The translations under genes and the position numbers were made by a program. This document shows, piece by piece, positions 1-64,000 of a stretch of DNA of 64,000 bases. Each line of letters starts with the position of its first letter. Positions within the stretch are counted from its first letter, which is position 1. Under the pieces are notes generated by a model. The model was not told the DNA's origin and did no database searches. It worked only from the letters and a program-made list of their open reading frames with translations. The stretch spans positions 1 to 64,000 of the forward strand of contig CAJXNI010000004.1 in the NCBI GenBank assembly GCA_913057235.1, read 5' to 3'. The stretch is from an uncultured Bacteroidota bacterium. GTDB lineage: Bacteria > Bacteroidota > Bacteroidia > Flavobacteriales > Schleiferiaceae.

Positions 1-934
1 GGATCTTCCCAATGGTTTGGAGTAGCTATCTCCCGCGTTTCATCGGTCATGCCAGAAGGGTACCAAGAAAGATAGGTAGGTATGCGCCCTCCCTAATTAA
101 CCACATCTCCGTAGCTGCCCAATACCATGGTATGGCTGTGCATATTTTGCAAATGCGGTGGTAAGCCCACAAGTATTCTGTGCTTAAAGCGATAAAGCCA
201 GGTATGACTTGGGATATAGCCCAATTGCTGGTCTAGCATCATGCGGCCTTCCCACAAGCAGTTCATCACTAGTGAAGAATCCACTTTATGCGCTTGTCCA
301 CCCTTACTGTAGGCCACAGAAAAGCCACCCGCTGTTTCCTGTATCTCGGTAATCTGGGCATTGAGGTTTAGCGAAATACCAGACCTCTGCCCTACCTGTT
401 TCAATAGCCATTGGTTAAAAGCAACAAGATTTAAACTTAATTCAGCGGTTTCCCAGGCGGCTATTATCTGTTTGGAATTTAAATAGTCGGGTCCTTTAGT
501 GAGCGGGCGCACCAAAAAATAGGGCTGCGACACCTAAGTAGCTTTGCCCCCACTTTTTAAGCCGTCTAAAAATAGCTCATTCACAATTTGATAGCGCTCA
601 TTGAGTTGATTGGGGGTCAGCATACTATCGGCCATAGCCAAGTACACAAAAGGCTTAGAGTACCACTGCTGCCAGGGTGCACTTGTACCGGTTATTTCTT
701 CTATTCCATCTGAAAAGGTAAGCGCCCCGGCTAAAATTTTACGGGCCGAATTGAAGCTCTTGTCTTTTACGTAGATAATTTCGGTGTGAATTTTACCCTC
801 ATTGCACAGGCTAACGCGTGATAGGAGGGGCGCTGGCCTTATCTAACACCTCAACTTGATACCCCTGCTTATGCATGGAGTGAAACCAGCATGCCCTGTA
901 GGCCGGCTCCCAAAACCAAAACTTTTTCTTTCAT
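1..934 (-). pseudogene. Decayed FAD-dependent oxidoreductase, partial at the window edge
   Basis: Reading from ATG at 934, the protein opens with a Rossmann dinucleotide-binding motif (VLVLGAGLQG) and then breaks. A stop follows near 871 and the frame must shift to continue with KQGYQVEVLDKA. A second shift in a C-rich run near 820 is needed to reach LSRVSLCNEGKIH, a stretch typical of one family of FAD-dependent oxidoreductases. In the last frame TAG stops lie at 534-536 and 90-92, yet homologous-looking sequence (YLSWYPSGMTDE) continues past the second stop. Two frameshifts plus two nonsense codons make it non-functional. The largest surviving open segment is 93-533. The 3' end lies outside the window. 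The original substrate cannot be told. Confidence 0.8.
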
Positions 935-974
935 GCTATACGCAAATTTACTGGTGCCATAGAGCTACCATTCA

Positions 975-1631
975 CTAAACCAATTTTAGAGCATCATCAA
1001 TAAAATGCATAAAAGGCATACCCTTTTGGTAAGCACCCTTAATGGTTTTCACCAGATTTTTAGAACAAAGTGTCTCATCTGATAAGGCATACATAATGGT
1101 AAAGTCTTTTTTGCGCAGCAGGTGAATAAAGGGGTGGTCTTTGGGATAATCTCTCGGGGCGGTTTTTAATTCAGCGCCATGAATTTCGCCAAAATACTTT
1201 TTGAAATCGGCCTGATCCACAATTTTTTGCAACTCCGCCCCGCGGGTGTCTACCAAATGTCTGATGGCCGCCAGTTGTTCTTTCTCAGGATGGTACACCC
1301 CGGCTCCGGCAAAACTGGCACCTGGCTCAATATTAATGAAGTACCCACAGTTACCCTCTCCCCGGTTAATCATAATGCCAAAGTTGTTCTTGTACAAGGG
1401 CTTATCGGGTTGAAACCTGCGGTTGTTGTTGATGCGTACCAGCGATTTCTTGGGATCTACCAGGGGCATGGTTTCCAACGTGGCAAAAGCATCGTGGAGG
1501 TTTTTGGCCAAATCAATCACCCGCTCCCTTTCCTCCTGGTACCATTTGCGGTTTTCATCCATCCACTCTTTGCTGTTGTGGGCGGCTAATTCTTTTAAAA
1601 ACTCCAGGGTTGAGGGTTGTAAAAGGGCCAT
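975..1631 (-). CDS. DUF2461 family protein
   Basis: A 218-residue protein matching DUF2461 (TIGR02453-type) over its whole length. It opens with a helical segment (FLKELAAHNSKEWMDENR), has the family-typical RINNNRRF and YKNNFGIMINRG segments in the middle, and PGASFAGAGVY after that. No signal peptide or membrane helix is visible, so it is probably cytoplasmic. The biochemical function of the family is unknown. The ATG lies 11 bases after the metG stop on the same strand, so it is probably cotranscribed with metG. The family is widespread in Bacteroidota and I see nothing unusual in this copy. Confidence 0.85.
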   Translation of the reverse strand: MALLQPSTLEFLKELAAHNSKEWMDENRKWYQEERERVIDLAKNLHDAFATLETMPLVDPKKSLVRINNNRRFQPDKPLYKNNFGIMINRGEGNCGYFINIEPGASFAGAGVYHPEKEQLAAIRHLVDTRGAELQKIVDQADFKKYFGEIHGAELKTAPRDYPKDHPFIHLLRKKDFTIMYALSDETLCSKNLVKTIKGAYQKGMPFMHFIDDALKLV

Positions 1632-1642
1632 AAAAATCTTTT

Positions 1643-3685
1643 TTAGCTAATGGTAGAACCAACTTCTGCTTCCTTAGCCACCGTTGCAAAGTGCAGGTTA
1701 CCACTGCGATCATCGGCCATTAAAATCATGCCTTCACTGGCAATGCCTTTAATCTTTCGGGGCTTAAGGTTGGCTAAAACTACCACCTTTTGGCCAATAA
1801 TTTCATCGGGGTTAAAAAACTGGCTAATGCCTGAAACTATGGTGCGCTTTTCAAAACCTAAATTTACCTCTAGCTTAAGTAACTTGCTGGTTTTGGGTAC
1901 TTTCTGGGCTTGGGTGATTTCACCCACCCGCAAATCCATTTTGGTGAAATCATCAAAACTGGCCGGTTCTTTTGAGGGCGCGTATTGGGCGGCTGCGTTG
2001 GCCTTTCGGCTGGCCTCTAACTTTTCGCGTTGGGCTTCTATAGCCGCATCTTCAATTTTTTGAAATAGCAAAGCTCCTTTCTCTACGGTATGACCCGGTA
2101 TCAATAGCTCTTGCTGCTCCAGTTGGCCCCAATTTAGTAAGGGCAGGTTGAGGTAGGTTCTAAGCTTAGCCGCACTGTGCGGTAAAAAGGGCTCCATAAG
2201 TTGAGACAACTGCGCGGCTACCTGAGCCGCTACGTACATCACGGTTTGGGTGCGCTCTGGGTTGGTTTTCACCGATTTCCAGGGCTCTTCTTCGGCCAAG
2301 TATTTGTTTCCTGCGCGGGCCAATTGCATTAAGGCAGTTTGGGCTTCGCGAAAGCGGAATTTACCAAGAGCTTCTCCGATAAGATTAGGCGCCTGCGTAA
2401 GGTTTTGCAGCACTTCTTGGTCTTGTGCTTGCAAGGTATCTGGGGCCGGAATTTTACCCTGATAGTACTTTTGCATCAACACCAACACCCGGTTTACAAA
2501 GTTGCCTAGAATGGCCACTAGCTCATTATTATTGCGACTTTGAAAGTCTTTCCAGGTGAAGTCATTGTCTTTGGTTTCGGGTGCGTTGGCGCACAAGGCG
2601 TAGCGCAGAGCGTCTTGCTGGTTGGGGAAATCTTCTAAATACTCATGCAGCCACACGGCCCAGTTGCGGCTGGTGGAAATCTTTTGTCCTTCCAGATTTA
2701 AGAACTCATTGGCGGGTACGGCATCCGGCAAATGGTAGCCACCGTGCTCCATTAAAAGGGCGGGAAAAATTATGCAGTGAAAAACTATATTGTCTTTGCC
2801 AATAAAGTGCACCAGTTGGGTGTCATCACTTTGCCAGTATTTGGTCCAATCATCCCCTACCAACTCTTTGGTAGCCGAAATGTAGCCAATAGGCGCATCA
2901 AACCAAACGTAGAGCACTTTGCCCTCGGCATCTTTCAAGGGTACTTGTATGCCCCAATCTAAGTCACGGGTCATACTGCGCGCCTGCAGACCGTCACCAG
3001 AGTCTAACCAACTCATGCATTGCCCGTACACATTGGGTTTCCAGTTTTTATGCGCCTGAATGTAATTTCTAATTTTTCCGGAAAGGTGATTCAAGGGTAA
3101 AAACCAATGTTTGGTTTCCTTCTTCACCGGGGCACTTCCGCTTAAGCGCGATTTTGGATTAATTAACTCATTGGCGCTGAGCGTAGAGCCACAGTTCTCA
3201 CATTGATCTCCGTAGGCTTCCTCAAAACCGCAGTTGGGGCATTGCCCTACAATAAATCGGTCGGCTAAAAACTGCTGGGCTTCCGGGTCAAAATATTGCT
3301 CGGTGGTTTGCTCTTCAAAAGCGCCCTGCTCATGCAGCTTCAGAAAAAAATCCTGGGCGGTTTTATGATGCACCTCTTTGCTGGTGCGCGAAAAAATATC
3401 AAAGTCAATCCCAAAGTCTTTAAAGGCCTGGTCAATAATACCGTGGTAGCGGTCTACCACCTCCTGTGGAGAAATACCTTCTTTTTGCGCCTTAATATTA
3501 ATGGCTGCCCCGTGTTCATCGGTACCGCAAATGAATTTTACGTCTTTTTGATTTTGCCTCAAAAACCGCACGTAAATATCTGCCGGAAGGTAACAACCGG
3601 CCAGATGGCCAATGTGCACCGGGCCATTGGCATACGGGAGGGCTGCGGTAACGGTATAGCGCTTGGGGTCTTGCATTAAGCTCAT
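1643..3685 (-). CDS. metG: Methionyl-tRNA synthetase with C-terminal tRNA-binding domain
   Basis: Charges initiator and elongator tRNA-Met with methionine in the cytoplasm. From ATG at 3685 (680 residues) the class I signature HIGH is at 24-27. A zinc knuckle with four cysteines (CPNC...CENC) starts near 149, and the KMSKS loop is present as KISTS near 335-339. The last ~110 residues (from FDDFTKMDLRVGEI) form an EMAP-II/Trbp-like OB-fold that helps hold tRNA and dimerise the enzyme, as in many bacterial MetG. The longer frame from TTG at 3700 is rejected because that TTG lies inside the likely -7 box TACCTTTG. ATG at 3676 is also possible. DUF2461 follows 11 bases downstream. Confidence 0.97.
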   Translation of the reverse strand: MSLMQDPKRYTVTAALPYANGPVHIGHLAGCYLPADIYVRFLRQNQKDVKFICGTDEHGAAINIKAQKEGISPQEVVDRYHGIIDQAFKDFGIDFDIFSRTSKEVHHKTAQDFFLKLHEQGAFEEQTTEQYFDPEAQQFLADRFIVGQCPNCGFEEAYGDQCENCGSTLSANELINPKSRLSGSAPVKKETKHWFLPLNHLSGKIRNYIQAHKNWKPNVYGQCMSWLDSGDGLQARSMTRDLDWGIQVPLKDAEGKVLYVWFDAPIGYISATKELVGDDWTKYWQSDDTQLVHFIGKDNIVFHCIIFPALLMEHGGYHLPDAVPANEFLNLEGQKISTSRNWAVWLHEYLEDFPNQQDALRYALCANAPETKDNDFTWKDFQSRNNNELVAILGNFVNRVLVLMQKYYQGKIPAPDTLQAQDQEVLQNLTQAPNLIGEALGKFRFREAQTALMQLARAGNKYLAEEEPWKSVKTNPERTQTVMYVAAQVAAQLSQLMEPFLPHSAAKLRTYLNLPLLNWGQLEQQELLIPGHTVEKGALLFQKIEDAAIEAQREKLEASRKANAAAQYAPSKEPASFDDFTKMDLRVGEITQAQKVPKTSKLLKLEVNLGFEKRTIVSGISQFFNPDEIIGQKVVVLANLKPRKIKGIASEGMILMADDRSGNLHFATVAKEAEVGSTIS

Positions 3686-3697
3686 TTTTTGAAGCGC

Positions 3698-3705
3698 CAA
3701 AGGTA
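3698..3705 (-). promoter_or_regulatory. Probable metG proximal -7 box (TACCTTTG)
   Basis: The minus strand reads TACCTTTG, an exact match to the Bacteroidota -7 consensus TAnnTTTG, 12 bases before ATG 3685. No clear -33 TTG lies at the expected distance. A dyad CCTAAG-N6-CTTAGG at 3723-3740 occupies that region instead. Confidence 0.5.
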
Positions 3706-3742
3706 TTTAAAATGTAGGGAGTCCTAAGCGGTGCCTTAGGGG

Positions 3743-3750
3743 CAAAACTA
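3743..3750 (-). promoter_or_regulatory. Possible second metG -7 box (TAGTTTTG)
   Basis: A second exact TAnnTTTG match on the minus strand, 38 bases upstream of the first. A transcript from here would begin close to or inside the CCTAAG/CTTAGG dyad at 3723-3740. No -33 element was recognised. Confidence 0.35.
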
Positions 3751-3886
3751 GTTTCATACCTCTAAAACGTGTAGCTGAATCCAATGGTTGTATCAAAAGC
3801 TTACAAATCCATGGGTTTCATCAAATATTTGTCAATCATAATTCTCCTCAAATTTCAGCGGCTGAATTAGGCCTTTAGATACTTTT

Positions 3887-3916
3887 ACCAAGCTTCTGCT
3901 GTTGCAGAAGCTTGGT
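3887..3916 (+). promoter_or_regulatory. Perfect 13-bp inverted repeat before a T9SS-protein gene
   Basis: ACCAAGCTTCTGC (3887-3899) and its exact complement (3904-3916) are separated by TGTT and followed by TTT. As RNA this is a strong hairpin with a short U-tract; as DNA it is a 30-bp operator-like dyad. It lies 23 bases before ATG 3939, and the near-consensus -7 box TACTTTTA (3880-3887) abuts it. No plus-strand gene ends upstream, so it is not an ordinary 3' terminator. Confidence 0.7.
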
Positions 3917-3938
3917 TTTAAACCTAAAAAACTTTCAA

Positions 3939-5486
3939 ATGCAAAAAATACTTTTACCATTAGCCTTTTGTATTACGGTTTTGGTTCACGGTCAAGAACA
4001 AATGCGCGTAATTAAAAGCCCTGGTTCACTTTTCACAGGTAGCCTCAGCTTGGTGGCAGACTCATCTCATCTTTATTTTAATGTATTTGAAGGTGATTTT
4101 GCTTTTGAAGAAGGTGTTAAAGCACAATGGCTGTACAAATTAGATCATAATCTAAATACTAAAGATAGCCTTGATTTAACCCCGTTTTTAAATTTGGTAA
4201 ATCAAGAATATGCCCGTTTTCATGATTTAAAGTTACACGGCAATTACTTGTATTGTCTGATAGAAATACAAAGCTCCCAACCTAAAGGAATTTGCACTTA
4301 CACCTTTAGAACCAGCCTCCTTAAACTAGATACTAACCTAAATTTTATAAGCTCAACAGAGTTTGAAAATGACTCCACCTATTTTTCGTTTTACACCATG
4401 GACTTTGATAGTTTGGGTAACATTTATTTAGGGGGCCGGGCAGGCCATTGCGATAGTGGCGTAGCCAAGGCGGTAGTAAAAGTTTACCCCAACAAAACAA
4501 CTTACAAACTCTCCTATTTAAATGCGCTACCAAACAACGCCAGAGCAGGGTATTTACAAACCATACACTTTTTTAGGGACAAAATAGTAGCCGGTACGGC
4601 TCCGTTTAATTCCGCTCAGCGAAATTCTACTCTTGTAATAGACACTGCGCTTAATCTATTAAACATGGGCTCTGTCAATATTAGCGGGTTAACCTCCATA
4701 GCATTTTTTAGGCCTTATCAACAGTATCTTAATTATAAGTCTAGCGAAATTCATATTCTGGGTATAACCACTAGTTTTATTGTATCTCCTACTGGTGACC
4801 CAAACTACTTTAACCTTGGTTTTTCAGTATTAGACACCGGTTATAATGTCACCACTGTTGACACACTACCTTTAGTTGGCCATATCACAAAAACCAATAC
4901 GATAAGGCCTTTCCCGTCTTTAAATCCACGGTCAGGAATCGATTATAAAACCCCAGATAGCTTAATAATTGCTATTGATCATAGCGCTACAATCTATTTA
5001 AGCTATGGCGAACAGGATACCAATACCTTTAGCCTCTACAATTACAACCTACGCACCAAAACCCTCAATTGGCGCAAGCAAATAACCACCGGGCTTACCA
5101 ATGGCCACCACAGCGTTGCGGCTCTACCCGGTAACCGCTATGCCCTTACCTTTAACCAATACAATTGGCGTGATTTTACGGAGCCCAATCTCTCTTTGCA
5201 CATTTGGATTTTAAATGGTGCGGGAGATATTATTAACACCAAAGAATATCAGCAAAAGCTACCGCAATGGGCGGTTTACCCCAACCCCGCTGTTAATGCC
5301 TTAAGCCTACCTAGTGCGGCTACTAAAAAGGAAGCGTTGGCCTACGTGATTTATAACAATGCCGGTGCAAAAATCAAAGAAGGTGTTTTGGAGAAAGGCC
5401 AAACTCTTATTTCCGTAGATCATTTACCCGCAGGCAGCTATGTTTTACAAAGCCCCAAGGGTACAGCCCGTTTTATAAAGCAGTAG
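3939..5486 (+). CDS. Secreted protein with T9SS type A sorting domain
   Basis: A 515-residue exported protein of unknown activity. Starting at ATG 3939 gives a clean Sec signal peptide (MQKILLPLAFCITVLVHGQ); the longer frame from TTG 3912 adds residues that do not fit and starts inside the inverted repeat. The middle ~420 residues look like irregular beta-rich repeats (NIYLGGRAG, IIAIDHSATIYLSYG), possibly a propeller, but no catalytic motif is recognised. The last ~70 residues form a type A C-terminal domain, starting WAVYPNPAVNALSLP and ending in a short basic tail (ARFIKQ). Such domains direct export through T9SS and cleavage or anchoring at the cell surface. The gene stands alone between divergent metG and the downstream hydrolase. 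Confidence 0.85.
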   Translation: MQKILLPLAFCITVLVHGQEQMRVIKSPGSLFTGSLSLVADSSHLYFNVFEGDFAFEEGVKAQWLYKLDHNLNTKDSLDLTPFLNLVNQEYARFHDLKLHGNYLYCLIEIQSSQPKGICTYTFRTSLLKLDTNLNFISSTEFENDSTYFSFYTMDFDSLGNIYLGGRAGHCDSGVAKAVVKVYPNKTTYKLSYLNALPNNARAGYLQTIHFFRDKIVAGTAPFNSAQRNSTLVIDTALNLLNMGSVNISGLTSIAFFRPYQQYLNYKSSEIHILGITTSFIVSPTGDPNYFNLGFSVLDTGYNVTTVDTLPLVGHITKTNTIRPFPSLNPRSGIDYKTPDSLIIAIDHSATIYLSYGEQDTNTFSLYNYNLRTKTLNWRKQITTGLTNGHHSVAALPGNRYALTFNQYNWRDFTEPNLSLHIWILNGAGDIINTKEYQQKLPQWAVYPNPAVNALSLPSAATKKEALAYVIYNNAGAKIKEGVLEKGQTLISVDHLPAGSYVLQSPKGTARFIKQ

Positions 5487-5545
5487 CGCTATTTACCACC
5501 TGACCCTTTCGGGCGAAAGCCCCCTTCCAATTAGCGTGGGCTTGG

Positions 5546-5553
5546 TACCTTTG
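5546..5553 (+). promoter_or_regulatory. -7 box TACCTTTG for the alpha/beta hydrolase gene
   Basis: An exact TAnnTTTG match followed by C, 20 bases before ATG 5574. It implies a leader of about 15 bases and transcription independent of the upstream gene. Confidence 0.6.
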
Positions 5554-5573
5554 CTATTGCTTAAAAACACACC

Positions 5574-6335
5574 ATGAAATTACACAGCACGGTAAAGGGC
5601 AACGGTCCCCATTTAATAATCATGCACGGGGTTTTTGGAATGAGTGATAACTGGAGCAGCTTGGGCCGTAAATGGTCTGAAGAGTTTACCGTGCATTTGC
5701 TGGATATGCGTAATCACGGGCGCAGCCCCCACAGTGATGTATTTAGCTATGAGGCTATGGCCGATGATTTGTTGGAGTACTTAGACGATCACCAGATTGA
5801 AAAACCCTATTTGCTGGGCCACAGCATGGGTGGTAAAGTGGCCATGCTTTTTGCGGTATATCATCCCGAAAGGGTTGGCAAAATGGTGGTAGCCGATATT
5901 GCCCCTAAAGCCTACAAACCCCATCACCAGGATGTACTGGAAGCATTGCATGGCCTTAGATTAGATGAGATTCAATCGCGCGGTGAGGCGGAGGAGAAAT
6001 TCTCAAAGAAACTGGATGAAGGCACCCGACAGTTTTTATTAAAAAGCCTGTACTGGAAAGAAAAAGATCAAATGGCCTGGCGCTTTAATTTGAAGGCCAT
6101 TTCGGCCTCCATAACCCAGGTGGGTGAGGCTTTACCCCCCAACGCCTTTTTTGATGGGCCCACCCTTTTTGTACGTGGTGGGGCCAGTAATTATATTCAG
6201 GATGAAGATTTGGGCGAAATTCACAATCACTTTCCAGAAGCTACTTTGGAGACCATTGCTGAGGCCGGCCATTGGCTGCACGCTCAAAAGCCTAAGGAGT
6301 TTTTTGCGGTAGTGAATGATTTTTTAAGCGCTTAA
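5574..6335 (+). CDS. Alpha/beta-hydrolase fold esterase (YbfF-like)
   Basis: A 253-residue cytoplasmic hydrolase without signal peptide. It has the oxyanion HG dipeptide (IIMHGVFGMSDNW, near 17), the nucleophile elbow GHSMGG with Ser84, and a C-terminal His233 in AGHWLHAQKP. The acid is probably Asp108 (VVADIAPKAY), where YbfF-type esterases place it after strand 6. The family hydrolyses short acyl esters or thioesters and the physiological substrate is unknown. The last 12 bases overlap the 3' end of murI on the opposite strand, so the two transcripts are antisense to each other at their ends. Confidence 0.88.
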   Translation: MKLHSTVKGNGPHLIIMHGVFGMSDNWSSLGRKWSEEFTVHLLDMRNHGRSPHSDVFSYEAMADDLLEYLDDHQIEKPYLLGHSMGGKVAMLFAVYHPERVGKMVVADIAPKAYKPHHQDVLEALHGLRLDEIQSRGEAEEKFSKKLDEGTRQFLLKSLYWKEKDQMAWRFNLKAISASITQVGEALPPNAFFDGPTLFVRGGASNYIQDEDLGEIHNHFPEATLETIAEAGHWLHAQKPKEFFAVVNDFLSA

Positions 6336-7118
6336 AATTTGCTCTCTCAGCTTAATCCGCTGGCCAAAAAACAGTTTGCTCACTTGGCTAAAGGCAGGCG
6401 TTTTTTCCGACACAAAAAATTGGTAACTAGGATCTGACGAAGCATTTAAGAGTCCTTTTTGATGTAGGATATCTTTTAAAGCGCGGGCCACCCAGGTACT
6501 GGAATTAATGATTTCTACCTGCCCCTTAAAAAAGGCGCCAATTTCTGCCTGCAAAAGCGGGTAATGGGTGCAGCCCAAAATCAGGGCATCGGGTTGGCCT
6601 ATGGCCTCATCAGTGAGGTAGCGGGCAATTAAGCCCCGGCTTATTTCGGTATTGTTAAAGCCTTCCTCCACAATGGGTGCCAACAAAGGCGTGGCTTTAA
6701 GTACCACTTCTAATTCTGGGTTTAAAGCCTGCAAACGCTTAGCATACACCTTTGACTTAGTGGTGGCCCGCGTGGCAATAACGCCTACTTTTTTAAAATT
6801 GCGCTGCGCTACCTTTTCCACCACCGGGTCAATAACGTTAACCATAAAAAGATTGGGAAACTTCTTTTGTAAGGACCGGTAGGCTACTGCCGATGCCGAG
6901 TTACAGGCAATAACTACCGCTTTACAATCTTGCTCTTGCAGGAATTGGGTAATGCGGGTAGCATACTCCAGAATGGTTTTCTTAGACTTATCACCGTAAG
7001 GCGCATGGCGGGTATCACCAAAATAAATGAATGACTCTTGGGGTAATACCTCCTTAATGGCTGAAGCTACGGTAAGACCACCCACGCCCGAATCAAAAAT
7101 ACCAATAGGTCTTTGCAT
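6324..7118 (-). CDS. murI: Glutamate racemase
   Basis: Interconverts L- and D-glutamate, supplying D-Glu for peptidoglycan stem peptides. The 264-residue length is normal. The two catalytic cysteines are Cys72 in VIACNSAS and Cys183 in LILGCTHYP, with His185 following. The N-terminal IGIFDSGVGGLTV (Asp9, Ser10) and the YFGDTRHAPYG loop bind substrate. It sits downstream of the skp pair on the same strand, but a strong terminator (7169-7198) separates them, so it needs its own promoter. A weak TAATTTTA at 7126-7133 on the minus strand is the only candidate. Confidence 0.96.
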   Translation of the reverse strand: MQRPIGIFDSGVGGLTVASAIKEVLPQESFIYFGDTRHAPYGDKSKKTILEYATRITQFLQEQDCKAVVIACNSASAVAYRSLQKKFPNLFMVNVIDPVVEKVAQRNFKKVGVIATRATTKSKVYAKRLQALNPELEVVLKATPLLAPIVEEGFNNTEISRGLIARYLTDEAIGQPDALILGCTHYPLLQAEIGAFFKGQVEIINSSTWVARALKDILHQKGLLNASSDPSYQFFVSEKTPAFSQVSKLFFGQRIKLREQILSA

Positions 7119-7168
7119 AGGCTGGTAAAATTACAGTAAACTAGCTGAGGGCCTATTGGGTTGCGGTC

Positions 7169-7198
7169 AAAAAAAAAAACCGTTTCACAAGGAAACGG
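7169..7198 (-). terminator. Strong rho-independent terminator after the second skp gene
   Basis: On the minus strand CCGTTTC, a 5-base loop and GAAACGG are followed by 11 U (A-run 7169-7179 on the plus strand). It ends the bamA-skp-skp transcription unit 22 bases after the second skp stop. Confidence 0.92.
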
Positions 7199-7220
7199 CT
7201 TCTTACGCTTTTCAGACTTA

Positions 7221-7793
7221 TTAATTACCCGTGTTGGTAGGAGTAGGTGTGCCGGTTAAGCCTAATTTTTTCTTCACCAATGGCATAATATCCACGCCAT
7301 TTTCGGCAAAAATAACTACCCCTTTACTGGGCGAGCTATCTAAAATATAGGTGAAGCCATTTTCACGGGCTACCTCTTTTACCGCTTTAGTAGCTTTTTC
7401 AATTACCGGGGTAAGTAGCTCTACCTGCTTTTGCTGCAAATCTTGCTGTGCGCCTTGGCTGTATTCCTGTATGCGCTGCTGCAATTGCTGTAGCTCCTGA
7501 GTTTTTGACTCCTTTGCCAATTTGGTCATCATGGCTTCATTGGAGCGGAACTCTGAAATCTTGGTTTGCAGCTCGGTTTCCATATCACCCAGGTCTTTCT
7601 CCAACTGACGGCCGTAAGCCTCTAATTCTTTCTGGGCTTGCTTGGTCTCAGGCATCATTTGTAAAAGAGCATCGGCATTAATATGGCCTATCTTTTCAGT
7701 TTTACTGCCATTGGTTTCACCCGTTTGAGCCGAAACGGTAAAGGCGCCAAAGAGAGCCATACATAGGGTTAAAAGGGCTACTTGCTTCTTCAT
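7221..7793 (-). CDS. OmpH/Skp family periplasmic chaperone (second copy)
   Basis: A 190-residue periplasmic chaperone predicted to hold unfolded outer-membrane proteins for BamA. It has a Sec signal peptide (MKKQVALLTLCMALFGAFTVSAQ), the Skp opening (IGHINADALLQMMPETKQA) and a long Gln/Glu/Lys-rich coiled coil (about 55-125) forming the tentacles. The closing strand segment is FTYILDSSPSKGVVIF. A short Gly/Thr/Pro-rich tail (TGTPTPTNTGN) follows. It lies 14 bases downstream of a paralogous skp gene. The tandem pair after bamA is common in Bacteroidota and suggests hetero-oligomers or divided client sets. Confidence 0.9.
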   Translation of the reverse strand: MKKQVALLTLCMALFGAFTVSAQTGETNGSKTEKIGHINADALLQMMPETKQAQKELEAYGRQLEKDLGDMETELQTKISEFRSNEAMMTKLAKESKTQELQQLQQRIQEYSQGAQQDLQQKQVELLTPVIEKATKAVKEVARENGFTYILDSSPSKGVVIFAENGVDIMPLVKKKLGLTGTPTPTNTGN

Positions 7794-7807
7794 TTTTCTT
7801 GGTTTAA

Positions 7808-8326
7808 TTAGTTGCTATTACTATTTAGTTTGTCTAATACTTCGTCACTGATATCTACGCGCTCGCTAATATACAAGGTTACCAGTCCGCTGCCTTTATC
7901 AAAAACCGCATCCAGGTTTTTTCTTCGTGCAACCTCTTGTACGGCATTGTAAATTTTGTCTTGTATAGGTTTTATAAGCTCTTGCCGCTTGGTGTATATT
8001 TTACCTTTGGCCCCAAAATAAAGCTGCTGCTTTTGCTTAGCTTCTTCTTCTTTTTCCTTTATGGCCTTTAGGCGCTCCTCTTTCATCTCTTCCGTAAGCA
8101 AAACCTTCTCAGCCTCATAATCGGCCCGCATGGCGTTAGCCTCACTCATTAAAGATTCAATTTCACTTTCCCAAGTGCGGCTCAATTGATCAAGCTGTTG
8201 TTGGGCTTGTGCGTAATCTGGTATTTGGGTTAAAACTTTCTCCGTGTCAACTATGCCAAAACGTTGGGCTTGGGCCGAAAAACCAAAAACCAGACCAAAA
8301 AAAAGTGAAAAAGCTTTTTTTAACAT
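7808..8326 (-). CDS. OmpH/Skp family periplasmic chaperone (first copy)
   Basis: A 172-residue paralog of the next gene, with a signal peptide (MLKKAFSLFFGLVFGFSAQAQ), the Skp core opening RFGIVDTEKVLTQIPDYAQA, and a charged coiled coil (about 40-115, rich in EEMKEERLKAIKEKEEE). It closes with LDAVFDKGSGLVTLYISE. Unlike the second copy it has no Pro/Thr tail. It lies 70 bases after bamA and has its own likely promoter (8383-8413), so chaperone synthesis may be boosted over the upstream bamA operon. Predicted role: preventing aggregation of beta-barrel proteins in the periplasm. Confidence 0.9.
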   Translation of the reverse strand: MLKKAFSLFFGLVFGFSAQAQRFGIVDTEKVLTQIPDYAQAQQQLDQLSRTWESEIESLMSEANAMRADYEAEKVLLTEEMKEERLKAIKEKEEEAKQKQQLYFGAKGKIYTKRQELIKPIQDKIYNAVQEVARRKNLDAVFDKGSGLVTLYISERVDISDEVLDKLNSNSN

Positions 8327-8382
8327 AAGTGTTTGTTTTCTGGGCCTTTGCGTTTTCCTTTAGCATAAATTAAAAACGCTGG

Positions 8383-8413
8383 CAAAATTAATTTTTTCAA
8401 AATTGCTGACCAA
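8383..8413 (-). promoter_or_regulatory. Bacteroidota-type promoter for the skp pair
   Basis: On the minus strand TTG (8411-8413) is followed after 20 bases by TAATTTTG (8383-8390), matching the -33/-7 architecture. It is the best-spaced promoter in the window. Its -33 part lies inside the bamA 3' end, and it gives a leader of about 50 bases to ATG 8326. Confidence 0.65.
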
Positions 8414-10913
8414 TTATAAAGTGGGTTTGCCATCCGCTGGCGGTACCCACCGGTTGGCCCGGAATGTTGTCAAAGCCATAACCAAAGTCAACCCCTAGCA
8501 GCCCAAACATGGGCATAAAAATGCGCACCCCAAAACCGGCTGATCGCTTTAAGTTAAACGGTTCATACTCTTCAAAAGTACCGTAGTTGTTACCCGCCTC
8601 TAAAAAAGATAAAGCAAATATTTGGGCACTGGGGTTCTCTGTAATTAGGTAACGGAGTTCAAAGGTAAGCTTGTTGTACAAGGCGCCACCCAGTGCTCCA
8701 GTCTGACTAGTAGTTTGCCCCCGGGGTACCAAAGAGTTATTCGGATATCCGCGTAAGCCTATAATCTCGCGGCCGTCTAGCACAAAGTTTTGCAAACCAT
8801 CTCCACCCAAGAAAAAGCGCTCAAAAGGCGGAAGACCGATATCAGGGTTATAGGCACCTAAAAACCCAAACTCTCCTGCGGTCTTAATTACCGCTTTGGG
8901 GAAAATCTCGGTAAACCAACTGGTGTTAAATTTCCATTTGTAATATTCCAAAAGCTCAAACTTTTGAGACGCGGGTAAATCTGAATAATCTCGGCCGTTT
9001 AAGAGAGACCAAGGTGGGGTTGCTTCCACCGTTAAATTAAAGAGGCTACCCTTGCGGGGATAGATGGGGAAGTCCACGCTATTACGGCCAAAGGTGGCTT
9101 TAAAGTTAAAGTTATTTACCCGGCCATCGTTAAAATTTATACCACCCAGCGGATATTGGCGCAGGCGGTAGCGTTGAAAATCAGCCGCTGTGTATAGGGT
9201 GAAATAATCATCAGGCCACTGTAACCTTTGCCCTAAACCCACGGTAACCCCGGTAATGCTTAAGCCTCGGTAATTAGGGTCATCGCTGGGCAGGCCACTT
9301 ACATTTTGAATGTTGTGGTATACTGACACCGTGAGTGAAGTAGGCTTTCGGCCCCCGAGCCATGGTTCTGTGAAAGACGCGCTATATGACTGGAAGAACA
9401 GACCATTACTTTGGGCTCTTAGGTTAATGGTTTGGCCATCGCCCGCAGGCAGGGGTTTCCAGGCGCCCTTTTTAAACATGTTTTCTGCTGAGAAGTTGTT
9501 GAAGTTAAGGCCTAGAGTACCTACTATCCGGCCGGCTCCCCAACCGCCTTGCAGTTGCAGCTGTGAGGTTGACTGCTCTACTACCGAGTATTCAATGTCT
9601 ACTGTGCCGGTTTCTGCATCAGGTACAGGATTTACATTTAATTGCTGAGGATCAAAATAGCCGAGTTGTTGCAGTTCACGCAAAGACCGCTGCACATCAC
9701 TCCGTCTGAAGAGCTCACCAGGGCGGGTGCGCAGCTCTCTTAAAATCACGTGGTCATTGGTACGGTCATTCCCCACCACCGTTACTTGGTCAATGGTGGC
9801 CTGGCGGCCTTCTGTAATGCGCATTTCAATATCAATAGTATCATTGGTTACTTTAACCTCCACAGGGTTTAGATTAAAAAACAGGTAACCGTTGTCTAGA
9901 TAAAGTGAGCTTACGTCTCCCCCTTGAGGGTCTGCAAATAGTCGTTTTTGCAGAAAAGCCGCGTCATACACATCTCCCTTTTTGATTTGCAGCACTTCGC
10001 TCAGAGTCTCATCGGTGTACTTGGTGTTTCCCAGCCAGGTAATTTCACCAAAGTAAAATTTCTCGCCTTCCTCTAAGTAAATATCAATGGCTACCCGGTC
10101 ATCATCGGTTTGGTAAATGCTGTCTTTTAAAATACGGGCATTTCTAAATCCTTCTTCATTAAAGCGCTCAATAATCAATTTTTTGTCGGCCTTGTATTCT
10201 TCTTTAATGAGTTTAGAGCTTTTAAAGATATTCCAAATGCGGGCTCTTTTAGTCTCATCCATGGCTTTGCGGAGCTTGCGGTCAGGGATGGTGTTGTTGC
10301 CAATAAAGTTGATTTCACTGATTTTTACGCGCTCTCCCCTGTTCACAATTATGTCTAGAATAACGGAGTTGCTGCGTGTAGAGTCTCGTTTTTTAAGCAC
10401 CTTAACCTCAGCATTCAAATAGCCATCGTCAATGAAAAAGTCTTGGGCCCTATTTTGGGTGCTTACCACTAAATTTTCAGTAACAATAGCCCCACTGCTT
10501 AAATCCAGGGCCTCACGTAAATCATCGCGTTTTGATTTTTTGAGTCCTTTAATGCCGTATTTACTGAGTTTGGGCAATTCTTTCAAACGTATTTCTAAAA
10601 ATACCGTGTTGCCTTTTACTTCGGTTACGTAAATACCAATATCGTCAAAAAGCTTCTGGCGCCAGAGGTTCCGAATGGCCTCAGTGGTTTTATCGCCCGG
10701 AAGGGTAATTTTCTCACCTACCTGAAGGCCAGAAATAAGCGTAATCACCTGCTTGTCTAGGTTGTTGGAACCGGTAATTTGAATGCCCCCAATTTCATAT
10801 TCCATCTCTGGGTTCACTGAAATACTACCGTTACCGGGATTTGTAGAAATTTGAGCGAATGCAGGTGCAGAGCATAAAAGAAGGGCTGCAAAAGCAGCAA
10901 GAAATAACCGCAT
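8397..10913 (-). CDS. bamA: Outer-membrane protein assembly factor BamA
   Basis: The 838-residue core subunit of the BAM complex, which folds beta-barrel proteins into the outer membrane. It has a signal peptide (MRLFLAAFAALLLCSAPAFAQ) and a string of POTRA domains from about 35 to 450 (first one starts EIGGIQITGSNNLDKQVI; later GEITWLGNTKYTDE and IDQVTVVGNDRTNDHVI). A 16-strand barrel fills the rest. The lid-loop motif is LRGYPN near 720, corresponding to the V/IRGF/Y motif of Omp85 proteins, and the protein ends in aromatic Phe (FIIGQQF). It is 8 bases after uppS and upstream of two skp chaperones, so precursor lipid, insertase and chaperones are transcribed together. Confidence 0.95.
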   Translation of the reverse strand: MRLFLAAFAALLLCSAPAFAQISTNPGNGSISVNPEMEYEIGGIQITGSNNLDKQVITLISGLQVGEKITLPGDKTTEAIRNLWRQKLFDDIGIYVTEVKGNTVFLEIRLKELPKLSKYGIKGLKKSKRDDLREALDLSSGAIVTENLVVSTQNRAQDFFIDDGYLNAEVKVLKKRDSTRSNSVILDIIVNRGERVKISEINFIGNNTIPDRKLRKAMDETKRARIWNIFKSSKLIKEEYKADKKLIIERFNEEGFRNARILKDSIYQTDDDRVAIDIYLEEGEKFYFGEITWLGNTKYTDETLSEVLQIKKGDVYDAAFLQKRLFADPQGGDVSSLYLDNGYLFFNLNPVEVKVTNDTIDIEMRITEGRQATIDQVTVVGNDRTNDHVILRELRTRPGELFRRSDVQRSLRELQQLGYFDPQQLNVNPVPDAETGTVDIEYSVVEQSTSQLQLQGGWGAGRIVGTLGLNFNNFSAENMFKKGAWKPLPAGDGQTINLRAQSNGLFFQSYSASFTEPWLGGRKPTSLTVSVYHNIQNVSGLPSDDPNYRGLSITGVTVGLGQRLQWPDDYFTLYTAADFQRYRLRQYPLGGINFNDGRVNNFNFKATFGRNSVDFPIYPRKGSLFNLTVEATPPWSLLNGRDYSDLPASQKFELLEYYKWKFNTSWFTEIFPKAVIKTAGEFGFLGAYNPDIGLPPFERFFLGGDGLQNFVLDGREIIGLRGYPNNSLVPRGQTTSQTGALGGALYNKLTFELRYLITENPSAQIFALSFLEAGNNYGTFEEYEPFNLKRSAGFGVRIFMPMFGLLGVDFGYGFDNIPGQPVGTASGWQTHFIIGQQF

Positions 10914-10921
10914 GTATTTTT

Positions 10922-11668
10922 TTAGGAATTTAATTGCTCACTGATTTTTCCAAATCGTCTTTCTCTTTTTTGGTAATTTAAAATGGCCTCATATAAATCT
11001 TCATCTTTAAACTCTGGCCAAAGCTTGGGCGTAAAGTATAATTCTGAATAGGCAATTTGCCAGAGTAAATAATTACTAATGCGGTACTCATTGCTGGTTC
11101 TAATTAGTAAATCTGGGTCTGGTATACCCGAAGTATACAGATTTTGAGTAAAGGTAACTTCATCAATATCCTCAACAGCCAAGTTTCCTTCTTTCACTTG
11201 TTGGGCAATACTTTTAGTTGCCTCTAAGATTTCTTCCTTGCTGCCGTAACTTAAAGCCAGGGTAAGCATCATGTGGTCATTCTCTCGCGTTTTAAGAATC
11301 ACCTCGTCCAGTTCCTGCTGGCATTTATCTGGTAAAGAAGCCAAATTACCAATAGCATTCAGCCTTATCTTGTTATCCATCAAGGTTTTTAATTCCTTTT
11401 TTAGACTGGTTACCAAGAGGGCCATTAAGGCATTAACCTCCCTTTGGGGTCTATTCCAGTTTTCACTGCTAAAAGCGTAAACCGTTAAATATTCAATATT
11501 AAGTTTAGCGCTGGCCGTGGCAATATTGCGTAGGGCATCTACTCCATTTTCATGCCCCAAAGAACGCAGGTAGCCTTTCTTCTTGGCCCAGCGGCCGTTA
11601 CCATCCATGATAATGGCCACGTGCTTGGGTATTCTATCGGCTTGTATTTGTTCTTTTCTACTGGACAT
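10922..11668 (-). CDS. uppS: Isoprenyl transferase (undecaprenyl diphosphate synthase)
   Basis: Condenses isopentenyl diphosphate onto farnesyl diphosphate to make the C55 lipid carrier for peptidoglycan and polysaccharide export. The 248-residue length is normal. The catalytic Asp22 lies in IIMDGNGRWAKKKG. Downstream are the family segments YLTVYAFSSENWNRP and, near the end, PDLLIRTSNEYRISNYLLWQ with the arginines that bind the diphosphate. The start at ATG 11668 is 3 bases from the DUF6089 stop and the stop is 8 bases from bamA, so the genes are tightly coupled. Confidence 0.96.
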   Translation of the reverse strand: MSSRKEQIQADRIPKHVAIIMDGNGRWAKKKGYLRSLGHENGVDALRNIATASAKLNIEYLTVYAFSSENWNRPQREVNALMALLVTSLKKELKTLMDNKIRLNAIGNLASLPDKCQQELDEVILKTRENDHMMLTLALSYGSKEEILEATKSIAQQVKEGNLAVEDIDEVTFTQNLYTSGIPDPDLLIRTSNEYRISNYLLWQIAYSELYFTPKLWPEFKDEDLYEAILNYQKRERRFGKISEQLNS

Positions 11669-11671
11669 TGG

Positions 11672-12487
11672 CTAGCGGGCAAAGTTGGTACATTTCTCGT
11701 AAAACTCCTCAAACTTTACCTGAAGTGTTACTCCGGAAAAAATATACCAGTCATTATTGGTGGGGTCACCTCTAAACATTCTAGACTTATCTCCTCCGCT
11801 TAAGCTACGATCTGAAAGGGCAGCAGCCACGGCTCCGTTTTCTTCCAGTAGTATTTCAGGATCAGCGTAACGGCCGCTTACATCGTCTAAATAATCGGTG
11901 TAGGTAGCTCTAAACCCGCTTTGGATGCCAATGCTGGTGATGCGATTAATGGCCCATTTATAGCCCATGCCAAAAACAAAAAAACTATTGGCCAGAGCGT
12001 AGGGCACATCGGGATTAGCCGCTGTACCTTGGCCTTCTGTCCCTAAAGGCTGCAGGCGTACCTGGTTGCCCTGATAGTTAGTGGTGGGATCAAACCAAAA
12101 GATGCCAAAACCGCCAAAAATAAAAGGGGTGTGCTTAAATTTACTACCAGGTTCAAACTCAAAAAAATTGAAGTTCATCAGAATATACCCTTCCCACAGC
12201 TCTGACTGAAAGGAGAGGTTGCGGTCTTTGCGATGGGCAATGGCAGACCAACTATCTGCATTTTGAATAAAACCGTAATTGCCGCCCACTTCAATAGACC
12301 AATGGCGCGTGAAATTATACCTAAAAAACAATCCTCCGCTGTAGCCTTGCGGTAAGTGAATGCTGTAATTTCCTACATCACCTAAGAAATTAGCCCCACC
12401 ACCTTGCAGGCCAATTTCGGCATACTGGTACTGCGATTGGCCCATTAGAGGAAAAAGAAAAAATACTATGCAAAGATGCTTTAGCAT
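11672..12487 (-). CDS. DUF6089 family outer-membrane beta-barrel protein
   Basis: A 271-residue exported protein, probably a small outer-membrane barrel. Starting at ATG 12487 puts a signal peptide (MLKHLCIVFFLFPLMGQSQ) at the N-terminus; a longer frame from 12526 would bury it. Mature sequence opens with AEIGLQGGGANFLGDVG, the DUF6089 signature. It continues with alternating aromatic strands (FRYNFTRHWSIEVGGNYGF, WEGYILMNFNFFEF) and a GIQSGFRATYTDYLDDVSG segment near 195. The family sits between nadK and uppS in many Bacteroidota, as here, which suggests an envelope-assembly role. No function is established. Confidence 0.85.
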   Translation of the reverse strand: MLKHLCIVFFLFPLMGQSQYQYAEIGLQGGGANFLGDVGNYSIHLPQGYSGGLFFRYNFTRHWSIEVGGNYGFIQNADSWSAIAHRKDRNLSFQSELWEGYILMNFNFFEFEPGSKFKHTPFIFGGFGIFWFDPTTNYQGNQVRLQPLGTEGQGTAANPDVPYALANSFFVFGMGYKWAINRITSIGIQSGFRATYTDYLDDVSGRYADPEILLEENGAVAAALSDRSLSGGDKSRMFRGDPTNNDWYIFSGVTLQVKFEEFYEKCTNFAR

Positions 12488-12540
12488 ACGATTTTTTAAA
12501 AGCGGGCAAATATAGCCAAATGCCATTAAAAGCTTAATAA

Positions 12541-13419
12541 TCAGTTACGTTTATCCAACCCCCACATCAATTTATTGCGGAGGGTCTGGGGGAAATTTTG
12601 AATTTCGGTTTGCACCAATTTTACGGTGAAATTGGCCATGCCAAGCGTTAGAACGGAGCCAGTCTCTTTTGCGTATATTCTGGAGTCTAAACTCACTAAG
12701 AATTGCTTTTCCCGGCTTTCTACCTGCAACTTAATTTTGTATTTATTGGGAATCACAAAGGGTCTCACATTCAGGTTGTGAGGGGCTATGGGAGTAATAA
12801 CCAATGATTCTGCTCCCGGCATAATGATAGGCCCATTGCAACTTAAAGAATACCCGGTACTGCCGGTTGGGGTGGCAATGATTACCCCGTCAGCCCAGTA
12901 ACTATTTAAAAATTGATCATTAATCCACACCTTTACCGTTACCATGGCCGTGGTATCTTTACGACTGACTGTAATCTCATTGAGCGCAAAATTCAAATCA
13001 AATTGATCATCTTCAGACTCTAGTTTTAGCACCCTGCGCTCATCAATGGAATAGGCGCCCTGAGCGATAGACTTTATGGATTTGGTTATTTCTTCTCGAC
13101 TAACATTGGCTAAAAAGCCCAGGCGCCCAGTGTTGATACCCATTATAGGAATACCTGATTGCCGCACTAAGGTTGTGGCATCTAATATGGTTCCATCTCC
13201 ACCAATAGTAATTAAAAAATCGGGGTTAAAGGTAACTAGCTCCTCATGGGTGCCAAAAGCCTTAAAGTTAAGTGGCAAATTGCAGTGCTGGCTTATGAAC
13301 GTATTAAGTTCCTTGAATAGAATGAGCTCGGCCCTCTCTTCCAGCAACAGTTCATGCAGGTTTTCTATAAAAGGTCTCGCTTCCGCGGAAAAACGTTTGC
13401 CATATACTGCAATCCGCAT
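12541..13419 (-). CDS. nadK: NAD kinase
   Basis: Phosphorylates NAD to NADP using ATP in the cytoplasm. It is 292 residues, normal for bacteria. The family signature GGDGT begins at 73 (FLITIGGDGTILDAT), and the second conserved loop TPTGSTGYSLSCNGP lies near 185. A C-terminal PHNLNVRPFVIP segment matches NadK. It starts 3 bases after the stop of the CBS-domain gene and belongs to the operon that continues into DUF6089, uppS and bamA. No signal peptide. Confidence 0.96.
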   Translation of the reverse strand: MRIAVYGKRFSAEARPFIENLHELLLEERAELILFKELNTFISQHCNLPLNFKAFGTHEELVTFNPDFLITIGGDGTILDATTLVRQSGIPIMGINTGRLGFLANVSREEITKSIKSIAQGAYSIDERRVLKLESEDDQFDLNFALNEITVSRKDTTAMVTVKVWINDQFLNSYWADGVIIATPTGSTGYSLSCNGPIIMPGAESLVITPIAPHNLNVRPFVIPNKYKIKLQVESREKQFLVSLDSRIYAKETGSVLTLGMANFTVKLVQTEIQNFPQTLRNKLMWGLDKRN

Positions 13420-13422
13420 AAC

Positions 13423-14082
13423 TTAAATATTCAAATATTTGATCAGCGATTCGATCCTGTCCGAAGCATCATTGTCAAAAATACTCTTGTGAAAGACCTC
13501 CACAATGCGGTACTCATAGCGCTCCAATGATTTCAAGATTCGGCTGATATCCGCTCTATTTATTTTAAGGGCTATGCGCAGGAGTTCTATTCCGTGCGAG
13601 TGTACCAAAACTCCGGTAACCCGGGCATCATCTGATTCAACAATTTGCGTGAGTTGAGAGAGATGGTAGTCGCGCACACCAACTTCTACCACTACCACGC
13701 TGCCGGCCTCGCTAAAAGTTAACTGCCGGCCTAAATCCTGTATTAACTCCAAAGGCGATAAGTAACCTACGTACTTCTCCCCTTGATCTAGAATGGGTAA
13801 AAGACTCAGGTTGCCTTCCCCTACCCTGCTCATCGCCTTAAAAAGATGGTCTGTGGTTTTTAGGCTGTAGGGCTTTAAAACATTCACGTGCTGCTCTAGG
13901 CTATCCTGCTCATTTTGAATGTCTAGTAAATCATCTTCGCTTATTAGTCCAATGTATTGCCCATCGTGCAAAACGGGTAGGTGACAAAGTTTCAATTCTT
14001 CCATTAAGCGCAGGGTTTCTCCTGCTTTAAACTCTAAGTTTAATGGCTTAATGTCATTTAATATGTGTTCTTCAACCTTCAT
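13423..14082 (-). CDS. CBS-domain protein (AcuB-like)
   Basis: A 219-residue cytoplasmic protein with two CBS repeats, about residues 8-60 ([23 protein letters not shown]) and 68-125 ([19 protein letters not shown]). CBS pairs usually bind adenine nucleotides. A C-terminal ~90-residue ACT-like region follows ([30 protein letters not shown]), as in AcuB-type proteins. The partner is unknown; position before nadK suggests nucleotide sensing, which is inference. ATG 14082 is chosen because the longer frame from TTG 14094 starts inside the -7 box TAGTTTTG (14092-14099). Confidence 0.88.
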
Positions 14083-14091
14083 TATACTTAG

Positions 14092-14099
14092 CAAAACTA
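14092..14099 (-). promoter_or_regulatory. -7 box TAGTTTTG for the CBS-nadK-bamA operon
   Basis: An exact TAnnTTTG match on the minus strand, 9 bases before ATG 14082, giving a very short leader. It lies 6 bp from the plus-strand -7 box of pdxJ, so the two polymerase footprints must overlap. Confidence 0.6.
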
Positions 14100-14105
14100 A
14101 GGTTT

Positions 14106-14113
14106 TATCTTTG
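14106..14113 (+). promoter_or_regulatory. -7 box TATCTTTG for the pdxJ operon
   Basis: An exact TAnnTTTG match followed by C, 7 bases before ATG 14121, so the pdxJ message is nearly leaderless. It is back to back with the promoter of the CBS-nadK operon. Confidence 0.6.
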
Positions 14114-14120
14114 CCCCACT

Positions 14121-14846
14121 ATGACAAAACTTTCGGTTAACATCAATAAAATTGCCACCTTACGTAATGCTCGCGGTGGCAATACCCCTAATGTTTTAGA
14201 GGCCGCTTTAAACTGCGAGAAATTTGGCGCCCAGGGCATCACCGTACATCCGCGCCCTGACGAACGCCACATCCGCTACAGCGATGTAGAGCAACTGAGT
14301 ACTGCTATTCAAACGGAATTTAACGTAGAAGGTTATCCCAACCCCCAATTTTTAGACTTAGTGCTAAAAGTAAAACCGGCTCAGGTAACGCTGGTGCCAG
14401 ATCCACCCGGGGTGTTGACCTCAAACGCTGGCTGGGATACTATTAAGAACCAAGGCTTATTGACTGAAGTAATTAGTACCCTTAAAGCAGCCAATATTAG
14501 AAGCTCCATTTTTATTGATTGCAATGCCGCCTTTATAGAAAATGCGGCTAAAACCGGGGCTGACCGGGTTGAGCTCTACACTGAGAGCTATGCCACTGAG
14601 TACGGCCAAAACCCGGAAAGGGCGGTGGCGCCTTTTACTGAAGCCGCAAAGGTTGCCCAGCAAAACGGCCTGGGACTTAATGCTGGCCATGATTTGAGCT
14701 TAGAAAACCTACAGTTTTTCTGTGCTCAAGTGCCCAACCTCTTGGAGGTATCTATTGGCCATGCACTTATTTCAGATGCCCTGTACCTGGGTTTGGAAAA
14801 CACCATTCAAATGTATTTGCGCAAGATTGAAAGAGCACAGGCATGA
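14121..14846 (+). CDS. pdxJ: Pyridoxine 5'-phosphate synthase
   Basis: Condenses 3-amino-2-oxopropyl phosphate with 1-deoxyxylulose 5-phosphate to form pyridoxine phosphate, the last de novo step to vitamin B6. It is 241 residues with the PdxJ signature [17 protein letters not shown] at the start. The phosphate and substrate binding segment is [17 protein letters not shown] (His43, Arg45, His50), and the barrel end shows [14 protein letters not shown] and [11 protein letters not shown]. The stop overlaps the next start by four bases (ATGA), a sign of translational coupling with the carboxypeptidase gene. Confidence 0.96.
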
Positions 14847-15754
14847 GACAGCCTCCCAGTTTACAAAAGGGCGACCGGGTAGGAATTATAAGCACCGCCC
14901 GTAAGATTAGTCGCAAAGAATTAAAGCCCGCTTTACGCTTACTGAAAGAATGGGGATTGGAAGTACAGCTTGGTAAAAACCTCTTTAAAAAACACCACCA
15001 ATTTGCCGGTACCGCGCAACAGCGCTTATCTGATTTACAAGGCTTTTTAGAAGACGACCAAATAAAAGCCATCTTCTGCGCCAGAGGCGGATACGGCACC
15101 GTTCAACTGGTAGATGACGTGAACTTTTTTAAACTGATTGAATCGCCCAAGTGGGTGGTAGGCTATAGTGATGTTACCGTGCTGCACAATAAACTAAGCC
15201 TCATGGGAATAGAAAGCTTGCACGCTACCATGCCCATAAATTTCAATACCAACACTAAAGAAAGCTTGGAGAGCCTAAGGCAGGCGCTTTTTGGAGAGCC
15301 ATTGGAAATATCGGCACCTAGCCACCCCTTTAACAAAACCGGAACAGTAACTGCGGAGATTACAGGTGGTAATTTAAGTATGCTGTATAGCCAGTGCGGT
15401 TCTGAAACCAGGCTACAGACCAAAGGCCGAATTTTGTTTTTTGAGGATTTAGATGAGTACCTCTACCATATAGACCGGATGCTTTTTAACCTGAATCGCA
15501 ATGGCTATTTTGAAGAACTGGTTGGTATTGTGGTAGGCGGCCTCACGGATATGAATGACAATATGATTCCTTACGGATCATCGGCTGAGGAGATTGCGCG
15601 TGATCACTTTGCTTCGCTAGCTGTGCCGGTGGCTTTCGGATTTCCAGCCGGACATTTAAAAGATAACCGCACCCTCATTTTTGGCCGTCAAGCGGAACTG
15701 AGCGTAAAAAATTCAGGGGTAATTCTTAGCTTTCGGCATGGCGCAACACACTGA
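14843..15754 (+). CDS. LD-carboxypeptidase (peptidase S66, LdcA-like)
   Basis: Predicted to remove the terminal D-alanine from muropeptide tetrapeptides during cell-wall recycling. The 303 residues carry the S66 catalytic triad: Ser109 in [10 protein letters not shown], Glu201 in [17 protein letters not shown] and His271 in [13 protein letters not shown]. The GARGGYG-like turn is present as [11 protein letters not shown] near 80. No signal peptide is visible, consistent with a cytoplasmic recycling enzyme. It overlaps pdxJ by 4 bases upstream and the YraN gene by 17 bases downstream, so the three form one tight operon. Confidence 0.93.
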
Positions 15755-16091
15755 TTTAGGGCGTTTTGGCGAAGAGGAAGCGCAAGCCTACCTGCGCAAC
15801 CAAGGCTACCGGCTGCTGGAGCTAAACTGGCGCTTTGGAAAAGAAGAGGTAGACATAATAGCCCTGGAGGCTAACACTTTGGTATTTGTTGAAGTGAAAA
15901 CACGCACCAACAATACTTTTGGCCTGCCTCAGGAATTTGTGAGCAAAGCCAAGCAACGGCATCTTATAAAGGCAGCCAATGCCTACGTAGAGCGCAAAGA
16001 TTTGTATTATGAAATACGCTTTGATATAATAGCTGTTACTTTGCAACCGCAAAAGCATCTGGAGCACATCAAAGAGGCTTTTTACCCCTAA
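15738..16091 (+). CDS. YraN family endonuclease-like protein (UPF0102)
   Basis: A 117-residue protein of the UPF0102/YraN family, which has a restriction-endonuclease-like fold related to Holliday-junction resolvases. The opening LGRFGEEEAQAYLRNQGY is family-typical. The putative metal site is visible as EEVDIIALEANTLVFVEVKTR, with the acidic and Lys residues of the (D/E)-x-K core. Biochemical activity is poorly established for the family. Its start lies inside the upstream carboxypeptidase gene, with a 17-base overlap. Confidence 0.9.
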   Translation: MAQHTDLGRFGEEEAQAYLRNQGYRLLELNWRFGKEEVDIIALEANTLVFVEVKTRTNNTFGLPQEFVSKAKQRHLIKAANAYVERKDLYYEIRFDIIAVTLQPQKHLEHIKEAFYP

Positions 16092-16107
16092 AAAATTACG
16101 CAAGGTT

Positions 16108-16971
16108 ATGAACAAGCCCGGCAGAAATAAACCCCACTCCGGCTCTTCAAAAGGCCGCAAATCCAAGCCCGGTGATAAGCCTGGCTACCAAGGCAAAAAA
16201 AACAATGGCCGCAAGCCACCCTTTAAAAAAGCTACAAAGCCCGCCCCCAAGGCAGCCAATGACGGTAAGATTAGGCTTAATAAATACTTAGCCAACGCAG
16301 GCATTGCCTCACGCAGAGAAGCTGACAATCTGATTAAAACAGGCCTGGTTGAAGTGAATGGTAAAATCATCACTGAAATGGGCTATCAAGTAGAGCCTAA
16401 CGATGAAGTAAAGTTTAATGGTTCACTGATTAGTCAGGAAAAAAAGGTGTACTACGCTTTAAACAAACCCAAAGGCTTTATCACCACTACTGATGACCCT
16501 AAAGCACGCAAAACGGTGATGGACCTAATGGCCAACACGGGCAAAGAACGCATTTACCCTGTAGGGCGCTTAGACCGGAAAACCACAGGAGTACTGCTTT
16601 TTACCAATGATGGCGATTTGGCCAAAAAGCTTACGCACCCCTCCCACGGAGCCCGTAAAATCTATCAAGTGGTATTGAATAAAAATCTCGAAAAACGCGA
16701 TTTAATAGCTATTGAAAAAGGAGTGGAGCTAAGCGATGGCCCCATTCAGGTAGATGAAATCAGCTACATAGAACAAAAGAGCCGCAAAAACGTGGGGGTG
16801 GTTTTGCACAGCGGTCGCAATCGAATTGTGCGCAGAATCTTTGAGCATTTAGACTATGAAGTTACCCAACTAGACCGGGTGTTTTTTGCTGGAATTACCA
16901 AAAAGAACTTGAGCCGTGGTCAGTGGCGTAAACTCACCGACAAAGAGGTGAGTTTTTTAAAAATGCATTAA
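16108..16971 (+). CDS. rluB: 23S rRNA pseudouridine synthase, RsuA/RluB family, with basic N-terminal extension
   Basis: Predicted to isomerise a uridine in 23S rRNA. It has an S4 RNA-binding domain (about 54-100; IRLNKYLANAGIASRREAD) and a catalytic domain with Asp156 in YPVGRLDRKTTG. The C-terminal GRNRIVRRIFEHL matches the family. The first ~50 residues are a disordered Lys/Gly/Pro-rich extension (for example KGRKSKPGDKPGYQGKK) not present in the enterobacterial enzyme. Such tails occur in several Bacteroidota RluB proteins and may add RNA affinity. Assignment to RluB rather than RluE or RsuA rests on overall length and the S4 domain. Confidence 0.87.
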   Translation: MNKPGRNKPHSGSSKGRKSKPGDKPGYQGKKNNGRKPPFKKATKPAPKAANDGKIRLNKYLANAGIASRREADNLIKTGLVEVNGKIITEMGYQVEPNDEVKFNGSLISQEKKVYYALNKPKGFITTTDDPKARKTVMDLMANTGKERIYPVGRLDRKTTGVLLFTNDGDLAKKLTHPSHGARKIYQVVLNKNLEKRDLIAIEKGVELSDGPIQVDEISYIEQKSRKNVGVVLHSGRNRIVRRIFEHLDYEVTQLDRVFFAGITKKNLSRGQWRKLTDKEVSFLKMH

Positions 16972-17021
16972 TGAGCACTACACGGTTTTAAAGCGCTTTA
17001 CGTTACACCTAAAAGCATTTC

Positions 17022-19469
17022 TTGAAGGCAATTCTTAAAATAGTAAAGTGGATGCTGGGCATTGGGTTGGTTTTGCTAATTGCAGCCGCCTCCCTCCTCT
17101 ACTTTAACCATGATAAAATTATAAGCCTGGTGGTTAGCCAGCTAAATGAGCGCTTGTTAGCTCCGGTACAGGTAGACGAAGTAGAAATTAGTTGGCAAAA
17201 GTTTCCACGGGCAGCGGTAAAAATGAATAGTGTTTTTAGCGCAGGTTTACCGGCTACCCAAAGCGATACACTGCTTTACGCAGAAGAGGTTTTTTTAGCT
17301 TTTAATCTATGGGCGGTTTTTACGGGTGATATTTCCGTAGAGGAAGTTTCGCTGGAACACGGTACGCTTTCGCTGATCACCAACGCCCAGGGTCTAAGTA
17401 ATTACGATATTCTTAATACCCAAGAAGCAGAGGCAGAAGAGTCGTCTGGTTTTAGACTGGAAGCATTTTATCTTAAAGACATCAGGGTAACCTACAAAAA
17501 CCAGCAACAACAACTTGCACTGCAGGGCCACTGCCCGCAGCTAAACGCCAAAGGCCAGTTTAATAAAGAGGTGCAAATAGGAGCGCAACTAGATGCTGTA
17601 CTTCATCACTACCAGCAACAAGGCCAAAGCTATGTACAACAACCTGTGCAGCTGGCCGGGCGCATGGATCTACAAAATAGCCAAAACAACTTACTTTTGA
17701 ATGGTGAAAATGTGACCATTAACCAAAACTTGGTTTTAAACTTTAGCTATGTAAACCAAGCTCAAAAGCACCACCTATTTTTAGAAAGCCAGGAGACCTA
17801 TTTAGAAGACCTATTGCCTTTGGCACAAGAACAAGCCTGGCTCAATCTCCAAACCCTAAGCGCTGCAGGACCTCTAAAAGCCCAAGCCTCCTTAGATCTT
17901 CTGCCCAATGAGCCGCTTCTAAAAGTGACCTTTTCAGGCGATGACACTCAATTGAACTGGTCTGAAAATGGCCGTTTGGAAACGCTGGACTTTTCAGGCC
18001 AATATCAATATCAAGGCGGAGCCGACCAGTTGGAAATTACGGAGCTCACTAGTCGTACTTCTGATCAGTCCATCCGCGGAAGCGCCCTTATTAAAAATTT
18101 AGAACGCCCGCAGGTGACTGCCAACTTGGAAGCCAATATGCCCCTGGAGCAGTGGACCAGGGCCCTGGGACTAGACACCTTAGAAAATGTTGCGGGGCAA
18201 TTGCAGGCCCAGCTGCAGCTGGCTGGGCAGTTTGCAAAGTTTGGCGCGATAACTCAACGCGAGTTAGCCCAAAGCAGCCTAAAAGGACAGCTTAAAATTA
18301 GTGAGGGAGCCTTTAATCTTAAAGGCAGTTCACAGCAAGTAAATAACCTACAGGGCGAGCTTAGTCTAGAAGATAAAAAACTGTTGGTAAATGGCCTCTA
18401 CCTTACCAGTCATGAAAGTGACTTATACTTAAAAGGAACCCTCACCAACACTTTAAACTATTTGTTTTTCAACGATGAGAAACTGGCCGTAAACGTCTTG
18501 GTGAAATCTCAGGAAGTAGTGCTGGATACCTTTCTGCAAAATCAGGAAGGTAGCAACCCCGGCACTTACAGCCTAGCCTTTACCCAAAACCTGAATGTAA
18601 GTCTGCAATTGGAAATAGATCGCTTTGCCTTTGCGGAATTTAAAGCGCAGCAAATCAAAGGGCTTTTAGAAATTCAGGAGGGTAAAATAACGGGCAACCA
18701 GCTATCCATGAAAGCGCAAGAAGGTAGCTACCAAGGGGAATTTAGCCTAAGCCCCATCGCCCAAAAGGGTTATTTTTTAGAGGCGCAACTAAAGGCCCAA
18801 CGCATTAATATGCGGGCACTTTTTGCCGGGTTTCAAAATTTTAGTCAACAAACGCTTACGGCTAATAATTTGGTGGGCACGGCCTGGATCAACACGCGAT
18901 TGAATGCGCGGCTAGATAGCACACTGCAAATAGACCCTTACTCTTTGGTAGCACAAAACGAATTACGAATTATTGATGGCCACTTGAAAAATTATGAGCC
19001 CATGAAAGCCTTGAGTCGCTTTGCGGAGATTGAAGAGCTGGAAGACGTGGCCTTTAGTGAACTCTCTAACGTGATTTCTATCAACAACGGGTTAATTACC
19101 ATTCCTAGCATGGACATAAAAAGCAATGTGTTGGATTTACAATTGCAAGGCACCCACTCTTTTGAGAATGAAATTGACTACTTAGTAAAGCTGCGCTTAA
19201 GTGACGTATTATTTAAAGACCGTAAATCCAAAACCAACCCAGAGTTTGAAGACCACCTGAGTATTGCCCAACGCGATGATGACCACCGCATTCCGGTTTC
19301 CATAACCGGCACCACCGATGCACCTCAAATAAAAGTTACGGGCAAAGACATTGGCCAATCGCTGGGTGAAGATCTAAAAAAGCAGGGCCAGGAGCTTAAG
19401 GAGATTTTTAAAAAAGAGCCTAAGAAAAAAGAGAAAACCGGCATTATTTACGAGTGGGATGGCGGTTAG
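17022..19469 (+). CDS. AsmA-like protein with N-terminal membrane anchor
   Basis: An 815-residue protein anchored by one N-terminal helix (WMLGIGLVLLIAAASLLYF), the rest periplasmic. The N-terminal ~120 residues (NERLLAPVQVDEVEISWQKFPRAAV) and the C-terminal part (SNVISINNGLITIPSMDIKSN, LDLQLQGTHSFENEIDY) match AsmA family ends. The long middle is beta-rich, as in bridge-like lipid-transfer proteins. AsmA-like proteins carry phospholipid between envelope membranes or affect outer-membrane assembly. A TTG start at 17022 is favoured because it keeps the Lys-rich cytoplasmic segment (KAILKIVKW) before the helix; the alternative ATG at 17052 starts inside the helix. The tail is very Lys-rich. Confidence 0.82.
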   Translation: MKAILKIVKWMLGIGLVLLIAAASLLYFNHDKIISLVVSQLNERLLAPVQVDEVEISWQKFPRAAVKMNSVFSAGLPATQSDTLLYAEEVFLAFNLWAVFTGDISVEEVSLEHGTLSLITNAQGLSNYDILNTQEAEAEESSGFRLEAFYLKDIRVTYKNQQQQLALQGHCPQLNAKGQFNKEVQIGAQLDAVLHHYQQQGQSYVQQPVQLAGRMDLQNSQNNLLLNGENVTINQNLVLNFSYVNQAQKHHLFLESQETYLEDLLPLAQEQAWLNLQTLSAAGPLKAQASLDLLPNEPLLKVTFSGDDTQLNWSENGRLETLDFSGQYQYQGGADQLEITELTSRTSDQSIRGSALIKNLERPQVTANLEANMPLEQWTRALGLDTLENVAGQLQAQLQLAGQFAKFGAITQRELAQSSLKGQLKISEGAFNLKGSSQQVNNLQGELSLEDKKLLVNGLYLTSHESDLYLKGTLTNTLNYLFFNDEKLAVNVLVKSQEVVLDTFLQNQEGSNPGTYSLAFTQNLNVSLQLEIDRFAFAEFKAQQIKGLLEIQEGKITGNQLSMKAQEGSYQGEFSLSPIAQKGYFLEAQLKAQRINMRALFAGFQNFSQQTLTANNLVGTAWINTRLNARLDSTLQIDPYSLVAQNELRIIDGHLKNYEPMKALSRFAEIEELEDVAFSELSNVISINNGLITIPSMDIKSNVLDLQLQGTHSFENEIDYLVKLRLSDVLFKDRKSKTNPEFEDHLSIAQRDDDHRIPVSITGTTDAPQIKVTGKDIGQSLGEDLKKQGQELKEIFKKEPKKKEKTGIIYEWDGG

Positions 19470-19509
19470 TTAATTAACATACCGGTAACATAAGCCAAGC
19501 AGGCTTTAG

Positions 19510-19517
19510 TAACTTTG
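19510..19517 (+). promoter_or_regulatory. -7 box TAACTTTG for the 19538-25228 exported-protein operon
   Basis: An exact TAnnTTTG match followed by C, 20 bases before ATG 19538. No equally good promoter is seen before the next genes, so it may drive the whole unit. Confidence 0.55.
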
Positions 19518-19537
19518 CCGCCCCAAATTGGCGTGGT

Positions 19538-20839
19538 ATGAAAGTAAGAATGTTGTGGTTGTTTTTCTCACTGAGCTTTTTGAACTTAAACGCACAGGTT
19601 GAGGACATTAAAATAATGACCTACAACTTAATGTTCTACAAGGCGAGCAATGCTCCTTGCACACATTCCAGAACTCCCGCCCAAAGAGATCAAGACTTAA
19701 CCACTATTGTAAGTTCTGTTAATCCAGACATAATTTGCGTGAATGAATTAGGCGAAGGCGTGGTAAACCCGCTGTTGGTTAACAGCAATGTTTTAAATGT
19801 TAATGGAGTCAACCATTTTAAAAGCGCCAATAGCACCAACAACTCTTCCAGCAGCTTGGTGAACATGCTTTTTTACAATGAAAACAAGTTTACGCTAGAA
19901 AGCCAGAGCACCCTGCAACGCGACTTAAACAACTTTCCTATCATTAGAGTAATTGATTTTTACCGCCTGTATGTAAATGATGCCGGCCTGGGTAGCCCTG
20001 GAGTAGATACCGTATTTTTTACGATTGCCGTAGCCCACCTTAAAGCCGGTTCTTCCAGCGGAGACCAAAATCAGCGCGAAAATGCGGCCGAAGCCATTAT
20101 GGATTACATTGAAAATAATGTAAGCGATCAAAATGTAATCTTAACCGGTGATTTTAACATTAGAAGCAGCAGTGAAAATTCATACCAGGAATTCATTAAC
20201 TACAGCAATGCTTCAGTGGCCCTGAATGATCCCATAAGCACACCTGGCAGCTGGAATAACAATTCCAATTTTGCCAGTATTCATACGCAAAGTACCCACA
20301 GCAGTGGCACAGGTTGTTTTAGCGGTGGCGGTATGGATGACCGTTTTGATTTCTCACTTATCTCCAATAGCATTTCCAATGGTGCTGATAAGCTTAGGTA
20401 CCAAAACTATTATGCGTATGGCCAAGATGGTTCTTCCTTCAACGGAAGTTTAAATACGTCTAACAATTTCTCCGTAAACAGCGTGGTAGCCAGCGCCCTT
20501 TATAATTTTAGTGATCACCTGCCGGTGATATTGGAATTAGAGGCAAGCGTGAGTGGCATTGGTATTTCAGAAGAAGATTATTGGCAGCGAGTGCTGCAGG
20601 TGCCAAACCCATTCAAGAACCAATTAAATGTACATTTTAAGGGCCAGCAAGCTTTTGAGGATGTTGAAATTAGAGTGATTGATTTGACCGGTTGCACCGT
20701 GGCGCATAAATCTACTAGCAACCTGGCCGCTAATGCTCAGGTGAGTTTTAATACAGAAAAGTGGCGCCCGGGAATTTACTTGCTGACTGTAAGCAAGGCT
20801 AATGGCAGCACGGTAACGCGTAAATTGGTGAAGCACTAA
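19538..20839 (+). CDS. Secreted endonuclease/exonuclease/phosphatase-fold enzyme with T9SS tail
   Basis: A 433-residue secreted hydrolase of the EEP (DNase I-like) superfamily. It has a signal peptide (MKVRMLWLFFSLSFLNLNAQ). The metal and catalytic residues are in place: Asn30 (MTYN), Glu70 (CVNELGEG), His167 (AHLKAG), Asp205/Asn207 (TGDFNIRS) and Asp326/His327 (SDHLPV). The last ~75 residues are a type A sorting domain (VPNPFKNQLNVHFKG ... GIYLLTVSK). It should cleave phosphodiester bonds outside the cell or on its surface; nucleic acid is the likely substrate, although EEP enzymes also act on phospholipid or inositol phosphates. The stop TAA shares a base with the next ATG. Confidence 0.9.
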   Translation: MKVRMLWLFFSLSFLNLNAQVEDIKIMTYNLMFYKASNAPCTHSRTPAQRDQDLTTIVSSVNPDIICVNELGEGVVNPLLVNSNVLNVNGVNHFKSANSTNNSSSSLVNMLFYNENKFTLESQSTLQRDLNNFPIIRVIDFYRLYVNDAGLGSPGVDTVFFTIAVAHLKAGSSSGDQNQRENAAEAIMDYIENNVSDQNVILTGDFNIRSSSENSYQEFINYSNASVALNDPISTPGSWNNNSNFASIHTQSTHSSGTGCFSGGGMDDRFDFSLISNSISNGADKLRYQNYYAYGQDGSSFNGSLNTSNNFSVNSVVASALYNFSDHLPVILELEASVSGIGISEEDYWQRVLQVPNPFKNQLNVHFKGQQAFEDVEIRVIDLTGCTVAHKSTSNLAANAQVSFNTEKWRPGIYLLTVSKANGSTVTRKLVKH

Positions 20840-23004
20840 TGAAAAGGCACGTAATCTTGGGTTTTTGGCTAACGTTGCTAGCTCCCCTCGCTATTGAGGC
20901 GCAAACCAGCTTTGATGAAAAAACAACCACCGCCAGTAACGTACGCTTAAATGTTACCAACCTGGGTACTTTTGGTAACGCTTTTCGCGGATACCGCAGT
21001 GCCAGCGGTAATCCCAGTTGTGAATATCCGGCTGGCTCAGGCATTGAGCACCTTTTTGAAGGAGGTTTATGGATTGGCGCTAAAAACAGCAGTGGCCAGG
21101 TGCTGGTATCTACCTCGGCTTATGATGCTCCCCAGGGCTATGCTCCGGGAAGAGGTGGCTTTGAATTCACCGCCAGCCCCGGCTCTACCCTAGACGAACG
21201 GAGTTCACTATTTGACAATCGCTTTTTTGACCCGGCTGCCGTGTCTCACCAAGACTACACTGCCACCTTTACGGATTCAAACATTACCATACCAGGCACA
21301 CAAATTCCCATTAATGACCATGACCGCCCCATGAACGTGGTAGTGGACATGGAAACCTACAACTGGAACTTCACCTTTACGGACTTTTTGGTAATTGTGA
21401 ACTTTAAAGTGCGCAACGCCAGTAATGTTACCTACGAAGATTTATACCTGGGCTTATGGAATAACACTGTGGTGCGTAACGTAAATGTTACCCCGGCCGG
21501 AGCAGGGGGAGCGGCTTTTTACAATAAAGGTGGTAATGGCTACATGGACAGTCTAAACCTGGCCTACTGTTTTGATGCCACGGGCGACCCAGGATTTACC
21601 GAGAGCTACATTGGCCAAAAATTTCTGGGCGCTAGTGATAAAAACGGTTTTAAGCACCCCGCACTGGACAGTGTTTTCAACACCCAAACCGGGCTGTGGG
21701 ATACTGCAAACACCTTTAACGTAAACTATAATTCTTGGGTGTTTAATGATTTCTCAGCAGACTTTGCCTTCCCGGCAACCGAAGACCAGCGCTACCGCAA
21801 AATGGAGGAAGGCCTGGAAGACGACCCATGCTGGGATGACCCAACAGCTGGTAACTGCGGTGGCACAACCATTCAAGCACTGCTCGAGGCTTCTGGCAAC
21901 CGCTCTGATTTAATTTCGGCTGGCCCCATCAATGATTTTGCTCCAGGAGATGAAATTGAGTTTTCTTTTGCCTACGTATTGGCTAAGAAAAATGAAGACG
22001 GCAATCCCAATACCGATAACAATCGTACGCAACGTACTAACCTCATTGCCAATGCCGGTTGGGCACAGCAGGCTTTTAATGGAGAAGACCAAAACTTCAA
22101 CGGGGTACTGGACCCAGGCGAAGACAATGATGGCGATGGCCAACTTACCCGTTTTATTTTACCGAGCCCACCCGCCATACCACGCACCACCATTGTACCT
22201 TCTGATAATCAAATAGATATTTACTGGGCCGATAATTCGCGTAATTCCATTGACCCCATCAGCAATGAAAAAGATTTTGAAGGCTACCGGGTGTACTTAT
22301 CCCGCCAGGGATTTGACGTAACCGGAGTGCAAAACCTGGCCGAAGATTTTAACCTTATTGCCCAATACGATCAAGCAGGAAACGGACTATTTAACGAAAC
22401 TGGCTTTGAAGCCATCGCCCTAGATGAACCCGTGTTTTTTGAGAATGACACCACCGCCTACGTGTACAAATACACCATTGAGAATATTCCCAATGGTTGG
22501 CAGTATGCCGTGGCCGTGACCGCTTTTGATCGGGGTAACCCCGAGAGTAATCTGGAGAGTTTGGAGTCCAGCTTTTTGGCCAATAATTATCGGGCCTTTG
22601 CGGGAACCCTACCCAACCCCAACATGGAAGAAAACTTACCTTTTGCCTACCCTAACCCTTATTACTATGGAGCTGCCTGGGAAGGCCGTTCAAACTTTCA
22701 GGAAGAAAGCCGTAAAATCATTTTTGCCAATTTACCCAAACGCTGTGTGATTCGAATTTACACGGTGTCTGGCGATTTTATTGATGAGATAAGACATGAT
22801 GAAAATTACAGTGGTAGTGACATCCGCTGGTTTGAAACCTTTGGAGCTGAAGATGCTTCCGAAAACCGTTTTTCAGGTGGCGAACACGCCTGGGATCTTT
22901 TATCCTTAAATAGCCAAATTATTAGCCGTGGTCTGTATCTGTTTTCAGTACAGGATTTGGACAGCGGTGAACGTACAACCGGAAAATTTATAATTATCAA
23001 ATAA
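20839..23004 (+). CDS. Large secreted protein with FN3-like and FlgD/T9SS-like C-terminal domains
   Basis: A 721-residue exported protein of unknown activity with signal peptide MKRHVILGFWLTLLAPLAIEAQ. The N-terminal ~400 residues are beta-rich without recognised motifs. An Asp-rich loop DQNFNGVLDPGEDNDGDG near 420 resembles a calcium-binding EF/dockerin loop. A fibronectin III-like domain follows (IDIYWADNSRN ... FEGYRVYLSRQG). The C-terminal ~115 residues begin FAYPNPYYYG and contain IRIYTVSGDFIDEI, then end GKFIIIK, like FlgD-type or type A sorting domains but with a long insertion. It starts on the last base of the nuclease stop codon, so the two are translationally coupled. Confidence 0.78.
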   Translation: MKRHVILGFWLTLLAPLAIEAQTSFDEKTTTASNVRLNVTNLGTFGNAFRGYRSASGNPSCEYPAGSGIEHLFEGGLWIGAKNSSGQVLVSTSAYDAPQGYAPGRGGFEFTASPGSTLDERSSLFDNRFFDPAAVSHQDYTATFTDSNITIPGTQIPINDHDRPMNVVVDMETYNWNFTFTDFLVIVNFKVRNASNVTYEDLYLGLWNNTVVRNVNVTPAGAGGAAFYNKGGNGYMDSLNLAYCFDATGDPGFTESYIGQKFLGASDKNGFKHPALDSVFNTQTGLWDTANTFNVNYNSWVFNDFSADFAFPATEDQRYRKMEEGLEDDPCWDDPTAGNCGGTTIQALLEASGNRSDLISAGPINDFAPGDEIEFSFAYVLAKKNEDGNPNTDNNRTQRTNLIANAGWAQQAFNGEDQNFNGVLDPGEDNDGDGQLTRFILPSPPAIPRTTIVPSDNQIDIYWADNSRNSIDPISNEKDFEGYRVYLSRQGFDVTGVQNLAEDFNLIAQYDQAGNGLFNETGFEAIALDEPVFFENDTTAYVYKYTIENIPNGWQYAVAVTAFDRGNPESNLESLESSFLANNYRAFAGTLPNPNMEENLPFAYPNPYYYGAAWEGRSNFQEESRKIIFANLPKRCVIRIYTVSGDFIDEIRHDENYSGSDIRWFETFGAEDASENRFSGGEHAWDLLSLNSQIISRGLYLFSVQDLDSGERTTGKFIIIK

Positions 23005-23014
23005 ACCCTTACAC

Positions 23015-25228
23015 ATGAGAAATTTACTTACTCTTTTTGTAGTGGCTTGCAGTTTGGCATTCAGTCAGGCGCAAACCTATCCTTTGGTTACGGTTTCACA
23101 GATCAATACCAACATTGATCGTGCTAACTGTAACGACACTTCTGTTGCCTTAGGCGACACGGTGCGCATTCGTGTACACGTGGTAACCGATGGTGGCCTT
23201 TCAGAAGTTGCTTCTGGTTCGGTACAAGGTGGTAACCGTCCCTTTATTTACATGATTGATACTTCTGCCAATGGCGCTGCCACACCAGACCAAGGCATTG
23301 AAGTAATGGGTGTGTATGAAGATGCCAGTAGCAACTTACAACCTGTGCCTGGTTTCACCGCCCTATTCCAAGGTGATAAAGTAGAAGTAACCGGTATTGT
23401 TGAGCAATTTAGCGGTAATACTCAGTTCACTACGCTAGACGTGAATTCAGTAACCTTATTGGCTTCAGGCGATTTACCCGCCAGTGCCTTTACACCTGCG
23501 GTGGTTCCTTTAGGTGACCTTAACGATAACCAACGCGTTAATAATGTGCAACAAGGCGAGCAATGGCAAAACAGCTTTGTAGAGTTGCAAAACGTAACCG
23601 TGGTTCAGGTAACTCCTTTTAGTGGGAACCGGGTGAGTTTTGATGTGCAAGATGCCAACGGAAACCTCATCAACGTAAGTGACCGCTTTTTGGCACAACG
23701 TACTCCCTCGCACACCATTGTTAACCCTAACAGTCCTTCAACCAGCGGTACGGGAAGTTTTGTACCCCCTAGCGTAGGTACTTTCTACACTTCATTGAAA
23801 GGTATTATCCGTCATAGCGCTAACGGCTGTACAGGTGGTACCGGCCGTGGATATGAGATCAACCCGTTTGACTCTACCCACTATGAGGTAGGCGCTTCTG
23901 CCCCTAACATCAATAACGTGATTAACATTCCGTTGCAGCCTACCAGCAGTGACCCCGTAACCATTACAGCTACCATTACCGATGCTGATGGAACTATTGA
24001 TACCGCAGACATTTACTACAGTACGGACCCTACCTTACCTTCAAGCCAGTTTACCAAAGCGGCTATGAGTTTTGTGGGTAATGACAACTATGAGTTTGTG
24101 GTACCTGCGCAACCCAACGGAACTTTAGTTCGCTATTACATCAAAGCAGTTGATAATGACAATAGCGCAGTGGTACTACCGGTAAGTCCGGCCAACGCAA
24201 CCAATCCTTTCTTTAATCACTACACCGTGCGAGATGGCGGCCTTAAGATTTTTGACATTCAGTACAGTGGTAATGGAACCGGTGAATCTGCTTTAGAAGG
24301 TCAAACCGTAACAGTACAGGGAGTAGTAACCGCGGCACGCAGAGATTGTGATTTAGAGTATGTGTACATCCAGGATCCTACCGATAGTCTGTATTCAGGA
24401 ATTGCTTTAATTCCTAACCAAGACTTAGGTGACCTTTACCGCGACCAGTGGGTAGAAGTAACCGGTACCGTGCAAGAAACTTTTGGCGTGACCTATTTGA
24501 ATGTAACCAATGTAGACGGTTTGCCTCTTTCTCAAACCATCATGCCTACCGCTGTAAATCCTTCTGACGCCAACTTAGACCTTGAGCCTTACGAGGGTAT
24601 GCTCATTTCTTTTGAAGATCCGGCCAACGGACAAATTGAAGTAAGCACTGCAGACTTAGGCTTTGGTGAATACGGAGTAGCCGTAGTTGGCAGCAGTGAT
24701 GAGTCTAGAGTATTGGCTGGCCGCCAGGATGGTACCCGCGCTACCTCTAGCTTGTATGTTTCATTGGTGGCCGACACCTCTTACAACACGCAAAACGGTG
24801 CTATGCAAGTACCTCCTGTAGCTACGCAGCAGGGCATGACCATGGACGCCATTCAAGGGGTTCTTTGGTTTAGCTTTGGCAACTACAAGTTGTTGCCTCG
24901 TAACAATTTTGATATTGTGAATCTGAGCGTAGCGCTAGACACCAACAACTGTAACGTGCCTACCAACGTAAGCCTTGCCGAAGTAGAAGAAGCTCAGGTA
25001 GCCGTATACCCTAACCCTGCGCAAAATGTATTGAATATAAGCGTAGAAGGAACGGCCAAGGTAGAAGCACAGCTTTACAACCTTAACGGCAGCTTAGTGA
25101 AATCATTCGCTAAAGCCGGTTCAGGTCAATTAAACGTAAGCGACTTACCAGCCGGTATGTACTTGCTAAAAGTGAACGCAGCTTCATTGAATATTAACCG
25201 TACTTACAAAGTAATGGTTACCCAATAA
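23015..25228 (+). CDS. Secreted protein with ExeM-like OB-fold domains and T9SS tail
   Basis: A 737-residue exported protein with signal peptide MRNLLTLFVVACSLAFSQAQ. Two regions look like the OB-fold domains attached to ExeM/NucH-type extracellular nucleases: about 40-150 (LGDTVRIRVHVV ... GDKVEVTGIVEQFSGNTQF) and 422-515 (TVTVQGVVTAARRD, YVYIQDPTDSLYSGIAL, WVEVTGTVQETFGV). Between them lies an Ig-like domain (ITATITDADGTIDTADIYY). The last ~75 residues are a canonical type A sorting domain (VAVYPNPAQNVLNIS ... LPAGMYLLKVN). There is no nuclease domain here; a separate EEP nuclease is two genes upstream. It begins 10 bases after the preceding gene and ends just before a strong terminator. 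Confidence 0.82.
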   Translation: MRNLLTLFVVACSLAFSQAQTYPLVTVSQINTNIDRANCNDTSVALGDTVRIRVHVVTDGGLSEVASGSVQGGNRPFIYMIDTSANGAATPDQGIEVMGVYEDASSNLQPVPGFTALFQGDKVEVTGIVEQFSGNTQFTTLDVNSVTLLASGDLPASAFTPAVVPLGDLNDNQRVNNVQQGEQWQNSFVELQNVTVVQVTPFSGNRVSFDVQDANGNLINVSDRFLAQRTPSHTIVNPNSPSTSGTGSFVPPSVGTFYTSLKGIIRHSANGCTGGTGRGYEINPFDSTHYEVGASAPNINNVINIPLQPTSSDPVTITATITDADGTIDTADIYYSTDPTLPSSQFTKAAMSFVGNDNYEFVVPAQPNGTLVRYYIKAVDNDNSAVVLPVSPANATNPFFNHYTVRDGGLKIFDIQYSGNGTGESALEGQTVTVQGVVTAARRDCDLEYVYIQDPTDSLYSGIALIPNQDLGDLYRDQWVEVTGTVQETFGVTYLNVTNVDGLPLSQTIMPTAVNPSDANLDLEPYEGMLISFEDPANGQIEVSTADLGFGEYGVAVVGSSDESRVLAGRQDGTRATSSLYVSLVADTSYNTQNGAMQVPPVATQQGMTMDAIQGVLWFSFGNYKLLPRNNFDIVNLSVALDTNNCNVPTNVSLAEVEEAQVAVYPNPAQNVLNISVEGTAKVEAQLYNLNGSLVKSFAKAGSGQLNVSDLPAGMYLLKVNAASLNINRTYKVMVTQ

Positions 25229-25235
25229 ACTGATT

Positions 25236-25275
25236 AAGCAACTGCCCGAAACCGGGCAGTTGCTTTTCTTTTTCA
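25236..25275 (+). terminator. Strong internal terminator between secreted and membrane genes
   Basis: The stem AAGCAACTGCCCG (25236-25248), loop AAAC and exact complement (25253-25265) give 13 paired bases followed by a U-rich tract (TTTTCTTTTTC). It lies 7 bases after the stop of 23015-25228 and only ~20 bases before the next gene. No -7 box is seen between them, so downstream genes probably depend on read-through. Confidence 0.92.
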
Positions 25276-25284
25276 TTGCAGATT

Positions 25285-26763
25285 ATGCCTTCAAAAAAAA
25301 CTACTCACTACTTCAGGTTACCATGCTTAGCGCTTGGTTTGGTTTTGGCTTTAGCCGGATGTCGTAAAGGAGAAATTGACGCTAATGGCATTCCTGAAAC
25401 CAAGCTCGCTTTTGAAACCATCAATCGCAGTGGTGATCAAAGGCTCAACTCATCGGTGCGCTTATCTTGGTTTGGCGCCGATAGCGATGGGTACATTGAA
25501 GGTTATGAGATTTCTTTAGACCAAACCAACTGGTTTTACACCACCACTCAAGATTCTGTCTTTCTCTTTGACATCCCAGCTGGACAAGATTCAGCAGACA
25601 TTGACTTTTACGTACGCGCCATAGATAATGACGGCAACGTAGACCCTACCCCTGCCTATTTGCAGGTACCTTTAAAAAATTCACCGCCCACCGCTTCATT
25701 AATTGATGAGCGCAGCCCGGGCGATACCGTATTTATTGCCGCCACTTATTTTTGGTCGGCCGATGACCCTGATGGCACCAATACCCTGGATCAAGTACAA
25801 ATGAAAATTAATGATGGAGACTGGGTAACCATCGACCGGAGTCAAAACCTCATTACCTTTTTGCCCGATACGGGCCAAAGCACAGGCACCGTAAGTTCCC
25901 GCATTTATTACGGCAACAGTACCGCCCCCAGTGGGCAAACCATTGACGGCATCCGTTTAAACGATACCAACCGGGTGTACATTAAAGCCATTGACATTGC
26001 AGAAAGTGAAAGCCCGGTAGACACCAGTGAGGTGTTTTACTTTAGGCCCAAAACACCTGATGTTTCTACCCTATGGGTAAACGGCCACAGTGAGACCCTT
26101 GCCCCTCAGTACCGTGCACTACTCAATGCCAATAACCTAAACTATGACGTGTTAGACCTAGGCAACCAAAGCAGTAACAGCATCCCAAAATATTTTGACC
26201 CTACCGTGCAGCTTATTTTTGCGCAGTACAGTGAGGCCTTTATAAACCTTAGCACCACCAGCATTACCAGCCCTATCACAGGTGAAAGCAACACACTTTT
26301 GGGCTTTTTGGCGCCCGTAATACAGCGCTTTGTAGATCGCAGTTTTAAACCCGGCAAATATTTCATTACCACGTCATTTGATAAATCATCCGATGTAACC
26401 GATCTGGCCACCGTGTATCCTATCCAGGGTTTATCTATTTCTACCGTGCCAGGCAGCCAGGCACGTATTGTTTCAGACAGCAGCTTGGTAGCCACCCAAA
26501 CGGGTAACTACCCCGCTCTGCAGTCCAATAGTGTTCAGTTTGGCATAGTGCCTATTGTACCTAGTACAGATGCCCAAACCTTTTACCGCGCACAGCTTAC
26601 CAAATTCAGAGGTTGGAATGGCCCCACCGATGTGGTGGGCGTACGCAGATTTAGAAATAACCAATTGAACGAAGTCTTTTTTGCGCTGGAACTGCATAAT
26701 TTTCAGAAGAACAGTGCCGCACTGGAACAACTAATAGGCGAAATTTTCAACAATGAGTTTTAA
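25285..26763 (+). CDS. Surface or periplasmic lipoprotein with FN3-like domains
   Basis: A 492-residue lipoprotein. ATG 25285 is preferred over TTG 25276. The signal peptide ends in lipobox LALAGC with Cys26. Residues ~40-140 form an FN3-like domain (VRLSWFGADSDGYIEGYEI ... FYVRAIDNDGNVDP). A second such domain follows (TYFWSADDPDGTNTLDQV ... VYIKAIDIAESESPV). The C-terminal ~230 residues (VSTLWVNGHSETLAPQYRALL onward) resemble an alpha/beta glutamine-amidotransferase-like fold, but no catalytic residues are recognised. The last 11 bases overlap the start of the TonB-dependent receptor gene, which suggests the two proteins work together on the outer membrane. Confidence 0.78.
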   Translation: MPSKKTTHYFRLPCLALGLVLALAGCRKGEIDANGIPETKLAFETINRSGDQRLNSSVRLSWFGADSDGYIEGYEISLDQTNWFYTTTQDSVFLFDIPAGQDSADIDFYVRAIDNDGNVDPTPAYLQVPLKNSPPTASLIDERSPGDTVFIAATYFWSADDPDGTNTLDQVQMKINDGDWVTIDRSQNLITFLPDTGQSTGTVSSRIYYGNSTAPSGQTIDGIRLNDTNRVYIKAIDIAESESPVDTSEVFYFRPKTPDVSTLWVNGHSETLAPQYRALLNANNLNYDVLDLGNQSSNSIPKYFDPTVQLIFAQYSEAFINLSTTSITSPITGESNTLLGFLAPVIQRFVDRSFKPGKYFITTSFDKSSDVTDLATVYPIQGLSISTVPGSQARIVSDSSLVATQTGNYPALQSNSVQFGIVPIVPSTDAQTFYRAQLTKFRGWNGPTDVVGVRRFRNNQLNEVFFALELHNFQKNSAALEQLIGEIFNNEF

Positions 26764-29584
26764 AAAGCTAGTTCTGCTCTTTTCGCTCACGCTCGTTGGC
26801 GGATGGCTACAGGCGCAAAAAGCAGCCTCCCTATCGGGTAAGGTTTTTGATGCAAACAATGGCGATCCCTTAATTGGCGCCAACATAACTATTGTGGGTA
26901 CCTACAAAGGAGCTTCAGCTGATATTAACGGCAACTACGTAATCAATGGCATAAAGCCAGGTGACTACTCCATTAAGGTGCAGTTCATTGGATATGAAAC
27001 CAAGCTATATACCGGTATCACTTTTTCTAATGGCGAGAAGAAAGAACTCACCATTAAACTAAAGGAACAAACCGAGCGGCTGAATGAGGTAACCGTGGTA
27101 GGGCGTAAAGGCCAAATTGACTTGGAAGCGGCCGCCAGTGAGGTGTCTATAACCCAACAGGAAATCGCACAGATGAATGTGCGTGATGTACAAGAGGTGA
27201 TTCAAATGCAGGCGGGTGTGGTTAAAACCCCCGATGGCTTGCAAATTAGAGGCGCCCGCGTATATGAAACCGAATACATTGTAGACGGTATTTCGGCCCA
27301 GGATCCATTGGCCGGTACAGGCTTTGGAGTAGATGTAAACAGTTCAGCCATTTCCAGCGTAGACCTTATAACCGGGGGTGTAGGCGCTGAGTATGGGGGC
27401 GGTAGTTCTGGCGTGGTGAACACCAAAATTAGAGAAGGCGGTGAAAAGTTTGAAATCAGCGGAAGCTACCAAAGAGATAACCTGGGTGACCCCAGTGTAG
27501 CCACCTCTTTCAATACCGATCGCATGGAGCTAAACGTTTCCACGCCCCTTACCAAGAACAAAAAATTTACGCTTTTTGCCAGCGGAAGCGTATTCTTAAC
27601 AGATGAGTATTTCCCCAATCAAGCCGATCAACTAAACAGTTCGCTTTTTAGTAATAACCCTGAGTTTTGGGCTCCGCGCCAAACCAACTCCTACACCAAC
27701 ACGGTTAAGCTGAGCTATAAAATTGCTTCGGGTACCAAAATAACCTTAACCAACCAGCACTCACTAAATATTAACCAAAACACACGTACCCTGCAAATAG
27801 TAGGTTTTGACGCTATTTTGGCGCCCGGCTACCAATACGCCCGCTCCAATAATTTAGATAATGCCACCACCTACACGCATCACAGTAACCTTACCGCTCT
27901 TAACCTTAATCACCTCATCAACAAACGCTGGGGCTTAAGTTTCTCGGCTGGCCGGCTCTTCACCAACCTTAGAGCCGATGCCAATGGCCGCCCTTTCCGC
28001 ACGGAAACGGTAGACCAAATTCTAGACGAGGACAATATAATTACCTACCCGGTGGGACTTTTTAATCCGGGTGACCCCACCGGTATTTACTTTGTAAACG
28101 CAGGAGACGGTCTGGTAAATAACGGGGGTATTACGCCCGTTTGGCACGATCACTACGCCCAGGAGTACACTTTTAATGCAAAGGCTACCTACATTCCCAA
28201 CCAAAACAACGAGCTCAGTTTTGGTATCCAAAACACGTTTACAGAATACCAATGGGTAGACGTCTCGCGGCCCTGGGTGGGGGCACCCATTCAAATCAAT
28301 GACTCGGTTTCTACCCAAAGTGTGAGCATCGGTTCCAGCAACGACATTTGGGCGGTAAACCCCATTGAGGGCGGCATTTTTGTGCAGGATAAAATTACCT
28401 ACAAAGGCATCATTGCTACCTTAGGCCTGCGTATGAATTACTGGGCACCCGGTAAGTTTGCCGATGATGCCGTAAACGATCCCACTGCCCCGGTGATTGA
28501 TCAAGTGCGTAAAGACTATTTAGACAAGACTTCCGAGGTTTTTGGCCTTCGCTGGAAAGCCCGCCTGCTCCCAAAAATTAATGTGAGCTTCCCGGTAACG
28601 GAAAACAACGTGCTGTATTTCAACTACGGCCACAGTATGCGCTTGCCGCACCCACGCTTCCTTTATGCTGGTTTAGACCCCACCTACCAAGATCGCTCTT
28701 TCCTTTCTAGTTTGGGTAACCCCGATATTGACCCGGAAGTAAATGTGAGCTATGAAATTGGTCTGAAATCCAAGCTTACGCAAGATTTAGCCCTTACCCT
28801 TACTGCTTTTAACAACAACCGCTTTGATTACATTGTATCGCGCAGGGTAATTGTGGAAGACCAAACCGGCCGCCCCACCACTAAAAACTTTTACATTAAC
28901 CAAGACTACGCTAAAATTTACGGTCTGGAGGTAGGGCTGAATTACCGCATTGGTCAGTACCTAAGAACTTTTAGCAACGTGGCCTACCAAGTGGCCCGCG
29001 GTAAATCAAACTCGGCCCGTGAGTCTTCTTTGCAAATAGAGCAAAATGGCGAAGTGCCCCTTACGCAAGAGCAGTTTCTAGCCTTTGACCGGCCCTGGAA
29101 TATTAATGCCGGTATTGTGTTTGCCCCAGATAGTACGCTGCCTATTTTAGGAGCAGATCTCACGGGCTTCACCGCCTTTTTAAGCTACCAGTTCACTTCT
29201 GGATTCAGGTATACTCCGCACCGGCAAATTGGTACCAATGAATTAGGGCGCCCGCAGTATGAACCCATAATTGATCAGTTTTTGCAGGCTACCGCTGAGC
29301 CCTGGAATAACTTTGATTTAAAATTACGCTACAACATTCCTACTGGCCTTAAAAAAGGAAAAGGGGTTTCCGTTTCGCTGGAAATTCGCAACCTCTTAGA
29401 TGCCCGTAATTCTCAAATTGTGAACCCCGTTACTGGCCGAGCCTACCGTTTTGGTGATGACGTTCCGCTTGAATGGCGAGACCCCCGTTTCAATGGGCCA
29501 CAGGAAAGGGGCTTAGACCCACGCAACCCCGCACGTTACCTGGCTCCACGTCAAATTTTATACGGAATAGAATTTAGGTTTTAG
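26753..29584 (+). CDS. TonB-dependent receptor with CarboxypepD-regulatory-like domain
   Basis: A 943-residue outer-membrane receptor with signal peptide MSFKKLVLLFSLTLVGGWLQAQ. Residues ~26-105 are a CarboxypepD_reg-like Ig domain (LSGKVFDANNGDPLIGANI). The plug spans about 120-240 (VIQMQAGVVKTPDGLQIRGA, VDLITGGVGAEYGGGSSGVV). The rest is a 22-strand barrel ending in Phe (GIEFRF). Such receptors import large substrates with energy from TonB; in Bacteroidota they usually pair with a surface lipoprotein, but no SusD homolog is here. It overlaps the preceding lipoprotein gene by 11 bases and lies 2 bases before a PorV-like gene. Confidence 0.93.
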   Translation: MSFKKLVLLFSLTLVGGWLQAQKAASLSGKVFDANNGDPLIGANITIVGTYKGASADINGNYVINGIKPGDYSIKVQFIGYETKLYTGITFSNGEKKELTIKLKEQTERLNEVTVVGRKGQIDLEAAASEVSITQQEIAQMNVRDVQEVIQMQAGVVKTPDGLQIRGARVYETEYIVDGISAQDPLAGTGFGVDVNSSAISSVDLITGGVGAEYGGGSSGVVNTKIREGGEKFEISGSYQRDNLGDPSVATSFNTDRMELNVSTPLTKNKKFTLFASGSVFLTDEYFPNQADQLNSSLFSNNPEFWAPRQTNSYTNTVKLSYKIASGTKITLTNQHSLNINQNTRTLQIVGFDAILAPGYQYARSNNLDNATTYTHHSNLTALNLNHLINKRWGLSFSAGRLFTNLRADANGRPFRTETVDQILDEDNIITYPVGLFNPGDPTGIYFVNAGDGLVNNGGITPVWHDHYAQEYTFNAKATYIPNQNNELSFGIQNTFTEYQWVDVSRPWVGAPIQINDSVSTQSVSIGSSNDIWAVNPIEGGIFVQDKITYKGIIATLGLRMNYWAPGKFADDAVNDPTAPVIDQVRKDYLDKTSEVFGLRWKARLLPKINVSFPVTENNVLYFNYGHSMRLPHPRFLYAGLDPTYQDRSFLSSLGNPDIDPEVNVSYEIGLKSKLTQDLALTLTAFNNNRFDYIVSRRVIVEDQTGRPTTKNFYINQDYAKIYGLEVGLNYRIGQYLRTFSNVAYQVARGKSNSARESSLQIEQNGEVPLTQEQFLAFDRPWNINAGIVFAPDSTLPILGADLTGFTAFLSYQFTSGFRYTPHRQIGTNELGRPQYEPIIDQFLQATAEPWNNFDLKLRYNIPTGLKKGKGVSVSLEIRNLLDARNSQIVNPVTGRAYRFGDDVPLEWRDPRFNGPQERGLDPRNPARYLAPRQILYGIEFRF

Positions 29585-29586
29585 GC

Positions 29587-30600
29587 ATGAAAAATATCGC
29601 ATATCTAATACTTACCGCTATCCTAGCCTTAAACCTGGCCCACGGCCAAATTCTCCCCAACTTTGGTGGTGAGCGCGCGGGTTTATCGGCCTTGAGCTTT
29701 CTAAAAAATGATATGAGCACCCGCTCTTTAGCCATGGGTGGTGCCAGTGTGGCCCTTTCGGGCGATGGCTACAGTAGCCAAAACAACCCTGCTGCCCTGG
29801 TAGATTTAGAAAACACCACCTATACCCTGAGCCACCTGTTTTTAGGCGGAGGCGTGAACCAATCTTTTGTAGCCGCCAATTACCCTTTGGATGATAAAGT
29901 AAGTACCCTCTCGTTTAGTTTAAATTCACTGAACAGTGGGGAAATGGAAGAACGTACCGAGTTTATGCCCATGGGTACGGGACGTCAGGTTTTTGTGACC
30001 AACCTGGCCGTGGGGGCCACCTACAGCCGCCAGTTATCTTCACTTTTTAGTGCGGGTGTAACGGTAAAGTATGTGTACGAAGGCATTGCCAATTACCACA
30101 ACAGCACCGCCACGGTAGACGTGGCCTTTTTGTACAACACGGATTATAAAGACTTGAAATTTGCGGTAATGGTGCAGAATTTCGGGGGCAACTCTGCCTT
30201 AAATTCCAATGATGATATACCGGTAACTTTCAACCGCAATACCGGGGTTGAGCTAGACGCCAACACGGTGCCCACGGTTTTTAAATTAGGGATGAGTATT
30301 ACTCCGTACAAAACCGATATGCACAGCCTTACTACCAGCTTGCAATTGAACCACCCCAATGACAATGCTGAAAACTACCGTTTGGGCGTTGAGTACAACC
30401 TTAAAGATTTATTCTTTGCCCGGGCTGGTTACCGCATTAGCGTGCGCCACCAACACATCCCCACCTTTGGCTTTGGGGTAAAAGCCCGCTTAGGGGGTTT
30501 GCCCTTTACCATAGACTATGCCGCCAACCCCACCAACTTTTTGGGTATGCAGCACGGTTTGGGTCTTCAAATTGAACTATTAAGCAATAACAGCCGGTAA
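29587..30600 (+). CDS. PorV/PorQ family outer-membrane protein
   Basis: A 337-residue beta-barrel protein of the PorV/PorQ family (FadL-related). It has a signal peptide (MKNIAYLILTAILALNLAHGQ). The family signature follows: GLSALSFLKNDMSTRSLAMGG, then SQNNPAALVDL. Later strands (TVKYVYEGIANYHNSTATVD, AGYRISVRHQH, LGLQIELL) fit a barrel. In T9SS, PorV shuttles cargo from the translocon to the surface attachment complex, and PorQ helps in sorting. This copy lies among cargo and receptor genes, not among T9SS core genes, so it may serve this locus specifically. Its stop is followed directly by the next ATG. Confidence 0.85.
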   Translation: MKNIAYLILTAILALNLAHGQILPNFGGERAGLSALSFLKNDMSTRSLAMGGASVALSGDGYSSQNNPAALVDLENTTYTLSHLFLGGGVNQSFVAANYPLDDKVSTLSFSLNSLNSGEMEERTEFMPMGTGRQVFVTNLAVGATYSRQLSSLFSAGVTVKYVYEGIANYHNSTATVDVAFLYNTDYKDLKFAVMVQNFGGNSALNSNDDIPVTFNRNTGVELDANTVPTVFKLGMSITPYKTDMHSLTTSLQLNHPNDNAENYRLGVEYNLKDLFFARAGYRISVRHQHIPTFGFGVKARLGGLPFTIDYAANPTNFLGMQHGLGLQIELLSNNSR

Positions 30601-31824
30601 ATGAAAACTATCAAAAGCATATTCGGCTTCTTAGCCCTGGTGCTATTCTTTAGCAGCTGTGAAGATTACTTGGGTAAAAAAACCGATTTAGATTTTATAG
30701 ACATTCCACCCGATAACACTGTGCGGGACATTGCCTACGTGCCCATTTTTCCGGTGTTAGACAATTTTAGCCGGCCGGTAGACATAACCACCGGATTTGA
30801 TGAATTGCTTTACATAGCAGATGAAGCGGCAGGAGAAGTAATTGCCATGGATGAGGCCGGTAATGTTTTAGCGCGTAAAGCCATACCGGGCGCGAAAGCC
30901 GTGGTGCAAGACCGCAAGTTTGACCTGCTGGTAATTGGTACCAAAGACACTATTGTGAATGCCGGTGGTAGAGACACTTCCTTAACTCTTTCAGCTATTT
31001 ACCGCCTGCGCCTGGTGGGGAATGGTTACAACCTGAACAATGCCGAAGTGGTAAACACCATAGTTCACCCATTTTACTACACCCAAAACAATCCGGTAGA
31101 CAAAACTATTGAGCAGGTGAGCTTTCAAGATATTGCCATTATTGGGAATAACAGTGACCCCAACCAAAACAATCAGTTTTATGTAACCCGCCAGGGGCAA
31201 GGCTCATCCGGACCACTAGGGCCCAATGATGCGGTGCTGTATTTCAGTAATGAAGACGAGTTTATCTCACCCATCTCAGTACAAACCTCAGCTGGTTTTT
31301 TCAATGATTATTTTCAAGACCCCAGCGGTATTTTCACCCTCACACAACCTCCGCAGCTTAGCGCTCAAGGCGGAAGAGACTTTGTGTACACCTCATTGGA
31401 TCCCAATAATGCCTTAAAGGTGCAGTACATTGAATTTATTGAAGGGGAGTTTGGCGCAGAATACCGCCCTAAGATTTTAGCTTCCGCTGATACCAGTCAG
31501 GCTGATGGCTTTATCAATAGCCCTAATAAATTTAGTAGGCCGGTAGATGCTACCTTAGCGGGAGACGGAAGTCAGTTTATTTTTGTGGTAGATACAGACA
31601 CCGATTCCTTGTATCAGTTTTCATTTACAGGTTTTGAAGGCGTTTTGCCGCCCCCGGCCGCCAATATTGATCGGTATCAAAAAGCCAGTTTTGGAGGCAC
31701 GGGTTCCAGCGCCACGCAGTTTAGGGATCCCACGTCAGTGGCGTACTTTAAAAATATAGTGTACGTAGCTGATGCCGGGAATGGACGAATTTTGCGTTTT
31801 AAACTCACGCTGGATTTTGATTAA
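30601..31824 (+). CDS. NHL-repeat beta-propeller lipoprotein
   Basis: A 407-residue lipoprotein whose signal peptide ends in lipobox FFSSC with Cys20. The rest reads as a beta-propeller of NHL-like blades: FSRPVDITTGFDELLYIADE, FSRPVDATLAGDGSQFIFVVD and FRDPTSVAYFKNIVYVADAGNGRILRF, each with the pattern of a phrase such as 'rPvdva' followed by a 'yvaDag' strand. Propellers of this kind bind proteins or glycans; no catalytic residues are recognised. It starts immediately after the PorV-like gene stop (no gap) and is the last gene of the unit. No good terminator follows; a new promoter appears at 31907. Confidence 0.82.
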   Translation: MKTIKSIFGFLALVLFFSSCEDYLGKKTDLDFIDIPPDNTVRDIAYVPIFPVLDNFSRPVDITTGFDELLYIADEAAGEVIAMDEAGNVLARKAIPGAKAVVQDRKFDLLVIGTKDTIVNAGGRDTSLTLSAIYRLRLVGNGYNLNNAEVVNTIVHPFYYTQNNPVDKTIEQVSFQDIAIIGNNSDPNQNNQFYVTRQGQGSSGPLGPNDAVLYFSNEDEFISPISVQTSAGFFNDYFQDPSGIFTLTQPPQLSAQGGRDFVYTSLDPNNALKVQYIEFIEGEFGAEYRPKILASADTSQADGFINSPNKFSRPVDATLAGDGSQFIFVVDTDTDSLYQFSFTGFEGVLPPPAANIDRYQKASFGGTGSSATQFRDPTSVAYFKNIVYVADAGNGRILRFKLTLDFD

Positions 31825-31906
31825 AACGTAAACTAGCTAAAGGGCTCCTTTACTCATTTAGGCTAATACCAGAAGCAGTAGAGTAGCACAGCTGCAAAAG
31901 TTTATT

Positions 31907-31914
31907 TACTTTTG
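31907..31914 (+). promoter_or_regulatory. -7 box TACTTTTG for the 31923-34537 operon
   Basis: An exact TAnnTTTG match 8 bases before ATG 31923, implying an almost leaderless message. Confidence 0.55.
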
Positions 31915-31922
31915 AGTTTGGT

Positions 31923-32333
31923 ATGCGAAGTTATTTGACGTCAATAGCATTTATTCTATTTCTGGCTTTCAGTCTTTCAGGCTTCAGCCAGAAAGGACCC
32001 GGCAGTGGTAGTGCTCCGGCAACTTGCCCTTTATATGTTCCTAAAGCCTTTACACCAAATGGCGATGATTTGAACGAAACCTTCCTCATCCGCGTAAGCG
32101 AAAGCTGCCAAATTGAAAGCTATAGCATTACCATTTTTGACCGCTGGGGCCAAGTAGTTTATGAGAGCAACAGTCTGCTTGAATCTCAGGCCTGGAATGG
32201 GAAAATTAGGGGCAGTGACGCCCGCCCCGGGGTGTACATGTATAAGATTACGGCAAAACTCCTTCCGGTTAATAGCCCTACCGGCAAAAGCGAAGTAAAG
32301 AACCTTCAGGGTAGCCTGGTACTGCTTCGTTAG
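31923..32333 (+). CDS. Small secreted protein made of a T9SS type B sorting domain
   Basis: A 136-residue protein with a signal peptide (MRSYLTSIAFILFLAFSLSGFSQ), a ~12-residue Gly/Ser spacer, and then only a type B (gliding-motility-associated, CHU_C) C-terminal domain. The domain motifs are VPKAFTPNGDDLNE at 39-52, ITIFDRWGQVVYES near 76-89, WNGKIRG and GVYMYKI. Normally this ~90-residue domain ends proteins of several hundred to thousands of residues, so a protein with no cargo is unusual. It is the first gene of an operon with a DUF2141 protein, a putative outer-membrane protein and an S41 peptidase. Function is unknown. Confidence 0.85.
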   Translation: MRSYLTSIAFILFLAFSLSGFSQKGPGSGSAPATCPLYVPKAFTPNGDDLNETFLIRVSESCQIESYSITIFDRWGQVVYESNSLLESQAWNGKIRGSDARPGVYMYKITAKLLPVNSPTGKSEVKNLQGSLVLLR

Positions 32334-32341
32334 CTTTGCGG

Positions 32342-32755
32342 ATGCTGCAATACTTCAAAACACTTGGAATCTTTTTGGCCCTTTTTGGGACACTTCAAAT
32401 GATGGCCCAGGCAGAAAATCACAAGCTCAGCATTTCATTTACGGGTTTAAGTTCTGCCAAAGGCAATCTCATGCTTAAAGTAAGTGATGCAGCGGGCGAA
32501 GAGGTCCTTAAAAAAGTAGTGCCACTGGAAAGCCAAGGTCCCACGGTGCGTTTAAGCTTACCCAAAGGAAACTATGCCATTGCCGCCTTTCATGATGAAA
32601 ATGGCAACAAAAAACTAGACCGAAATTTTGCCGGCCTACCCAAAGAGAAATACGGATTTAGCAATAATGTTAGGGGTACTTTTGGCCCACCTGCTTTAGT
32701 CAACCAACTCATAAAATTAGCCGGTGAATTGGAAATTGAAATCCGCCTGGAGTAG
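32342..32755 (+). CDS. DUF2141 family exported protein
   Basis: A 137-residue protein starting at ATG 32342 (the frame can also be opened two codons earlier at TTG 32336). It has a signal peptide (MLQYFKTLGIFLALFGTLQMMAQA) and matches DUF2141: LSISFTGLSSAKGNLMLKVSD, then the family hallmark YAIAAFHDENGNKKLDRNFAGLPKEKYGFS, shown here in part (FHDENGNKKLDRN). The HDxNxNxxLD pattern could bind calcium. Family function is unknown. It begins 8 bases after the sorting-domain gene, and its last 32 bases overlap the next gene. Confidence 0.87.
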   Translation: MLQYFKTLGIFLALFGTLQMMAQAENHKLSISFTGLSSAKGNLMLKVSDAAGEEVLKKVVPLESQGPTVRLSLPKGNYAIAAFHDENGNKKLDRNFAGLPKEKYGFSNNVRGTFGPPALVNQLIKLAGELEIEIRLE

Positions 32756-33536
32756 AGGCATTTTTATAATCCTACTCACAAATTGTGGCTTTAATGCCCA
32801 CAGTCAGTCTCTTTTTCAAGGCCATTATCTACCCTTTGCCCTAGGCTTCAACTCAGAATTGTTTACAGATGACTTTTATGGGCCCACGCGCTACCGTACT
32901 GCATCGGCTATAGCCCAATTGGGATGGGTGGAGCAACAAGAGAACTACCAAAACAACCTCTACTTAAGCGGTGGCTATGGCTTGGGCAGCCTTGATCAGC
33001 CAACCAGCAATGACCGGCACATGCAAAATATTCCCGCTAGTCTCCATTATAGTTTGCGGTTTAAAGTGGCTGAAGCCGATGGTCAAAAGCATACTTTTTG
33101 GTTTGGTTTGCTCAATCAAAATACCTTCAACTACAGAATTAATAATCGCTTTGGCAATAGCAACACTAACGTATCGGGGCTTTTTTCTTACGGGCTTAGC
33201 GGTTCTTACCAATTAAACGCAGAAGCCCCAAACCTTTTTAAGAAAGCAATTGCCACGCGTTATGGATTACAGTTTGATGTAAATGTACCCATTGGCTCTT
33301 ATGTGTTACGCCCGGGTTATGTCACTCAAATGCCTAATGGAGATTTTGGCCTAAGTGAACATCTTTTTTGGGGAGACTTTTTCCACCTTAATTTTAGATC
33401 TGCCTTGGTTATTGCTTTAAGCAACGGCAATCAGTTAAGGCTAATTTACAACTGGGACTTTGTTGAAGTAAATAAGCTACACCTGTACCAACAAGGCCGG
33501 CATCAACTCTTTTTGGCTTTATACACCAAACTATGA
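32724..33536 (+). CDS. Putative outer-membrane protein
   Basis: About 270 residues, rich in Tyr/Asn/Gln with alternating-strand texture (NNLYLSGGYGLGSL, LHYSLRFKVAEADG, FWFGLLNQNTFNYRINN, LRLIYNWDFVEVN). It resembles a small beta-barrel but no family is recognised. No ATG fits: GTG 32724 or TTG 32736 give a hydrophobic export signal (IFIILLTNCGFNAHSQ), while later starts would lose it. The start therefore lies inside the upstream DUF2141 gene. The stop overlaps the next ATG by four bases (ATGA). The context suggests envelope function linked to the other proteins of the operon. Confidence 0.65.
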   Translation: MNWKLKSAWSRGIFIILLTNCGFNAHSQSLFQGHYLPFALGFNSELFTDDFYGPTRYRTASAIAQLGWVEQQENYQNNLYLSGGYGLGSLDQPTSNDRHMQNIPASLHYSLRFKVAEADGQKHTFWFGLLNQNTFNYRINNRFGNSNTNVSGLFSYGLSGSYQLNAEAPNLFKKAIATRYGLQFDVNVPIGSYVLRPGYVTQMPNGDFGLSEHLFWGDFFHLNFRSALVIALSNGNQLRLIYNWDFVEVNKLHLYQQGRHQLFLALYTKL

Positions 33537-34537
33537 AGTGGTTCAACTGCATTTTTCTGACTTTTATTTTTGTAGCCCTGGGCTGTGAGAGGGGGCTGGT
33601 TAGGGAAAACCCCGCCAATACCCCTCAAAATAATTTTGATATTCTATGGAAAACGCTGGATGAACGCTATCCTTTTTTTGAGTTGAAAAACTTGAATTGG
33701 GATTCTGTGTACCAAGTGTATGCACCACAGGTGACGAATCAAATGCAAGATACGGCACTCTTTGCCCTTATGGCTGATATGCTTTTTACCTTGCGAGACG
33801 GCCATGTGAATCTCTCCTCTGAATTTGACCTTAGCAGAAATTGGCAGTGGTACTTAGATTACCCCGAGAATTTTAACTATTCCATAATTGAACGAAACTA
33901 CTTAGGAGACAACTATAAAATTGCAGGTGGCATGCGCTACACCATTTTACCTGGAAATATTGGTTACATCTACTACGGAAGCTTCAGCAGCTCTTTGAAT
34001 ACTGACAATCTCGACTTTGTGTTCACGTTTTTGAGCCAAACACGCGGCCTCATATTTGACATCCGCAATAATGGAGGCGGCTCCTTGAACAACGCGTACC
34101 GCATTGCTGAGCGCCTAAGGCCTGGCGATGCCAAAAGTTGGCTCCGCATCTATAAAAACGGACCAGGAAAGCAGGATTTCACACCTCCCACTCAACTTGA
34201 ACTGAACGGTAATAACAACCTTAAAGGCTATAATGGACGGGTAGTACTTTTAACCAATCGGAAAACCTACTCTGCGGCTAATACGCTGGCTGGCATTTTA
34301 TATGATAATCCAAACTGCTTGCAACTAGGTGACCGTACAGGCGGTGGCGGTGGCATTCCTGCAGATTTTCAGCTGCCCAATGGCTGGGTTTTACGTTTTT
34401 CAGGCAGCCGTGATATTACCAATTCAGGCTTAGATTTTGAGCAAGGCATTCCGCCAACACATCCCCTTGATTTAGACACAGCAGCTTTAGCACAAGGCCG
34501 TGATAACCTGATAGAATCTGCCAAGGATCTCTTTTAA
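33533..34537 (+). CDS. S41 family peptidase, lipoprotein
   Basis: A 334-residue lipoprotein (lipobox VALGC, Cys18) with an S41 C-terminal-processing/tricorn-type protease domain. The motif LRDGHVNL carries His91, which in tricorn-like enzymes belongs to the active site. RGLIFDIRNNGGGS is the conserved strand, and TYSAANTLAGIL carries the probable nucleophile Ser247. GDRTGGGGGIPADFQLPNGW follows where CtpA-type enzymes have the catalytic Lys; no Lys is evident there, so a Ser-His mechanism is more likely than the Ser-Lys dyad. No PDZ domain is visible. It overlaps the upstream gene by 4 bases and ends 3 bases from the convergent carbonic-anhydrase gene. Confidence 0.86.
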   Translation: MKWFNCIFLTFIFVALGCERGLVRENPANTPQNNFDILWKTLDERYPFFELKNLNWDSVYQVYAPQVTNQMQDTALFALMADMLFTLRDGHVNLSSEFDLSRNWQWYLDYPENFNYSIIERNYLGDNYKIAGGMRYTILPGNIGYIYYGSFSSSLNTDNLDFVFTFLSQTRGLIFDIRNNGGGSLNNAYRIAERLRPGDAKSWLRIYKNGPGKQDFTPPTQLELNGNNNLKGYNGRVVLLTNRKTYSAANTLAGILYDNPNCLQLGDRTGGGGGIPADFQLPNGWVLRFSGSRDITNSGLDFEQGIPPTHPLDLDTAALAQGRDNLIESAKDLF

Positions 34538-34540
34538 AAC

Positions 34541-35056
34541 CTATTTCTTAAACCAGCCTGAGTACATGACATAGTTATTGGCGATGCGGTCTACCTCGCC
34601 TTTGAGCAGTTCTGGAGTAATATCTTTTACTTTTTTGGCCGGCACACCAGCATACACGCTACCTTCTTTTATATGCGTGCCCTCCAGCACTACAGCCCCA
34701 GCCGCAATTAAGCTGTTGCTTTCTACCACACAGCCATCCATTACAATGGCCCCCATACCTACCAAAACATTGTCATGCAAAGTACAGCCATGTACCAAGG
34801 CGTTATGTCCAATACTCACCTTATTGCCAATTTTAAGCGCATGTTTTTGATAGGTGCAGTGTAGGGTAGCATTGTCTTGAATATTTACTTTATGCCCTAT
34901 GGTTATGGAGTTTACATCTCCTCGTATAACGGCATTGAACCACACACTGCATTGCTTACCCATAGTAACCTCCCCTACAATGGTGACATTGTCTGCCAAA
35001 AAACAATCTTCTCCTATTTGCGGCTCCTTGCCTCTTACCGCCTTAATTAATGCCAT
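34541..35056 (-). CDS. Gamma carbonic anhydrase family protein (left-handed beta-helix)
   Basis: A 171-residue hexapeptide-repeat protein (PaaY/YrdA type). ATG 35056 is used because the upstream extension (YLAFRGLFFLLSRF) is not family-like. The zinc-binding histidines of gamma-class carbonic anhydrases are present: His66 (ATLHCT), His84 and His89 (SIGHNALVHGC). The catalytic-loop Arg45/Asp47 (VIRGDV) is also there. It may hydrate CO2, but many homologs are inactive or act on acyl-CoA thioesters. It is divergent from the NifU-like gene and convergent with the S41 peptidase gene. Confidence 0.9.
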   Translation of the reverse strand: MALIKAVRGKEPQIGEDCFLADNVTIVGEVTMGKQCSVWFNAVIRGDVNSITIGHKVNIQDNATLHCTYQKHALKIGNKVSIGHNALVHGCTLHDNVLVGMGAIVMDGCVVESNSLIAAGAVVLEGTHIKEGSVYAGVPAKKVKDITPELLKGEVDRIANNYVMYSGWFKK

Positions 35057-35120
35057 ATCAATAGAAATTATAAACCTTGAAAGTAAAAAGAATAAGCCCC
35101 TGAAAGCTAAATAGAGCGTA

Positions 35121-35128
35121 TATCTTTG
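35121..35128 (+). promoter_or_regulatory. -7 box TATCTTTG for the NifU-like gene
   Basis: An exact TAnnTTTG match followed by C. It lies 15 bases before GTG 35143 and supports that start, since it is too far upstream to exclude the short N-terminus. Confidence 0.6.
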
Positions 35129-35142
35129 CAAAAAAAAGTATC

Positions 35143-35802
35143 GTGCAAGATCAGAAAGTTCCCGTAAGTGTATATGCCGAGATGACTCCCAATCCTTCGG
35201 TTCTAAAGTTTGTGGCCAATAAGCGAATCATTGAACTAGACTCTATTGAGTTCAAGAATATTGAGGAAGCTAAACCTTCACCACTTGCCTCTAAATTATT
35301 TCACTTTCCTTTTGTTAAAGAGGTGTTCATTACCGGAAACTACCTGGCCATAACCAAGTATGATATAGTTGAATGGGATGAAATTACCATGGAATTAAGG
35401 GAGCTAATCCGTGATTTTTTAGCCGAGGGAAATACGGTTTTGGATGAAAGCGCCTTACGAAGTGGCGGCTCTGACGGCACCCAGGAAGGAGATGCGGACG
35501 AGGCTCCTCAGGAAGTGCTATCCGCTAATCAACCACATCCTAATGAAAAACCCAAAGACCTTTGGGAGCCCATTGACCATAAAATTGTAGAACTTTTAGA
35601 TGAGTACGTGAGGCCGGCCGTAGCTTCTGATGGTGGAAACATAAAATTCCTGGATCATCAAAATGGCGTGGTGAGCGTGTTATTGCAGGGTGCCTGCAGT
35701 GGTTGCCCCAGTAGCACTATGACTTTAAAACAGGGCATTGAGCAAATGCTACAGCAAATGCTTCCTGGTCAAATCAAATCGGTGCAAGCCGTTAATGGCT
35801 AA
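35143..35802 (+). CDS. NifU-like iron-sulfur scaffold (Nfu type)
   Basis: A 219-residue cytoplasmic protein with an N-terminal Nfu_N domain (AEMTPNPSVLKFVANKRI) and a C-terminal NifU domain (VRPAVASDGGNIKFLDHQNG). The cluster-binding pair is CSGC in GACSGCPSSTMTLKQGI. It receives Fe-S clusters from the SUF system and passes them to client enzymes. An acidic linker (GDADEAPQEV) joins the domains. The GTG start follows the promoter closely; an ATG at codon 14 would truncate the first domain. The stop abuts the convergent desaturase stop with no base between. Confidence 0.9.
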   Translation: MQDQKVPVSVYAEMTPNPSVLKFVANKRIIELDSIEFKNIEEAKPSPLASKLFHFPFVKEVFITGNYLAITKYDIVEWDEITMELRELIRDFLAEGNTVLDESALRSGGSDGTQEGDADEAPQEVLSANQPHPNEKPKDLWEPIDHKIVELLDEYVRPAVASDGGNIKFLDHQNGVVSVLLQGACSGCPSSTMTLKQGIEQMLQQMLPGQIKSVQAVNG

Positions 35803-36915
35803 CTAGGCCAAATTAGGTGCTCTGCTGTATTCCCGTAAGCTGTTCATGTGGGCAGCAATAGCCTCCCTAAAGGTTTTATGCTCATTGTAAGGAATGCTAA
35901 ACTCTTGGGCAGTTTGCTTAACAATTTTGCTTATTTGCGGATAGTGGATGTGGCAGATATTGGGAAATAAGTGGTGCTCTACTTGGTAATTAAGACCCCC
36001 CACATACCAACTTAAAAGCTTGTTTTTACGGGCAAAATTGGAAGTGCTTCTCATTTGATGTTCCATCCAGGCATCATCCATTTTACCACTCATAGGCATG
36101 TTGAAGGAATCTACGTGATCTACAACGTGTGCCAATTGAAAAATGAAACTTAAAACAAAGCCTGCGGTAAAATGCATCAGCACAAAACCCAGCACAACCC
36201 AATACCAAGCCACAGGAATCAGAATTAAAGGTAAGGTAACAAATAGTGTGAAATACAGCAGTTTTGTGGCCACTAAAATTGCCCATTCTCTGCGCTTTTC
36301 CTGCTTGGAAAAGTTGGCAATACCCATCTTCTCATAACGCAAAATTTGAGAGAAATCCTTCATAACTACCCAATTCAAGGTCAACAATCCGTAAAGGAAA
36401 GGAGCATACCAAGCTTGCTTCTTATGCATTTCTTTCCAAGGTTGTGAGGGGTGCAAGCGGATTAAACCACGTGTTTCCAAATCTTCATCTAAACCTTCAA
36501 TATTTGTGTAGGTGTGGTGCAATACATTGTGCTGCAAACGCCAGGTAGTCACGTTTCCACTAATAAGGTAAATACTAGAGCCCAACAGCCGATTCACCCA
36601 TTTTTTAGAATGGTAAGCACCATGCACCGCATCATGCATTACACTCATGCCTATACCGCTCATGCCCAAGCCCATTACAAAAAAGAAGACCAAAGTAAGG
36701 GCCACCCCAGGCTCTAAAGTTAAAAGTGCCAGGTAGGGACCAAAGTAAAAGGTAAACATGGCCAGCGTTTTTAAAAACATGGGAGTGCTTCCTTTTTTGG
36801 AAAGCTTGTTTTCCTTAAAATAGGCGTTAATGCGTTTGCGAAGTACTTTACTAAAAGATTGGGGATTTGGATGGGGGAATTTAACCGTTTTAGGTTCTGC
36901 CGTTGTTTCTATCAT
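35803..36915 (-). CDS. Membrane fatty acid desaturase
   Basis: A 370-residue integral membrane di-iron desaturase, acyl-CoA or acyl-lipid type. The three histidine boxes are HDAVH (94-98), HNVLHH (129-134) and QVEHH near the C-terminus. The Q in the third box (QxxHH) is typical of front-end desaturases, but no cytochrome b5 domain is attached. Hydrophobic pairs flank the boxes (FTFYFGPYLALLTL, VALTLVFFFVMGLGM). It would introduce a double bond into membrane acyl chains using oxygen and an electron donor. Such desaturases help adjust fluidity in cold or marine bacteria. Confidence 0.9.
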   Translation of the reverse strand: MIETTAEPKTVKFPHPNPQSFSKVLRKRINAYFKENKLSKKGSTPMFLKTLAMFTFYFGPYLALLTLEPGVALTLVFFFVMGLGMSGIGMSVMHDAVHGAYHSKKWVNRLLGSSIYLISGNVTTWRLQHNVLHHTYTNIEGLDEDLETRGLIRLHPSQPWKEMHKKQAWYAPFLYGLLTLNWVVMKDFSQILRYEKMGIANFSKQEKRREWAILVATKLLYFTLFVTLPLILIPVAWYWVVLGFVLMHFTAGFVLSFIFQLAHVVDHVDSFNMPMSGKMDDAWMEHQMRSTSNFARKNKLLSWYVGGLNYQVEHHLFPNICHIHYPQISKIVKQTAQEFSIPYNEHKTFREAIAAHMNSLREYSRAPNLA

Positions 36916-36952
36916 TCATTCTTAAATCTGTGGCTAAGATAAGCTAGAACTT

Positions 36953-36960
36953 TAACTTTG
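36953..36960 (+). promoter_or_regulatory. -7 box TAACTTTG for pgi
   Basis: An exact TAnnTTTG match followed by CC, 31 bases before ATG 36992, in the 76-base divergent gap between the desaturase gene and pgi. Confidence 0.6.
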
Positions 36961-36991
36961 CCATTTAATATTAGTGCCACAATAGTTAAAC

Positions 36992-38644
36992 ATGTTAAAG
37001 GACATCAACCCCACTCAAACCGAGAGCTGGCAAAAGTTGAGCCAGCATTTCAATGAAATCAATGCCCTACATTTAAAAGATCTATTCTTAAACAAGCCGC
37101 AGCGTTTTGATGAACTTAGCTTAACGGTGGGGGATTTTTTAGTGGATTTTTCTAAAAATAGAATCACCGTAAAGACTTTGGACTTATTGGAGGAGCTCTT
37201 TGACGAATGCGGTGTTCAGGAGGCCGTCCGGGCACAATTTTCGGGTGAAAAAATTAACGTGACTGAAAACCGGGCAGTACTGCACACCGCTTTACGAAAC
37301 AAATCAAACCAACCGGTTACGGTTGATGGAGAGAATGTGATGCCGGCCATTAACGGGGTATTGGAACAAATGCAAGATTTTTCAGACTTAATTATCAGTG
37401 GGGCCTGGAAAGGCTTTAGCGGTAAAACCATTAAGCACGTTGTAAATATTGGTATTGGCGGCTCAGACTTAGGGCCTGCCATGGTCTACGAGGCCCTTAA
37501 ACCTTACCATAATCACGTGCAATGCCATTTTGTATCCAATGTAGATGGGGGGCATTTAGCCGAAACCTTAAAAGGCCTGGATCCAGAGCAAACCCTTTTT
37601 ATAATTGCCAGTAAAACCTTTACCACCCAAGAAACCATGACCAATGCGCATAGCGCCAGAGCCTGGTTCTTGCGTAGTGAAGCCAGTGAGAGTGATATTG
37701 CTAAACACTTTGTAGCCGTTAGTACTAATCAGGAAAAGGTTGAGGAGTTTGGCATTGATCCTACCAATATGTTTGTTTTTTGGAACTGGGTAGGAGGCCG
37801 CTACTCTTTATGGTCCGCCATTGGGCTTTCACTTTGCTGTGGCTTAGGCTTTAAAAACTTTGATAAGCTGCTTAAAGGGGCGCATACTATGGATCAACAC
37901 TTTTTGGAAGCTCCATTTAAACAGAACTTACCCCAGCTTATGGCGGCCATAGGCATTTGGTACGTAAACTTTTTTGATGCGGAAAGTGAGGCACTTATCC
38001 CTTACAACCAAAATCTGCATCGCTTTGCGGCCTATTTTCAGCAGGGCAATATGGAGAGTAATGGTAAATACGTAGACCGCAAGCGTGAAAAAATCAATTA
38101 CCAAACCGGGCCTATTGTTTGGGGTGAACCTGGCACTAATGGTCAGCATGCCTTTTTCCAGCTCATCCATCAAGGTACACGCTTTATTCCGGCTGATTTT
38201 ATTGCATTCGCTCAGAGTGATTACTCAGAAGGAGACCATCAGCCCAAGCTACTGGCTAACTTTTTAGCGCAAACCGAGGCCTTAATGCTAGGGAAAGACC
38301 GTGAGACCGTTGAACGTGAAATGAAGGAAAATGGCTTTAACAAAGAGCAAATAAAGAATATAACGCCCTACCGGGTGTTTGAAGGAAACCGACCCACCAC
38401 TAGTTTTTTGGGCAAAAAGCTAACGCCTGAATCTTTGGGGCAGTTGATTGCCGCTTATGAGCACAAAATTTTTGTACAAGGTGTGGTTTGGAACATTTAC
38501 TCTTATGATCAATGGGGGGTAGAATTGGGCAAGCAATTGGCTAACCAAATTTTACCAGCGCTAAAAGGTGATGCCTCCCTACGCGCCTACTCTGCCAGTA
38601 CACAAGGCTTGGCTAATTTTATTCGTCAAAATAGTCAGGAGTAA
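36992..38644 (+). CDS. pgi: Glucose-6-phosphate isomerase
   Basis: Interconverts glucose 6-phosphate and fructose 6-phosphate in glycolysis and gluconeogenesis. The 550-residue length is normal for the long form. Signatures seen are [55 protein letters not shown] and, with the catalytic Glu/His region, [18 protein letters not shown]. Near the C-terminus [16 protein letters not shown] carries the conserved Lys. It is a stand-alone gene with its own promoter; a lipoprotein gene follows 39 bases later. Nothing unusual. Confidence 0.97.
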
Positions 38645-38683
38645 AACACAGATAGTACTTTAGTAAAATATAAGACATACATC

Positions 38684-39553
38684 ATGAAAAATATTTTTTT
38701 GCTTTTTGTTTTGAGCCTAAGCTTATTGGCTTGTAATCAAGATATTAAAGATGAAAACCTAAAGCTCAAAGAAGAAAATGAGCAACTTAAGGCCGAAAGA
38801 AACTATCAAGACACCACCATCAATGAATTTGTGGATGCTTTTGAACAGGTACAGCAAAACCTGGCCGAAATTCGCATGCGTGAAAAATCAATACGGGAAG
38901 CGCAAGGTTCAGGTATTGAAAATAGTGAGGAAGTTAAAGAGCAAATAATGGCTGACATAAAGGCCATTAATGAACTTTTAGAAGAGAATAAAAACACCAT
39001 TACTAAGCTTACTGAGCAGACCAAAAACCAGAGTGGCCGCTTATATAATTTTAAAAAGTTGGTGGCCAACTTAAAGTCGCAATTAGCTTCTAAAGATACG
39101 CAAATAGTGCGACTTAAAGAGTATCTGGCTAATGCCAATTTTAAAATGGAGCAGCTCAACGCCAAGGTAGGGATGCTTACCGAAGAGAAAATGATGCAAC
39201 GCGAAACCATTGAAAATCAGCAAGAAGAAATAAATACTGCTTATTACGCGGTGGGCACTTCCAAAGAACTGGAAGCCAACGGTGTAATTGACAAAGAAGG
39301 CGGCTTTATAGGTATTGGACGCACCAAAACGCTGGCTGACAATTTAAATAAGGAGTATTTTACAAAAATCAACCGCGCTAACACAAAACGTATACCTTTA
39401 GATATTGGTAATAAAGACATTAGAGTAGTTAGTCCCCATCCTACAGCTAGCTACTCCATTAAAAAAGACGATGATAAGGTAACTGCTATTGAAATTGCTA
39501 ATCCAAATGAGTTTTGGAAAAGTACGAAGTTTCTGGTTCTTCTCATTGACTAA
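38684..39553 (+). CDS. Coiled-coil lipoprotein of unknown function
   Basis: A 289-residue lipoprotein (lipobox SLLAC, Cys17). Residues ~20-190 are almost entirely charged heptad-like helix (for example LKLKEENEQLKAERN and LLEENKNTITKLTEQ), predicted to form a long coiled coil. The last ~90 residues form a compact domain (TAYYAVGTSKELEANGVIDKE, GFIGIGRTKTLADN, PHPTASYSI). This whole arrangement recurs in Bacteroidota proteins usually labelled hypothetical. The protein could span part of the periplasm from a membrane anchor. Strong terminator downstream; no clear -7 box upstream, so it may share the pgi transcript. Confidence 0.78.
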   Translation: MKNIFLLFVLSLSLLACNQDIKDENLKLKEENEQLKAERNYQDTTINEFVDAFEQVQQNLAEIRMREKSIREAQGSGIENSEEVKEQIMADIKAINELLEENKNTITKLTEQTKNQSGRLYNFKKLVANLKSQLASKDTQIVRLKEYLANANFKMEQLNAKVGMLTEEKMMQRETIENQQEEINTAYYAVGTSKELEANGVIDKEGGFIGIGRTKTLADNLNKEYFTKINRANTKRIPLDIGNKDIRVVSPHPTASYSIKKDDDKVTAIEIANPNEFWKSTKFLVLLID

Positions 39554-39567
39554 CTTTCGGATATATA

Positions 39568-39607
39568 AGCTAAAACGGCCCCTTTAAATGGGGCTTTTTT
39601 TTTAGCT
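39568..39607 (+). terminator. Rho-independent terminator after the coiled-coil lipoprotein gene
   Basis: GCCCC (39578-39582), loop TTTAAAT and GGGGC (39590-39594) are followed by nine T. An outer pairing AGCTAAAA (39568-39575) with TTTTAGCT (39600-39607) extends the structure and makes it near-symmetric, so it could work in both directions. Confidence 0.88.
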
Positions 39608-39683
39608 TTGCAGATCAATTCTTGCTCAAGGTTTCTGCGTAAATAAGGTTTCTTAAGAGATAGGGTTTGAATGATTTTTTTTC

Positions 39684-40154
39684 ATGAAAATAAGTAACAA
39701 GTCTTTTTTTCTCTTCTTTAGAGGTCTACTTTTTGTCTTACTACTAGTTGTAGTAGGGGATTTTTTTATGGCTAAAATAAATGGCAGCATTGGTCAGTTT
39801 TTCAGAGACTACTACTTTGGATACGGAGCCTTGGGTTTAATACTAATACTAGCTCTTATTCGCATTAACTTCTTCCTCTATGAATCGGATTATGAGGTTA
39901 TCAGCATCAAGTCTAAGTCCTTGGTATTTGGCGTACTAGGCGCGCAAAACCATAGGTATGAGTTTCCAAAAGGGATCTTAGTGAGCTACAAATACAAAGG
40001 TAGACTTACCAAGCAACTCACCCTAAAATTGAAATCTACCAACGGAGATATTCGGGTAAAAAAGTTTAATTTACTTTTTGTTTCCAACCAAAAAATTGAA
40101 AAACTGCTGGAATCTTTAAAGGGCATTGTAGAGCGCAATAAAAGATTGCCATAA
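39684..40154 (+). CDS. Small membrane protein, unknown
   Basis: 156 residues with two predicted transmembrane helices, about 9-29 (FLFFRGLLFVLLLVVVGDFF) and 46-65 (YGALGLILILALIRINFFL). A cytoplasmic ~90-residue beta-rich domain follows (YEVISIKSKSLVFGVLG, GILVSYKYKGRLTKQLTLKLK). The order helix-helix-beta domain resembles bacterial PH-like (bPH) membrane proteins, but no signature is certain. A basic tail ends the protein. It stands between a terminator and a new promoter, so it is probably transcribed alone. No functional assignment. Confidence 0.65.
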   Translation: MKISNKSFFLFFRGLLFVLLLVVVGDFFMAKINGSIGQFFRDYYFGYGALGLILILALIRINFFLYESDYEVISIKSKSLVFGVLGAQNHRYEFPKGILVSYKYKGRLTKQLTLKLKSTNGDIRVKKFNLLFVSNQKIEKLLESLKGIVERNKRLP

Positions 40155-40166
40155 CCCCCTCTTTAA

Positions 40167-40174
40167 TACCTTTG
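40167..40174 (+). promoter_or_regulatory. -7 box TACCTTTG before the four-helix membrane protein
   Basis: An exact TAnnTTTG match followed by CC, 15 bases before ATG 40190. The TTG at 40172 that would open a longer frame lies inside this box and is rejected. Confidence 0.6.
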
Positions 40175-40189
40175 CCAAAAAATTTAAAA

Positions 40190-40618
40190 ATGGCAACAGG
40201 CTTACAGCATCTTCATTCCACACTAGCTTATCTGGTTTTATTAGGCTTAATAATTAGCAGCCTCGTTTTCTTGTTAAAAAGAGGTCAGGGAAATTTCACA
40301 CCAGCCCATAAAAAGTTAGCACTCATCACCTTAATTTTTACACACCTACAATTGGTTATAGGCTTGGTTCTGTATTTTGTGGGGCCATTGGGCTATGCTT
40401 CCCTTCAAGTTGAAAGTGTGATGGCGCAACCTGAGCTCAGACTTTATGCAGTAGAGCATATTAGCATAAACATTATTGGGATTGTACTTATTACCATTGG
40501 GTATTCTAAAGGAAAAAGAGCCAGCACCAGTAAAGCCAAGTTCACCAATCTTGGTGTTTTTTACCTTATAGGTTTAGTGCTCATACTTTCTCGCATACCC
40601 TGGAATGCCTGGTTCTAA
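40190..40618 (+). CDS. Four-helix membrane protein (cytochrome b561-like, unproven)
   Basis: A 142-residue protein with four hydrophobic helices: LAYLVLLGLIISSLVFLL, LALITLIFTHLQLVIGLVLYF, ISINIIGIVLITIGY and LGVFYLIGLVLILSRIPW. His residues at helix ends (LQHLHS, FTHLQL, EHISIN) could bind haem, and homologs in Bacteroidota are often labelled cytochrome B. I see no proof of haem binding. ATG 40190 is used because of the promoter position. It lies 8 bases upstream of hflX and may be cotranscribed with it. Confidence 0.72.
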   Translation: MATGLQHLHSTLAYLVLLGLIISSLVFLLKRGQGNFTPAHKKLALITLIFTHLQLVIGLVLYFVGPLGYASLQVESVMAQPELRLYAVEHISINIIGIVLITIGYSKGKRASTSKAKFTNLGVFYLIGLVLILSRIPWNAWF

Positions 40619-40626
40619 AAAACTAT

Positions 40627-41820
40627 ATGATAGAGGTAAAAAGAAAAACAGACATACGTGAAACCGCTGTACTAATTGGGGTTGTTACCCTGTATCAACC
40701 AGCCGATAAGGTTGACGAATATTTAGATGAATTAGCCTTTTTGGCCGATACGGCTGGGGCCGATGCTCAAAAGCGCTTTGTGCAAAAGCTGGATAAACCG
40801 CACCCCAAAACATTTATTGGCTCTGGTAAAATCAATGAAATTGCCGAGTATGTAAAAGAGCATAAGGTTGACCTGGTCATATTTGATGATGAGCTTTCGC
40901 CCTCTCAAATCAAAAATGTTGAGAAAATATTCAACACTAAGGTGTTAGACCGTACCAATCTCATTTTAGACATTTTTGCCAGCCGCGCTCAAACTTCATA
41001 CGCCCGCACACAAGTAGAGTTAGCCCAATACGAGTACCTACTGCCCCGCCTTACCAATATGTGGACCCACCTTAGTAAACAAAAAGGGGGTATTGGTATG
41101 AAAGGCCCAGGCGAACGGGAAATTGAAACTGACCGCAGAATTATTAGAGACAAGATTAGTCTGCTCAAAAACAAGCTGGCCAAAATTGACAAACAAATGG
41201 CTGTGCAAAGGGGCAATCGCGGTAGTTTAATCAGAGTAGCCCTAGTGGGGTATACCAACGTGGGTAAATCAACCCTCATGAATTTGTTGGCCAAAAGCAA
41301 GGTGTTTGCAGAGAATAAACTCTTTGCCACCTTAGACACCACCGTGCGCAAGGTAGTCATCGGCAACCTTCCATTTCTGCTGAGTGATACCGTGGGCTTT
41401 ATTCGCAAGCTTCCTACTCAATTGGTAGAATCATTTAAATCTACCTTAGATGAAGTACGTGAAGCCGATGTTTTGGTACACGTGATTGATATCTCGCACC
41501 CCAATTTTGAAGAACACTTGCACACCGTTGACCAAACCATCAGTGAAATTGATAAAAATGAAAAGCCCACCCTTTTGGTTTTTAACAAAATAGATGCCTA
41601 CACTTTTGAAGAAAAAGAGGAAGATGATTTAGCACCTAGCACCAAAGCCAATTATACCCTTGATGACTGGAAACGCACCTGGCTGGCTAAAAGTGATCAT
41701 CCTGCCGTATTTATCTCGGCTGCTCAAAAGGAGAACATTGAAGACCTCAAGAACCGACTCTACGAGATGGTTGCTGAAATGCACGCTCAAAGGTTTCCTT
41801 ACAATAACTTTCTGTATTAA
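40627..41820 (+). CDS. hflX: Ribosome-associated GTPase HflX
   Basis: A 397-residue GTPase that binds the 50S subunit and splits or rescues stalled ribosomes under stress. It has the N-terminal HflX domain (TFIGSGKINEIAEYVKEH) and a glycine-rich linker (KGGIGMKGPGEREIETDRR). The G domain has the P-loop GYTNVGKS at 208-215, G3 DTVGF and G4 NKID. A C-terminal helical extension follows. Spacing of 8 bases from the preceding membrane-protein gene suggests cotranscription. Nothing abnormal in the motifs. Confidence 0.96.
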   Translation: MIEVKRKTDIRETAVLIGVVTLYQPADKVDEYLDELAFLADTAGADAQKRFVQKLDKPHPKTFIGSGKINEIAEYVKEHKVDLVIFDDELSPSQIKNVEKIFNTKVLDRTNLILDIFASRAQTSYARTQVELAQYEYLLPRLTNMWTHLSKQKGGIGMKGPGEREIETDRRIIRDKISLLKNKLAKIDKQMAVQRGNRGSLIRVALVGYTNVGKSTLMNLLAKSKVFAENKLFATLDTTVRKVVIGNLPFLLSDTVGFIRKLPTQLVESFKSTLDEVREADVLVHVIDISHPNFEEHLHTVDQTISEIDKNEKPTLLVFNKIDAYTFEEKEEDDLAPSTKANYTLDDWKRTWLAKSDHPAVFISAAQKENIEDLKNRLYEMVAEMHAQRFPYNNFLY

Positions 41821-41829
41821 AACTTTCCC

Positions 41830-41846
41830 ATCGGCTTAAAGCCGAT
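41830..41846 (+). terminator. Short hairpin between hflX and the malic enzyme gene
   Basis: ATCGGCT and its complement AGCCGAT are separated by TAA, 9 bases after the hflX stop. There is no U-tract, so termination is possible but unproven; it may instead structure the malic enzyme leader. Confidence 0.4.
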
Positions 41847-41861
41847 ATTAAACATTGTACT

Positions 41862-44138
41862 ATGGCTAAGAGCAAGAAAAAAGATGTACTGGATTACCAC
41901 TATGAAGGGCGCCCGGGAAAAATTGAAGTGGTACCCACCAAACCCAGCAACAGCCAAAGAGACCTTTCTATCGCCTACTCACCCGGTGTTGCTGAGCCTT
42001 GCAAAGAAATACACGCCAACAAAGAAGACGTGTTTAAATACACCGCCAAGGGCAACTTAGTAGCGGTAATATCTAATGGAACAGCCGTATTAGGTTTAGG
42101 AGATATTGGGCCCGAGGCCAGCAAGCCCGTTATGGAAGGCAAGGGGGTGCTCTTCAAAATTTTTGCCGACATTGACGTTTTTGATTTAGAACTGGATGCC
42201 ACCGACCCTGAAAAGTTTGTAGAAATTGTAAAGGCTCTGGAGCCCACCTTTGGCGGCATCAACCTAGAAGATATTAAAGCACCTGATTGCTTCTACATTG
42301 AGGAGCGGCTAAAAACCGAAATGGATATCCCGGTAATGCATGACGATCAGCACGGCACCGCCATTATTACCGCAGCCGCCCTTTTTAATGCGGCCAGTTT
42401 AGTGAACAAAAAGTTATCGGAACTTAAAGTAGTGTTCAATGGGGCAGGCGCCAGCGCCAGCAGCTGTGCCAAGCTATTTTTAGCCTCTGGGGTTAAACCC
42501 GAAAACCTATTGATGGCCGATAGTAAAGGGATCATTACTACCCGCAGAGAAGACTTAAACGAATCCAAAAAATTCTTTGCCCGAGACACCCCGCATAATA
42601 CCTTGAAAGAGGCCCTTAAAGGAGCGGATGTTTTTGTGGGCCTTTCAGTGGGAGGCATTCTCAGTGAAGAAATGGTTAAGAGCATGGCGGCAGATCCTAT
42701 CGTTTTTGCCTTGGCCAATCCAGACCCTGAAATCAGCTACAGCAAGGCCATGGCCAGCCGTCCAGACATCATTATGGCTACTGGCCGATCTGACAACCCC
42801 AACCAAGTGAATAACGTACTAGGTTTCCCTTACATTTTCAGAGGCGCCTTAGACGTTAGAGCCCGAAAGATTAACGAAGAAATGAAACTGGCGGCCGCTA
42901 AAGCCATTGCCGAGCTAGCCAAAGAAAACGTGCCTGAAATTGTAAATCTGGCCTACAATGACGCCAATTTGCAGTTTGGCAGAGACTACATTATTCCCAA
43001 GCCTTTTGATCCGCGTTTGATCTACAAAGTGGCCATGGCCGTGGCAAAAGCCGCCATGGAAAGTGGCGTAGCCACTAAGCCTATTGAAAATTGGGAGGAT
43101 TACAAAGAGGAGCTCCTCAACCGTTTGGGTAGAGATGACAAATTCATTCGCTTGGCCCAGGAAAAAGCCAAGCGTAATCCGCAGCGGGTAGTTTTGGCTG
43201 AGGCCGATAACCTTAAAACTTTAAAAGCCGCCCAAATTGCCGTAGATGAAGGTATTGCCAAACCCATACTTTTGGGCAATCGCGAGCGCATTTTGGCGCT
43301 CATTGAGGAGAATAACCTGGAAGACATTAGCCACCTACCTATTATAGATGCTTACGCAGACACGGAAAAGGCTGAAGTCTATGCGCAACTGTTCTATAAA
43401 AAACGCCAACGTAAGGGCATTACTTTATTTGATGCTCGCAAAAAAATCAGAGATCGTAATTACTTTGGCACTGCCATGGTAGAAGCGGGCGATGCGGACG
43501 CTTTCGTATCGGGTTTAACCCGAAAATACAAAGAGGTGGTAAAACCCATTTTTGAGGTTATTGGCACCCGCAGCGATGTGCGCAAAGCAGCAGGGCTGTA
43601 CATTATGCTTACCAAAAAAGGACCGGTTTTTTTCACCGATACCACTATTAATGAAAACCCTACGGCCCAAGAAATTGCAGAAATGGCCTACCAAACCGCC
43701 CAAGTCATTAAGCGTATTAACCTGAAGCCTAAGTTGGCACTGGTCAGCTACAGCAACTTTGGCAGTGCCAGCGGAGAAGAACCACGCAAAATGGCCAAAG
43801 CCCGTGAGCTGCTAAAAGAAATGGATCCATCCTTAATTGTAGATGGAGAGATGCAGGCCAACTTTGCGGCCAATAATGAGTTGCTGAGGGAAACTTTTCC
43901 ATTTAGCGAGTTGGCGCACAATAGGCCTAACGGATTTATTTTCCCTAACCTATCAGCCGGAAATATAGCCTACAAATTGCTCCAGAGCTTTGGATCAGCA
44001 GAGGCCATTGGCCCATTTTTAATTGGCGTAAACAAGCCCGCCCATGTTTTACAAATTGGCAGTTCTGTGCGGGAAATTGTAAATATGATTACCTTAGCTT
44101 CGGTTGATGCTCAAACAAGTCCAAACTCTCAAAACTAA
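41862..44138 (+). CDS. maeB: NADP-dependent malic enzyme with phosphotransacetylase-like domain
   Basis: A 758-residue MaeB-type protein. The N-terminal ~430 residues are malic enzyme, oxidatively decarboxylating malate to pyruvate with [19 protein letters not shown], catalytic-site segments [15 protein letters not shown] and [15 protein letters not shown], then [11 protein letters not shown]. The C-terminal ~320 residues resemble phosphate acetyltransferase ([33 protein letters not shown]) but in MaeB proteins this part is usually non-catalytic and binds acetyl-CoA as an allosteric signal. A universal-stress gene follows after 8 bases, in an apparent operon. Confidence 0.96.
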
Positions 44139-44146
44139 CCGTAAAA

Positions 44147-44947
44147 ATGAACGTTTTATTCCCCACTGACTTCTCCGAAAACGCAGACCTGGCCTGCAAT
44201 TACGCTTTTGACTTGGCCAAAAGAAGCCAAGGTAAAGTAACTGTTTTAAACGCCTATGATTTACCGTATTCTGACCGTAGTTTAACCACATCCCTGCTGG
44301 AGGTGATGAAAGAAAATGCGGAGAAAAATATGCGGGCTTATGAAGAAAAATTAAAAGCATTTGGGGTTCCCTATGAAACCCAGGTAAGCCTGGGAAACCC
44401 TATCAGGCTCATTAAAGAATTAGCGGCCAAACACAGTATTGATATTGTGGTGATGGGTACCAAAGGGGCCAGTGGTTTAGAAGAGGTTCTAATTGGTTCT
44501 AATGCCGCCTCCGTAATTCAAAACACCACCAAGCCGGTTTTGGTAATTCCTCCGGGTACCAATATTAAAAGCTTTAACCACATGATTTTTGCCAGCGATT
44601 TTGATTTGGAGAAACAAGAAAGTGCCTTAGTTCAACTCAAAGATTTTGCCGACATCTACGGAACCAAAATAGACGTGGTACATGTGCAAAAAGACAGTGG
44701 CAGCCCCGCAGGCAGCCGAGACAAAGTGAAAAGTATTTTAGGAGATGCCCAAAAGGAATTCACCATTTTAAAGTCAGACAATGTAGAAAAAGCTATTACG
44801 GCTGAGGCCGAAAAAGAAAATGCTGAAATTGTTTCAGTAGTGTCTAAAAACTACGGCTTTTTTGAAGGACTCTTTCACCGCTCTTTATCCAGTAAACTAG
44901 CCTACCACACACACTTACCTTTACTGGTTTTGCATGAACCAAAATAA
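44147..44947 (+). CDS. Universal stress protein, tandem Usp domains
   Basis: A 266-residue cytoplasmic protein with two Usp domains. The first starts MNVLFPTDFSENADLACNYA and holds the ATP-type glycine motif as VMGTKGASGLEEVLIGSNAAS. The second begins near HMIFASDFDLEKQES and lacks the full glycine loop (IVSVVSKNYGFFEG), so only the first is likely to bind nucleotide. Double-domain Usp proteins of this type are common in Bacteroidota. The gene lies 8 bases after maeB; a hairpin spans the stop codon (44943-44964). Confidence 0.9.
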   Translation: MNVLFPTDFSENADLACNYAFDLAKRSQGKVTVLNAYDLPYSDRSLTTSLLEVMKENAEKNMRAYEEKLKAFGVPYETQVSLGNPIRLIKELAAKHSIDIVVMGTKGASGLEEVLIGSNAASVIQNTTKPVLVIPPGTNIKSFNHMIFASDFDLEKQESALVQLKDFADIYGTKIDVVHVQKDSGSPAGSRDKVKSILGDAQKEFTILKSDNVEKAITAEAEKENAEIVSVVSKNYGFFEGLFHRSLSSKLAYHTHLPLLVLHEPK

Positions 44948-44964
44948 AGGCTTAAACCTTTATT
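44943..44964 (+). terminator. Hairpin spanning the Usp stop codon
   Basis: AATAAAGG (44943-44950), loop CTTAAA and CCTTTATT (44957-44964) form an 8-bp perfect stem. The TAA stop (44945-44947) is within the left arm. No U-tract follows. It separates the Usp gene from the downstream aromatic gene, so partial termination is possible. Confidence 0.45.
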
Positions 44965-44982
44965 GGGTATAGAAACATCCCT

Positions 44983-46053
44983 ATGACTTTTAAGGATATT
45001 GACCAGTGGCTAGGCCATGCAAAAAAGCCCCTGCTTATTGCCGGACCCTGCAGCGTTGAGAGTGAAGAGCAGATGTTAAACACTGCTCAGCTCTTGGCTA
45101 AAAATTCTTCGGTAAATGCGCTCAGAGGCGGAGTGTGGAAACCTCGCACACAGCCTGGCTCTTTTGAAGGCATTGGCAGCCCCGCCTTAAGCTGGCTTAA
45201 GCAAGCTGGTATGCAAACTGGTTTACCGGTTATTACCGAAGTAGCCAACGCACGGCATGTAGAAGAAGCGCTTAAGGCCGACATAGACATGCTGTGGATA
45301 GGCGCGCGCACCACTGTAAATCCCTTTTATGTGCAAGAAATTGCAGATGCCTTGGATGGCACAGACATCCCTGTTTTCGTGAAAAACCCCATCCACCCTG
45401 AGGTTAAATTATGGGTAGGTGCCCTAGAAAGATTACATAACAGTGGCATTCAAAAATTAGCCGCCATTCATAGGGGCTTTTACGCTTACCAAAGTCAGCC
45501 TTTTAGAAATGAACCCAAGTGGGAAGTGTTTTTTGAGCTGCGTAGACTATTGCCTGAGGTACCCGTTATTTGCGATCCCAGCCACATTGCCGGCAAAAGC
45601 GAGCTTATAGCTGAAGTTTGCCAAAGCGCGTTGGATTTAGGCATGGACGGCTTTATGGTTGAAAGTCACATTCAACCGGCAAAAGCTTTGAGCGATGCAC
45701 AACAGCAGGTAACCCCGGCCCAGTTGCAGGAAATTTTTCAAAACCTAGAGTTCAAAACAGAAGCCATAGATGATGAAAAACTGATTTGCAAGCTAGAAGA
45801 TTTGCGGGCAGAGATAGATCAGGTAGATCAAAAACTCTTAAACACCCTAAAAGAGCGCATTGAATTAGTGGCCCAAATAGGCCCCGTAAAAAAGGCCAAC
45901 CACACCACCATCTTTCAAATGAAACGCTGGTTTAAGGTGCTTGAAAATAGAAAGGCCTATGCCAAAGACCACGGCTTGGATGAGGAAATAATCCATGAAC
46001 TCTTTCAGTTAATCCACAAATACTCCATAGATGTGCAGCTGGGCAGCCAATAG
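44983..46053 (+). CDS. Bifunctional DAHP synthase / chorismate mutase
   Basis: A 356-residue fusion. Residues 1-~255 are a 3-deoxy-7-phosphoheptulonate synthase (KDSA-like subfamily): LLIAGPCSVESEEQM, LRGGVWKPRTQPGSFEG, VFVKNPIHPEVKLWVGALE, VICDPSHIAGKSELI. Residues ~265-356 are a type II (AroQ) chorismate mutase, LEDLRAEIDQVDQKLLNTLKERIELV being split by a catalytic-type Lys region and ending EIIHELFQLIHKYS. It joins the first shikimate step to the committed step to Phe/Tyr, which allows prephenate-pathway feedback. This order of domains is known in Bacteroidota. Confidence 0.92.
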   Translation: MTFKDIDQWLGHAKKPLLIAGPCSVESEEQMLNTAQLLAKNSSVNALRGGVWKPRTQPGSFEGIGSPALSWLKQAGMQTGLPVITEVANARHVEEALKADIDMLWIGARTTVNPFYVQEIADALDGTDIPVFVKNPIHPEVKLWVGALERLHNSGIQKLAAIHRGFYAYQSQPFRNEPKWEVFFELRRLLPEVPVICDPSHIAGKSELIAEVCQSALDLGMDGFMVESHIQPAKALSDAQQQVTPAQLQEIFQNLEFKTEAIDDEKLICKLEDLRAEIDQVDQKLLNTLKERIELVAQIGPVKKANHTTIFQMKRWFKVLENRKAYAKDHGLDEEIIHELFQLIHKYSIDVQLGSQ

Positions 46054-46059
46054 GCTGCC
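46042..46059 (+). terminator. Hairpin with the DAHP synthase/chorismate mutase stop codon at its loop
   Basis: GGCAGCC (46042-46048), loop AATA and GGCTGCC (46053-46059) form a GC-rich 7-bp stem. The TAG stop at 46051-46053 lies at the loop-stem junction. A weak U-rich stretch (GTGGTTTTGAT) follows. It is plausibly a terminator before recJ, which has its own -7-like box. Confidence 0.5.
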
Positions 46060-46069
46060 GTGGTTTTGA

Positions 46070-46077
46070 TATCTTTA
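46070..46077 (+). promoter_or_regulatory. Near-consensus -7 box TATCTTTA for recJ
   Basis: TAnnTTTA, one mismatch from consensus, 20 bases before ATG 46097 and just downstream of the hairpin. Confidence 0.4.
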
Positions 46078-46096
46078 GCCTTCCTAAGTTAATTTA

Positions 46097-47818
46097 ATGC
46101 GCTATCAGTGGACCTTAAAAAATGTAGCTTCCCCAAGCAAGGTACAGGCCTTGCAAAAATCCTTGAGTATTCCAGAAAGTCTCTGCCACCTTTTGGTACA
46201 GCGCGGAGTAGAAACCTTTGAACAAGCCCGTAAGTTTTTCAGACCCCAACTAAGTCATTTGCATGATCCTTTTTTGATGCATGACATGGCCAAAGCCGTG
46301 CAACGCATTGAGGAAGCCAAAGCCCAGGGAGAACGTATTATGATTTATGGCGATTATGATGTAGACGGTACTACAGCTGTGGCCTTACTGTACTCTTTTC
46401 TGCGCAAGCATTACGCAGAGCTTTGCACCTACATCCCAGATCGTTACAAAGAGGGCTACGGAGTTTCCCTTGCCGGGATAGACTTTGCCCATGACAATGA
46501 GGTGGGTTTAATCATTGCCTTAGATTGTGGTATAAAAGCCCTTGACCAAGTGAATTATGCGCGCGAGAAAGGCATTGACTTCATCATTTGTGATCACCAC
46601 CGCCCAGGAAAACGGCTACCAGCGGCTAAAGCTATTCTCAATCCTAAAAAAGAAGTGTGCAACTATCCTTACAAAGAGTTGAGCGGTTGCGGGGTGGGCT
46701 TTAAGCTGGTACAAGCGCTTTGTAAAAACTGGCAATTGCCGCAAGAAGAATGGCTGCCTTTGCTGGATCTGCTGGCGGTAAGCATTGGAGCAGACATTGT
46801 GCCCATCACCGGTGAAAACCGCGTATTGGCCTTTTACGGTTTAAAGTTGATCAATGAAAATCCGCGGCTAGGCCTTAAAAGCCTCATTGAACTAGCCCGT
46901 AGAGATCAAGCCCCTCTAACCATCACAGACGTGGTTTTTCTTTTAGGCCCACGTATTAACGCGGCCGGGCGCATAGAACACGGCAGCCTGGCGGTAGAAA
47001 TGCTCAGCGGTACTGATGTTCAGCAAGTGGAGCGCGTTTGTGAAAAGGTGAACAGCTTAAACCAAGAGCGTAAAGAATTAGACCGCAGCATTACCGAGGC
47101 CGCCCTTAAATCACTGGAAAACCCGGAGGAGTTGCAACGCAAAAGCACCGTTGTATTTGATGCCCACTGGCACAAGGGGGTTATTGGCATAGTGGCCTCG
47201 CGCCTTACAGAAACCCACTACCGCCCTACCGTGGTTTTCACCGAAAGCAATGGAGTTCTGGCCGGTTCAGCCCGTTCTGTAAAAGGGTTTGATGTGTACG
47301 AAGCACTGAATGACTGCAGCGATGTGCTGGAGCAGTTTGGTGGCCATAAATACGCAGCAGGAATGACTTTACAACCGCAGCGTTTTGAGGAGTTTAAAAC
47401 ACGCTTTGAGCAAGCCGTTACCAAGCGCATAACCCCAGACCAGCTAATTCCAAAAATCAACGCTGATTTAGAGCTCAACTTTTCGGAAATCAGCGAGAGC
47501 TTTTACCGCATTTTAAAGCAATTTGCCCCCTTTGGCCCATTGAACCTTGCCCCTACCTTTATTACTAAAAATCTTCAAGACTGCGGCTGCAAGCGAGTAG
47601 GGGCCGATTTAAGCCACCTACGCTTTCAATTGAAAGAACCCAGTAGCGGCATTACTTTAAACGGTATTGGATTTGGCATGGGCGCCAAGCTTGAAGAATT
47701 GCAACAAGCCGGGAGCATTGCCGTGGCCTTCCATTTGGAAGAGAATACTTTTAATGGCCGCACCACCTTACAGCTAAAGGTTTTAGACACTCTACCTTCT
47801 GAAAAGGTAAATGTCTAA
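46097..47818 (+). CDS. recJ: Single-stranded DNA-specific exonuclease RecJ
   Basis: A 573-residue 5'-3' ssDNA exonuclease for recombination and mismatch repair. The DHH phosphoesterase motifs are present: MIYGDYDVDGTTA with Asp86, Asp88 and Asp90, and FIICDHHRPG. The DHHA1 domain includes HKGVIGIVASRL and FGGHKYAAGMTL. The C-terminal OB-like domain begins near PINADLELNFSEI-type sequence (IPKINADLEL). Length is standard. It ends at a convergent bidirectional terminator shared with the M23 peptidase gene. Confidence 0.95.
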   Translation: MRYQWTLKNVASPSKVQALQKSLSIPESLCHLLVQRGVETFEQARKFFRPQLSHLHDPFLMHDMAKAVQRIEEAKAQGERIMIYGDYDVDGTTAVALLYSFLRKHYAELCTYIPDRYKEGYGVSLAGIDFAHDNEVGLIIALDCGIKALDQVNYAREKGIDFIICDHHRPGKRLPAAKAILNPKKEVCNYPYKELSGCGVGFKLVQALCKNWQLPQEEWLPLLDLLAVSIGADIVPITGENRVLAFYGLKLINENPRLGLKSLIELARRDQAPLTITDVVFLLGPRINAAGRIEHGSLAVEMLSGTDVQQVERVCEKVNSLNQERKELDRSITEAALKSLENPEELQRKSTVVFDAHWHKGVIGIVASRLTETHYRPTVVFTESNGVLAGSARSVKGFDVYEALNDCSDVLEQFGGHKYAAGMTLQPQRFEEFKTRFEQAVTKRITPDQLIPKINADLELNFSEISESFYRILKQFAPFGPLNLAPTFITKNLQDCGCKRVGADLSHLRFQLKEPSSGITLNGIGFGMGAKLEELQQAGSIAVAFHLEENTFNGRTTLQLKVLDTLPSEKVNV

Positions 47819-47855
47819 AAAAAGAGACCGCCTTTAAAAAAACGGTCTCCCTTTA
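47817..47855. terminator. Bidirectional terminator between recJ and the M23 peptidase gene
   Basis: GAGACCG (47824-47830) and CGGTCTC (47843-47849) pair across a 12-base loop. The A-run 47817-47823 gives a seven-U tract for the minus-strand transcript; CCTTTAAAATTTT follows on the plus side. Both convergent genes end within 60 bases. Confidence 0.85.
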
Positions 47856-47877
47856 AAATTTTAAATTGGAAAAAGGC

Positions 47878-49206
47878 CTATCCCGCAGAAGCGTAATGCA
47901 CCTCTTGCGAAGGCTTGCCCTTAACTGGAATGGCGTCTAAGCGCTCCTTCATTTCGGCCATTTTAACCATGTACTCAGCTTTGTAAATTTCTTTGATGGG
48001 TTCAGCGTCTGGCAGATCTTGTTGGTAAGGATCTACCTGTTTACCGTTTACCCAAAAGCGGTAACACACGTGCGGGCCCGTGGCTAAACCAGTGCTGCCT
48101 ACGTAACCTATTACATCGCCCTGCTTTACTACTTTACCAGAGCGAATGCCTTTAGCAAATTTACTCATGTGGAGATACTGGGTGGTGTAGGTTGCGTTGT
48201 GCCGCACTTTCACATAGTTGCCATTACCGCGAGTGTAGGCAGCGGCAATTACTTCGCCATCGGCTGTGGAGCGGATGGGGGTGCCACGTGGCGCAGCGTA
48301 ATCAGTGCCTAAATGCGATTTGTAACGCTTTAATACAGGATGAAATCTGCGAGGTGAATAGCGACTGCTTATACGGGAATAATTGAGTGGAGCTTTTAAA
48401 AATGCCTTGCGCAGGGTTTTTCCTTCCTCATCAAAATAATCGGAGTATTGTGCACTATCGTGCTGATACCAAAAACTGTAAAAAGAACGATCGCCATGGT
48501 TAAAATCGCAGGCCAATACTCTACCAATGCCTACACTTACCGTGTCGTCAATGAATTTCTCTTCATAAATTACTTTAAAGTAATCTCCCTTTTTAATTCT
48601 AAAGAAGTCAATGGTCCAGGCGTAAATGGTAGACAACTCCATGGTTAATGCGGGCGAACCGCCTGCATTGGAAATTGTTTCATACAAGCTGGACTCAATT
48701 TTACCACTAATTTGTTTTTCACGAATGGTTACAGGCTTTTCACCCTTGTATACGCTCACCGAATCAAACAGATCAAAAACGTAATAATTAACCGGACTGG
48801 GTTGATACACCATGTAGCGAGCCACTTTAGTGCTGTCATTGGCTTCGCAAAAAAGGGCGTAAGGCTTCCCGGTGCGCAGGCTTCGTACGTCAAAAACATC
48901 CTTATAATTTAAGGCAATACTGTTGATGGTGGCATAATTTACCCCAAAGCCTAATAAGATATTGCTAAAACTTTCGCCATACTTTACCACTCGGTCAATC
49001 ACCTCAAAAGAATCTGTAGGTAAGCCAAAGCGCAAATTTTCGGGCTGCTCAAGCTCCACCAGTGCCGGAGTACTTTCTGACACTACCTCTTCATTACCAA
49101 GCTCTTTAGGTTGAAGGTAGTTGTCAAAAACACCAAGGTTATTGAGTAAAAAAACCGAAAGCACCAGCACCAAGGTGGCTCCTGCTATCTTAAATTTGGT
49201 TTGCAT
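47878..49206 (-). CDS. M23 family metallopeptidase (LytM/DacB-type endopeptidase)
   Basis: A 442-residue cell-envelope peptidase. An N-terminal helix (KIAGATLVLVLSVFLLNNLGV) anchors it or acts as a signal. A ~200-residue periplasmic region follows, with OapA/LysM-like elements (DRVVKYGESFSNILLGFGVN). The M23 domain near 300-400 shows the zinc motif HLGTDYAAPRGTPI, then TQYLHMSKFAKGIRSG and HVCYRFWVNG. It is predicted to cleave peptidoglycan cross-bridges. It has its own promoter (49236-49243). The domain layout resembles ShyA-like DD-endopeptidases. Confidence 0.92.
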   Translation of the reverse strand: MQTKFKIAGATLVLVLSVFLLNNLGVFDNYLQPKELGNEEVVSESTPALVELEQPENLRFGLPTDSFEVIDRVVKYGESFSNILLGFGVNYATINSIALNYKDVFDVRSLRTGKPYALFCEANDSTKVARYMVYQPSPVNYYVFDLFDSVSVYKGEKPVTIREKQISGKIESSLYETISNAGGSPALTMELSTIYAWTIDFFRIKKGDYFKVIYEEKFIDDTVSVGIGRVLACDFNHGDRSFYSFWYQHDSAQYSDYFDEEGKTLRKAFLKAPLNYSRISSRYSPRRFHPVLKRYKSHLGTDYAAPRGTPIRSTADGEVIAAAYTRGNGNYVKVRHNATYTTQYLHMSKFAKGIRSGKVVKQGDVIGYVGSTGLATGPHVCYRFWVNGKQVDPYQQDLPDAEPIKEIYKAEYMVKMAEMKERLDAIPVKGKPSQEVHYASAG

Positions 49207-49235
49207 AAAGTGAGCGAGTTTTCCTGTAGAATGGG

Positions 49236-49243
49236 CAAAAGTA
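49236..49243 (-). promoter_or_regulatory. -7 box TACTTTTG for the M23 peptidase gene
   Basis: An exact TAnnTTTG match on the minus strand, 30 bases before ATG 49206. Confidence 0.55.
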
Positions 49244-49280
49244 AGAAAATACTGCCTTCACCCCAGTATCTACCTAGTTT

Positions 49281-50273
49281 TTAGCGCTTTTTAGAAAGCC
49301 CCGCCTCGTCCAGCACATCCTGTACCCAAGATTTCCCCCAGTCGTCTTGTTCCTCTTGGCTCCAGAGTTCGGGATAGAAAATGCGTTTTTGAAACCGGGG
49401 TGGTAAATATTTCTGCCAGTTGGTACCGCCCGTAGAGGCAATATCACTTGGTCTTTGGGCTAAATAAACCACTGAGGTGCGATAGTGCTGCAAAGGCCAG
49501 TTTACGTTTACATTCAAATCCAGCTTGCGTAATTGCTCCTTTAGTTCTTGTAGCACGGGCTCTTCGGCCGAAAGGCTTTGGAAGATTTGCCAAAGATTAC
49601 AGTCTTGATACTTTTTTGCAAAACGCATCAGCTCATCGGTATACTTTAGTTCAAACTGCTTGAGCGTTAAAGTCTTTTGGCCACTATCAGCCAGGGTAGC
49701 ACCTTTCTTCCAATAAATGTATTTGTACATTTCTTCAATGGATCCTTCCTTACTACTAAAGCGATGACGCTCATTTTTATCAACTAAATTGTAAAAATCA
49801 GTGGCGGCAATTTCCACCATGCGGTACTGAACACTTTGGAAACCACTGGCCGGAATTAATGACATTCTAAAGTTTAGAAACTGCTCGCGCTCCATACCTT
49901 TTTCCATAACCGCAAATGAATGGGTAAGCGCGCCAAAATAGCGGTTAATACGTTCCACCTTAGTTTTAAAAAGCTGGGCGTTCAGGGGGCCATCGGCAAA
50001 AGCCAGTTGCTTTATTTCATGAAGCGAAAGCTTAAAATAAAGCTCAGTTATTTGGTGGTACATGATAAAGACCTCCTCATCAGGTATGCTGGTAATGGGG
50101 TTTTGTAAACTTAGTAGGGTATCTAGGTGAATGTAATCCCAGTAGGTGTTGTAATCTTGGTAGAGTAAACCATCTAAAAAGTTGAGCAGCTCCTGACCAC
50201 TGGCCTGGTACTTATCTGCTAGTTTGTCTAAGCGTTCTTGTATCTCTGGGGTAACTTCTAGATGCTTGGCCAT
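49281..50273 (-). CDS. kynA: Tryptophan 2,3-dioxygenase family protein
   Basis: A 330-residue haem dioxygenase predicted to open the indole ring of L-tryptophan to N-formylkynurenine. The TDO pattern is recognisable: NTYWDYIHLDTLLSLQNP, EVFIMYHQITELYFKL with distal His73, and SGFQSVQYRMVEI. A late HYRTSVVYLAQRPSDIASTGGT carries the proximal His and the TGG loop. Compared with the proteobacterial enzyme the spacing is longer and residues such as QHQTSELW are replaced. No other kynurenine-pathway gene is nearby. It has its own promoter; DUF3108 lies upstream. Confidence 0.82.
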   Translation of the reverse strand: MAKHLEVTPEIQERLDKLADKYQASGQELLNFLDGLLYQDYNTYWDYIHLDTLLSLQNPITSIPDEEVFIMYHQITELYFKLSLHEIKQLAFADGPLNAQLFKTKVERINRYFGALTHSFAVMEKGMEREQFLNFRMSLIPASGFQSVQYRMVEIAATDFYNLVDKNERHRFSSKEGSIEEMYKYIYWKKGATLADSGQKTLTLKQFELKYTDELMRFAKKYQDCNLWQIFQSLSAEEPVLQELKEQLRKLDLNVNVNWPLQHYRTSVVYLAQRPSDIASTGGTNWQKYLPPRFQKRIFYPELWSQEEQDDWGKSWVQDVLDEAGLSKKR

Positions 50274-50296
50274 AAAGCGTGTTTTTTTGCTTTGGC

Positions 50297-50304
50297 CAAA
50301 TTTA
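50297..50304 (-). promoter_or_regulatory. -7 box TAAATTTG for the tryptophan dioxygenase gene
   Basis: An exact TAnnTTTG match on the minus strand, 24 bases before ATG 50273, in the 36-base gap after the DUF3108 gene. Confidence 0.55.
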
Positions 50305-50309
50305 TTGTT

Positions 50310-51131
50310 TTAGAAGAAACTTACCGGATTGCGTAGACCCTCATAGTCAGATAGTTCAATTTTAATGCTGCCTACCAAAAGCTCACTTTGAATAAGTATA
50401 GGAATTTTGTTGGCATCATCGGTCACATAAATAGTCATGCTTTCCTCATCTTTAAAAACACGACCTTTTTGTAAAACCGGCCGCAGCACCAAGCATTTAA
50501 CTTTACCAAATTTGGTTTTGATCACTTTACGGTCAATTAATTTGAGGGCAAAAGGAAACTGTTCATGATCTAAAAACATGGTAAAGCTTAGTGACTCGCC
50601 CACCTTCATGTTTTTGGTGTCGTGGGCCCGGGCGTAATAAAATGAGCTTAGCATATCTTGTGCATAGGGGGCGTAGTTAAAGATCCCTTTATCAGGATGC
50701 TTTAAGTCCTTCACCTTTTGAGTGTACTGATTAAAAACCAAGTGACGTTTGATGATGTGGCCTCCTTCATTCACATCGCGGATGAACTCCCAGGGTACCA
50801 TGGCCTTGCTATCAATAAAGGTCTCGTAGCGGTCACGCGTTTTAAAAAACCATTCTGCCATACCTACAGAGCGGCCCGTGCCCACCATGTGATAAGTAGG
50901 GCGCTGATTCTTAGAGACCAAGCCCGCTACTTTAACGGTGGCTTTCCCTGCGTTAATCACTCCATAGCGAATGGTATAGTCCAGTTTTTCACCCACTTGA
51001 AAAGCGGTTTGCTCCAACTCACGCAAGGGTTCTACTGCAGGGTCAGAGGCACTGTGCAACTCCCCCAAGTTGTTTTGAGCGGGCAAGGCCAAAAGCGCGG
51101 TGAGGCTTAATGCGGTAAGTATGGCTTTCAT
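50310..51131 (-). CDS. DUF3108 family periplasmic protein
   Basis: A 273-residue exported protein with a short signal peptide (MKAILTALSLTALLALPAQ). It matches DUF3108: FQVGEKLDYTIRYGVINAGKA near 45, then YHMVGTGRSVGMAEWFFKTRDRYE, LDHEQFPFALKLIDRK and VLRPVLQKGRVFKDEESMTIYV, ending SIKIELSDYEG. The family is predicted to be a periplasmic beta-structure and has no established role. It is separated from the leuS unit upstream by a terminator hairpin. Confidence 0.9.
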   Translation of the reverse strand: MKAILTALSLTALLALPAQNNLGELHSASDPAVEPLRELEQTAFQVGEKLDYTIRYGVINAGKATVKVAGLVSKNQRPTYHMVGTGRSVGMAEWFFKTRDRYETFIDSKAMVPWEFIRDVNEGGHIIKRHLVFNQYTQKVKDLKHPDKGIFNYAPYAQDMLSSFYYARAHDTKNMKVGESLSFTMFLDHEQFPFALKLIDRKVIKTKFGKVKCLVLRPVLQKGRVFKDEESMTIYVTDDANKIPILIQSELLVGSIKIELSDYEGLRNPVSFF

Positions 51132-51160
51132 GTCTGTAATTTTTAACCCAATGTTTCAAT

Positions 51161-51179
51161 AAAAATGCCAAAAGGCATT
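51161..51179 (-). terminator. Terminator after the leuS-small membrane protein unit
   Basis: On the minus strand AATGCC, loop TTTT and GGCATT are followed by UUUAUUG. It lies 5 bases past the 51184 stop codon on the minus strand. Confidence 0.6.
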
Positions 51180-51183
51180 AAGA

Positions 51184-51420
51184 CTATTTAAACCAATCTA
51201 TAACGGTTCCTCGGGTAGCACCGTATAAGTCATCAACTGAGCTGTCATAATTAGGAATTACATCAAATTTGTAATGACGCTTTATCTCCAGCAAGCCCAG
51301 TAACAACACCACTAGCCAAGCCGCCAATCCCAATACTTTAAAACTGCGGTTCAAGACATCGCGCCAAGCAGAGTTTTTAGCGCTGTACTGAAGCTTTGGA
51401 GGCGGTGGTTTACGATTCAT
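51184..51420 (-). CDS. Small single-pass membrane protein downstream of leuS
   Basis: 78 residues: a Pro/Lys-rich N-terminus (NRKPPPPKLQYSAKN), one transmembrane helix (VLGLAAWLVVLLLGLLEI, about 48-65) and a short C-terminal tail (DVIPNYDSSVDDLYG). Homologs are not recognised from sequence alone. ATG 51420 lies 9 bases after the leuS stop, so it is transcribed with leuS and terminated at 51161-51179. The ORF has the codon style of its neighbours and a conserved-looking amphipathic end, so I take it as real. Function unknown. Confidence 0.68.
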   Translation of the reverse strand: MNRKPPPPKLQYSAKNSAWRDVLNRSFKVLGLAAWLVVLLLGLLEIKRHYKFDVIPNYDSSVDDLYGATRGTVIDWFK

Positions 51421-51429
51421 GTTTTTTGC

Positions 51430-54216
51430 TCAGATCACAATATTCACAATTTTACCCGGTACCACAATTACCTTTTTAGGGCTTTTACCTTCTAAATAGT
51501 GCTGGGTTTTTTCCAGGCTTAAAACAGTTTCTTCCACCTCAGCCTTAGCCAGGTCTAGCGGCAACTCATAAGTAAAACGCATTTTGCCATTAAAAGAAAT
51601 AGGGTATTTGTGCTTACTTTCTACCAGGTATTTTTCTTCATGCACGGGATAAGGCTCATAGGCAATACTTTCTACGTGGCCCATTTTGCCCCAAAGCTCT
51701 TCAGCAATGTGGGGCGCAAAAGGAGAAATGAGCACGGGGAGTTTTTCAAGAACCGCCTGCTTGGTGCACTTCGCGTATAGCAAGTCATTCACAGCAATCA
51801 TAAATGCGCTTACCGAAGTATTGAAGCTGTACGCCTCAATATCTTCATTCAATTTTTTAATAAGGGTATGTAAAATTTTAAGCTCTTTCTCCGTAGGCTC
51901 TTCGTCAGTAAGATTCCAATTGCCGCCCTGGTGGAATAAGCGCCACAGTTTCTTCAGGAAGTTATGCACCCCCGTAATGCCGGCCGTGTTCCAGGGTTTG
52001 CTTTGTTCCAGCGGACCTAAAAACATCTCGTACATGCGCAGGGTATCGGCTCCGTATTCGACAATGATGTCATCTGGGTTTACCACGTTGTACTTAGATT
52101 TTGACATTTTCTCCACCTCGCGGCTTACCAAAAAGCGGCCTTCGTGGTTCAGGAACTCCGCCTGAGAAAGGTCATCGCGCCAAGCTTTAAAACCTTCTAC
52201 GTCTAACTCATCTGAGGCGTTAACTAAAGAAACATCGGCATGAATTTTAGTGGTTTTGTGGTCTTTTCGTAAATCGGCACTAACCATAACCCCTTTTTCA
52301 TTGCGGTGTACAAAGGCACTAGTCCCCGTTATCATTCCTTGGTTAATCAACTTTTTAAAAGGCTCTTCGGCCGAGGTGTAACCGCGGTCTACAAAAAACT
52401 TATGCCAGAAACGGGTGTACAGCAAGTGGCCGGTAGCGTGCTCGCTGCCGCCAATGTAAAGGTCTACGTCTTTCCAGTATTCAGTGGCTTTAGGGCTCAC
52501 AAACTGGTCTGGATTGCCCGGGTCCATGTAGCGCAAATCATACCAGCTACTGCCCGCCCAACCAGGCATGGTGGTGGTTTCTAAAGGGTAACCTTCTCCG
52601 TTGGCCACCACGCCTTTTTCAGGATGGTAGTTCCAGACAGTGGCACGTGCCAGAGGTGGCTCACCGTCTTCAGTAGGTAGGTAGGCACTCACTTCGGGAA
52701 GTTCTAATGGCAAGTGTTCTTCCTTCACTCTGCGGGGCAGGCCGTTTACGTAGTAAATGGGAATAGGCTCACCCCAGTAGCGCTGCCGGCCAAAAATAGC
52801 ATCACGCAAGCGGTAATTTATCTTGCCCTGGCCCAGACCTTTTTCCTCAATTTGGGTTATAGCACGTGGAATGGCTTCCTGTACTTCCAGACCGTTCAAA
52901 AAATCGGAGTTGATGACCTTGCCTTCTTTGGCTTCATAAGCTTCTTGCTTAATATTTCCCCCTTCAATCACCTCCGGCCTTGGTAAATCAAAGTGACCGG
53001 CAAAGGCCCAGTCTCGGCTATCATGAGCCGGTACGGCCATAACGGCACCGGTGCCGTAGCTAGCCAACACGTAATCGCCAATCCAAACCGGAATTTCTTC
53101 TCCGGTAAAAGGATGCAGCGCGTAGGCACCGGTAAAGGCACCACTTACGGTTTTCACATCGGCCAGGCGATCACGCTCGGTTTTACGGGCCGCTTGTTCC
53201 TGGTAGGCCTTAACGGCTGAAGCTTGCTCAGCAGTGGTTATTTCAGCTACCAGAGGATGCTCAGGCGCCAGCACCATAAAACTCACGCCAAAAATGGTAT
53301 CGGGCCGAGTGGTGAAAACCTCAATTTGGTCTGGATGATTTTGCAGTTGGAAGTGCACGCTGGCTCCGGCCGAGCGACCAATCCAGTTGCGTTGGGCCTC
53401 TTTCAAACTTTCGGGCCAATCTATTTGGTCCAGACCCTGCAACAAACGTTCTGCGTAGGCAGTGATGCGCATACTCCACTGCATCATTTTCTTTTGCACC
53501 ACAGGGTGCCCACCGCGCTCACTCAGGCCGTCTTTCACCTCATCATTCGCCAACACGGTACCTAGGGCCGGACACCAATTTACGGTGCTTTCCGTGCGAT
53601 AAGCAAGGCGGTAATTTTGCAGGATATTTTCGCGCGCGGCATCATCAAAACCATCCCATTCTTCCGGTGTAAATTGGAATTCGGAGCCACACGAAGCGTG
53701 CAAATCTTGAGTGCCGTAGCGTTGAAAGTGCAGGATTAGCTCTTCTATTGGCTTAGCCTGCTGAGCTGACTCATCATACCAGCTATCAAAAAGTTGCAGG
53801 AAAATCCATTGCGTCCAGCGGTAATAATTGGGGTCTGAGGTGCGCACTTCGCGGCTCCAGTCAAATGAAAAACCTATTTGGTCTAACTGCTGGCGGTAAC
53901 GTTTAATATTTTTTCGAGTGGTCTCAGCCGGATGTTGTCCCGTTTGAATGGCGTACTGCTCGGCTGGCAAGCCAAAAGAGTCATAGCCCATAGGATGCAA
54001 CACGTTAAAACCCTTATGCCGCTTGTAGCGCGCCACAATGTCTGAAGCAATGTAACCAAGGGGATGCCCCACGTGCAGTCCCGCCCCACTGGGATAAGGG
54101 AACATATCCAGGGCATAGAATTTGGGTTTTTCAGAATAATCGTGGGCTTTAAAGGTTTCTTTAACTCGCCAAAAGGCTTGCCATTTCTTTTCTACGTCAG
54201 ACGCGCGATAGTCCAT
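51430..54216 (-). CDS. leuS: Leucyl-tRNA synthetase
   Basis: A 928-residue class I synthetase that charges tRNA-Leu. HIGH-like motif in [17 protein letters not shown] near 40-56; the editing domain CP1 spans about 250-450 ([38 protein letters not shown]). The KMSKS loop is [15 protein letters not shown] near 690. The anticodon domain follows, then a C-terminal strand domain ([15 protein letters not shown]). It is longer than the E. coli enzyme, within the usual Bacteroidota range. No clear promoter was found; TAACTTCG at 54239-54246 on the minus strand is a weak candidate. Confidence 0.97.
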
Positions 54217-54445
54217 TTACCAGAGTGTTAGTAACCTGCGAAGTTAAGAAGCCGAGATTGATTAGCGAACCTTGCAGAGGCCCTAGTTGGACTGGCCTGA
54301 AATAGTTTTCAAATTAAGCTCTTGGTAAAGCATGAATTAAGGACTATCAATTTTTTTTAGTCCTGTAAGGTCTGATTCTGAAGAAGCTAAACGGATTTTA
54401 GAAAGGTGAATACCCTTTCATGATTTCAAGTCTTATTTTTGAGCT
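54217..54445. other. Divergent leuS/lipoprotein intergenic region
   Basis: 229 bases without a gene. It holds a 7-bp hairpin AGGACTA/TAGTCCT (54340-54364) with a T-rich 11-base loop, a weaker AGGCC/GGCCT pair near 54276-54296, and a weak minus-strand -7 candidate (54239-54246). It could carry a structured leuS leader, but no T-box or known riboswitch pattern is recognised. Confidence 0.35.
54434..54441 (+). promoter_or_regulatory. -7 box TATTTTTG for the 54446 lipoprotein gene
   Basis: An exact TAnnTTTG match only 4 bases before ATG 54446, so the message would be leaderless or nearly so. Confidence 0.5.
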
Positions 54446-55051
54446 ATGAAAAATTGGATTTGGCTGGGCCTGGCTTTGACCCTTTTAAGCGCCTGCGAAA
54501 AACAAGTGATTAGCACGCCAAAGCTGGAAATTGAAGCGTTGTGCTTGGGCGCTTACGGTTGCTTTACTTTTGAGGCACACCACCAGTTGGTGTTGAATGA
54601 TAGCCTCAGCACACCTCTTGCAGTACAAACCAATTCCTCAGCTGCTATTTATTACGCCTATTTTCAGCAGCCTTTTCAATTAATGCCACCCACTGGCTTG
54701 CAGGCCGACAGCACTCAAGAATTACTCTTTTTTACCGCAGAGAACGCGGAATTGGGAACCAGCGCCCAAAAGCGAATTCAGTTAAATTTTGGCCCTCATA
54801 GTTTCTTAAACCAGCTAGAGCTGAAGATGGACGGTAAAAAAGCCAATCTGAGCCTAAACAGTTACAGCCGGGGCGTTTTAAGTTTCACCCTTTTTAACCA
54901 CAGCGGTGAAAATTTAGGCACCCAGCATCTTTTGGTAGCGAGCGATGCCTTTTCCCAAACGGTAGATTTAGGTTTTTTGGAAACGGGCATGTACATTGTC
55001 CAATTAAACTACGGCCAAGAAAGCCAAGCCGAAAAGATCATTATTCCTTGA
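54446..55051 (+). CDS. Lipoprotein with a T9SS-like C-terminal domain
   Basis: A 201-residue lipoprotein (lipobox LLSAC, Cys17) of unknown activity. The middle has beta-rich sequence (IEALCLGAYGCFTFEAHHQLV, AAIYYAYFQQPFQL). The last ~75 residues (LSLNSYSRGVLSFTLFNHSGE ... LGFLETGMYIVQLNYGQ) have the order and strand pattern of a type A sorting domain, ending EKIIIP, although the PNP motif is missing. Lipidation and T9SS export normally exclude each other, so the tail may be vestigial or play a binding role. The start follows a -7 box closely. Convergent with the gene downstream. Confidence 0.72.
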   Translation: MKNWIWLGLALTLLSACEKQVISTPKLEIEALCLGAYGCFTFEAHHQLVLNDSLSTPLAVQTNSSAAIYYAYFQQPFQLMPPTGLQADSTQELLFFTAENAELGTSAQKRIQLNFGPHSFLNQLELKMDGKKANLSLNSYSRGVLSFTLFNHSGENLGTQHLLVASDAFSQTVDLGFLETGMYIVQLNYGQESQAEKIIIP

Positions 55052-55059
55052 TTTACAGC

Positions 55060-56334
55060 TTACCCCTGATAGCTCACCTTCCAAATGCGGCCTTCCACTG
55101 AGTCTGAGATGTAAAGGCTCCCATCGGGGCCCACAGCCAAACCGCAGGGGCGGTACTCCGCATCAGAAGGCGAGACAAAATCACCTCCTTCACCTGCAAA
55201 CTGATCGGCAAAATTGTCAAAGCCGGTCATAGGTTCATTGCCTGAGAAAGGCACAAAAACCACCTTGTATCCTTGCTGAGGAAAGGGTGCGCGGTTCCAG
55301 CTGCCGTGAAATGCAATAAACGCTCCGCCTTTGTAGCGCACAGGAAATTGATCGCCATGGTAAAAGGTTACAGCATTGGGCGCCCAATGGCCGGGGAAAC
55401 CCATCAAAGGCCTTTTTACCCGGGCACAGCGGCCAATGCTATCGCCATCTCCGCCATACTCTGGATTCAAAAGCTTGCGATTTTTCTGCCAGTCGTAGTA
55501 GCAGTAAGGCCAGCCAAAGTCATCGCCTTCTTCCACTTTAAAAAACTCTTCAGCCGGCAGCTCCGCACTTTGCTTAGCGGTAAAATGCTCAGGCCAGTGG
55601 TCGTGTAACTGATCACGCCCATGCTGCATGGCGTACAGGGCATTAGCCTGGCTGTTCCAGGTTATGCCCACTGCGTGGCGTATACCCGTGGCATAGCGTT
55701 GGCCATCTTCAAAAGTTTGGCTCAAGGCCGATCCACTAAATTGCCAAATACCCCCGGAAGTTTCCAGCAGTGGGCAGGGGTCCTGACCCGGCACCCCTTG
55801 CTGCCGATCGGGCTGCTGGCAGCTGTTGGAAGGGGCACCAATGGTTACGTACATATTTCCCGCTTGGTCAAAGGCCAATGGTTTTGCAGCATGTTGGTTT
55901 TGCTCCGGTAAGGTCAGAATGAGTTCTGCATCGCCCGAAGGCACCAATTCATTGCCCTTAAATTTTTTACGAAACACCTTGGAGTTGGTACTGAAGTACA
56001 AGTAGCCCGCCTGAATCTGGACCCCCGTGCCTGTTTCCGATCCGCCAAAATACTCCTGCACATCGGCTACGCCATCTTGGTTGGTATCGCGCAAAGCTAC
56101 CAGAGACTGGCCATTTTGGGCTTTGCTTAGGCGCAGATACACGTCACCATTTTGCCGCACCGCCACGTGCCTTCCCGGACCCGGAGCATCGGCAAAAACA
56201 GTGGCGGTGAAACCTTCTGGTAAGGTTATACTGCCAAAAGTATTGGAATTTTCAGTGGTTTCTTTTTGACCCTGCTTTGAGGAACAGGCCGTGAAGGCCA
56301 AAAGTAAAAGGAGAGGAATCCAATGGCTGCGCAT
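55060..56334 (-). CDS. PQQ-dependent sugar dehydrogenase-like lipoprotein (sorbosone dehydrogenase type)
   Basis: A 424-residue lipoprotein (lipobox LAFTAC, Cys17) with a six-bladed beta-propeller of the GDH/sorbosone dehydrogenase family. Features are ITLPEGFTATVFADAPGPG at the start, DGVADVQEYFG, the conserved EFFKVEEGDDFGWPYCYYD and HGSWNRAPFPQQGYKV, and a closing CGLAVGPDGSLYISDSVEGRIWKV. Soluble quinoprotein sugar dehydrogenases oxidise aldoses in the periplasm; whether this copy binds PQQ is uncertain. Promoter TAACTTTG at 56383-56390. Its 3' end is 8 bases from the convergent lipoprotein gene. Confidence 0.88.
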   Translation of the reverse strand: MRSHWIPLLLLLAFTACSSKQGQKETTENSNTFGSITLPEGFTATVFADAPGPGRHVAVRQNGDVYLRLSKAQNGQSLVALRDTNQDGVADVQEYFGGSETGTGVQIQAGYLYFSTNSKVFRKKFKGNELVPSGDAELILTLPEQNQHAAKPLAFDQAGNMYVTIGAPSNSCQQPDRQQGVPGQDPCPLLETSGGIWQFSGSALSQTFEDGQRYATGIRHAVGITWNSQANALYAMQHGRDQLHDHWPEHFTAKQSAELPAEEFFKVEEGDDFGWPYCYYDWQKNRKLLNPEYGGDGDSIGRCARVKRPLMGFPGHWAPNAVTFYHGDQFPVRYKGGAFIAFHGSWNRAPFPQQGYKVVFVPFSGNEPMTGFDNFADQFAGEGGDFVSPSDAEYRPCGLAVGPDGSLYISDSVEGRIWKVSYQG

Positions 56335-56382
56335 TATACTTTTTTATGCTTAATGATGGGTTGAAAAGAATTGTTCAAAAGG

Positions 56383-56390
56383 CAAAGTTA
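56383..56390 (-). promoter_or_regulatory. -7 box TAACTTTG for the sugar-dehydrogenase-like gene
   Basis: An exact TAnnTTTG match on the minus strand, 49 bases before ATG 56334. Confidence 0.55.
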
Positions 56391-56485
56391 TGCCTAACTT
56401 TTCAAGCGTACTGATCCATAGCCAGAACCCACAATAAGTGATGGAAATCACTGTACTACGAAAAGCTTTTCACGCCCTTTGCCCT

Positions 56486-56701
56486 ATGCTATTAAAATGG
56501 ATTAAAAAACAACTTTGGTTAATCGCTGGCGCCTTAGTTGGCTTACTAAGTGGTTATTTATATTGGCAAGAAGCAGGTTGTGTGAGCGGTAGTTGTGCCA
56601 TTACTTCCAGTCCGGTAAATTCTACGCTCTACGGGGGTTTAATGGGGGTATTGCTTTTTAGTTTTTTTAAAGACTTGATGCAAAAATCATCAACTAATTA
56701 A
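56486..56701 (+). CDS. DUF6132 family small membrane protein
   Basis: 71 residues from ATG 56486 (a longer frame from GTG 56438 lacks family character). Two hydrophobic helices flank the DUF6132 signature: LIAGALVGLLSGYLYW, then GCVSGSCAITSSPVNSTLYGG and LMGVLLFSFFKDLM. The two cysteines (GCVSGSC) are conserved in such proteins and could be redox active or bind metal. Function unknown; homologs often lie beside rhodanese or redox genes, which is not the case here. Confidence 0.78.
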   Translation: MLLKWIKKQLWLIAGALVGLLSGYLYWQEAGCVSGSCAITSSPVNSTLYGGLMGVLLFSFFKDLMQKSSTN

Positions 56702-56822
56702 CAAAAACTACTTTCAATCTTTGCACTGCTCAACCTTGGCAGAGAAGCTTTACCCAAATTGTTTCGGTTCTGTAGCTTGCTAGAAAAATAGCCAAGGGAG
56801 CACCTCCTGTGGTTTTCAGCTT

Positions 56823-56830
56823 TATCTTTA
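56823..56830 (+). promoter_or_regulatory. Near-consensus -7 box TATCTTTA for the dipeptidase gene
   Basis: TAnnTTTA, one mismatch, 13 bases before ATG 56844. Confidence 0.4.
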
Positions 56831-56843
56831 ACTTAAGCCAAAA

Positions 56844-57518
56844 ATGACTATGCGCTTTTGGACCGTTCTTGGAGCCTGCATCTTAATGCTTGAAGCTTCC
56901 GCACAGCCTTCGTCAATAGCCGACCTGAAGCCGCTAAGCAATATTTCAGATCTAGTGGTAGAACCTCGCTATTTTACCGCCCATAACTTTGTGGGTAAAC
57001 CCATAGAAGGCTACCATAAACCCAAGCTCTACCTCAGTCCGCAAGCTTTTGAAGCCTTGCAAAAAGCGCAGCGCTATTTTTTAGATAAAGGCTATCAACT
57101 TAAAGTTTTTGACGCGTACCGCCCCCAGATGGCGGTGGACCATTTTGTGCGCTGGTCTAAAGACCTCAATGACACTGTTACAAAAAGCACCTACTATCCA
57201 GCGGTGCCCAAAGATCAGCTTTTTGCCCAAGGCTATATTGCCGAAAAAAGCGGACACAGCCGGGCCAGCACCGTAGACCTCACCTTGGTGGATTTGGCTA
57301 CGGGCAAGGAATTAGACATGGGTACCCCTTTTGATTTCTTTGGCCCTGAGTCCTGGCCAAGCAGTAAGGCCGTAAGTGAAGCTCAATATCAAAATCGTCA
57401 AATTCTGAGGCAAGGAATGGTGGCGCATGGCTTTAAACCCTTACCTACTGAATGGTGGCATTTTACACTAGAGGCAGAGCCTTACCCAAACATCTACTTC
57501 AATTTTCCGATTAAATAA
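56844..57518 (+). CDS. D-Ala-D-Ala dipeptidase, VanX/DdpX-like (M15D)
   Basis: A 224-residue exported zinc peptidase with signal peptide MTMRFWTVLGACILMLEASAQ. The VanX signature is complete: DAYRPQMAVDHFVRW with the catalytic-site Arg, SGHSRASTVDLTL holding the zinc His and Asp, and the EWWHF motif supplying Glu and the last His. It hydrolyses free D-Ala-D-Ala. In glycopeptide-resistant bacteria this starves the cell-wall pathway of its target, but chromosomal copies like this are usually catabolic and there are no van regulators or ligases beside it. Monocistronic with its own promoter. Confidence 0.92.
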   Translation: MTMRFWTVLGACILMLEASAQPSSIADLKPLSNISDLVVEPRYFTAHNFVGKPIEGYHKPKLYLSPQAFEALQKAQRYFLDKGYQLKVFDAYRPQMAVDHFVRWSKDLNDTVTKSTYYPAVPKDQLFAQGYIAEKSGHSRASTVDLTLVDLATGKELDMGTPFDFFGPESWPSSKAVSEAQYQNRQILRQGMVAHGFKPLPTEWWHFTLEAEPYPNIYFNFPIK

Positions 57519-57554
57519 AAAGCGCTAGAGCATTTAATGATCTAAAAAAACTAA

Positions 57555-57674
57555 GCAATTTGCGATCCCAAAAATTGCTCAACCCTAGAAATAATTGAAA
57601 GCCTGGGCGGTACCTTAAAATTGGAAAGCATTTTGGGCGAAGGCACCACCGTAACATTTAGCCTGCGGAAGTAG
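57555..57674 (+). pseudogene. Remnant of a sensor histidine kinase C-terminus
   Basis: One frame reads AICDPKNCST then LEIIESLGGTLKLES and ILGEGTTVTFSLRK to TAG at 57672-57674. The run SLGGTLKLESILGEGTTVTF is the G2-box and last strand of a HATPase_c domain, as in kinases ending 'LGGTLxIES..GkGTtv'. No N-box, G1-box or dimerisation domain precedes it: upstream is the dipeptidase stop and AT-rich sequence. It is not similar to the C-terminus of the kinase at 62061. It looks like the last ~30 codons of a deleted gene. Confidence 0.7.
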
Positions 57675-57681
57675 CCTCCTT

Positions 57682-57894
57682 TTATTGCAAATGCTTGAAA
57701 AACTGCACCAGCCCATACAAACTTAGCCCCAGTATGGGTAAGCCAAAAAGTACTACGCCCCAAATAAGGTTTGAAAAGGTAAAACGCCCATCGCGCTTGG
57801 AAACCTCATGACCTAAATCGGCTAAGGCGAGCGCTAGGTGCAGCACTATCAGTATAATCAGTGTAGGTAACGAAATAATCTCTCCTAGAATCAT
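57682..57894 (-). CDS. Small membrane protein, phospholipase-D-nuclease N-terminal-like
   Basis: 70 residues from ATG 57894 (a longer frame starts at TTG 57942). Two hydrophobic helices: IISLPTLIILIVLHLALALADLG and LIWGVVLFGLPILGLSLYGLV. The second matches the PLDc_N pattern (W-x(4,5)-LPxLGxxxYxxx), the short membrane domain named for its occurrence before some phospholipase D enzymes. Small proteins made only of this domain are common in Bacteroidota. The charged linker (HEVSKRDGRFTFSN) lies between the helices. Function unknown. Confidence 0.68.
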   Translation of the reverse strand: MILGEIISLPTLIILIVLHLALALADLGHEVSKRDGRFTFSNLIWGVVLFGLPILGLSLYGLVQFFKHLQ

Positions 57895-58029
57895 GATAAA
57901 AGCATTTAGGCCAACTATAAGAAACGCCTGGCATTTGAGCAAAAATGGGCGCTTGCTTTTGAAGGCTGCTCTTTCGAGAACTCCAAGCGCCTCAAATTTC
58001 TTATTTTCCGCAATTCTAAATTAAAAAAT

Positions 58030-61000
58030 ATGGGTGCTCTACTTCGCTCTTTGGCCTTAGGCCTTCTCATTCTAGGCAGTTTACCATCGGCTTTAAGCCA
58101 AAAAAAGAATACCGATAGCTTATTTACCGCCCGCCATTTTAGCGGCTTAAAATTGCGCAACATTGGCCCGGCTTTTATGGCTGGCCGCATTGCCGATATT
58201 GCCATTGACCCCAATGATGAGAGCACTTGGTACGTGGCGGTAGGCTCTGGAGGACTTTGGAAAACTACCAACAACGGCATATCCTGGACCCCCGTTTTTG
58301 ATCAGGAAAAGGTCTACTCCACCGGTTGCGTAACGCTTGACCCGCAAAACAGCCATACCGTATGGCTAGGAACGGGTGAAAACGTTGGGGGCCGCCACGT
58401 AGGTTTCGGACGGGGCGTGTACCGCAGTAAAGATGGCGGCAGCAGCTGGGAAAATTTGGGCCTGGAAGAAAGTGAGCACATCTCCAAAATAATTGTCGAC
58501 CCCACCAATTCTAAAATTGTATGGGTAGCCGCTCAAGGTCCGCTGTGGCGTAAAGGCGGCCAACGGGGCCTTTACAGAACCACCGATGGTGGCAAAAACT
58601 GGCAACGCACTTTGGGCGATGATGAGTGGACCGGAGTTACCGACATTTTAATAGACCCCCGCAACCCCAAACGGCTGTACGCAGCTACCTGGCAACGACA
58701 CCGCACGGTAGCTGCCTACCTGGGCGGTGGACCAAAAACCGCTCTGTACCGCAGTGAAGATGGCGGAGAAACCTGGACCCAACTCAAACAAGGGCTGCCT
58801 AAATCTAATTTGGGGAAAATTGGTTTGGCACTCTCGCCCCAAAATCCTGATGTGGTGTATGCCGCCATTGAAGAAGACCATCGCAAAGGCGGGGTGTATA
58901 AATCAACCAATCGCGGAGCTACCTGGACCAAACAATCAGATGCAGTTTCTGGGGCCACCGGACCGCATTATTACCAAGAGTTGTATGCCTCACCCCACCA
59001 AGCCGGGCGCCTCTATTTGATGGATGTACGAGCGCAAGTGAGCGAAGATGGTGGTAAAACTTTTAGCCGCATGCCCGAGAAATTCAAGCACTCTGATAAT
59101 CACGCTATGGCCTTTAAAGCCAGTGACCCCAATTACCTCTTGTTTGGCACCGATGGCGGCCTGTACGAAAGCTTTGACTTGGGCCAAAACTGGCGCTTTA
59201 TCAGCAACATGCCCATCACTCAGTTTTACAAATTAGCGGTAGATGATGCCCAACCCTTTTACAACATATACGGGGGCACCCAAGACAATAATACCCAAGG
59301 CGGGCCTTCGCGTACTGACAACCCCCATGGCATTCAAAACAGTGACTGGAAAGTGGTGCTGTATGCCGATGGCCACCAGCCGGCCACAGAGCCAGGCAAC
59401 CCCAATATTATGTATGCCCAGTGGCAGCAAGGTTCGCTTACGCGGATAGACCTGGCCAGTGGTGAAGTAACCTACATTAGGCCCCAACCAGGCGAAAATG
59501 AGCCGCACGAACGCTACAATTGGGACGCCCCTATTTTGGTGAGTCCGCACAGCCCAACTACTATTTTTCATGGTTCGCAACGGCTCTGGAAGAGCACTAA
59601 CCGTGGCGATAGCTGGGAAACCCTTTCGGGTGATTTAACCCGCAATCAAGAGCGCATTGAATTGCCCATCATGGGCAAGCAGCAAAGCTGGGATAATGCC
59701 TGGGATTTTTACGCCATGAGCACCTTTAATACCATTACCAGTATAGCGCAATCGCCCGTAGAGGCGAATACCATTTGGGTAGGCACCGATGATGGTCTGC
59801 TGCAAAAAACAACCGATGGCGGTAAAAGCTGGCAAAAAATACCAGTAAGTGATTTACCCGGTTGCCCGGAGTACGCCTACGTAAACGATATTAAAGCCGA
59901 CCTTTTTGATGCCAACACCCTGTATGTTGCCTTGAGTCATCACAAAGCAGGCGATTTTACTCCTTACCTGTACAAGAGCAGCAATGGTGGGAAGAGCTGG
60001 CAAAACATCGGGGAAACCCTGCCAGAAAATCACCTAGTTTGGCGCCTGGTGCAAGACCATGTGAATGAAGACTTGCTGTTTATAGGTACGGAGTTTGGTT
60101 TATTTTTCAGTCTAGATGGGGGCGAAAAATGGACGGAGTTAACCGGGAATGTGCCCACCATTTCTTTTAGAGACCTCACCATTCAGCGCCAGCATAATGA
60201 TTTAGTGGCCGCCTCTTTTGGGCGCAGCTTTTTTGTACTGGATGATATTACGCCCTTTAGAGCACTAAATAGTGAGAGCTTGCAAAAGGAAGCCCAACTT
60301 TTCAAGCCGCGCGAAAGCTATTGGTACTATCCGCGACCCCACTTGAGCTTTGGCGCTGGCAAAGGCTCGCAGGGAGAGGCGCATTTTGTGGCGCCCAACC
60401 CACCCTTTGGAGCGGTTTTCACCTATCACCTTAGCCAGAATTACCCATCGGCTAAAAGCCAAAGAAAGAAGCAAGAGAAAAAGCTCACAAAGGAGAATGC
60501 AGATATTCCCTTTCCAGGCTGGGAGGCTCTGGCGGCCGAAGAGCAGGCCACCGGCACACAGCTATGGCTGGTAATTACCAATGAAGCCGGTGATTTTGTG
60601 CGTAAACTAGAAGCTCCTAAAGGCAAAGGATTTCACCGTATTGCCTGGGACTTACACTATGCTGACCCCGGAGCCATCCGTGAAGGGCAAAAGGAAAATA
60701 AGGGTAAAGGCATGCCAGCCGGCCCGGGCACCTATTTTGGTCAATTGTTTAAACAAGAAAATGGAAACCTTACCGACTTAACCGAAAAGCAAAAGGTTGA
60801 GGTAATTCCCCTGCATCAAAACAGTATTGAAAACCCTATGGGATCAGAGCTTCAGGCCTACAGAATGGCTTACGATTCACTAAGCCGAACATACAGCGCT
60901 TTTAGTTTAAAAGCGCGTAAAACTGAAAAGCAATATCAGGCCTTACAGACGGCATACCAAGCTATGCCTGGCTTGAATGAAGCGTTGGCCAGCCAGTTTA

Positions 61001-61293
61001 AATCACTAAATGAACAGGTGTATAGCTTTAGGAATGGGCTTTACGGCAACCCTGCTAAAAATAAGGTAGGTGAGAAAACCAGCCCCACTTTAGGGGAACG
61101 TTTGCAAGTTTTTGGAATGAACCTTAGTCAAAATAATTATGGCCCCACCCCGCATGTAGAGCGTACTCGTGAAATATTTGAGAAGCAATTTAAAGACAAA
61201 AGAGCCGCGCTTCAAGAATTAGAGCTAGCCATGCAGGCTTTTGCCGATGCCATTGTAGCGGCTGGCGGTTCGCGCGTGGAAGGATTTTATTGA
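58030..61293 (+). CDS. Large secreted BNR/VPS10-like repeat protein
   Basis: A 1087-residue exported protein with signal peptide LRSLALGLLILGSLPSALSQ. From about residue 130 to 700 it carries at least nine Asp-box (BNR) motifs, such as SKDGGSSWENL, TTDGGKNWQRTL, SEDGGETWTQL, STNRGDSWETL and SSNGGKSWQNI, which form one or two large beta-propellers of the sortilin/VPS10 or glycosyl-hydrolase type. The C-terminal ~340 residues (GTQLWLVITNEAGDFVRKLE, FHRIAWDLHYADP) form extra domains ending in helix. No T9SS tail is evident, so it is likely periplasmic or uses another route. No catalytic residue is identified. Its 3' end is 18 bases from the convergent regulator gene. Confidence 0.88.
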   Translation: MGALLRSLALGLLILGSLPSALSQKKNTDSLFTARHFSGLKLRNIGPAFMAGRIADIAIDPNDESTWYVAVGSGGLWKTTNNGISWTPVFDQEKVYSTGCVTLDPQNSHTVWLGTGENVGGRHVGFGRGVYRSKDGGSSWENLGLEESEHISKIIVDPTNSKIVWVAAQGPLWRKGGQRGLYRTTDGGKNWQRTLGDDEWTGVTDILIDPRNPKRLYAATWQRHRTVAAYLGGGPKTALYRSEDGGETWTQLKQGLPKSNLGKIGLALSPQNPDVVYAAIEEDHRKGGVYKSTNRGATWTKQSDAVSGATGPHYYQELYASPHQAGRLYLMDVRAQVSEDGGKTFSRMPEKFKHSDNHAMAFKASDPNYLLFGTDGGLYESFDLGQNWRFISNMPITQFYKLAVDDAQPFYNIYGGTQDNNTQGGPSRTDNPHGIQNSDWKVVLYADGHQPATEPGNPNIMYAQWQQGSLTRIDLASGEVTYIRPQPGENEPHERYNWDAPILVSPHSPTTIFHGSQRLWKSTNRGDSWETLSGDLTRNQERIELPIMGKQQSWDNAWDFYAMSTFNTITSIAQSPVEANTIWVGTDDGLLQKTTDGGKSWQKIPVSDLPGCPEYAYVNDIKADLFDANTLYVALSHHKAGDFTPYLYKSSNGGKSWQNIGETLPENHLVWRLVQDHVNEDLLFIGTEFGLFFSLDGGEKWTELTGNVPTISFRDLTIQRQHNDLVAASFGRSFFVLDDITPFRALNSESLQKEAQLFKPRESYWYYPRPHLSFGAGKGSQGEAHFVAPNPPFGAVFTYHLSQNYPSAKSQRKKQEKKLTKENADIPFPGWEALAAEEQATGTQLWLVITNEAGDFVRKLEAPKGKGFHRIAWDLHYADPGAIREGQKENKGKGMPAGPGTYFGQLFKQENGNLTDLTEKQKVEVIPLHQNSIENPMGSELQAYRMAYDSLSRTYSAFSLKARKTEKQYQALQTAYQAMPGLNEALASQFKSLNEQVYSFRNGLYGNPAKNKVGEKTSPTLGERLQVFGMNLSQNNYGPTPHVERTREIFEKQFKDKRAALQELELAMQAFADAIVAAGGSRVEGFY

Positions 61294-61311
61294 TACGAGA
61301 GACAAACATCA

Positions 61312-62064
61312 CTAATTTTCTACAGCGTCCAATGCTGCTAAAAGCGGGTTACGATAGGCTGTACCCACGGGCACTTGATCACCATTTTTAAGAATGGCTA
61401 TGCCGGTTTTAGCATTTTCTAAGTAGGCTACCTCTTGAATATTTACTATAAAACTTTTGTGCACCCGTAAAAACATCTCTGGATTGAGTTTAGCGTAAAT
61501 AAGTCCCAAGCGCTTGGAAGCCATCGTGGTTTCTCCATTCAAATGGGTTATTTCGGTATAGCTCGCGCTCCCTTTCAAAAAGGCAATCTGGTTCTGGTTA
61601 ATGAAAGTAGTACCCTTTCTATCGGAAATAGCCAACTTTTCACCGTAACGGTTCAATACTTTAAGCGCTTGGCGGGCTTGCTCATTGCCTTGGTGTAATT
61701 CAGCACTGTTCTTAATTTTTTCTACCGCCTTTAAAAAGGCTTTAGTACTAATAGGCTTCACCAGATAATGCAGGCTGTTGTAATCAAAAGCCCTTAGAGC
61801 AAACGCTTCATGACTAGTAGTGAAAACAATGTTAAAGCTGTAATCGTCCAGCTGTTCCAACAAATCAAAGCTGGTAGAAGCTCCTAAAATGATGTCCAAA
61901 AACACCAAGTCGGGATCTTGACTGCGTAGGCACTCTAGAGCTGTAGTTAGGTTATTTGCAGTGGCTATCACCTCTAAAAAAGAAGCATTTTTTGCCATAA
62001 GTACCTTCAGGTTTTCAATTGCGGCAGGGTCATCATCAATTATTACGCAAGACAGTTGCTTCAT
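61312..62064 (-). CDS. LytTR-family response regulator
   Basis: A 250-residue response regulator. The receiver domain (1-~120) has the acid pair Asp10/Asp11 (VIIDDD), phospho-acceptor Asp57 (LVFLDIILG), Thr/Ser and Lys positions (VFTTSHEAFALRAF, HYLVKPIS). The LytTR DNA-binding domain (~150-245) shows AFLKGSASYTEITHLNGET and FLRVHKSFIVNI. It overlaps the upstream kinase gene by four bases (ATGA), so the pair is translationally coupled and forms a LytS/AlgZ-LytTR two-component system. Confidence 0.93.
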   Translation of the reverse strand: MKQLSCVIIDDDPAAIENLKVLMAKNASFLEVIATANNLTTALECLRSQDPDLVFLDIILGASTSFDLLEQLDDYSFNIVFTTSHEAFALRAFDYNSLHYLVKPISTKAFLKAVEKIKNSAELHQGNEQARQALKVLNRYGEKLAISDRKGTTFINQNQIAFLKGSASYTEITHLNGETTMASKRLGLIYAKLNPEMFLRVHKSFIVNIQEVAYLENAKTGIAILKNGDQVPVGTAYRNPLLAALDAVEN

Positions 62065-64000
62065 TGCTGTATTCTTAGCTTTACTTTTAATCCTCCGTCA
62101 GTTGAAAACTCAATAAACAATTTTTTCTTTTCCAATTGTCTGATTAAGTCTATCCTTTGTTTAACATTACTTATTCCTATAGAATTTGATTGGCTTGAGG
62201 ATCTAAGGTTCTTAAATTCCATACTTGGGCCATTGTCCCTGATAACTACCTCCAAAATATCATTTTTCAATTTAATTGATATTTCTAGAACCGGAGAAGC
62301 AACATCACGCAGCCCATGCTCCAAAGCATTTTCTACCAAGGGCTGTAAAAGCATTGGAGGAATGAATAATTTATCAGGATTTAGTTCTTCAGGAACGTTT
62401 AATTCAAATCTAAGTTTTGACCCAAATCTTGCTTTCTCAAGAGCAACATAACTTTTTATTTGTCTCAGCTCCTCGCTCAATAACACCCTTTTACGGTCCG
62501 TAGAATATACAATCCCTCTAAATAGGTCGATTAATTTCTCAATATAATTTTCAGCGTTTTTTAAGTCCCTTTGGTTCTGGTAATAGCGTATAGAACCAAG
62601 TGCATTAAGAATAAAATGAGGGTTCATCTGTCGCTTTAAAGCCGAAATATTGGCGTGAAGTAATTCTTTTTCGCGCTGTGTGACTATTCGTCCAATTTTA
62701 AAAGCAATAAAGAAAAGAGCAACAACACCCAATGTGACCCCTATCTTAAACCACCACGTTTCAATAAATGGCTTTTGAATCGTGAAACTTAAAATTTTTT
62801 TCGGCTCTGACCACTGCCCAATTGCGCTCTCTGCTGCAGCTACTAGAGTATAGCTGCCTGGTGCTAATCCTAAGAACTTAATATTCTTTGTTGAGGTTGT
62901 AATCCATTTTTCACTAAGCCCTTTAAGTTTGTACTTAATCCTATTGTTTTGATTGTTGTGTAGTGTTTTTAGCTTCAAGTTGACCTCTATGGAATTCTCA
63001 TCGTAGGCTAACTGGGCATCTCTAAGGTCTGTGGCTCCCAACCTATCCTCATTTACATAAACTTCACTAACCTTAAATGAATTGCTAAATGGGTAATTGA
63101 GAGTATTACTGTCTATAGAAAAAATCCCTTCCTTAGTGACCACATATGGGGTTCTATCTACAAAAAGTAATGCGTGAAGAGCTTGTTTCTCTAACTGTTT
63201 GTGTGGTAGCCTTGCTTTAGTCAAATTTTCGTTGGGATTATGAAGATCTAGGATGAAAATCTCTTTCTGGGTTCTTAACCACAAGTTGTTATCATGAGGG
63301 ATAATTTGAAATATTACATTCGAGTGCGGTGATGTGCCTAAGGGCTTCATGGTAAGGCTATCAGCGGTAAAGAGTCCTATTCCGCTTCCATTAGTTCCAA
63401 TTAATATGCGGTCGTTTTGTCCTCTAACCAGGGTATTAATCGCGCTATTAAGTTTCTTAGGAAACAGCTGCGTATAGCTATTATTGGCAAGATCATAAAG
63501 ATAGAGGCCATCATTACAACCTAGGTAAAGCTGATTATTCTCAAGTGGAAGCAAGCAAAGCGTATTCTTTAGAAAAAATTCAGGATGCGAATCATAGATG
63601 ATAGAGTCGTTCGCTAATACAGCAAAACCTTTGGTGGACAAATAGTAAAAGGTATCATTATCACCTTTCACAAGCCTATTTATTTGCCTAGCAGTTTGAG
63701 GACCTTTGAAGCAAAGTTTAGACCTTTTCGAACTATTAGGGGTCCAGCTCCCTAGTCCCAGACAATATGGGAGTTTCAAAAAGTCTTGACCATCTTTGTA
63801 GGAATACCGAAATCCATTATCAATATCCCAGAGGACGTTAACACTATGATCATTATGTGTAAAATTGAATAGCGTTTCTTTGTGCGCTGGATCCAATAGA
63901 GAATAACGCAGTATTTCATTGTTATTTAGAACATAGGCAGCATCTTGGGTGAGATGAACCTGGCTATAATTCTTAATGAGATCCAGATTAGTTGGCAATA
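62061..64000 (-). CDS. Two-component regulator propeller histidine kinase, 5' end outside the window
   Basis: At least 645 residues; the frame continues past the window edge, so the N-terminus is missing. The first ~300 visible residues are a Reg_prop-like beta-propeller sensor (LIGTNGSGIGLFTADSLT, NQLYLGCNDGLYLYD). A Y_Y_Y-type Ig domain follows (IKYKLKGLSEKWITTS, GLAPGSYTLVAAAESAI). A single transmembrane helix (IGVTLGVVALFFIAFKIG) leads to the LytS-type His_kinase domain with NPHFILNALGSI near 457 and the N-box PLVENALEHGL; the C-terminal G-loop is short (ISNVKQRIDLIRQ). The sensor domain type is common in Bacteroidota systems that sense saccharides. Coupled to the LytTR regulator. Confidence 0.9.
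   Translation of the reverse strand, partial: LPTNLDLIKNYSQVHLTQDAAYVLNNNEILRYSLLDPAHKETLFNFTHNDHSVNVLWDIDNGFRYSYKDGQDFLKLPYCLGLGSWTPNSSKRSKLCFKGPQTARQINRLVKGDNDTFYYLSTKGFAVLANDSIIYDSHPEFFLKNTLCLLPLENNQLYLGCNDGLYLYDLANNSYTQLFPKKLNSAINTLVRGQNDRILIGTNGSGIGLFTADSLTMKPLGTSPHSNVIFQIIPHDNNLWLRTQKEIFILDLHNPNENLTKARLPHKQLEKQALHALLFVDRTPYVVTKEGIFSIDSNTLNYPFSNSFKVSEVYVNEDRLGATDLRDAQLAYDENSIEVNLKLKTLHNNQNNRIKYKLKGLSEKWITTSTKNIKFLGLAPGSYTLVAAAESAIGQWSEPKKILSFTIQKPFIETWWFKIGVTLGVVALFFIAFKIGRIVTQREKELLHANISALKRQMNPHFILNALGSIRYYQNQRDLKNAENYIEKLIDLFRGIVYSTDRKRVLLSEELRQIKSYVALEKARFGSKLRFELNVPEELNPDKLFIPPMLLQPLVENALEHGLRDVASPVLEISIKLKNDILEVVIRDNGPSMEFKNLRSSSQSNSIGISNVKQRIDLIRQLEKKKLFIEFSTDGGLKVKLRIQQ

Follow-up and report, generated by a model that had tools for sequence, protein, structure and literature searches.

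A six-gene block for a TonB-dependent receptor, lipoproteins and secreted partners conserved from Schleiferiaceae to other FCB phyla, with a possible role in binding or importing extracellular nucleic acid

Six genes for exported proteins, here called B to G, form a deeply conserved core that is kept in order in Schleiferiaceae, in other families of Bacteroidota and in further phyla, to an extent that far exceeds chance. Their products may assemble into a surface complex that is built by the type IX secretion system (T9SS), energised by TonB, and able to bind nucleic acid outside the cell and bring it, whole or as fragments, inside; this reading is held at slightly better than even confidence. 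The argument for a nucleic-acid substrate comes chiefly from genes for secreted phosphodiesterases of unrelated families that recur beside the block, one of which (A) precedes it in the genome described here.

Locus layout and conservation

The block was found in a 64,000-nucleotide stretch (the window) from the 2.83 Mb genome of an uncultured member of the Schleiferiaceae (Bacteroidota). An earlier reading made from the letters alone (the sequence-only reading) had proposed seven exported genes running in one direction with very short junctions, and all open reading frames and gap lengths were confirmed (Table 1): A and B overlap by 1 base and D and E by 11, and B is separated from C by 10 bases, E from F by 2 and F from G by none. 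The terminator-containing gap that it had also proposed corresponds to a strong hairpin between the third and fourth genes, C and D, where a perfect 13-bp stem is followed by TTTTCTTTTT, with a calculated RNA folding energy of -24.7 kcal/mol (z = -6.25). A long hairpin is likewise present 3' of C in about two-thirds of relatives from the same family, its sequence differing between them. The hairpin probably lowers expression of D to G relative to A to C. The start of D is more likely ATG 25285 than TTG 25276, because the lipobox cysteine then becomes residue 26, which is invariant in 35 homologs.

Table 1. Features of the locus, with positions in the window
Feature	Description	Coordinates	Strand	Basis
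A	Secreted endonuclease/exonuclease/phosphatase-family (EEP) enzyme, T9SS type A tail, 433 aa; accessory	19538..20839	+	PF03372, PF18962
B	Secreted protein, 721 aa; predicted supersandwich domain, FN3-like domain, divergent T9SS-like tail	20839..23004	+	AlphaFold2, hhalign
C	Secreted protein, 737 aa; OB-fold domain(s) and T9SS type A tail	23015..25228	+	PF18962, hhalign
C-D hairpin	Terminator-like intercistronic hairpin between secreted-protein genes and membrane-complex genes	25229..25284	+	Folding energy, z-score
D	Lipoprotein, 492 aa; two FN3/Ig domains and a GATase1/ThuA/IFT52-like domain	25285..26763	+	Lipobox, AlphaFold2
E	TonB-dependent receptor with CarboxypepD_reg_2 extension, 943 aa	26753..29584	+	PF13715, PF07715, PF00593
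F	PorV/PorQ-family outer-membrane protein, 337 aa; paralog of true PorV	29587..30600	+	NF033709
G	NHL-repeat lipoprotein, 407 aa; C-terminal KLTLDFD motif conserved	30601..31824	+	PF01436

The sequence-only reading had taken all seven genes as one unit; comparison with relatives reduces this to six, with the nuclease gene A either mobile or missing. Within Schleiferiaceae, 22 of the relatives compared keep A to G with order and orientation unchanged, A is missing directly 5' of an intact B-G in three genomes of one genus, and the loci of the remaining relatives are cut by contig ends. Of the seven proteins, conservation is highest for E (58-81% identity within the family) and B (55-73%), and A (35-56% among family orthologs) is among the least conserved. 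A shifts position between lineages or is absent; it is accessory and lies outside the conserved core. An AsmA-like gene (u1) and other genes upstream were rejected as members of the block, being conserved in only part of the Schleiferiaceae. Of 35 genomes of the family, 34 have an ortholog of E, against zero of 141 genomes from the rest of the order; one genome of the family (G003) lacks both B and E.

Outside the family, a profile search with B recovered a full-length relative, nearly always in single copy, in 109 of 395 genomes of the phylum (E 1e-95 or better). Among 40 loci from other families found through B, 36 carry B-C-D-E-F-G in the same order and on the same strand, two have no separate C and an extended D, and two have B-C only. 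Named contigs with the block belong to Ignavibacteria, Melioribacteraceae, candidate division KSB1 and Fermentibacteria, and in Neomarinimicrobiota and Eisenbacteria the contigs show the first part of the block and then stop. Rather than scattering independently in relatives, the genes keep their order. B is the most widely kept member: several Bacteroidia contigs have B-C-D-E without adjoining F-G, and others have B or B-C alone. F, a candidate for a PorV dedicated to the three tailed proteins, is thus no constant neighbour of B and C. WbqC- and TsaB-like genes found 5' of solitary B genes were dropped as candidate partners, since they are housekeeping neighbours. An important function is expected because the gene order is kept across several phyla, the block is single copy and the receptor is highly similar within the family.

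Predicted membrane-side and secreted components

On the membrane side, the four protein types that had been read from the sequence (lipoprotein, TonB-dependent receptor, PorV/PorQ protein and propeller lipoprotein) agree with the lipobox of D, the TonB domains of E, the NF033709 match of F, and the NHL repeat (PF01436, E 9.6e-6) and lipobox of G. Cys20 of G is invariant and its C-terminus is conserved. The AlphaFold2 model of D (pLDDT 90) contains two FN3/Ig domains and a GATase/ThuA-like domain, the latter superposing on 2gk3 over 199 residues (Z 14.3, rmsd 3.3); the lipobox cysteine is the sole invariant cysteine of D, and the GATase-like domain has no conserved catalytic cysteine. Among sequences of solved structures, E matched general TonB receptors alone; it scores 74.4 bits against the SusC-type model TIGR04056, under the cut-off of 368.25, and forms its own clade in the receptor tree (support 100/100). 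Pfam and NCBIfam searches with D and G gave no SusD match, which bears out the absence of SusD claimed earlier and, with the sub-threshold SusC score, supports the view of these genes as a dedicated surface set other than a polysaccharide locus.

F passes the PorV/PorQ superfamily model NF033709 at 163.8 bits (cut-off 90) and falls under the PorV, PorQ and PorV2 equivalog cut-offs, with 65.3 against a required 250 bits for PorV. The host genome encodes five PorV-family proteins that exceed the superfamily cut-off, F included. True PorV (432.7 bits), PorQ (346 bits) and PorV2 (458 bits) are all encoded away from the block, and the fifth is a further paralog, so that F is ruled out as the only PorV of the genome, serving all T9SS cargo.

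Of the three secreted proteins that had been credited with type A-like tails, A and C are recognised by Pfam and NCBIfam, scoring 48.1 and 51.1 bits against PF18962 (cut-off 27; E 1.4e-12 and 1.7e-13, respectively). The tail of B is recognised by neither, the Pfam tail model (Por_Secre_tail) matching 0 of 57 homologs, yet it aligns with the tail of C in profile-profile comparison (hhalign Prob 96.4, E 1e-9; controls gave none), and 'type A-like' is therefore a fair, if tentative, description of it. Searches of Pfam, NCBIfam and the sequences of solved structures gave no match for B as a whole. In its AlphaFold2 model (pLDDT 88), residues 22-440 resemble the supersandwich N-domains of glycosidases and phosphorylases (9ju0: Z 19.6, 250 residues, rmsd 3.0); the helical catalytic barrel of those enzymes is missing, and an FN3-like part precedes the tail. 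Such a domain could equally mean glycan binding, which weighs against a nucleic-acid ligand. C matches the ExeM/NucH model NF033681 at 54 bits (cut-off 300) over model positions 1-219 of 546, without the nuclease part, and is thus ruled out as a full ExeM/NucH nuclease. Among 25 homologs of C, weak matches to the OB-fold family PF01336 were found in 11 and to DUF5689 in three. Its OB domain aligns with the OB part of OB-PLD nucleases (hhalign Prob 97.4, E 1.5e-11), and profile comparison with DUF5689 lipoproteins reached just Prob 76.

The presence of a PorV-type barrel beside tailed proteins raises the alternative that the block has an auxiliary role in type IX attachment or sorting, in which D, E, F and G mature or anchor a subset of type A cargo (B, C and the nuclease) on the surface and nothing is imported. 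F belongs to the PorV/PorQ family, three tailed cargos adjoin it, and the type IX translocon protein SprA/Sov was found in all 17 cluster-bearing genomes tested, including those of KSB1, Fermentibacteria, Eisenbacteria and Neomarinimicrobiota. This alternative is nevertheless distinctly unlikely: true PorV, PorQ and PorV2 are already present in the genome, B-C-D-E is found without adjoining F-G, and most Flavobacteriales genomes outside Schleiferiaceae have no such block. E, moreover, retains its plug, barrel and CarboxypepD_reg_2 extension and is, with B, the most conserved component.

A paralogous arrangement provides support for E, B and F working together. Beside greA, in the host and in other families of the order, a TonB receptor of about 1250 aa, a B-like protein of about 1400 aa and a PorV-like protein are encoded in one operon, and the receptor of this trio is the nearest paralog of E. 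The trio is also present in G003, the genome without the E cluster. It resembles the block in bringing together a receptor, a B-related protein and a PorV-like protein and differs in having no C, D, G or nuclease, which suggests that receptor, B-type and PorV-type proteins form a recurring unit.

Phosphodiesterase neighbours and the candidate substrate

A matches the EEP family (PF03372, E 1.8e-7), and the eight active-site positions checked (N30, E70, H167, D205, N207, D271, D326 and H327) are identical across 24 orthologs; by its residues, it is a catalytically complete nuclease. Comparable enzymes recur beside the block elsewhere. In 19 of 37 loci where the slot directly 3' of G is visible, all picked on B similarity and not on their neighbours, that slot holds a same-strand phosphodiesterase gene lying -7 to 118 bases from G. 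These enzymes belong to three unrelated families, namely EEP, PLD and type I phosphodiesterase/nucleotide pyrophosphatase (NPP), and the PLD-domain proteins combine OB/DUF5689, FN3 and PLD domains with a T9SS tail. One further locus has an EEP enzyme 5' of B, as in Schleiferiaceae, and one lineage has an EEP enzyme, a lamin-tail (LTD) protein and an endonuclease I in series beside the block. Elsewhere on the same sequences, phosphodiesterase genes number 3 among about 860 open reading frames (Fisher p of about 3e-26 against the post-G slot, with shared ancestry ignored). The comparison draws on about 11 families besides Schleiferiaceae, and genomes bearing an EEP neighbour encode only 3 to 8 EEP proteins in total.

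Nothing speaks more strongly for a nucleic-acid substrate than this swapping of unrelated phosphodiesterases in one slot, which also strengthens the hint of extracellular nucleic acid taken earlier from the nuclease and OB-fold domains. Two observations count against it: about half of the lineages have no nuclease adjoining the block, and phosphodiesterases are frequent among secreted enzymes, of which NPP and PLD may use other substrates.

The block could instead encode a TonB-dependent nutrient importer for another ligand, such as a glycan, phospholipid head group, metal or cofactor, bound by the supersandwich domain of B or the propeller of G, with the nucleases merely co-regulated, for example under phosphate stress. 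The fold of B is that of a glycosidase/phosphorylase N-domain, BtuG-like beta-propeller surface lipoproteins serve receptors for other ligands, NPP and PLD can act on non-nucleic phosphodiesters, and half of the loci are without a nuclease. Three unrelated phosphodiesterase families in one slot are, however, hard to explain in this way, C has OB-folds rather than carbohydrate modules, and the examined loci had no recognisable glycoside hydrolase, SusD or sulfatase adjoining the block. An importer of this kind is somewhat unlikely.

Under the favoured reading, in which nucleic acid is the substrate, B to G would constitute a single machine of the outer membrane and cell surface, passed down by common descent in the FCB group. 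B and C would exit the cell via the type IX system, in keeping with the SprA found in every cluster-bearing genome tested, and, together with the outer-membrane lipoproteins D and G, would be held at the surface over E, a gated barrel energised by TonB. F, a PorV-like barrel, may hand B and C to the complex or belong to it. C, through its OB-fold, would be the likely contact with extracellular nucleic acid; a neighbouring secreted nuclease (A here, and PLD-type enzymes or nucleotide pyrophosphatases in other lineages) would trim the nucleic acid, and E would import the polymer or the cut pieces. The hairpin 3' of C would probably yield secreted parts in excess over membrane parts. Import of nucleic acid in this sense spans both its use as food or as a phosphorus source and DNA uptake for transformation. 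A broader proposal, that the block specifies a previously undescribed outer-membrane uptake machine for DNA or RNA, present over a large part of the FCB group, combining a TonB barrel with T9SS-delivered and lipid-anchored surface parts and dispensing with type IV pili, is offered tentatively, as a possibility with less than even support.

A special case of the nucleic-acid reading is that the block serves natural transformation, as the apparatus for taking up DNA at the outer membrane in those lineages that have no receptor pair of the Riemerella type. Riemerella anatipestifer has no pili, and both RA0C_RS04915 and RA0C_RS04920 are essential for its natural transformation (PMC8459023); transformation is reduced in its tonB mutants (PMC8383284). 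Loci resembling this pair, matched by architecture and not by sequence, occur in other Flavobacteriales. Other families of the order have a TonB receptor of a second clade whose gene is accompanied by those for a lamin-tail protein and an OB-PLD enzyme; in Flavobacteriaceae-type genomes, the accompanying genes specify a DUF5689 lipoprotein and a divergent enzyme of the EEP family. A TonB receptor, an EEP or PLD enzyme and, less certainly, an OB-fold/DUF5689 protein are common to the block and to transformation-type loci, a likeness that counts in favour of the nucleic-acid reading as a whole as well as of this special case. A strong transformation-type receptor is absent from all sampled Schleiferiaceae and the E cluster is absent elsewhere in Flavobacteriales, a complementary distribution that fits this special case. 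The pattern is, however, a single family-level contrast, phylogenetically one event, and that the two receptor types exclude each other counts as weak evidence. E and the transformation-type receptors fall into separate clades, each with support of 100/99 or better. This tree, together with the 1250-aa receptors being the best paralogs of E, rules E out as an ortholog of the transformation-type receptors, and the Riemerella phenotype cannot be transferred to E by orthology because E lies outside their clade. The adjoining secreted nuclease also argues for degradation, at least in part, and a transformation apparatus is accordingly unlikely.

Relation to known systems

No description of the B-C-D-E-F-G block was found in the open-access literature, in which DUF5689 turned up in a single paper; subscription journals and preprints lay outside the scope of the search, so one may exist. 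If import of nucleic acid is true, the block would explain the passage of DNA, whole or in pieces, across the outer membrane of Bacteroidota without pili and of their relatives, and would add a class of TonB receptor whose partners are delivered by the T9SS. Its phosphodiesterase neighbours open the question of substrate to direct testing.

The block shares features with several characterised systems. Like SusC/SusD systems (TIGR04056), it combines a CarboxypepD_reg-extended TonB receptor with lipoproteins predicted to lie at the surface; unlike them, it has no SusD, two putatively T9SS-exported partners, a PorV-like barrel and no recognised glycan enzymes. The encoding of a PorV/PorQ-family protein beside type A-tailed proteins recalls the PorV/PorU/PorQ/PorZ attachment complex of the T9SS, from which the block differs by its TonB receptor and two lipoproteins and by the location of true PorV and PorQ elsewhere in the genome. 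A propeller lipoprotein adjoining a TonB receptor is also seen in BtuB/BtuG, a likeness drawn for G from the NHL repeat match only, whereas the partners B, C, D and F and the nuclease neighbours are additional. An OB-type N-terminal domain and an EEP nuclease, joined in ExeM/NucH (NF033681), are here carried by two separate proteins, C and A, the nuclease half being missing from C. RA0C_RS04915/RA0C_RS04920 of R. anatipestifer and the look-alike loci share with the block a CarboxypepD_reg-type receptor, less certainly an OB/DUF5689 partner (DUF5689/DUF5017 domains in the Riemerella-type protein) and, in the look-alikes, an EEP or OB-PLD nuclease; their receptors belong to the other clade, and no homolog of B, D, F or G was seen in the look-alike loci. 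Taken together, the block is rated as a variant of the TonB-dependent systems for uptake at the cell surface, and the chance of something more unusual is considerable.

B and its distribution

B, the 721-aa secreted protein of the seven-gene block, also occurs alone or with only the OB-fold protein C in Bacteroidia and other lineages (L123, L135, L174-L176, L195 and L199-L203), and may have a role independent of the TonB-dependent receptor E. Genome G027 carries a partial second copy, with the other block genes absent around it. Both B and E are missing from the whole of G003, a complete Schleiferiaceae genome of 4 Mb, whereas sister species in its genus retain them, providing a natural contrast useful in comparative work.

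Related features in and beyond the source genome

The small CHU_C-tail protein lies just past the seven-gene block and occupies the same place in several relatives. In the paralogous cluster, adjoined by greA/HIT/ruvC, the receptor is 1255 aa and the B-like protein 1356 aa, the latter without a Pfam match; L320-L324, from other Flavobacteriales genomes, share its gene layout. The further set encodes a receptor of 1024 aa and a T9SS protein of 1051 aa; the latter carries cupredoxin and DUF5689 domains as well as three lamin-tail domains.

Coordinates of the additional features
Feature	Location	Description
Small tail protein, 136 aa	window 31923-32333	Signal peptide and CHU_C T9SS tail, little else
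Second B copy, partial	L066:8624-9901 (G027)	~50% identical; covers residues 19-440 only
Paralogous cluster	L319:6822-15735 (source-genome contig C23)	TonB receptor, B-like protein, PorV-family protein
Further receptor/OB-protein set	L325:8369-15933 (source-genome contig C12)	Lipoprotein, TonB receptor, T9SS protein

Riemerella-type loci

Loci pairing a receptor with a DUF5689 lipoprotein or OB-PLD enzyme (L285-L304) are widely distributed in Flavobacteriaceae and sister families, usually with an EEP or PLD enzyme encoded alongside. Matched by architecture, not sequence, they are by analogy the Riemerella two-gene transformation locus with an added nuclease.
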